Source of the DNA: a virus
IMG/VR virus record: IMGVR_UViG_3300042883_000526
Span: 1 to 22,378 of that record
Direction: 5' to 3' (one strand)
DNA length: 22,378 nucleotides
The position numbers and the translations under genes were made by a program. Below, one piece after another: positions 1 to 22,378 of the stretch. A model generated the notes under the pieces. That model was not told the origin of the DNA. It made no database searches and worked only from the letters and a program-made list of their open reading frames with translations. Numbering within the stretch: position 1 is the first letter of the stretch; the number at the start of each line of letters is the position of its first letter.

Positions 1-1616
1 GTGGCGATGGCCGTGATCGTCATCGAGTCGCCGGCGTTGCAGTTCAGATCTGCCTCCGCGTAGCTGAAGCGTTTCGAGGCGTAGGTGTCGTAGAAATATC
101 TGCGGGTCAGGATCTGCCCGGCGATAGCGTTGGGCTGGAATGAGGTCGTCATTACCGCTGGCAGAACAAACGGAAGCACGGGCGCACCTGTGCTGTCGGT
201 TAGTTCATCGTAGGCCAACTCCTCGCTCAGGAAGATGCCGTACTCTTGGTTGATGAAGTAGAGGCGCTTGGCCTGCCCGTACAGAGCGATTGCCATGCTA
301 TCGACGTACATTCCGACAGGGAACGTATCGACCGATTCCCATGCCTTGTTGAGCAGGGAGTACACAATGACCGCATTGTTCCTAGTCGAACCATCGATTG
401 GGATGGCTAAATAGTAGCGATTATTAAACACCTTGCCGACAGCCTTGCTGACCGCGGTCGTGTTAATTCTGGCGATAACGTCTGAGATAGGATCAGACAG
501 TGGGGTCGTGTTACCTAGCAGCTTTAGATCTAGGCTAGGATTGAGTAGGTACACGCCGTTGTCTGAAAGGAAGAAAATGTATTCGCCGGCGTTGACGATA
601 GAGCGCCGAGCGGAGCAGCCAAACTCTGACGTGAGAGACTGGATGAACGAGGTTGAGCCTGGGGCTGCGCCGGCGGTGTAGCCGTTTGGATCGACGTAAG
701 CGTAGTACATCGAGTTACGTTGAAAGATAATGAACTTATCTTCCTGCCAAGGTTGGAATCCAACGATGAAATCGTTTGCACCAAGGTTGATTACGAACTG
801 CTGGAAATCTAGGTCCCATGTGTTGTAGTCTAGGTAGTCGCTGGCGCAGATTGAGTCACGCGCCTGCTTGAGGATCAACCGATTCTTAAAGTACAGACCA
901 AAGTCTGTCGTCGGCATATTCTCAGCGCCGGGTGTGCTGACGCCCTGTGGGACAACCGTAATCGTGGTGGCGCCATCCCAGACGAGGGGAGCCTTGCCCT
1001 TCTGACACACTGGTGTGCCGCCAGAGGATGCGCCGGGATCGCTCGCCATCGTGTAGTCAAAGGTATTGGCAGTGATATTAGAAATCACATACGATCCGTT
1101 GTATTGAGTGAGGTTTGATCCCGTAATAATCACCTCGTCGCCGTTTGCGTAACCGTGCGCCGTGATCGTAGCTGTGGCTGTTGTCGTGACGCGAGTGATG
1201 CTGGTGACAGTCTTCAGCGCGTCGCCCTGACCCCGGAAGATGTAGGCCACGTTGTTGGCCTGCACGATGTCTACGTTGTCGGTGGCAGTAATCGTGCGAC
1301 CTGTTGGGTAGTTAATAATGCTACCGATAGAGAGGGTTGACGTATTATACGAAAACAGACCGCTGCCGGTCAGCAGTATGATGTACTCTGTGCCGGTGCT
1401 GGTTGAGAAGGTGCTGGACCCGTAAATATTCACACCGATGGACGCGCCAGAGGTTAGACGCTTCATGCCTAGTCGCACAGCAGCCGTGCCACGGTCAAGG
1501 CGCATATTCTGCGACAGTTGAACGTAGCCTGCCTTTAGTTCGAGCGGATTATTGCGGGACTGCATCCCGATAAAACCGTTCTCACCCTCGACTAGGTATG
1601 TGTTTGTTAGTGGCAT
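1..1616 (-). CDS. large podovirus tail protein (nozzle/hub-like), 3' end outside window
   Basis: Reading leftwards from the ATG at 1616, the frame is open for 538 codons and leaves the window without a stop, so the C-terminus is missing. It begins MPLTNTYLVEGENGFIGMQS and is beta-rich throughout, as expected of a propeller-type or tail tubular B-like (T7 gp12-like) or stabilisation (P22 gp10-like) tail protein. Residues about 136-205, around ATITAHGYANGDEVIITGSN and YNGSYVISNITANTFDYT, resemble the small beta module annotated as 'ubiquitin-activating enzyme E1 FCCH domain' in many phage tail proteins. The start shares one base with the stop of the holin-like gene (TAATG), so coupled translation is likely. 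A structural role in the tail below the neck is inferred from position (last gene of the tail module, after the fibres) and from composition. Nozzle versus hub cannot be decided without the C-terminus. Confidence 0.72.
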   Translation of the reverse strand, partial: MPLTNTYLVEGENGFIGMQSRNNPLELKAGYVQLSQNMRLDRGTAAVRLGMKRLTSGASIGVNIYGSSTFSTSTGTEYIILLTGSGLFSYNTSTLSIGSIINYPTGRTITATDNVDIVQANNVAYIFRGQGDALKTVTSITRVTTTATATITAHGYANGDEVIITGSNLTQYNGSYVISNITANTFDYTMASDPGASSGGTPVCQKGKAPLVWDGATTITVVPQGVSTPGAENMPTTDFGLYFKNRLILKQARDSICASDYLDYNTWDLDFQQFVINLGANDFIVGFQPWQEDKFIIFQRNSMYYAYVDPNGYTAGAAPGSTSFIQSLTSEFGCSARRSIVNAGEYIFFLSDNGVYLLNPSLDLKLLGNTTPLSDPISDVIARINTTAVSKAVGKVFNNRYYLAIPIDGSTRNNAVIVYSLLNKAWESVDTFPVGMYVDSMAIALYGQAKRLYFINQEYGIFLSEELAYDELTDSTGAPVLPFVLPAVMTTSFQPNAIAGQILTRRYFYDTYASKRFSYAEADLNCNAGDSMTITAIA

Positions 1617-1789
1617 TATTTCTTCTTAGCGTAGTGGACGATGGTTAGGACACCCGCCGCGATGCTGACGAAGAGCGACAGGATTTTCAGCCAGAACTCT
1701 AGATTGCTCTGCCATCCAACAACTCCAGCTGCACCGCTCGCAACTGTGCCGAGGAAGCCCTTAATGTTGTCATTCATTTGGTGGGGCAT
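1616..1789 (-). CDS. small membrane protein, candidate holin (57 aa)
   Basis: This 57-residue frame starts at ATG 1789 (alternative ATG 1777, giving 53 residues) and stops with a TAA that shares its last base with the next gene's ATG. The C-terminal half, EFWLKILSLFVSIAAGVL followed by TIVHYAKKK, is one clear transmembrane helix ending in four basic or aromatic residues. A weaker hydrophobic, Gly/Ala-rich stretch (about residues 11-25, FLGTVASGAAGVVGW) could be a second span. Small size, one or two spans, a basic C-terminal tail and a place in the late tail module all fit a holin, but no endolysin is visible nearby to confirm it. It overlaps the 49-residue gene upstream by 8-20 bases. It could instead be another small virion or membrane peptide. 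Confidence 0.6.
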   Translation of the reverse strand: MPHQMNDNIKGFLGTVASGAAGVVGWQSNLEFWLKILSLFVSIAAGVLTIVHYAKKK

Positions 1790-1919
1790 TGTCGTGTGGT
1801 TTTTTAACCAGTTCAGATAGCACCTTGAGCGCGGCCTCGATCACTTCGTGATCTTTGCGTGTGCCAACGTGAGCGAAAGCAACTTGTGACAGGATTTGGA
1901 TGGCTTGTTCTGGATTCAT
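1770..1919 (-). CDS. small helical protein (49 aa), unknown
   Basis: This 49-residue frame from ATG 1919 to TGA 1770 begins MNPEQAIQILSQVAFAHVGT and is predicted mostly helical (two amphipathic helices, then a Pro/Asn-rich tail). It lies one base after the stop of the second fibre gene and overlaps the holin-like gene, so it belongs to the same polycistron. I do not recognise the family. Small soluble proteins beside a holin-like gene are sometimes antiholins or fibre chaperones, but nothing here shows either role. Confidence 0.55.
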   Translation of the reverse strand: MNPEQAIQILSQVAFAHVGTRKDHEVIEAALKVLSELVKKPHDNAPPNE

Positions 1920-1920
1920 G

Positions 1921-2733
1921 TTATTCGAGTTTAAATGCGATAATTCCGCCGGCGTGAGCCACGGTACTAGCTGACCCTAAATTGATGGTAGAGCCGGCCT
2001 CTGGCGTACCCTTGAAGTAGACATCAAATGTGCCTGAGGCCACCACCTTATACCCCATAACCGCGACATTGTCACGCGATGTTGGTAGCAGACCCGAAGA
2101 GCCAAAACCAAACACATTCGCTCCTGCGACATCGCAGAATTCTAGTTTGGCTTCGCAGGCCACGTCATTGACCCGCGATGTGCAGGTTCCCATGACCAGC
2201 CACTTTCCTACAGTCAAATTAACAGTGGGCGCACCTGGCGTATTAAAAATAAGCGCGGCACCCGTGGATGTTCCGGTCTGATTCGCATTGACCGAAATAG
2301 ATTCAACAACGGAAAGCGTATTAAGTGCCATCGAACCAAGTCCGGTAATCTTGGCGTTGGCCAACGATGTGATCCACGCTGGGTTGGCATACGATCCAGT
2401 GGTGACTACGCCATTGGTCACGGTTCCGGTAAGGTTCCCGGTAATGGCGCCAGAGGCTGTGATGGTGGTGGCTGCAATGCTTGTGGCAGTAGTCGCACCA
2501 ATAGGCTGCGGCGAGGCAAACAATTGCGTGATGGTTGACTTGCGCAGTGCGGTATCGGCGGCGCTGTGCAGCAAGATAGTATCAGCGGCGACTGGAACCG
2601 CCTTAGCGGTCTGGTCTGTGATGGCACCAGGCAACAGGATCGCTGAGTCAACGTGAGCGTTTAGATTGGTGTACGATACGGTGTTCAGGGGTGAGCCTGC
2701 CGTGTACGTTGTGCCTTTTTGGATCTGTGCCAT
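1921..2733 (-). CDS. second tail fibre / receptor-binding protein (270 aa)
   Basis: This 270-residue protein is rich in Thr, Ala, Ser and Gly, with no Cys in the first half. The N-terminal 50 residues (MAQIQKGTTYTAGSPLNTVS, then a NLNAHVDSAILLPGAITDQT stretch) look like a virion-attachment segment seen in many short phage fibres. Residues about 85-130 are a repetitive trimeric-shaft-like part (TSIAATTITASGAITGNLTG). The last 120 residues, with VGKWLVMGTCTSRV and a C-terminal AGGIIAFKLE, read as a compact beta-sandwich (jelly-roll-like) head that could bind receptor. It lies between the DUF6321 gene and the small helical gene, downstream of the long S74 fibre, so the phage appears to carry two fibre-type proteins. 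The start is ATG 2733. There is no Shine-Dalgarno, only an A/T-rich leader. The fibre role is inferred from composition and position. Confidence 0.65.
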   Translation of the reverse strand: MAQIQKGTTYTAGSPLNTVSYTNLNAHVDSAILLPGAITDQTAKAVPVAADTILLHSAADTALRKSTITQLFASPQPIGATTATSIAATTITASGAITGNLTGTVTNGVVTTGSYANPAWITSLANAKITGLGSMALNTLSVVESISVNANQTGTSTGAALIFNTPGAPTVNLTVGKWLVMGTCTSRVNDVACEAKLEFCDVAGANVFGFGSSGLLPTSRDNVAVMGYKVVASGTFDVYFKGTPEAGSTINLGSASTVAHAGGIIAFKLE

Positions 2734-2766
2734 TTGATTTTAAGTTAAATTTCTATTGGTTTGTGT

Positions 2767-3009
2767 TTAGCATGACCATGCCTTGCGCGACCAATAATTA
2801 GCGGACAGCTTGTTGGACGTTCCCTTGATGCCGCCAGAACGTGCGCAGTAGCTTTTCTTGCGAGCGGGAGACGATTTCTTGATCTTCATGTTGGCGTCTC
2901 CGAAGCGCACAATTTTTTCCTGTCCGTTCTGGCAGGCTTTGACGACGGACTTCTTGCCGCCCTTGATGTCACGTCTCGGACTATTGCATGGTAGATTGCG
3001 TGGATTCAT
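2767..3009 (-). CDS. DUF6321-like conserved phage protein (80 aa)
   Basis: This 80-residue basic protein carries the recognisable core FGDANMKIKKSSPARKKSYC, then ARSGGIKGTSNKLSANYWSR and a terminal KAWSC. That core (FGDxxMxIKKxxPARxxSxxAR, later a YWSxxAW) matches the conserved phage family I know as DUF6321, found in many tailed phages without a firm function. There are four Cys residues (C8, C26, C55, C80), with one at the very C-terminus, so metal binding or disulphides are possible but unproven. It is inserted between the two fibre genes. Its start codon is about 31 bases after the end of the long fibre, with no Shine-Dalgarno. In other phages the family is found in varied gene contexts, so its place here does not define its job. 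Confidence 0.72.
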   Translation of the reverse strand: MNPRNLPCNSPRRDIKGGKKSVVKACQNGQEKIVRFGDANMKIKKSSPARKKSYCARSGGIKGTSNKLSANYWSRKAWSC

Positions 3010-3040
3010 AAATTTATATCAATGCTGAGAGGGTCGTAGC

Positions 3041-6000
3041 TCATTTGGATTCTAGGGTGGCGAGGCGTTTGCGGAGGGATTGCAGTTCGGCTACGAGCAC
3101 TGGAACAAGTTTAGCTGGATCAATTCCCCATGTACTTTTAATAACATCTTCGTCATCATCTCCTGCAACGACTGCTTCTGGGAATACTTCGTTTAATTCT
3201 TGAGCAATAAAACCGTGACAATTCAATGTCTCGCCGTGCTTCCAATCAAAAATGTGAGGCTGAATAGCATCAATAATAGAACCACTGTCGTTTAGTGGGC
3301 GGATATTTGTTTTAAGCCTTCCATCCGATGCTGAACCATAAACCATCGTGGTGGAATTCGTAGAATAAATATATCCATTATCCGTTCCACTTGAGTTATA
3401 AAATCTCATGTGGCTGCCAGTGGCACTGGTGCATTTAATTCCAAATCCATACGCGCCAGACCCATCAAATTGCATCAATGCTCTTTCAACACTGACTGAA
3501 GCTGTTGAGCCGCACATGAACACTTTGTTACTAGAGGATGCAAGCGTAGTATTTCCCGTGCTGCTAATCGCCCCAGTGACCGCGAGGCCAGCAGCGGTGA
3601 ACACTCCAACATTTGCGCCGTTAGTCTGTATATTCACACCATAAGACCTGCCTGATGGCTGCCCAATAGAAAGATACCCAGTAGTATCGCTATAGTTAAT
3701 AAACGAATATTCATTGGTGGTAACGCCAAATGAAATTTTATTTGTTGCACTTCCAGCAGTAGAATTTACAAAAGTAAATATATTACTTGCGGCTGTAGAC
3801 GACAACTTCCCTGTGATTTCGAGGCCAGTGGAATCTAGAGTCATTACAACGGCATTAGTTAAACTCGCGCTAGGCGTGGAATACCATATATGCTGAGTTT
3901 CGGCGTTTGTTGCACTCCATAAACTTTTTGCTATAATTTGATAACGCGCATTTGGTGCAGTCCTAAGAGCGTCTGTATAGCCATACGCAAGAATATCTAA
4001 AATAGCTCTCCCCGAACTTGTCGCAGAAGGAGCTGCTCTTGTCCCGCTTGCTTGACGAGCGTATAATTGAAACCCAGTAGCACTTCCAAACGTATCTGCT
4101 TGCATCCCTGTCGAGACATCATTCGCTTGAGATAAACGGAGAGATTGTGACCCATTAATAAGCGCAGGTAATGTCCCAGTTCCTAAGTCGAGCGTAGTTA
4201 ACCCCGTGGCCGACAAAGTCCCTGTGATTGCCGCGCCTCCTCCACCAACAGTTATCATACCACTACCCGAATTTAATAATAAATTGTTAATTGCCGTAAT
4301 CCCTAAGTCATTAACACTAGCACCGCCAACTGTTTGGTCAGCTGTTCCCCAATATCCCTTAGTAACACTATTAACAACCACTCGTTCATAAACACCAGTA
4401 GCTGTCGAGGATGCTAGCGTTCTAGCTTGTCCGCCAGCAACAGTTGAGCTAATCGTCGTAAACGCCCCCGTGGACGGTGTGGTCGCTCCGATGGCCGTGG
4501 AGTTTAGGCCAGTGGAGGTAAAGGAACCAACAAGGCTTGGTGCGCCACTATTAGCGACATAAAAGTTGAGCTGGCCCGTTCGTGTTGCGTGAGTGTTATT
4601 AGTAAAATTACACTGTATTCGTGCTATTGAAGATTGGCTAGTTGTGGTGAGTGCTTGAAATGTTAATCCAACTTCATTTGAGGTATTTGTTGCCGCTCCA
4701 TTTACAAATAAAGTTGGAAAAAGAGCTGCTGAAACAGAACCATAAATTTCCGCATTGGCAGTAGCATCAGCACCTGAAACTCCGCCTACTATAATCTTTC
4801 CACTAAACGTCCCAGTCGTCCCAGCTACCGTGCTAGGTGTGGTGGCACCCAGCGTGCCGTTCAGAATTCCACCTGTGATGGTTTTGTTCGTCAGCGTGTC
4901 TGTAGTAGCGCGGCCAACTAGCGTATCCGTGGCATCTGGCAGCGTAATGACTCTGCCTGCGGTTGAGACTGCGTCAATCAATGTAACCGCGCTGGTTGCG
5001 CTCGACGAACTGCGGAAGCGAATACCTTTATTGAAATCTACGCCGTCGCTGATTGTTAAAAGCCCAGTTCCCTTCGGCTGCAAATGCAGGCCGATGCTTG
5101 CGCTTGCGCCTTCAGCAATAATGTGAAGCGGACTTCCAACGCCAATTGCGTTTTTTATTTCTAAGTAATCCGTTGCACTTGTTATACCTGTCAGTTTGAC
5201 AGTGGCATTACCATTCGCGTCATTGATTTGGGCAATAACTGGTGTAGTGATTGTGGGCGAGCCTGACAGCACTACGTTGGTTGTGCCTGTGGAGGTTGTG
5301 ACTCCGGTGCCGCCGTTGGCGACTGGCAAGGCCGTGCCAGAATATGTCATGGCCAGCGTGCCTGCGCCTGTAATAGGACTGCCAGAAATTGAGAATACGC
5401 TTGGCACCGTAGCGGCCACGCTGGTGACCGTGCCGCCAGACGAGGGAGAGCTATTTGTAACCGTAAAGCTAGGATAGGTGCCGCTGACAGATATACCCGT
5501 GCCGGCAGCAATGGCCACGGTCTGATCTGGCGCCGTATTGGTGATGGTGAGCGTGCCGCTGGTAGTAATAGGACTACCCGACACGCTGATTCCCGTGCCA
5601 GCGGTAGCCGCAACAGATGTCACCGTGCCGCCGGCGTCGGCCACGAAGCTGACATTGGTGCCGTCGCTCTGTAGATTCTTTCCGCTTGCACCGGTCTGGC
5701 TCGGCAGCAGCGCATTGAGCGCCGCCTGCGCCGTAATTTGACCCGTCCCGCCTTTCGCAATCGGAACCGTGTCAGACAACGTAGATCCTGCGGCGGTAAC
5801 CGTAATTGCGGCGGAGCCGTCAAAATTTACGCCGTTGATGGCGCGTGCAGTCTGAAGAATGGTCGCGCTCCCGGCATTACCTGTAATTGTCGTCTGGTCG
5901 CCAGTGTTGGCATTAGAAATCGAGCTAGTCCCCGTGACGGCCAAGGTCGGCGTGGAAGAGCCAGACATCACCACAGAATTTACGGAGGTCGGCGTGATGG

Positions 6001-6802
6001 CGCCTAGTGTAAGACTAATCGCTGGAACGGTTGAGCTATTCGCTACCGTACCGCTAACCCCATTGGCCGTAGTTACCGACACGTTAGTCACGCTACCGAC
6101 ACCGACAGCCTGCCAGGATGTGGTCGTGCCGTTAGTCTGTAGGACTTTGCCAATGTTTCCGCTCTGAGTTGGTAGGATGTCATTGAGATCCGTAGCAACC
6201 CAAGTGGCGTCTGCACGCAAGAATTTCTTGGCAGCAGCAGAACCAGCCGTAGGAGGCGGAACTAGACCCTTTGTACCACCTGTGCCACTGTCGGCCACCA
6301 TCTCGGGCAGCATGGCCGTTATTTGAGCCGTTGACAGGTCTTGTGGGATGCCGGTGCCTGACGTGCGACCCTTGACAGTAGGTCCAACCATGTCGGCCAA
6401 CTTGTCGTTTGTTACAACGGAATTGGCTAACGTGGTTGTCAGCGTGCCTGTCGAGGCCGGCGCAGTTACGTCTCCCACTATGGTGATTGCCTGATCGCCC
6501 GTGTTCGTATTAGAAAGATTGGACCCGCTGATCGTACCCGAGGCCACAATCGACGTGGGCGTGATGGCACCAAGACTCAAGGCAATGGTCCCGCTTGAGC
6601 TGATGGGACCACCGGAAGAATTAATCCCATTGGCGCCCGACACGTTTATGCTCGTCACGGTCCCGGCACCCGCGATGGCCAGAATCTGCGCTACCGTTGC
6701 TCGCTTATTGGCCGACGTGTTGCCGTCGACCATGACCGTGAAGTCATTCGTGTTGACGGTTGTAGCCGGCGTGAGCTGTGAAATTTTAAGATCGGTAGAC
6801 AT
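3041..6802 (-). CDS. long tail fibre with C-terminal S74 autoprocessing chaperone (1253 aa)
   Basis: This 1253-residue fibre starts MSTDLKISQLTPATTVNTND, a virion-anchoring N-terminus common to phage fibres, followed by about 600 residues of Gly/Ser/Thr-rich shaft with recurring modules (LGAITPTS twice, NTNTGDQ twice, ANGGTG, TLTNKTITG). The last 95 residues are a peptidase S74 / endosialidase-type intramolecular chaperone. It opens with ASDGRLKTNI (the Ser at residue 1159 is the predicted self-cleavage site, codon at 3326-3328), continues with IFDWKHGE and GFIAQELNEVFPEAV, and ends in a coiled coil, LVAELQSLRKRLATLES. In known members this domain trimerises the fibre and is then released by cleavage. 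The middle part (DNA about 3250-4780) is much more A/T-rich than the rest, suggesting exchange of the receptor-contacting modules. Start and upstream stop overlap as TAATG with a 37-residue frame. Confidence 0.92.
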   Translation of the reverse strand: MSTDLKISQLTPATTVNTNDFTVMVDGNTSANKRATVAQILAIAGAGTVTSINVSGANGINSSGGPISSSGTIALSLGAITPTSIVASGTISGSNLSNTNTGDQAITIVGDVTAPASTGTLTTTLANSVVTNDKLADMVGPTVKGRTSGTGIPQDLSTAQITAMLPEMVADSGTGGTKGLVPPPTAGSAAAKKFLRADATWVATDLNDILPTQSGNIGKVLQTNGTTTSWQAVGVGSVTNVSVTTANGVSGTVANSSTVPAISLTLGAITPTSVNSVVMSGSSTPTLAVTGTSSISNANTGDQTTITGNAGSATILQTARAINGVNFDGSAAITVTAAGSTLSDTVPIAKGGTGQITAQAALNALLPSQTGASGKNLQSDGTNVSFVADAGGTVTSVAATAGTGISVSGSPITTSGTLTITNTAPDQTVAIAAGTGISVSGTYPSFTVTNSSPSSGGTVTSVAATVPSVFSISGSPITGAGTLAMTYSGTALPVANGGTGVTTSTGTTNVVLSGSPTITTPVIAQINDANGNATVKLTGITSATDYLEIKNAIGVGSPLHIIAEGASASIGLHLQPKGTGLLTISDGVDFNKGIRFRSSSSATSAVTLIDAVSTAGRVITLPDATDTLVGRATTDTLTNKTITGGILNGTLGATTPSTVAGTTGTFSGKIIVGGVSGADATANAEIYGSVSAALFPTLFVNGAATNTSNEVGLTFQALTTTSQSSIARIQCNFTNNTHATRTGQLNFYVANSGAPSLVGSFTSTGLNSTAIGATTPSTGAFTTISSTVAGGQARTLASSTATGVYERVVVNSVTKGYWGTADQTVGGASVNDLGITAINNLLLNSGSGMITVGGGGAAITGTLSATGLTTLDLGTGTLPALINGSQSLRLSQANDVSTGMQADTFGSATGFQLYARQASGTRAAPSATSSGRAILDILAYGYTDALRTAPNARYQIIAKSLWSATNAETQHIWYSTPSASLTNAVVMTLDSTGLEITGKLSSTAASNIFTFVNSTAGSATNKISFGVTTNEYSFINYSDTTGYLSIGQPSGRSYGVNIQTNGANVGVFTAAGLAVTGAISSTGNTTLASSSNKVFMCGSTASVSVERALMQFDGSGAYGFGIKCTSATGSHMRFYNSSGTDNGYIYSTNSTTMVYGSASDGRLKTNIRPLNDSGSIIDAIQPHIFDWKHGETLNCHGFIAQELNEVFPEAVVAGDDDEDVIKSTWGIDPAKLVPVLVAELQSLRKRLATLESK

Positions 6803-6915
6803 TACTCAACAATGATTTTGCCACCGTCCTCTAAGAGGATTCGGTAGCCGGTTTCCTGTTTCAAAAAAGAAAAGAAGCGAGGAATTCTTCTTAACTGATT
6901 TAACAAAACGCGCAT
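6802..6915 (-). CDS. tiny conserved-looking peptide (37 aa)
   Basis: This 37-residue frame from ATG 6915 reads MRVLLNQLRRIPRFFSFLKQ then ETGYRILLEDGGKIIVE, and its TAA overlaps the fibre ATG by one base (TAATG). The amphipathic basic N-terminus followed by a short beta hairpin-like tail (YRILLEDGGKIIVE) looks like real coding sequence. Small proteins ending in a similar 'LLLEDGG' segment are frequent beside phage structural genes. It fills almost the whole gap between the 103-residue gene and the fibre, and its stop/start coupling matches every other junction of the operon. Function unknown. Confidence 0.55.
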   Translation of the reverse strand: MRVLLNQLRRIPRFFSFLKQETGYRILLEDGGKIIVE

Positions 6916-6924
6916 TGGCGTCTA

Positions 6925-7236
6925 TTAGTCCGTAAACGGAGACACGATGACGCGAGCCGCGCCAGAATTTTGAATAAACTTGGCAAAGATTGCCTGATTG
7001 CGCGACCAGAAATCACGATATCCAGCCGCATAGCTGTGTCCATTGGTGGCGCTGGGTGTGCTGCCATCGAACGTGACGTACACGCTGGCCAATTTGACCT
7101 CAAACAGCATATATGCGCTATCGATGTCAAAATTATTGGTGAAGCCGACAGCACTTGTGCTGACGGCGATTTCTTGCAGCAACTGACCTTGGTGGGGCTT
7201 AGGCTGAAGGTTTGAGACTTTGACGTTTGATGCCAT
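6925..7236 (-). CDS. small virion-associated protein (103 aa), unknown
   Basis: This 103-residue, beta-rich protein starts at ATG 7236. It has the pattern AYMLFEVKLASVYVTFDGST, then GHSYAAGYRDFWSRNQAIFA and a C-terminal AARVIVSPFTD. The order 'ligand-like strand, FDGSxPS, GH, W, AxxxxxI, strand' recurs in small structural proteins placed next to phage necks and fibres, so a small beta-sandwich decoration or tail protein is the best guess. It sits between the neck protein (stop 7248) and the 37-residue frame. No signal peptide, membrane span or catalytic motif is visible. There is no Shine-Dalgarno, and the leader is A/T-rich. Confidence 0.6.
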   Translation of the reverse strand: MASNVKVSNLQPKPHQGQLLQEIAVSTSAVGFTNNFDIDSAYMLFEVKLASVYVTFDGSTPSATNGHSYAAGYRDFWSRNQAIFAKFIQNSGAARVIVSPFTD

Positions 7237-7247
7237 GATATTATAAT

Positions 7248-8018
7248 TTAGTAGGTGAAGACGGAAAGGCGACGAACTTGACCCTCTGCGCGAAGGAGTT
7301 TATCAGCCTCATATTGTTTAGTTGTTTCAGCATCCTGTTCCGCGGCCATAGCCTGCTCGTACTGACCCTCACCGCGAAGGTAGTCTGCAAGACATGAACG
7401 GACAAGGTACTCGCCAGTGAAGTCTGGGATTTCAATGATCGACCAGTTCGCTGCATTAGAAAAAGGCGACTGGCCTGCTGTTGTAGCAATTAGGCAAGTA
7501 TAGAAGTTACCTGCCGGCTGCTTACCAGAGTCTGGCTGAAACGATCCACTGTTGGTGGACGTATCAAAATAGATCTGCGAGCCAACTGAGTAGGTTGCGG
7601 TTGCGCTGTACGCATCGCCAAATAGAGCAGGCCGCTTGATACTGTACTCGATGAAGATCGGGTCTGCCGCCTCCATGATATTAATGTACCGCGCCGTGCT
7701 ATCGTTATATAGAAAATATTTAACGAGCCGCGCCCTTGTGTTTAGGCGTGGATCGCTGTTGTAAACAGATAAAACTTCGTCCGCATCGACCGGAAGTGTT
7801 ACCGTTCTGACTCCGTTTGCGTCCGTGTTGACGGTCTCGCCAGGAGGCGTGCTTGTACGAATAAGATCGGGCCACGTCTGAGCCTCCCAGATCCTCTTGA
7901 GACGGCCATTGGACAGGTCTCTGAACATGGCAAAGTCTTGCGATGTAATATTGGCACGATCAAGCCCCGTCAATTGACAGAACCGATAGAGAAGTAGACC
8001 GTAGTTGACCGTGAGCAT
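7248..8018 (-). CDS. neck / head-to-tail adaptor protein with carbohydrate-binding-like insert (256 aa)
   Basis: The first 100 residues (MLTVNYGLLLYRFCQLTGLD, then FRDLSNGRLKRIWEAQTWPD) and the last 60 (GEYLVRSCLADYLRGEGQYE, then EQDAETTKQYEADKLLRAEG) are helical and flank a beta segment. That helix-beta-helix plan, and a place two genes after the capsid, fit a podovirus adaptor or tail tubular A-like (T7 gp11-like) neck protein that docks on the portal. Residues about 141-195 form an unusual insert, ATYSVGSQIYFD, GNFYTCLIATTAGQSPFSNA, ANWSII, with the YxxGxxI / FYxC / GxxP / W spacing of small chitin-binding (CBM5/12-like) modules. The start ATG 8018 shares a base with the upstream stop (TAATG). 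Neck assignment is by position and architecture, not by sequence identity. Confidence 0.65.
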   Translation of the reverse strand: MLTVNYGLLLYRFCQLTGLDRANITSQDFAMFRDLSNGRLKRIWEAQTWPDLIRTSTPPGETVNTDANGVRTVTLPVDADEVLSVYNSDPRLNTRARLVKYFLYNDSTARYINIMEAADPIFIEYSIKRPALFGDAYSATATYSVGSQIYFDTSTNSGSFQPDSGKQPAGNFYTCLIATTAGQSPFSNAANWSIIEIPDFTGEYLVRSCLADYLRGEGQYEQAMAAEQDAETTKQYEADKLLRAEGQVRRLSVFTY

Positions 8019-8383
8019 TAAGAAGTTGGTCGTCCGAATTGATCGAAAATTGTCATGGAGGATTCGCTGGTAGATTTACCATATCCAACCATGAGCTTTG
8101 TTCTGCCGCCCTTTACCTCTAGATCGTTATCTTTGAGATAGTTTTTAAGAAATGTTTCGTCCTTCCAGCAGTCATAGCCTAAGCGTTGACCCCAGTAATG
8201 GAACGATGAAGCAGGGATTCGGGCGCGTAGACGACCTACGCCATCTACGCCCCGATGATAACCCTTAGCACCGACAGAGAGCTTCTTGGCTTCGACTCTG
8301 CCGAGCAATTTTTCCCGATGCCACCCCCGCTTGAATTCTTCAAGCATTGGCTTGACTAACTCAGTGGGGATGTTCGCTAACAT
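8018..8383 (-). CDS. unknown protein between capsid and neck (121 aa)
   Basis: This 121-residue basic protein directly follows the major capsid gene, coupled through TAATG at both ends. The N-terminal 50 residues are charged helices (TELVKPMLEEFKRGWHREKL). The middle has GRLRARIPASSFHYWGQRLG, followed by YDCWKDETFLKNYLKDND and a short tail ending TIFDQFGRPTS. I do not recognise a family. From position it could be a capsid accessory, a head-completion factor or an adaptor subunit. The aromatic-rich YHYWGQ/YDCW centre and the invariant-looking coupling argue for a real virion or assembly protein rather than an accessory gene. Confidence 0.55.
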   Translation of the reverse strand: MLANIPTELVKPMLEEFKRGWHREKLLGRVEAKKLSVGAKGYHRGVDGVGRLRARIPASSFHYWGQRLGYDCWKDETFLKNYLKDNDLEVKGGRTKLMVGYGKSTSESSMTIFDQFGRPTS

Positions 8384-9384
8384 TAGGAAGTGAAGTCGAA
8401 CTTGCCGAAGGCGAGAGGATTCTTCACGACGAGACCAGCAACGGCCTCGATGAGACGCGCAGGACCGCCACCGTAATCGGGGAGATCACGAACCTCTGGG
8501 AGGCTCGAGTAGCGGATTTCAACCAAGTCCATCGGGATGACGTAGCCCTTGTAGTTAGGGGCAAACGCATCAGGATGCAGGCGAATGCGACCGAAGTCAC
8601 CCTCGAACACATCAACGCTGGAGACGTAAGCATCAGCACCGGCCTCGCGGCTGAACGTGCGGATCGTGCTGGCTGCAATTGCACCAGTGGCGGCAGCAGT
8701 TGTGCCGGTGGTGAAGAGCAGGTTTGTGAAGGCACGCTTAACTTGGCTTGAGACGATGCCATCATAGTCGCGATATGTGCCAGTATTATTCCAGATTGAA
8801 GACAGCATATCCTGAGCCATTGACTCGTCGAGAGTCGATGTGGCGGCAGACCCGCCCTTGATGCTGCCCGAAGGAGTACGGAAAGCTGCAGGGACAGCAG
8901 GAACGCTGCCGCCGCTTGTGCTTACCCAAGAACCCATACCCTTTGTGAGGTACGCGACCGTGCCGTTGTCGGCTTGGCCATCGTTAGCGGACAGGAAAGT
9001 GCTTTCCATATCGCGCTTGAGGGCGACAATGCCCTTGGCGACCATGCCGGCGAGTTCATCGCGAAGACCCGCAACGACGGAAACATCCACCGAGAGGGGC
9101 GACACGCGAACTGGGCGACGGAATACTTGTACATAGTTGGCCAGAACAGCGCGGCCAGAATTAAGATTCTGGTAGTCGCCGCTGGTCACGTCTGTACCGT
9201 CAACCGTGCCAGTTGTAACAGCGGCGGGGAAGTTATCCGCCTGCCACTGCATATATGTGTTGCCGGGTTTACTTCCTTTCGGAGACATGGAAACGAAGGG
9301 CGTGTCTTTCGCATCCACTAGGCTGATATAATCAGCTAAATCTTCGCGTTTACCAATTTGTGAGCGTTCGTATAATTGAGCCAT
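8383..9384 (-). CDS. major capsid protein, SU10-like (DUF5309) HK97 fold (333 aa)
   Basis: This 333-residue protein follows the scaffold gene. The N-terminus (SQIGKREDLADYISLVDAKD then TPFVSMSPKG) and the central QVFRRPVRVSPLSVDVSVVA-GLRDELAGMVAKGIVALKRD segment match the SU10/DUF5309 major capsid pattern, with the long charged helix that forms the spine of the HK97 fold. Later, DGIVSSQVKRAFTNLLF and IRLHPDAFAPNYKGYVIPMD, VEIRYSSLPEVRDLPDYGGG resemble the P-domain and A-domain ends of that family. The length is typical. It has the clearest ribosome binding site among the structural genes (AGGA at 9394-9397, nine bases before ATG 9384), consistent with high expression. Family call from motif pattern, not a search. 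Confidence 0.82.
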   Translation of the reverse strand: MAQLYERSQIGKREDLADYISLVDAKDTPFVSMSPKGSKPGNTYMQWQADNFPAAVTTGTVDGTDVTSGDYQNLNSGRAVLANYVQVFRRPVRVSPLSVDVSVVAGLRDELAGMVAKGIVALKRDMESTFLSANDGQADNGTVAYLTKGMGSWVSTSGGSVPAVPAAFRTPSGSIKGGSAATSTLDESMAQDMLSSIWNNTGTYRDYDGIVSSQVKRAFTNLLFTTGTTAAATGAIAASTIRTFSREAGADAYVSSVDVFEGDFGRIRLHPDAFAPNYKGYVIPMDLVEIRYSSLPEVRDLPDYGGGPARLIEAVAGLVVKNPLAFGKFDFTS

Positions 9385-9393
9385 TGTAGTAAT

Positions 9394-9397
9394 TCCT
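9394..9397 (-). promoter_or_regulatory. ribosome binding site of major capsid gene
   Basis: On the minus strand, AGGA (inside TTAGGAAT) sits nine bases before ATG 9384, in the 18-base gap after the scaffold stop. Most neighbours lack such a site, so this supports strong independent initiation of the capsid gene. Confidence 0.6.
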
Positions 9398-9402
9398 AAA
9401 TA

Positions 9403-10482
9403 TTACAAGAACGAGGAGAGAAGCACCTTCTTGAGCGATTCCTGTGATGGCGACTTACGCATAGCAGCGGACGCCTCCTGTGACCGTGCGCTATCTTTGC
9501 TGATAGGCGCAGGAACAGATGCTGGTTTGTTCGGCTGCGATGGTGCTTTTTTAACCACCGCTTTTGTTGCCGCCTGCTTCTGCTTGGAGTAGTCTGCTTC
9601 GCGTACCTGAGCACCCTTCATATAGTCCCCAATAAACAATTTGTAATCGGGAAACTTTCTGACCTCGGGAAATGCTTGCAAGATATTTTGAGCTTGGTTG
9701 TATTCGCGAGAAGTTTTGTCCTTCCACCAGTTATATGTACTGTCAACTTGTGGTTCAAGTTGTGTCCTCGTATGCACATATTGCAGTTGTCGGGGAAGGT
9801 GCTCTTCGAGAGCATCTACAGCATTTAACCTTATACGGCGGACTTCCTCCGAACTGTACTCCAATTCCTTACCTTGTTGGTCAGTAATTGTAGCACCGTC
9901 TGGATTCTCTTCCGCCCACCGACGCACACGTCTGGCCTGAGCGATCTCTGCTTCCACTGCTGATTGTGTGTCAAGGTGGAGATAGGGATTGCCTGGGACT
10001 GGCGCAATAGCCGGTTGGGTGACAGGATTAGACTCGAGTCTCTGTTTGAGGGCCACGGTCTCGCTTTCAAGTGTCTTGAGTTTCTCTTCCAACTCACGCT
10101 TTGCAGCAGAAAGTTTTGAGAGTTTCTTCTTAACACCCTTGGGGAGTTCGTGGATTTCCTCTTCGGAGCCATCTTCGGATTCGCTGTTGTCAGCGTCTTC
10201 GACGTCTTGAGAAAGATCTTTTTTGTCTTCGGTCGGTTCGGTATTTACCGGACTCTCCTCGGACGTTATTTCCTCCGTTGTTTCCTCGTCTGTTTTATCA
10301 GACTTGGCAGGCTTGGAAGTTTCCTGCTCCGATGGTTCGGACATCAGAGATCCTCGAATCAGCGCAGTGAGCTTTGCTTCATCGAGTTGACCGAACTTTT
10401 CTGCTACTGGGGTTTTCAATGGTGTGTCGGAGGTCGTCCCAGTTGCCGCCGCCGTTGATTCTTGAACTGTGCTATCTTGCAT
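9403..10482 (-). CDS. scaffolding protein (359 aa)
   Basis: From ATG 10482 this encodes 359 residues: a very acidic first third (DKTDEETTEEITSEESPVNT; DADNSESEDGSEEEIHELPK), a coiled coil at about residues 120-160 (KLSKLSAAKRELEEKLKTLE), a middle helical part, and a basic Lys/Pro/Ser-rich C-terminus ending ESLKKVLLSSFL. An acidic and helical body with a short basic C-terminal helix, directly before the major capsid gene, is the standard look of podovirus scaffolds, whose C-terminus contacts capsid subunits. A TTG codon 11 residues further upstream (10515) is in frame, but the ATG is preferred because the extra residues (HGHPGDHKNT) fall in a leader that can form a hairpin. The protein should be absent from mature virions. 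Assignment rests on position and composition. Confidence 0.8.
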   Translation of the reverse strand: MQDSTVQESTAAATGTTSDTPLKTPVAEKFGQLDEAKLTALIRGSLMSEPSEQETSKPAKSDKTDEETTEEITSEESPVNTEPTEDKKDLSQDVEDADNSESEDGSEEEIHELPKGVKKKLSKLSAAKRELEEKLKTLESETVALKQRLESNPVTQPAIAPVPGNPYLHLDTQSAVEAEIAQARRVRRWAEENPDGATITDQQGKELEYSSEEVRRIRLNAVDALEEHLPRQLQYVHTRTQLEPQVDSTYNWWKDKTSREYNQAQNILQAFPEVRKFPDYKLFIGDYMKGAQVREADYSKQKQAATKAVVKKAPSQPNKPASVPAPISKDSARSQEASAAMRKSPSQESLKKVLLSSFL

Positions 10483-10515
10483 GGTGTTTTTGTGGTCACC
10501 AGGATGACCGTGCAA

Positions 10516-10535
10516 AGTTGCTCAGGGGCGCAACT
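10516..10535 (-). promoter_or_regulatory. short hairpin in scaffold leader
   Basis: On the minus strand, AGTTGC (10535-10530) and GCAACT (10521-10516) form a perfect 6-base stem around an 8-base loop, about 34 bases upstream of the scaffold ATG. No T tract follows, so it is not a terminator. It might protect the 5' end of the capsid-operon message or be chance. Confidence 0.3.
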
Positions 10536-10553
10536 AGGAAAGCCCGTTGTGCT

Positions 10554-10582
10554 ATATAACCTATTAAAGTTTTTCTGCGCAA
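10554..10582 (-). promoter_or_regulatory. candidate promoter for scaffold-capsid-tail genes
   Basis: On the minus strand TTGCGC (10582-10577), a 17-base spacer and TTATAT (10559-10554) form a sigma70-like arrangement in the only sizeable gap (about 150 bases) of the structural block. The TTGCGC half is a weak match, and the region also overlaps a possible 24-codon frame. Judged from spacing and location only. Confidence 0.3.
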
Positions 10583-10638
10583 TAGGTACTCATGATGTCT
10601 GTTAACTCACACCATGTTCGCCTATGTTTAGTTAGCAT
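10564..10638 (-). CDS. possible 24-codon peptide, doubtful
   Basis: An ATG at 10638 shares its first base with the TGA of the upstream gene (TGATG), exactly the coupling used elsewhere in this operon, and opens a 24-residue frame starting MLTKHRRTWCELTDIMSTYC. The peptide is basic at first, with two Cys, and has no recognisable features. It overlaps the candidate promoter. It may be a real leader peptide or a by-product of the coupled stop/start geometry. Confidence 0.2.
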   Translation of the reverse strand: MLTKHRRTWCELTDIMSTYCAEKL

Positions 10639-10871
10639 CACAGACCTTGCGACTGCCGCGCCTGATCGCGCAGTTGCGCCAACAATAACTTAAAGTCATT
10701 GAGCGCCTCTGCGCGACCGGATGCGTGGATGCGATCCTCGCCGATGGTTTCGCGAGATATGGCAGTCTCAGTTTCGATTGCCACAGACTCGTCAAGGACG
10801 CCCATGACGGCATCCCAAGTTGCATTGGTTCCCGTGAAACCGAATCCCTCGACTAGTTTTGGTTGTATCAT
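10638..10871 (-). CDS. small protein after portal (77 aa), unknown
   Basis: This 77-residue protein starts at ATG 10871, overlapping the portal stop by four bases (ATGA). It begins MIQPKLVEGFGFTGTNATWD and continues AVMGVLDESVAIETETAISR, ending in a helix LNDFKLLLAQLRDQARQSQG. Small helical proteins of this size commonly follow podovirus portals and are virion-minor or assembly factors. I cannot name the family. Acidic centre, basic last helix, no membrane span. Confidence 0.6.
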   Translation of the reverse strand: MIQPKLVEGFGFTGTNATWDAVMGVLDESVAIETETAISRETIGEDRIHASGRAEALNDFKLLLAQLRDQARQSQGL

Positions 10872-13009
10872 TGCTGCTGGCCTTGAACGGGAGCGACCCC
10901 GATCCGTCCGATTTGTTTATTCTGTTGCTGCGATTGCGACATCTGAAGGTTCTTGACGTAGTTCTCAAGCAACTGCTTGAACTGCGGATCTCCCTGCGCA
11001 GCCTGCTGCGCCTTTGGGTTGGCCTTAATGATTTGCTCAGTGTACTGCAACTTCATCGCTGCCGTTGGATCGTTCTCGGTGTAGAGTGCCTCGTTGCCCA
11101 ACATCATCAGGCCAATGTCAGACTGAACTTGGCGGAACATCTGCTGGCTGGCGCCCTCCTTGTTGATGAGGATCTCGGAGGCGGCATCTGGCGCAATTGC
11201 ACCGACGAGCAGCTTGACAAGTTTGTTGCGATCAATCTCTCCGCCGGCGTCCAGAGGAACAACGAACTGAGAAATCGATTGCAGCTTCTTCATCACAAAC
11301 TCATTGTCGAGTTCGCGGACATCAAACTTCAAAATGAAGTCAAACTGACCTGCGATTTCGCTGATGCGCTTCGGCAGTGGTTGGCCAGCGATGCGGACAA
11401 TCTCTTCCTCGGTCATGTACTGGCAGCAGAGTTGGAACATCTGCGAGAAGACCTCAGACCATGTGCAGAACCAGTTGTTGAGCATCTTCTGCTGTAGCAC
11501 CTGAGTCTTGACCGCGGGAACCGATGCGTGCGTGAGGCCAAAGTAGTTGGCGTGACGTGCGTCCACCATGTCGATGACGGTCTTGGCCTCCATGATGGAA
11601 GCAGACGGCGGTGGCATCCAGCTAAAGTCGTCGGACTGCGTGACCGGAACCTGCACGCCTGGACCGATCTTGTTGATCTGTCCAATGCGTTTCTTGACCA
11701 GCAGCGGAGGCATCGTGGTGAACGCGGTGCGGTCACGGATGGAATCGTGCTGGGCCTTGATCTCTTCCTGATCTGTCATGCCAAGCTCTGACACGCCACG
11801 GCTCGCAATGATTGAGCGGCGCAGGCGTTCCGAGCGATACTCAACGAACGGGTACTTGCCGTGAGCGTAGTCGAGCAGTTCGTGTTTGGCGTACAGGTCG
11901 CTCTCGACCATGCTGGAGAATACCGTGTAGTAGATGCCTGGGACGCCCTTGTCGTTAAGCTGGCGGCTGTATGCGTGGACAACCTCGATCAAGTGATCGG
12001 TGCGCAGGATGCCCACAGGATTAATGTCGGGTGGTGAGATGCTGGCGAAGTCATTGGTCAGCCAGAACTGGCGACCCTGAGTTGTTGCCGCGGCCTCAAC
12101 GAAATCCTTGTCCCAGCCCTCATCGTTAATCTTGGCGCGAAGTTCGACCTCTGTCATGAACTCGCGGCGGAAGATAACACGGGCGCGTTGCAGGTCAGTC
12201 GTCTCGGGCGGCAGTGCGATCTCAGAGAACGGACGGAGCGCGGTAACGCTCGGCAGATTCTTCTGAACATACTCCTCCTCGTACTCGGCCTCGCCGGTCG
12301 TGCGTAGGTCGCGAACAAATTTCTTGGCGTCAGAAATCTTCATGTCAGGCAACAGCAGCGTGATGATCTCGGCTGCTTGGCCTTCGCTGGCCTCGTCCAT
12401 AATCATCTGTGGGATGGTCGCGAGGATGCTGTTAGGATCTCGCTGTGCAGCCTGCTGTGCAATCTGCGCGACTTCCTGCATCGTGATCGGCTGCATACGC
12501 GAAGCGATCTTCTGATCCCAGCAGACGTGGGCAACAGACCAACCGTACTGGTGTGTGTACTGCGCCATGAGTTCGGCCTCACGCTCTAGCTCAACCTTCA
12601 ATTTATTCTCGCGGAGCCACGTCATCAGCGACGTTGCGGCAGCGGCAGGCGATGCGTCCTGCACGTCGATGCCGGCGACCTTGATGGTTGCACGCTCGAA
12701 GCCGGTCGTGAGTGTGGCCACCAGCTCATTGATCGTGGAGTCAACGAGGCGGATGCGAACGTCAGAGGCGCCCTCGAACGGGAACACTTGGTCGCCCTCG
12801 CCCTTGAGGTTAGACCACTTCTTGCCGTCGTCAGACTGCCCAGGCCAGCGAGCGTAGCGGATCGAGTCCGAGTTGTCGAAGCGCACATTGTTGTTGCCGT
12901 TGTAGAGGCTGCGCTGAAATTCACGCGCCAGATAAATTACGTCAGGCGTGTCGCTCGCGTTAACGAGACCGTCCTGCGTAGGATTGTTAGGTGATACTTT
13001 GTAGTCCAT
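10868..13009 (-). CDS. portal protein (713 aa)
   Basis: This 713-residue protein lies between TerL/HTH and the scaffold. Its length is in the range of podovirus (P22/SU10-like) portals. The N-terminus has the typical 'FQRSLYNGNNNVRFDNSDSI-RYARWPGQSDDGKKW' segment before FPFEGASDVRIRLVDSTINE, a layout shared by portal families of lytic podoviruses. A long helical centre (EAELMAQYTHQYGWSVAHVC), a wing region with ALRPFSEIALPPETTDLQ, and the stem/clip-like GVQVPVTQSDDFSWMPPPSA followed by VIDMVDARHANYFGLTHASV agree. The C-terminus is Gln-rich and disordered (SQSQQQNKQIGRIGVAPVQG), as in barrel-ended portals. It forms the dodecameric DNA channel at one capsid vertex, partnering TerL during packaging and the neck afterwards. 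The start ATG 13009 shares a base with the HTH gene stop. There is no Shine-Dalgarno. Confidence 0.88.
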   Translation of the reverse strand: MDYKVSPNNPTQDGLVNASDTPDVIYLAREFQRSLYNGNNNVRFDNSDSIRYARWPGQSDDGKKWSNLKGEGDQVFPFEGASDVRIRLVDSTINELVATLTTGFERATIKVAGIDVQDASPAAAATSLMTWLRENKLKVELEREAELMAQYTHQYGWSVAHVCWDQKIASRMQPITMQEVAQIAQQAAQRDPNSILATIPQMIMDEASEGQAAEIITLLLPDMKISDAKKFVRDLRTTGEAEYEEEYVQKNLPSVTALRPFSEIALPPETTDLQRARVIFRREFMTEVELRAKINDEGWDKDFVEAAATTQGRQFWLTNDFASISPPDINPVGILRTDHLIEVVHAYSRQLNDKGVPGIYYTVFSSMVESDLYAKHELLDYAHGKYPFVEYRSERLRRSIIASRGVSELGMTDQEEIKAQHDSIRDRTAFTTMPPLLVKKRIGQINKIGPGVQVPVTQSDDFSWMPPPSASIMEAKTVIDMVDARHANYFGLTHASVPAVKTQVLQQKMLNNWFCTWSEVFSQMFQLCCQYMTEEEIVRIAGQPLPKRISEIAGQFDFILKFDVRELDNEFVMKKLQSISQFVVPLDAGGEIDRNKLVKLLVGAIAPDAASEILINKEGASQQMFRQVQSDIGLMMLGNEALYTENDPTAAMKLQYTEQIIKANPKAQQAAQGDPQFKQLLENYVKNLQMSQSQQQNKQIGRIGVAPVQGQQQ

Positions 13010-13212
13010 TATTGTGGTGTTTGATTGTTGGGTGTAAATTCTACGCCGATATGTTTAAGAACTTCGGCGCGGAAAAATCTGTGGGTGCCGCCTAGCGTCT
13101 TGTAGGTGCGCAGCTTGTTCTCTCTGCGCAGACGATCGAAGTACTTCTCGTCGAGTCCGGTGAGAAGACTGGCCTGCTTGCGGTTTAGTAAAATTGGAAA
13201 TTGTTCGCTCAT
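13009..13212 (-). CDS. MerR/excisionase-type helix-turn-helix protein (67 aa)
   Basis: This 67-residue protein from ATG 13212 reads LLNRKQASLLTGLDEKYFDR, LRRENKLRTYKTLGGTHRFF, RAEVLKHIG. That is a complete winged-helix DNA-binding domain of the excisionase/MerR type (HTH_17-like): helix, turn, recognition helix, a wing with the TLGGTHRFF motif, and a final helix. The short start is chosen because 13212 overlaps the TerL stop by one base (TAATG). Longer frames run inside TerL in another phase and encode nothing recognisable. Its place between large terminase and portal is unusual. It could be a packaging-site DNA-binding accessory or a late-gene regulator. The DNA-binding fold is well supported; the role is not. 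Confidence 0.75.
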   Translation of the reverse strand: MSEQFPILLNRKQASLLTGLDEKYFDRLRRENKLRTYKTLGGTHRFFRAEVLKHIGVEFTPNNQTPQ

Positions 13213-14852
13213 TAGTAGGAACCGCCGCCGGCAACGGCGAATGCGGTGTTGTTGTGGTGTTGTGGGTCCATGACGGCCAGATAGCGCAGGCAGTCGATTG
13301 GGTCCTTGCTTGCGCCCTTGTCGCCGTCCTCGCCGGTCCACTCCCTCAAAGAATAAATTAAGTTCTCGCAGTCGGATGAGACGTAGAGATTTGGTTCGTT
13401 CTCTGCCGTCCTTGGCAGGTTCTGATTCCAAGAGAGCCAGTCATTGATCAGGCCAACGCCCTCGTCGATGCGGACGCCGGCGGCTGGCTCAAACCACATA
13501 CCATCGTTGCCCTCGCTCTCGTCGCCGAGCAGGTCAATCATGGACGTGCCGCCATCCTTACCCGCGGCCTGTGTGGCGCCGGCGCGTGGGTCGATGTAGC
13601 GTGCAAAGATCTTCTCCTTGCCCTCCAAGTCTCGGATGAGTTGCTTGTAGTCAGACGTGCCGCGGCCTGCGCCGTTCTTCTGCCCGATGCCCATCTTGCC
13701 GTCCTTCTTCTCGCCCGGCAGCGTCCACTCGCCCACCATCATGTCGGGCCACTCACGGTAAATAAATTTGCGGCCTAAGCTATCGACGCGCAGCCAGAGC
13801 ATAAACCAATTTCTGGCTCCCGCTGGGTCGACCACCATGTAGTTGGTCACGTCGCTAGTCGGAACCTTGTCAGGAGAAATTACATTGGCCTCGGAGAACT
13901 TTGGGAACTGTGAACCTGTCAGCGATTCCGCCCATCCGTAGGCGCGGATCTTTAGCTCGTATTCGCCGCGGCCATCCAGCGTGCGCTTCATCACATTCCA
14001 GTCCGAGTAAGGATTGAGGTCAGAGTGAAACCAGCAGATGCCTGAGTGGCGACCGTGCGCCTTCGCGGTGTAAGGCATCGCGCCCTTGGGCAGGCCCGGC
14101 ACGTTGATCTTGTTCGGCAGCAGCTCGGCCTTCCTGGCCTTAAGAAATTTGCACCCCGAGACGTACTCCTTGACGACAGGCGTGAATCCCGTGACCGGCG
14201 TGAACGTCACGATGATTAGACCGTTGCGGGTCACCAGCCGGTAGCGCAGCGTCTCGATCCAGTCCAGCGGCACCAACTCATCGCACCAGATCATGTCGCA
14301 ATCGCCGCCCTCGATCACGCGCTTGTCCTGCGCGTAGTTCATAAAGAACGCCTGCGACTTGTTGGGCAGCACAAAAGAGTTCTCCGAGAACCCATTCTTC
14401 TGGGTGTAGGCCACGTTTGTAATCTTTGTCTTACGGGCAGCCTTATACTCAGGCGGTAAATATTTCCATATTATAGGTTGCTGCATCTGAATCGATGACT
14501 GGTTCGTAGTGTGCAGGCACCACACGCGGGACTCGGGCTTTGCGACCAGCAAATTAACGGCACGCTTCGCCGCCCACTCGGTCTTGCCGGCGCGGTTTCC
14601 TCCCATGATCAGCACGTCGCGGTACTTGGTCAGCAGCTCGTCCGCCACCTTCCAGTGCGACGGCTCGTACCCGTGACGGTACGGATCTTGTTTCTCGGCC
14701 ACGATCTTGTCCTCACGCAACTGCAACCTGAGTGCCGTCTCCTCCGCACCATGCTCCGCCACCATCCGCTTGATGTCTTCCAGCGTGGGGCTGGGCATCA
14801 CCGGGTGCGGTGTCGGGACGTAGCCCAGTAGCTTGCTGTCAGGCTCAATCAT
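13212..14852 (-). CDS. terL: terminase large subunit (546 aa)
   Basis: This 546-residue packaging motor subunit contains an N-terminal ATPase with Walker A GGNRAGKT (residues 84-91), Walker B MIWCDE (187-192) and a coupling motif IVTFTPVTGF (214-223). A C-terminal RNase H-like nuclease starts with VVDPAGARNW (acidic D342) and has further acidic residues in ARYIDPRAG and near the end in DPIDCLRYLAVMD. It drives DNA through the portal with ATP and cuts concatemers. ATG 14852 overlaps the previous stop by four bases and has a good ribosome binding site inside that gene (AGGAAGG, 14866-14860, 7 bases away). The HTH gene and portal follow at once, as expected for a packaging operon. All catalytic motifs appear intact. 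Confidence 0.95.
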   Translation of the reverse strand: MIEPDSKLLGYVPTPHPVMPSPTLEDIKRMVAEHGAEETALRLQLREDKIVAEKQDPYRHGYEPSHWKVADELLTKYRDVLIMGGNRAGKTEWAAKRAVNLLVAKPESRVWCLHTTNQSSIQMQQPIIWKYLPPEYKAARKTKITNVAYTQKNGFSENSFVLPNKSQAFFMNYAQDKRVIEGGDCDMIWCDELVPLDWIETLRYRLVTRNGLIIVTFTPVTGFTPVVKEYVSGCKFLKARKAELLPNKINVPGLPKGAMPYTAKAHGRHSGICWFHSDLNPYSDWNVMKRTLDGRGEYELKIRAYGWAESLTGSQFPKFSEANVISPDKVPTSDVTNYMVVDPAGARNWFMLWLRVDSLGRKFIYREWPDMMVGEWTLPGEKKDGKMGIGQKNGAGRGTSDYKQLIRDLEGKEKIFARYIDPRAGATQAAGKDGGTSMIDLLGDESEGNDGMWFEPAAGVRIDEGVGLINDWLSWNQNLPRTAENEPNLYVSSDCENLIYSLREWTGEDGDKGASKDPIDCLRYLAVMDPQHHNNTAFAVAGGGSY

Positions 14853-15181
14853 TTCTTGGCCTTCCTGCGAGCCTTGCGGCGGTGGGACGGCGCAGATGCG
14901 ACCGGCTCAATTCCGATGCTCGCGTGGTAAGCCTCAACGTCACCCTCTGGCCAGCCCAGCTTACCGCTCGGCATCCACTCGTTGATGTACGCCTCCTTCT
15001 CGGCCTCAAAGACCGAATTAAACTTGAGCAGCTCCTCAAGGTTCATCTTGGGCTTATTGATCTGCACCGCCTTGACGGCCAACTTGACCGCGTAGTTATC
15101 CAAGCACTCGGCAAGGTGGCCCAGCGGCTTTGACACAAATAAAATAATTCTAGCCCAAATAAACATTAGCTGTGATTTCAT
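14849..15181 (-). CDS. unknown 110-aa protein with hydrophobic N-terminus
   Basis: This 110-residue protein opens with a hydrophobic helix (MKSQLMFIWARIILFVSKPL), then a helical middle (LDNYAVKLAVKAVQINKPKM, NLEELLKFNSVFEAEKEAYI) and a strongly basic tail (SHRRKARRKAKK). The helix may be membrane-associated or buried; it is short for a transmembrane span. The gene is coupled on both sides by ATGA overlaps, to the 76-residue gene upstream and terL downstream. I do not recognise it. The basic tail suggests nucleic-acid contact. Being immediately upstream of terL it might assist packaging, but this is only position. Confidence 0.55.
   Translation of the reverse strand: MKSQLMFIWARIILFVSKPLGHLAECLDNYAVKLAVKAVQINKPKMNLEELLKFNSVFEAEKEAYINEWMPSGKLGWPEGDVEAYHASIGIEPVASAPSHRRKARRKAKK
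14860..14866 (-). promoter_or_regulatory. ribosome binding site of terL
   Basis: AGGAAGG on the minus strand ends seven bases before the terL ATG and is embedded in the Arg/Lys-rich end of the preceding gene. It is one of the few strong Shine-Dalgarno sequences on this strand and fixes the terL start. Confidence 0.6.
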
Positions 15182-15408
15182 GATAAAAATATTTCGCGGT
15201 GGTCTGTGGCCTCTAGGCAGGTATCAAACTTGAAGACCGAGTAGGGGATGCCCTCCTGATCCGACATCTCGATGGCGTCCTCACGCGCATCCTCAAAGCT
15301 GTTGTAGTGGCGGAGGCGTCCACCCACAAAGTGAAAGCTCACGTCATCGTCGGCGTGCAGCGTGTCAGGCTCTGGCTTGAGTTGGGTGGGCAGGATGATG
15401 TAGATCAT
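15178..15408 (-). CDS. small acidic protein (76 aa), unknown
   Basis: From ATG 15408 this gives 76 residues beginning MIYIILPTQLKPEPDTLHAD. The frame is open further upstream, but that extension runs inside the previous gene and is Ser/Thr/Arg noise, so the short start is preferred: it follows the previous stop by 10 bases. The pattern NSFEDAREDAIEMSDQEGIP then YSVFKFDTC looks like the small alpha-beta proteins common in phage accessory clusters. No catalytic residues stand out. Confidence 0.5.
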   Translation of the reverse strand: MIYIILPTQLKPEPDTLHADDDVSFHFVGGRLRHYNSFEDAREDAIEMSDQEGIPYSVFKFDTCLEATDHREIFLS

Positions 15409-15418
15409 GGCGGTGTAG

Positions 15419-15628
15419 TTAATCTGATTTATCGACTGAGCTAAAGAATGGCCGCTCCCTTGTAAGTTCGCACTCGTAGTGGTCGTTTGTGGATCTATCC
15501 TGCCAGACCACCTGATAGAACATCGAGTTGCCGGGACGGTAGATGATGCCAATCACGACGCCGGGGCTTTCCTCGGTGCGGTGAAAGATCAGGTCACCCA
15601 GCGCAAACTTTGGGATGTCGGCCTGCAT
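15419..15628 (-). CDS. SH3-like small phage protein (69 aa)
   Basis: This 69-residue protein has FALGDLIFHRTEESPGVVIG, IIYRPGNSMFYQVVWQDRST and YECELT. The order 'GDxIxH...GVVxGI...FYxVxW...hYxxEL' is typical of small SH3/KOW-like beta barrels in phage accessory regions (similar in layout to hemimethylated-DNA-binding YccV-type proteins). The fold is a fair guess, a ligand is not. ATG 15628 overlaps the upstream stop (TGATG). Confidence 0.55.
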   Translation of the reverse strand: MQADIPKFALGDLIFHRTEESPGVVIGIIYRPGNSMFYQVVWQDRSTNDHYECELTRERPFFSSVDKSD

Positions 15629-15807
15629 CAGTCGTACATGGAGCGCATATCCTTGGAGTACTTAATTTTCTCCTTAACGTACTTGGTCTTCGCGCTGCCC
15701 TTCAGACCAATCGTCTTCTCGTACCGAGCCTCATCGCGTTCGTGAGCCATCGACTCGGCCATCTTGCTGAGTGGTTTTTCTCTATAATTATTGTAGTTAT
15801 CTTTCAT
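15628..15807 (-). CDS. small charged protein (59 aa), unknown
   Basis: This 59-residue frame from ATG 15807 is Lys/Glu/Tyr/Met-rich (MKDNYNNYREKPLSKMAESM, then YEKTIGLKGSAKTKYVKEKI) and very likely helical. Its stop shares a base with the next start (TGATG), and it begins 13 bases after the DUF6378 gene, so it fills what would otherwise be a 190-base gap in a tightly packed operon. The family is not recognised. Tyr and Lys content resembles small DNA- or protein-binding phage peptides. Confidence 0.55.
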   Translation of the reverse strand: MKDNYNNYREKPLSKMAESMAHERDEARYEKTIGLKGSAKTKYVKEKIKYSKDMRSMYD

Positions 15808-15819
15808 GTTTGGTAACGG

Positions 15820-16104
15820 TTAATCTAAATTGTTCGGACGCACGCCACTCCTGGCCCACTCGTAGCAGAGCAAATATCCGTGCGCGTCGATTATGTTGTC
15901 GGGCTTCGCCGTGTGTACCTCTCGGCATAGCTTCAGACCCACCATCATCAGGATGGCTTCCTGCGCGGTGATATCACGCTTCAGTGCCGGCGCCAGCAGG
16001 CCAGACCATACCTTCGCCACCTTCGTGTAGTCATCCACCGGATCTCCGTAGGTCGCGTTGCGATCACCTAGAACTAACTGCGATGCTGTGGTTGCGTGAT
16101 TCAT
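15820..16104 (-). CDS. DUF6378-like phage protein (94 aa)
   Basis: This 94-residue protein has the characteristic GDRNATYGDPVDDYTKVAKV near its start, followed by the helical ITAQEAILMMVGLKLCREVH and AKPDNIIDAHGYLLCYEWAR. 'R...YGdp..nf...a..w' with a C-terminal 'D...D..gY' helix is how I recognise the DUF6378 family, widespread in phages of many hosts. The Asp/His pattern has been compared with nucleotide-metabolism helical folds (MazG-like), but no activity is established here. Four bases after the 163-residue gene. Confidence 0.8.
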   Translation of the reverse strand: MNHATTASQLVLGDRNATYGDPVDDYTKVAKVWSGLLAPALKRDITAQEAILMMVGLKLCREVHTAKPDNIIDAHGYLLCYEWARSGVRPNNLD

Positions 16105-16108
16105 AGGA

Positions 16109-16600
16109 TTACCAACGCCCAGGCGCCCGAGGTTGCCGCGCAGAGACCAAGATGTGCTCGTAGGTCCGCACCGGTATCACCATGCCAATCGCGAAGCCCA
16201 ACGCATTCTTAACGCGGCAGATCACCTCACGATCATTCCAGCGCACCCTGATCGCCTTGCGGTTCGCAAACGCATTCCCAACCACCACCGCCTCCTCCTC
16301 CGTCCACCAGCCCGGACGACCCTTCGTGAGGATCAGCCCATTCGCAGAGATCTTGGGAATCATGCCGTTCGCCAGCCACTTCTGCACCACCGGAGCCTCC
16401 TTAGGAATCTCCGTGCTGATCAGCTTCTCCATCTTAGTCAGCCCAGCCTCCGTGTAGCACACCGCCTTCGGCCTCGCGCTGTAGAACCAGTCCCAGCCCT
16501 GTATCAAATTATCTTGGCGCATCTTCGTGACCACCGGACGCGGCAGGCCAATCTTCACGCACAGTTCAATTTCTCTGATTACACTTTTAGGTTCGCTCAT
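16109..16600 (-). CDS. unknown protein with HTH-like N-terminus (163 aa)
   Basis: This 163-residue protein starts at ATG 16600. Its first 60 residues (IREIELCVKIGLPRPVVTKM, RQDNLIQGWDWFYSARPKAV, CYTEAGLTKMEKLI) read as a winged helix: recognition-type helix, wing with KAVCYTEAG, closing helix. The second half (RPGWWTEEEAVVVGNAFANR, KAIRVRWNDREVICRVKNAL) is beta-rich, like a small barrel. I do not know a named family with this pair. The gene is the first after the tRNA, upstream of DUF6378, with an A/T-rich leader and no Shine-Dalgarno. A DNA-binding role is plausible, no more. Confidence 0.6.
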   Translation of the reverse strand: MSEPKSVIREIELCVKIGLPRPVVTKMRQDNLIQGWDWFYSARPKAVCYTEAGLTKMEKLISTEIPKEAPVVQKWLANGMIPKISANGLILTKGRPGWWTEEEAVVVGNAFANRKAIRVRWNDREVICRVKNALGFAIGMVIPVRTYEHILVSARQPRAPGRW

Positions 16601-16672
16601 GTTTCAATTGGGTTTTGTTCTTCGTCATCTTCATCTTCTGTTTCTGGTCCACGCATCGCAGTGGTTTTTAGA

Positions 16673-16748
16673 TGGAGCCTTCGACAGGACTCGAACCTGT
16701 GACCGCCTGTTTACAAAACAGGTGCTCTACCAACTGAGCTAAGAAGGC
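16673..16748 (-). tRNA. tRNA-Thr (anticodon UGU)
   Basis: On the minus strand a complete 76-base cloverleaf starts GCCTTCT at 16748. It has the D-arm AGCTCAGTTGGTAGAGC, anticodon stem CCTGT/ACAGG around TTTGTAA (anticodon TGT), T-arm ACAGG-TTCGAGT-CCTGT, and acceptor CGAAGGC with discriminator T and an encoded CCA (16675-16673). Only the seventh acceptor pair (T-C) is mismatched. It decodes ACA (and by wobble ACG). It lies between the terminase small gene and the accessory cluster, in the same direction, so it may be cut out of the polycistronic message. Confidence 0.93.
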
Positions 16749-16814
16749 GCTTTTATGAAAAAATTTCGGTTGAGTGAATGCGTCGCGTCGCGCTCGCCGC
16801 CGGCTGCTGGGACT

Positions 16815-16824
16815 CCCCCCCCCC
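16815..16824. repeat. 10-base C homopolymer in non-coding gap
   Basis: Ten consecutive C on the plus strand (G on the minus) lie in the 160-base gap between the tRNA and the terminase small gene. The gap also contains a palindrome TGAAATTTCA (about 16838-16847) and a G+C-rich run of CGTCGCG repeats. No gene is seen in the gap. A tract of this length can slip in replication or reflect an assembly error. Confidence 0.7.
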
Positions 16825-16908
16825 GCCTGACCAGCTTGAAATTTCAGCGAAGCCGGTGAATGATCAGGAAAAAAGTGACTTCGCACAATAATGATTATGT
16901 CTAATGTT

Positions 16909-17481
16909 CTACGCAACATCGATGATATCCTCCTGCTCTGTAACAACTTGTAATGGTTTTACGCTGATCATGCGGGAAATGGCGTCCGCGTCGACCTTCA
17001 GCCTGTGCTCGACCACCTGGACCGTGGTTTCACCTAGCATCGCCGATTGTTTATCGAGGATTATCCCCAAAGCAACGGAAATTCCCGCCAGTAAACTTGG
17101 TTTAACATCCGCACCCTCAAGAGCATCCAGACCTTGCTCGATGGTTGAGGCGGCCTTGTTGGCGATGCGTTGGAGGTTGGCAGCCATGTGGCCGCGGAAG
17201 AGTGCCGGCTCGCGTTCGAGTAGCTGATCCCGGACGATCTGGACGGTAGACTTGCTTGAGCTAGTATCGTAAGCGATGCGAGCGATTGGAATCTGCTTAC
17301 GGATGAGATCCTCGATAAGCGTACGCTTTTCCGTACTGATTTGCGTTGCGGTATACTTGCCCAGGTCTGATCCACGCGCCAGCTTCTGGGTGACGGTGGT
17401 CAGCTCAGGTGGCGGAGTTGCGGTAACTTGTGCCGTGTTATCCAATACTTTGCTTATACCAGAGCGTAGTTTTTGGCGCAA
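16909..17481 (-). CDS. probable terminase small subunit / HTH protein (190 aa)
   Basis: This 190-residue frame has an HTH around KRTLIEDLIRKQIPIARIAY followed by DTSSSKSTVQIVRDQLLERE. Then come long helices (RGHMAANLQRIANKAASTIE, QGLDALEGADVKPSLLAGIS, VALGIILDKQSAMLGETTVQ). An N-terminal HTH plus a helical oligomerisation part with a 'GIILDKQ...LGE' segment is usual in terminase small subunits, which bind the packaging start site. It is the only good TerS candidate, but it is 2 kb from terL with the tRNA and six genes in between. No in-frame ATG precedes the HTH. The first start is TTG 17481, a second TTG follows at codon 13, and no Shine-Dalgarno is visible, so the start is uncertain. The gene is divergent to the plus-strand island, 47 bases away. 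Confidence 0.62.
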   Translation of the reverse strand: MRQKLRSGISKVLDNTAQVTATPPPELTTVTQKLARGSDLGKYTATQISTEKRTLIEDLIRKQIPIARIAYDTSSSKSTVQIVRDQLLEREPALFRGHMAANLQRIANKAASTIEQGLDALEGADVKPSLLAGISVALGIILDKQSAMLGETTVQVVEHRLKVDADAISRMISVKPLQVVTEQEDIIDVA

Positions 17482-17528
17482 GTGGTTTGATATTGACGTG
17501 AGCTGTCAGGCGCAATTTAGTGGCTGCG
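17482..17528. promoter_or_regulatory. divergent intergenic region, overlapping candidate promoters
   Basis: This 47-base gap is all that separates two divergent genes. Plus strand: TTGACG (17493-17498), 17 bases, TTTAGT (17516-17521). Minus strand: TTGCGC (17515-17510), 17 bases, TATCAA (17492-17487). Both would give almost leaderless messages. Matches are partial, and the assignment rests on geometry. Confidence 0.3.
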
Positions 17529-17705
17529 ATGAAACACATGATTCGAGAGTTGATAGTGCTGGGAATCGCGGTGGCCTGCGCCGTCGCTGTTGGTTTTATA
17601 TTTGGTTTGAAACATATGCAGAAGGAGGCGGTTGAGGTGGGCCACGCTCACTGGGTTCTGACTGAAAATCTGCGCGTGCAATTTGTGTGGGGGGCGAAGC
17701 CATGA
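17529..17705 (+). CDS. small membrane protein 1 of plus-strand island (58 aa)
   Basis: From ATG 17529 (a GTG at 17520 would add three residues) this gives 58 residues: MKHMIRELIVLGIAVACAVA, then VGFIFGLKHMQKEAV and a soluble tail HWVLTENLRVQFVWGAKP. Residues about 8-27 are one transmembrane helix with charged residues on both sides. By the positive-inside rule the orientation is ambiguous. Its stop overlaps the next gene (ATGA). Size and topology resemble small phage inner-membrane peptides (lysis accessory, superinfection exclusion), but no family is recognised. Confidence 0.6.
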   Translation: MKHMIRELIVLGIAVACAVAVGFIFGLKHMQKEAVEVGHAHWVLTENLRVQFVWGAKP

Positions 17706-17929
17706 GTACTATCATCGACGGCGGCGGACCAGCTTTTCCAACTCTTTTTATTGAACCAAAATACGGATCGGGTTACAAGGGCATGACCCTGCGCGACTAT
17801 TTTGCTGGGCAGGCCATAATTGGAATTGCTCCAAAAGACCCTATCGGAGCAAGTACTTGGATAGGATACGCGGCTTATGAAATAGCAGACGCAATGATCG
17901 TGGAACGCAACAGGGAGGCCCGCAAATGA
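17702..17929 (+). CDS. conserved small phage protein, GMTLRDYFA type (75 aa)
   Basis: This 75-residue protein reads STIIDGGGPAFPTLFIEPKY, GSGYKGMTLRDYFAGQAIIG, then a C-terminal helix AAYEIADAMIVERNREARK. 'DGGpAFP ... GMTLRDYFAgqAl ... AYxiADAMlxxRe' is one of the most widespread small-protein patterns in phages and prophages of proteobacteria and others. Its function is unknown. A G-rich stretch (GGGGGG at 17689-17694) seven bases before the ATG may serve as ribosome binding site. It lies between two membrane-peptide genes, coupled to both by ATGA. Confidence 0.82.
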   Translation: MSTIIDGGGPAFPTLFIEPKYGSGYKGMTLRDYFAGQAIIGIAPKDPIGASTWIGYAAYEIADAMIVERNREARK

Positions 17930-18048
17930 TCGCGCTCGCTGCCATAATTTTAGCTGGTGCCATCATCGTTGGCGTGGCATGGGCCGCGCTGATCGTCATC
18001 TGGTACGGTAAACAGATCGATGACGACATCAACTCAGATGGCACCTAG
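17926..18048 (+). CDS. small membrane protein 2 of plus-strand island (40 aa)
   Basis: This 40-residue peptide is nearly all transmembrane: MIALAAIILAGAIIVGVAWA then ALIVIWYGKQIDDDINSDGT. The long hydrophobic N-terminus (about residues 1-27) is followed by an acidic tail. A good Shine-Dalgarno, GGGAGG (17913-17918, seven bases before ATG 17926), lies inside the preceding gene, and the start overlaps its stop (ATGA). The TAG at 18046-18048 is followed 50 bases later by a terminator, closing the three-gene unit. Function unknown. It could be a holin-like or exclusion peptide. Confidence 0.6.
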   Translation: MIALAAIILAGAIIVGVAWAALIVIWYGKQIDDDINSDGT

Positions 18049-18098
18049 AACGCCATCCTAAGCGATTTGCGGGGTTTTGACCTTCCGCGAGTACCACC

Positions 18099-18129
18099 AG
18101 CCCAATCTTCAACGGTTGGGCTTTCTTTT
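18099..18129 (+). terminator. rho-independent terminator of plus-strand island
   Basis: AGCCCAA (18099-18105) and TTGGGCT (18116-18122) form a 7-base stem around a 10-base loop, followed by TTTCTTTT (18122-18129). There is no T tract in the opposite direction, so it ends plus-strand transcription only. Confidence 0.8.
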
Positions 18130-18164
18130 GCACGCAAACATCTGTGCCTTTTTATTTGTTTGTA

Positions 18165-18221
18165 GGTGACCCCGTCGCCTAAAAGCGAGAGGGGGAACCT
18201 TACCCTCTCCTTTAGGAGAGG
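18165..18221. promoter_or_regulatory. structured non-coding region with alternative hairpins
   Basis: The 220-base convergent gap (18049-18268) has no convincing gene. Besides the terminator it contains, on the plus strand, GGTGAC/GTCGCC (18165-18179, 6 pairs, one wobble). It also has a two-part stem CCTAAA+GAGAGGG (18178-18183, 18187-18193) with CCCTCTC+TTTAGG (18203-18209, 18211-18216). A competing stem is CCTCTCC/GGAGAGG (18204-18210 with 18215-18221, loop TTTA). The last two exclude each other. No T tract follows in either direction. Confidence 0.45.
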
Positions 18222-18250
18222 CAGCCCCCACACATAGCCCCCTAAATCAC

Positions 18251-18272
18251 CCTATCGTCATCCTATCGTCAT
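18251..18272. repeat. tandem 11-base repeat at gene end
   Basis: CCTATCGTCAT occurs twice in direct succession (18251-18261, 18262-18272). The second copy contains the stop of the winged-helix gene (minus-strand TGA at 18271-18269). It contributes nothing to the protein and looks like a slippage duplication. Confidence 0.8.
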
Positions 18273-18637
18273 CCTTTTTTCTGGTTAACGTGACTTACCA
18301 AGGCATTGAAGTTCTCAACTATAATGTCATTAGCGGCTTGCAGACTCCTGCACTTCGCTAAGTTTTCCTTGCAGATCTTGCGCAATTCCGCGATCTCGGA
18401 AGCCACCCTAGCCCTAAATTGGCCGTCATCTTCGGTTGGAATGTACTCGGCACCGGACCACTTCCGGGTGCGGCTGTTGAACACCAGGTGGCCCTTGTTT
18501 CTGAGGTAGTGAAAGGTGCGTGCGGTCTGCTCGATGGACTGGCCGGTGACCTCCGCGATGTGTGCTAATACTTCGGATCGAATGAACACGCGGTCGTGTC
18601 TAAGCGGTGGCATGAACCTAAATTTGTCGGACTTCAT
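18269..18637 (-). CDS. winged-helix-like protein after primase-helicase (122 aa)
   Basis: This 122-residue protein starts at ATG 18637, overlapping the primase-helicase stop (ATGA). Residues about 18-62 (IRSEVLAHIAEVTGQSIEQT, ARTFHYLRNKGHLVFNSRTR, KWSGAEY) look like a winged helix with a two-strand wing; the C-terminal half (ASEIAELRKICKENLAKCRS) is a coiled coil. A DNA-binding dimer that assists replication or regulates the block is a reasonable inference. I do not recognise a named family. The last replication-block gene before the convergent region; no terminator with a T tract on its strand is evident. Confidence 0.6.
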   Translation of the reverse strand: MKSDKFRFMPPLRHDRVFIRSEVLAHIAEVTGQSIEQTARTFHYLRNKGHLVFNSRTRKWSGAEYIPTEDDGQFRARVASEIAELRKICKENLAKCRSLQAANDIIVENFNALVSHVNQKKG

Positions 18638-20424
18638 TTGATTGGCCTCGCGGTGAACATTGCAGGCGGTGCGTACTCCCAGCAGATGCCGGTCGTGCTG
18701 TGCCTAAGCCGAGCCACGCTGGTCGGGTTGCCCATCGCGTCGATCATGCCGCTGCGCTTGCCGCGCTTGGTGAGCGTGAATGAGTAGACCTGCTCGTCTG
18801 ACTCGCGCTGGAGGACTGCGACCTCGCGTGACCAGTTCGTGAGGTCCGCTGAACCTGCGCCGGCGTAGGCCAAATCAGACGTGGTCCCCTTGGCCTGCTC
18901 ACCCTTGTGCGGCTTCGGCATATGGTGCAGCCAGACCCAGCAGCAGCCGGTCTCCTGTAGCACCGGATTGAGCTGGTTGCGCAGGAAGCTGCTCATAAAA
19001 CTCTGCTCCGAAATGTCGTCGCCGGCGTAGCTCAACAGCGGGTCCACGATGATCACGTCTGCGCGGTGCTTGGTGATGATTGATCGTGCCAGCTTGATGA
19101 ACTCCGCGCCGGTCTTAACGGTCTCGTCATAGAAGCGCACATTCTCGTCCAACGTGACTATATCTGCGCCGCCCAGCCTCATCCCGGCAATCACGCCCTT
19201 GAGCGCCTCTGCCATATCTCCCATATCGTTCTCGGCCTGCACCACCGCAACGCGCAAAGGTCTGATCGGCTTGATGCCAAAGAATGGTTTGCCCAGCGCG
19301 ATGGTCAGACCTAGCTGCATGGCGAAGGAGGACTTGCCGACACCGGACTGTCCGACGATTGTCATCGATCCTCCACGGCAGAGCCAGCGATTGCCCAGCA
19401 CGTTGTTCGGGTCGTTGTCGGTATTGTATGCGATGAGGTCGCTGGGCTTAGTGGGTTCCGCAAGTTCGTTCTGGTCGCGCCAGTCAATCCACTCCTGCCA
19501 CGTTGGTTGGCCAATGTTAAGTGCGATCAGGGTCTGCTCGGCGGCGCCGCGCATGATGCCGGGCAGGCGCGAGAATCGTGATGGATTCTTATTTTTTGGG
19601 TCGGGTGCAACGTCTGCGAGGTAGTCGTACACTTGGTCACGGCGTTGCTCCCACTCGCCGGCGTCGGTGGCGTCAACGCGCACCCAGGCGTGTACACTCT
19701 TGCCACCGGAGTCGATGACCGCGGAGACCGGAAGCTGGCAGCGTGTGATGATGTCGATCTGCTCGGGCTTGGGTCTGGAATCAAATTCAATTAGGACGTG
19801 ACGGTACGCGCTGACGTTTTTGTCCGATCCGGTAAACAGGTCGGGCTTGGTGGGGTTTATGCGTATCCATGCGCCTTGGTTCGTGCCTGTCCACATCTGG
19901 TCAGGGAAGAATGTGAGCCAGCGCGACAGTGGCATGAACGTGCCGTTGCTGGCTGGGTTGTACTTATCGTGCTCCAGATCGTAGGTCGCGTCGTTCGTGA
20001 TGCAGATCCAGTCATCCGGTGAGAAGATTGTGGTCAGGAACTTCTTGGTCGCGTCGAAGCCGCTCTCCTTGGCCGTCGAAATGGTGACACCCTGACACCG
20101 GTTGGCCACGAACTTGCCGCTCGGTGACACGCAACTCTTGATGCTGGACGCCGGCGTGAAGTGTGACGCCATCAGGTGACCGCGGGGCTTATCGTGCGAT
20201 GTCTTCTCGGCCTGGTCTACCTTGTGGATGAGTTCGCGCTCAGACCACGGTGGAGTGCAGCGCAGATTAAATTCTGTGAGCAGCGTGAGTGCGTCTGATC
20301 TGGGCAGAGAAAAACCGTGGACCAGTGCGGTTGCCACGGTGAAGGTTGCGTTATGTCCGCTGGAGCCAGAGATGGCAGGCGGACATGATGCCAGATATAG
20401 TCTGGCGCGTTCGAGTGTTGTCAT
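18634..20424 (-). CDS. primase / RecA-type replicative helicase fusion (596 aa)
   Basis: Domains in order: residues 1-75 a small helical module (SGSSGHNATFTVATALVHGF, ... CTPPWSERELIHKVDQA) that often precedes phage primase-helicases. Then comes an archaeo-eukaryotic primase-like part with LIEFDS (acidic E213, D215), SGGKSVHAWVRVDA (239-252, His 245) and NPSRFSRLPG (280-289). A RecA-like ATPase follows, with Walker A GQSGVGKS (358-365), Walker B VIIVDP (457-462) and WLHHMPKP. Such proteins prime and unwind DNA at the phage origin (RepA/DnaB-like role). The primase family is identified from motif pattern. ATG 20424 has no Shine-Dalgarno. The following winged-helix gene overlaps its stop by four bases. 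All ATPase motifs appear intact. Confidence 0.85.
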   Translation of the reverse strand: MTTLERARLYLASCPPAISGSSGHNATFTVATALVHGFSLPRSDALTLLTEFNLRCTPPWSERELIHKVDQAEKTSHDKPRGHLMASHFTPASSIKSCVSPSGKFVANRCQGVTISTAKESGFDATKKFLTTIFSPDDWICITNDATYDLEHDKYNPASNGTFMPLSRWLTFFPDQMWTGTNQGAWIRINPTKPDLFTGSDKNVSAYRHVLIEFDSRPKPEQIDIITRCQLPVSAVIDSGGKSVHAWVRVDATDAGEWEQRRDQVYDYLADVAPDPKNKNPSRFSRLPGIMRGAAEQTLIALNIGQPTWQEWIDWRDQNELAEPTKPSDLIAYNTDNDPNNVLGNRWLCRGGSMTIVGQSGVGKSSFAMQLGLTIALGKPFFGIKPIRPLRVAVVQAENDMGDMAEALKGVIAGMRLGGADIVTLDENVRFYDETVKTGAEFIKLARSIITKHRADVIIVDPLLSYAGDDISEQSFMSSFLRNQLNPVLQETGCCWVWLHHMPKPHKGEQAKGTTSDLAYAGAGSADLTNWSREVAVLQRESDEQVYSFTLTKRGKRSGMIDAMGNPTSVARLRHSTTGICWEYAPPAMFTARPIK

Positions 20425-20440
20425 GGGTTGAGCGGAGGGT

Positions 20441-20626
20441 TCAGTTCCGCGTGATGTCTTCTTTAAGTTCTGGGTGGCCGTGTTCGATTAGGTCAACGAT
20501 GGTTTGGCTAACGAACATTGCCTCGTCGATGGTGAGTGCGCGTCCGCATGAGTTTTCGTGTGAGAGCACAAGCGCGATGGCTGCGCGTCCGATGAGTTGG
20601 TCTTTTTTGTCTTCTGACTTTTGCAT
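20441..20626 (-). CDS. small helical protein (61 aa), possibly a frameshift product
   Basis: This 61-residue frame reads IGRAAIALVLSHENSCGRAL then TIDEAMFVSQTIVDLIEHGH, two convincing helices. It has its own ATG (20626) but no ribosome binding site, and most of it overlaps the NGKGD-type gene in another frame. Its reading frame is exactly the -1 frame of that gene, entered at an A_AAA_AAG heptamer six codons after the ATG. It may therefore be made as a fusion C-terminus, as a separate protein, or both. The primase-helicase starts 17 bases after its stop. Family unknown. Confidence 0.55.
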   Translation of the reverse strand: MQKSEDKKDQLIGRAAIALVLSHENSCGRALTIDEAMFVSQTIVDLIEHGHPELKEDITRN

Positions 20627-20700
20627 GCAAAGATGTGGTCGTGGTTGTTGCGGTACGCTTCCGAGAAGCAGTTGCGTGGTGAGTCGCCCTTTCCGTTCAT
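20488..20700 (-). CDS. NGKGD-type small phage protein (up to 70 aa)
   Basis: It starts MNGKGDSPRNCFSEAYRNNH then DHIF, the N-terminal signature of a very common small phage family ('NGKGDxPRxxxxxxYxxNwdxIf'). ATG 20700 overlaps the beta-helix stop by four bases. After residue about 30 (KSQKTKKTN) the frame becomes Ser/Thr/His/Pro-rich (SSDAQPSRLCSHTKTHADAH) and loses any protein-like pattern, while the -1 frame is clearly coding. Family members usually end at about 30-45 residues, so the true product may be short, or may shift at the slippery site. Function unknown. Confidence 0.6.
   Translation of the reverse strand: MNGKGDSPRNCFSEAYRNNHDHIFACKSQKTKKTNSSDAQPSRLCSHTKTHADAHSPSTRQCSLAKPSLT
20602..20608 (-). 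promoter_or_regulatory. candidate -1 frameshift heptamer A_AAA_AAG
   Basis: On the minus strand the zero-frame codons ACA AAA AAG contain A_AAA_AAG in exact X_XXY_YYZ register. A -1 slip continues as GAC CAA CTC, the frame of the 61-residue protein. G+C-rich inverted GCGC elements follow within about 20-30 bases and could form a weak stimulator. Confidence 0.4.
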
Positions 20701-21248
20701 GATAACTTGAGGAGTGCGCGGCGGACGAGGCAGTAGATCTTGAGTCCGAGGCTCTGCCAGAAAAGAATGTGGACCTTGGGTCCGATAATGACGGGCTTGT
20801 CCGCCCAGCCTACGCGAACGCGGACAGGTTTGCCGTCGGTGCGCGTGACGTGGTCGATGGTCACGACGCCAGTCTTGGCCGGCGTGGTCGTGGACCAATT
20901 TCCGATGTCGATGTCTACGCGCTCCCAGTTACCGCCGCCGCGGGTGATGGTGCAGTCGCGCAGTGTCACGTTGTTCGATCCGCCCTTAATTGTGAAGCCG
21001 TACTTCTTCCCGGCGCCAACCTTGCACCAGTTGAATTCAATGTACTTTGAGTAGCGCATGATGTCCACGCCGTCCTCGCGGTTGCCGCCGTCAGGATTAA
21101 TCGTACAGTCGCGCACCGTGATGTTACTCGATCCGCTGACCTTAAAGATGTCGTCGTAGTCTGCGGGGTTCGGTGGCGAGACGACGAGGTCGGAGTATTC
21201 CTTTAGAAATAAATCTGAGACGATGAAGTAATTATTGTCCGGTTTCAT
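20697..21248 (-). CDS. right-handed parallel beta-helix protein (183 aa)
   Basis: This 183-residue protein has three or so beta-helix coils: FKVSGSSNITVRDCTINPDG, DIMRYSKYIEFNWCKVGAGK, FTIKGGSNNVTLRDCTITRG, and a last one around VVTIDHVTRTDGKPVRVRVG. The pair SSNITVRDCTI and SNNVTLRDCTI is an internal duplication, visible also in the DNA. Such folds occur in pectate-lyase-like enzymes and phage tailspikes, but here there is no signal peptide, and the length is far below a tailspike. It is located among replication genes, overlapping an HTH gene (17 bases) and the NGKGD gene (4 bases). The C-terminus (IYCLVRRALLKLS) is basic and helical. Role unknown. A minor virion-bound or polysaccharide-related factor is possible. 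Confidence 0.7.
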   Translation of the reverse strand: MKPDNNYFIVSDLFLKEYSDLVVSPPNPADYDDIFKVSGSSNITVRDCTINPDGGNREDGVDIMRYSKYIEFNWCKVGAGKKYGFTIKGGSNNVTLRDCTITRGGGNWERVDIDIGNWSTTTPAKTGVVTIDHVTRTDGKPVRVRVGWADKPVIIGPKVHILFWQSLGLKIYCLVRRALLKLS

Positions 21249-21489
21249 GTTTATATAATTTGTGTTTGCGGTTAACTATCTTGGAGACGAAAGCCTTTGA
21301 GCGGTGGTAGCGGATGCTGATCTGCTGGATGGTTAATTTTTTATCGTAGTACAGCTTGTAAATTGCGTCGTGCTCTTTCTGGTCTGGGTGGCTCCCTTGA
21401 ACTTTTAGGTCGAGGTCGATCTCGTCCTTGTACTTTTTCATGAGGAACTCAAAGGTCCTCATGCAATTCGATTCCGGTGAGTCGCTCAT
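21232..21489 (-). CDS. helix-turn-helix DNA-binding protein (85 aa)
   Basis: This 85-residue protein ends with a resolvase/sigma-region-4-like HTH: AIYKLYYDKKLTIQQISIRY, then HRSKAFVSKIVNRKHKLYKH. The first half (MSDSPESNCMRTFEFLMKKY) is helical and charged. It starts at ATG 21489, overlapping the stop of the Cys/basic gene (ATGA), and runs 17 bases into the beta-helix gene. A small early regulator or replication accessory factor is a plausible role. It is not recognised beyond the HTH. Confidence 0.65.
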   Translation of the reverse strand: MSDSPESNCMRTFEFLMKKYKDEIDLDLKVQGSHPDQKEHDAIYKLYYDKKLTIQQISIRYHRSKAFVSKIVNRKHKLYKHETGQ

Positions 21490-21623
21490 TTCTTTTTGGG
21501 CCTCCCGCCCTTTTTGCCGTTGATGCGCGACTGACGGGCTTTCTTCTTAGTTTTGATCGCCCCGAGCATGGCCGCCGGGTTGACGATCATAACTTCTGAG
21601 CAGTGGGGGCAGCGTAAGATCAT
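21486..21623 (-). CDS. small Cys-containing basic protein (45 aa)
   Basis: This 45-residue frame from ATG 21623 is MILRCPHCSEVMIVNPAAML then AIKTKKKARQSRINGKKGGR and PKKK. CPHC is half of a zinc knuckle with no visible partner pair, so metal binding would need a dimer. The tail SRINGKKGGRPKKK is like an AT-hook (GRP core) and is common in small phage proteins with the 'NGxxGGRP' ending. It is coupled by ATGA to both the helicase and the HTH gene. Probably nucleic-acid binding. Confidence 0.65.
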   Translation of the reverse strand: MILRCPHCSEVMIVNPAAMLGAIKTKKKARQSRINGKKGGRPKKK

Positions 21624-22378
21624 GGATGAATTTTGTAGCCAAGTTTTTTGTAGGTTTTTATGCGAGAAAGAAATTGATAGTGTGCCAGCGATGCGCCGCG
21701 GTCCTTGAAGTCGTGGACGGTGCCGAAATCTTTGTCAGCGTGTGGCCGCATGACGCGACCGGTACGCTGCTCAATTTTTCCTGCTGACCTTCCACCTGAT
21801 GCGAGTATGAGCACAGCAGCGCGTGGTACGTCAAGACCTTCGTCGGCCAGCGAGGTCGCAATCATGCAGCGCAGCGTGCCGTCACGGAATGCCTCGATGG
21901 TGGCCCTGCGCTTCTTCTTGGGTATCTTGGCGTGGACGAGCGTGGAGTCGTGGATCGCAAGCTGGAGAAATTCTCCATGCTCTACGGTGGACACCAAGAC
22001 CAGCACAGATTGCGGGGAATCATTAGCCAACTTTGCTATCGTGTAGTTGCGCTTGTGATTGTTGCGGATCGCTTCAGCGGTGAACTGCCAACGGGCGCGG
22101 CTTTGGTGCGTGTCGATTGGTATCATTGGGTAACGCCGGCATCGACGCATCGTCTCGATCACGGTCTGGTCGTTAATTGAGTAATCGAACTGACCAGGCT
22201 CATCAAGGTCGTGGACGTAGACCTCGCCGGCGGTGATTGATCCACCGTCGAGAACCTCCTGACGCGGGATGGTGACAAAATTATTCTCGCCGAAGAATTT
22301 CTTGAGCGTGGCATTTCGCTCTGGGTCGTCACCGAAGGGGGTTGCGGAGAAGCCCCAGATGACCGCGTTTGAGTCGGT
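21620..22378 (-). CDS. superfamily 2 helicase, C-terminal part (252 aa seen)
   Basis: The frame is open to the right edge, so the N-terminal nucleotide-binding lobe with Walker A lies outside the window. Motif III is seen as VIWGFSATPFGDD at the edge, then domain 2: VLVLVSTVEHGEFLQLA (IV), CMIATSLADEGLDVPRAAVL (V) and IEQRTGRVMRP (VI, with the arginine finger). This is a DEAD/DEAH-type (Res-family-like) SF2 helicase, typical of phage replication or recombination modules. It is first in the visible polycistron and overlaps the next gene by four bases (ATGA). There is no sign of breakage in the visible part. Confidence 0.88.
   Translation of the reverse strand, partial: TDSNAVIWGFSATPFGDDPERNATLKKFFGENNFVTIPRQEVLDGGSITAGEVYVHDLDEPGQFDYSINDQTVIETMRRCRRYPMIPIDTHQSRARWQFTAEAIRNNHKRNYTIAKLANDSPQSVLVLVSTVEHGEFLQLAIHDSTLVHAKIPKKKRRATIEAFRDGTLRCMIATSLADEGLDVPRAAVLILASGGRSAGKIEQRTGRVMRPHADKDFGTVHDFKDRGASLAHYQFLSRIKTYKKLGYKIHP

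Follow-up and report, generated by a model that had tools for sequence, protein, structure and literature searches.

An inverted island of small genes in an uncultured phage is probably a cassette array joined by a near-constant coding seam

Phages carry and shuffle many small genes of unknown function, and to our knowledge what sets the units of this exchange is mostly unclear. The question is raised by a 22,378-base IMG/VR virus record, analysed over its whole length and referred to here as the window, in which three small genes are encoded on the plus strand while all other credible genes lie on the minus strand. What kind of unit is this island, and how are its genes put together?

Genes were called using a home-made codon model trained on the phage family of the window, and the calls bore out the three ATGA-coupled plus-strand genes proposed in the first-pass annotation (A58, B75 and C40, Table 1); the leftover plus-strand ORFs are low-scoring or fall inside large minus-strand genes. 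Pooled pN/pS values among relatives of 0.26 for A, 0.51 for B (few changes) and 0.14 for C show all three to be under purifying selection and, together with the recurrence of the gene order in relatives, identify the island ORFs as genes rather than chance reading frames. A58 and C40 each have a single strongly hydrophobic span, the highest mean hydropathy over 19 residues being 2.7 and 2.9, in agreement with the earlier description of two single-span membrane peptides, and B75 is predicted to form a two-helix hairpin with moderate confidence (pLDDT 72). The strong terminator assigned to the end of the island was likewise recovered (-14.4 kcal/mol, z -3.3) and is conserved in close relatives. 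The 47-base divergent gap assigned to its other end had to be revised, as it assumes that D190 starts at TTG 17481. Both the gene caller and comparison with relatives point to TTG 17445 as the most likely start, giving a gap of about 83 bases. A promoter scan found no consensus promoter near this gap and called no promoter-like site inside the island, while a TTGACG-17-TTTAGT match picked out by eye near the gap would start transcription at or past the ATG.

Table 1 Features of the plus-strand island and its flanks, in window positions
Feature	Position	Strand	Description
D190	16909..17481	-	Flanking HTH protein; likely start TTG 17445
Divergent non-coding gap, island to TerS-like gene	17446..17528	.	
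A58	17529..17705	+	58 aa; N-terminal membrane span, then tail EAVxxGHAxW....FxW; first cassette
Seam A/B	17688..17705	+	TGGGGGGCGAAGCC + ATGA
B75	17702..17929	+	75 aa; DGGPAFP...GMTLRDYFA family, PHROG 2201/37111; swappable middle cassette
Seam B/C	17912..17929	+	AGGGAGGCCCGCAA + ATGA; Shine-Dalgarno GGGAGG at 17913-17918
C40	17926..18048	+	40 aa; single-span peptide, acidic tail IDDDINSD; constant last island gene
Intrinsic terminator of island	18099..18132	+	Hairpin 18099-18122 plus T-run
Conserved non-coding element between E122 and island	18150..18268	-	
E122	18269..18637	-	Flanking gene; end of replication module
Primase/helicase	18634..20424	-	Flanks site; basis of family tree

Upstream in the reading direction of the minus strand lie the primase/helicase gene and E122, and on the other side of the island are D190, a tRNA-Thr gene, the large terminase, an SU10-type portal, the major head protein and a tail fibre. 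D190 appears to be small-terminase (TerS)-like, judging by its position and architecture. The tRNA-Thr (anticodon TGT, 16673-16748, minus strand) sits in the late module beside this TerS-like gene. The non-coding interval 18049-18268 contains a separate conserved element past the E122 stop, comprising GGATGACGATA direct repeats and GGGGGCTATGTG, which is kept in aligned family members including L090 and L015 that have no island. Its fold is no better than that of shuffled sequences (z -1.1), and it may act as a late promoter or in some other form of control. Searches of Pfam with the island genes and of Rfam with the window returned nothing except the nearby tRNA. Among cultured phages there was no DNA-level match to the whole window, and the best terminase match was to Phage C75C1 (34 % identity). 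In this phage (L168, OQ984151), the nearest cultured relative by terminase, the whole early module is divergent from the late genes, and the two modules meet just upstream of the terminase genes, at the same boundary as the island site.

Scans with the terminase, primase and gene B yielded well over a hundred related loci, among which neither the presence of the island nor its gene content is uniform. In G002 (37.5 kb) the island is the only opposite-strand block, the rest of the credible genes being on one strand. The island is missing from G006 (37.1 kb), in which E122 and D190 are only ~290 bases apart, yet this near-whole contig carries a copy of gene B in line on the main strand near the primase; gene B is 93 % identical there, in a phage whose primase is only 68 % identical. 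A primase tree resolves three island-bearing clades, each with its own type of last peptide, with island-less lines among them. Within the clade of the window A58 is constantly first and C40 constantly last while the middle is swapped, being occupied by B75 in the window, L148 and L150, by a 98-aa variant in L003, by three genes in L022 and by an unrelated 81-aa gene in L006. The clade of L009 and L084 carries roughly four to eleven other small genes at the site, among them A-family copies and genes for an HTH protein and coiled-coil-like proteins. Its last gene encodes a single-span peptide of 38-44 aa with an acidic tail, and the clade of L019 and L021 also ends in such a peptide, there 38-39 aa long. 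Comparison of the terminal membrane peptides across the three clades did not establish homology among them.

A number of individual loci deserve mention. In L021 (5742-6443) and L019 (5850-6554) a gene for a repeat-like protein of 233-234 aa lies between E122 and the opposite-strand island. A distant relative, L099, has a gene between E122 and the TerS-like gene (2236-2664) whose product has a signal-like start and by eye resembles a lysozyme or transglycosylase. At its 3′ end, the gene B copy of L150 (377-601) seems to combine the in-line (IKARE) and island (RNREAAK) forms, which may mark a crossover close to the seam described below. A bacterial genome collection yielded a single relative of gene B, located on a short Calditrichaeota MAG contig (L220, QQUM01000487) that is possibly viral. 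A literature search for MTLRDYFA found no paper.

Neighbouring island genes are joined by a near-constant start/stop sequence of ~17-20 bases, here termed the seam, in which the Shine-Dalgarno sequence lies inside the end of the upstream gene and is followed by the ATGA overlap. Comparing 12 island with 43 main-strand non-redundant ATGA junctions from the same family, Shine-Dalgarno matches were markedly better in the island (mean 4.83 vs 2.21, p 5e-4), which upholds the earlier remark on its purine-rich ribosome sites. In the island-less G006 the two seams of gene B, with 9-base and 5-base matches, rank among the strongest on the main strand. The window itself has only two seams and both are imperfect by eye, A/B matching the common seam at 15/20 bases and B/C a second seam type at 17/20.

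Seams also coincide with the limits of exchanged segments. The island of L022 equals that of L003 plus a 427-bp two-cassette block, with GGAGGCCGCCAAATGAT, a 17-19-base seam, at both ends. Across islands, blocks of homology begin at the Shine-Dalgarno sequence (-12 to -23 relative to seams) and stop shortly after the ATGA (+4 to +11). Considering islands only, 37 % of breakpoints fall at seams against the 5 % expected with shifted seam sets (maximum 17 % in 2000 shifts).

An A58 profile search, in which the seam played no part, retrieved thirteen further contigs (L188-L200). The six whose genes were inspected (L188, L189, L190, L195, L199 and L200) contain A-, B- and TPRTD-family genes in co-directional arrays whose joins are AAGGAGGCCAAGCC-RTGA or close variants, so that A-family relatives also occupy seam-linked arrays of other phages; seams were seen in the forms AAGGAGGCCAAGCC-RTGA or AAGGAGGCCAGCAA-ATGA. 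The exact 18-base seam AAGGAGGCCAAGCCRTGA was found in at least 120 IMG/VR stretches, where it joins the same gene families and is often present in 2-7 copies within a few kilobases, compared with 6 matches, all single copies, for a permuted-spacer control; a second form, GGAGGCCAGCAAATGAGC, gave 45 matches, the contigs from both searches having been picked by their seam and being mutually related. One contig, L270, carries a run of cassettes with near-identical seams. The Ala codon of the seam is GCC in 88 % of cases against a background of 30 %, and its Lys codon is AAG in 95 % against 62 %, which indicates conservation beyond Shine-Dalgarno pairing. Outside the family, arrays run in the same direction as their flanks in 12 of the 14 cases in which both flanks are known and are opposed on both sides in none, and so the inverted setting looks peculiar to the family of the window. 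Array DNA, one TPRTD protein and two A-family proteins gave no matches in cultured phages, and a 30-base seam query found 85 cultured-phage records, each at one place with weak E-values, and no multi-copy array.

The shared KEAKP-like ends of the upstream proteins might be read as a conserved C-terminal tag. This is not favoured, as these residues follow from the Shine-Dalgarno sequence and overlap of the next gene, the choice of GCC and AAG among synonymous codons is fixed, and C40, the last gene, has no such end. KEAKP-like ends are still present in 40 of 108 called run-ending genes, probably due in part to missed downstream starts.

Certain features of the seam recall systems already described. 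Integron gene cassettes are likewise one-ORF units arrayed behind a constant end, although the seam is coding and only ~18 bp long. The nearest are the lambda nin chain and the T4-type PeSLs, taken up below, and the start-associated sequences (SAS/ESAS) of Cluster K mycobacteriophages and Cluster EF Microbacterium phages, in which GGGATAGGAGCCC or GGGAAAGGACCCC usually lies 3-7 bp before the start, accompanied in about half of the Cluster K cases by paired inverted repeats upstream (ESAS) (PMC3203893, PMC7302621). Like SAS, the seam is a short, unusually conserved sequence that recurs within one genome where several genes have their Shine-Dalgarno site, precedes many small non-structural genes of unrelated families and is conserved in excess of rRNA pairing. 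Unlike SAS, it lacks the GGGATAGGAGCCC or GGGAAAGGACCCC consensus, lies inside the upstream gene, where the bases before it are coding sequence of that gene, is fused to RTGA, delimits one-ORF cassettes and is tied to breakpoints. Successive small genes also overlap by ATGA in the lambda nin region (Kroger and Hobom 1982, as summarised in PMC8022706), a chain described there as variable among lambdoid phages, but the lambda O-to-Q junctions are less alike, with a mean pairwise identity over 18 bases of 0.34; the corresponding values are 0.61 for L270, 0.41 for the islands and 0.29 for main-strand junctions. The PeSL elements of T4-type phages, mobile regulatory cassettes (Arbiol 2010, Comeau 2014, as summarised in PMC4503421), similarly place a repeated regulatory sequence between small genes and are credited in that summary with modular shuffling. 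As described there, however, they consist of an early promoter and a stem-loop between genes, whereas the seam is a translational join within one polycistronic unit, with 4-base overlaps in place of intergenic space and no promoter-like site within the island. Lacking the SAS consensus and the promoter and stem-loop of PeSLs, the island is set apart from both.

Taking together the seam, the junction statistics, the exact seam-to-seam insertion, the modular content, the purifying selection and the island-less relatives, we propose that the island is probably an inverted accessory-gene site of one-ORF cassettes that are gained, lost and exchanged at seams. An internal cassette would begin with its start codon and close at its 3′ end with an 18-20-base seam that carries the Shine-Dalgarno sequence of the next gene, RTGA both ending one gene and opening the following one. 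With this design the cassettes could stand in any order and would be translated through coupling. Recombination would take place at the seams, probably through short-homology annealing by a phage RecT and RecE-like exonuclease; RecT (PF03837) and a DUF3799 exonuclease are encoded by the relative G002, both outside the window. In the family of the window the array stands in inverted orientation, with the replication module on one side and the TerS-like gene on the other, and closes with a constant ~40-aa single-span peptide and a terminator, presumably with transcription of its own.

The recombination step has a serious rival, to which we give somewhat less than an even chance: the seam may be an SAS-like initiation signal acting in translation only, the mosaicism arising by illegitimate recombination filtered for intact genes. 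At 17-20 bp the seam is shorter than the minimal efficient pairing segment of Red-beta, 23-27 bp (PMC3945230), and selection for intact genes would by itself leave surviving breakpoints at gene edges; SAS, too, are conserved beyond Shine-Dalgarno pairing and tied to unrelated gene families. Against this, the overlap between homology blocks is on both sides the seam itself, the L022 insertion is bounded by identical 17-19-base seams, and two synonymous codons outside the Shine-Dalgarno sequence are also fixed, although these could be regulatory. If the arrays had instead grown from a few founder genes that were duplicated in tandem and diverged, the seams would be alike by descent and not as exchange sites; this would account for the three MTLRDYFA-type genes in L022, the repeated genes in L270 and the TPRTD paralogues in arrays. 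We regard it as improbable, as many neighbouring cassettes have unrelated sequences but similar seams, L270 pointing towards neighbours that are mostly not paralogues despite near-identical seams, and single genes are swapped between phages.

Other readings concern what the genes do. The likeness to a moron drawn in the first-pass annotation holds as far as the island is an accessory unit, absent from the same site in G006 and in lines of the tree, variable in content with a mobile middle gene, ending in its own terminator and encoding two single-span peptides. That A58 and C40 serve superinfection exclusion or membrane modification, with the variation reflecting an arms race, is a more doubtful proposition, though compatible with the cassette array since it addresses function. 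It would fit the strong purifying selection on C40 and on a 44-aa last gene and the membrane peptide standing last in three clades, but the searches turned up nothing significantly similar to known exclusion or defence proteins, and PADLOC gave no credible family match for known anti-phage defence. The lysis-control cassette suggested as the alternative, in which the small membrane peptides would be holin, antiholin or spanin-like, is very improbable and was rejected: an SLT-domain endolysin and a GTA_holin_3TM protein are encoded on the main strand of relatives, far from the island, the island is missing altogether from G006, and A-family copies stand among unrelated accessory cassettes. The island genes show neither adjacency nor significant homology to endolysin, holin or spanin genes, the A family coming nearest with very weak PHROG hits to Rz-like spanins (E 0.38 and 0.046).

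On the cassette-array explanation the products would most likely be host-interaction proteins, some of them membrane-bound. More tentatively, and with doubts that outweigh our confidence, the seam could mark a widespread, apparently undescribed and integrase-free cassette system of uncultured aquatic phages, in which one-ORF modules are drawn from a shared pool of host-interaction genes and a universal coding join would serve both translation and recombination. A near-constant coding seam offers an operational and searchable definition of exchange units, allows cassettes of uncultured phages to be catalogued in their hundreds and predicts a role in translation and recombination that can be tested. 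The inverted example illustrates that such an array can stand apart from the rest of a one-strand genome, and the seam could explain how small accessory genes are gained and lost in these phages.
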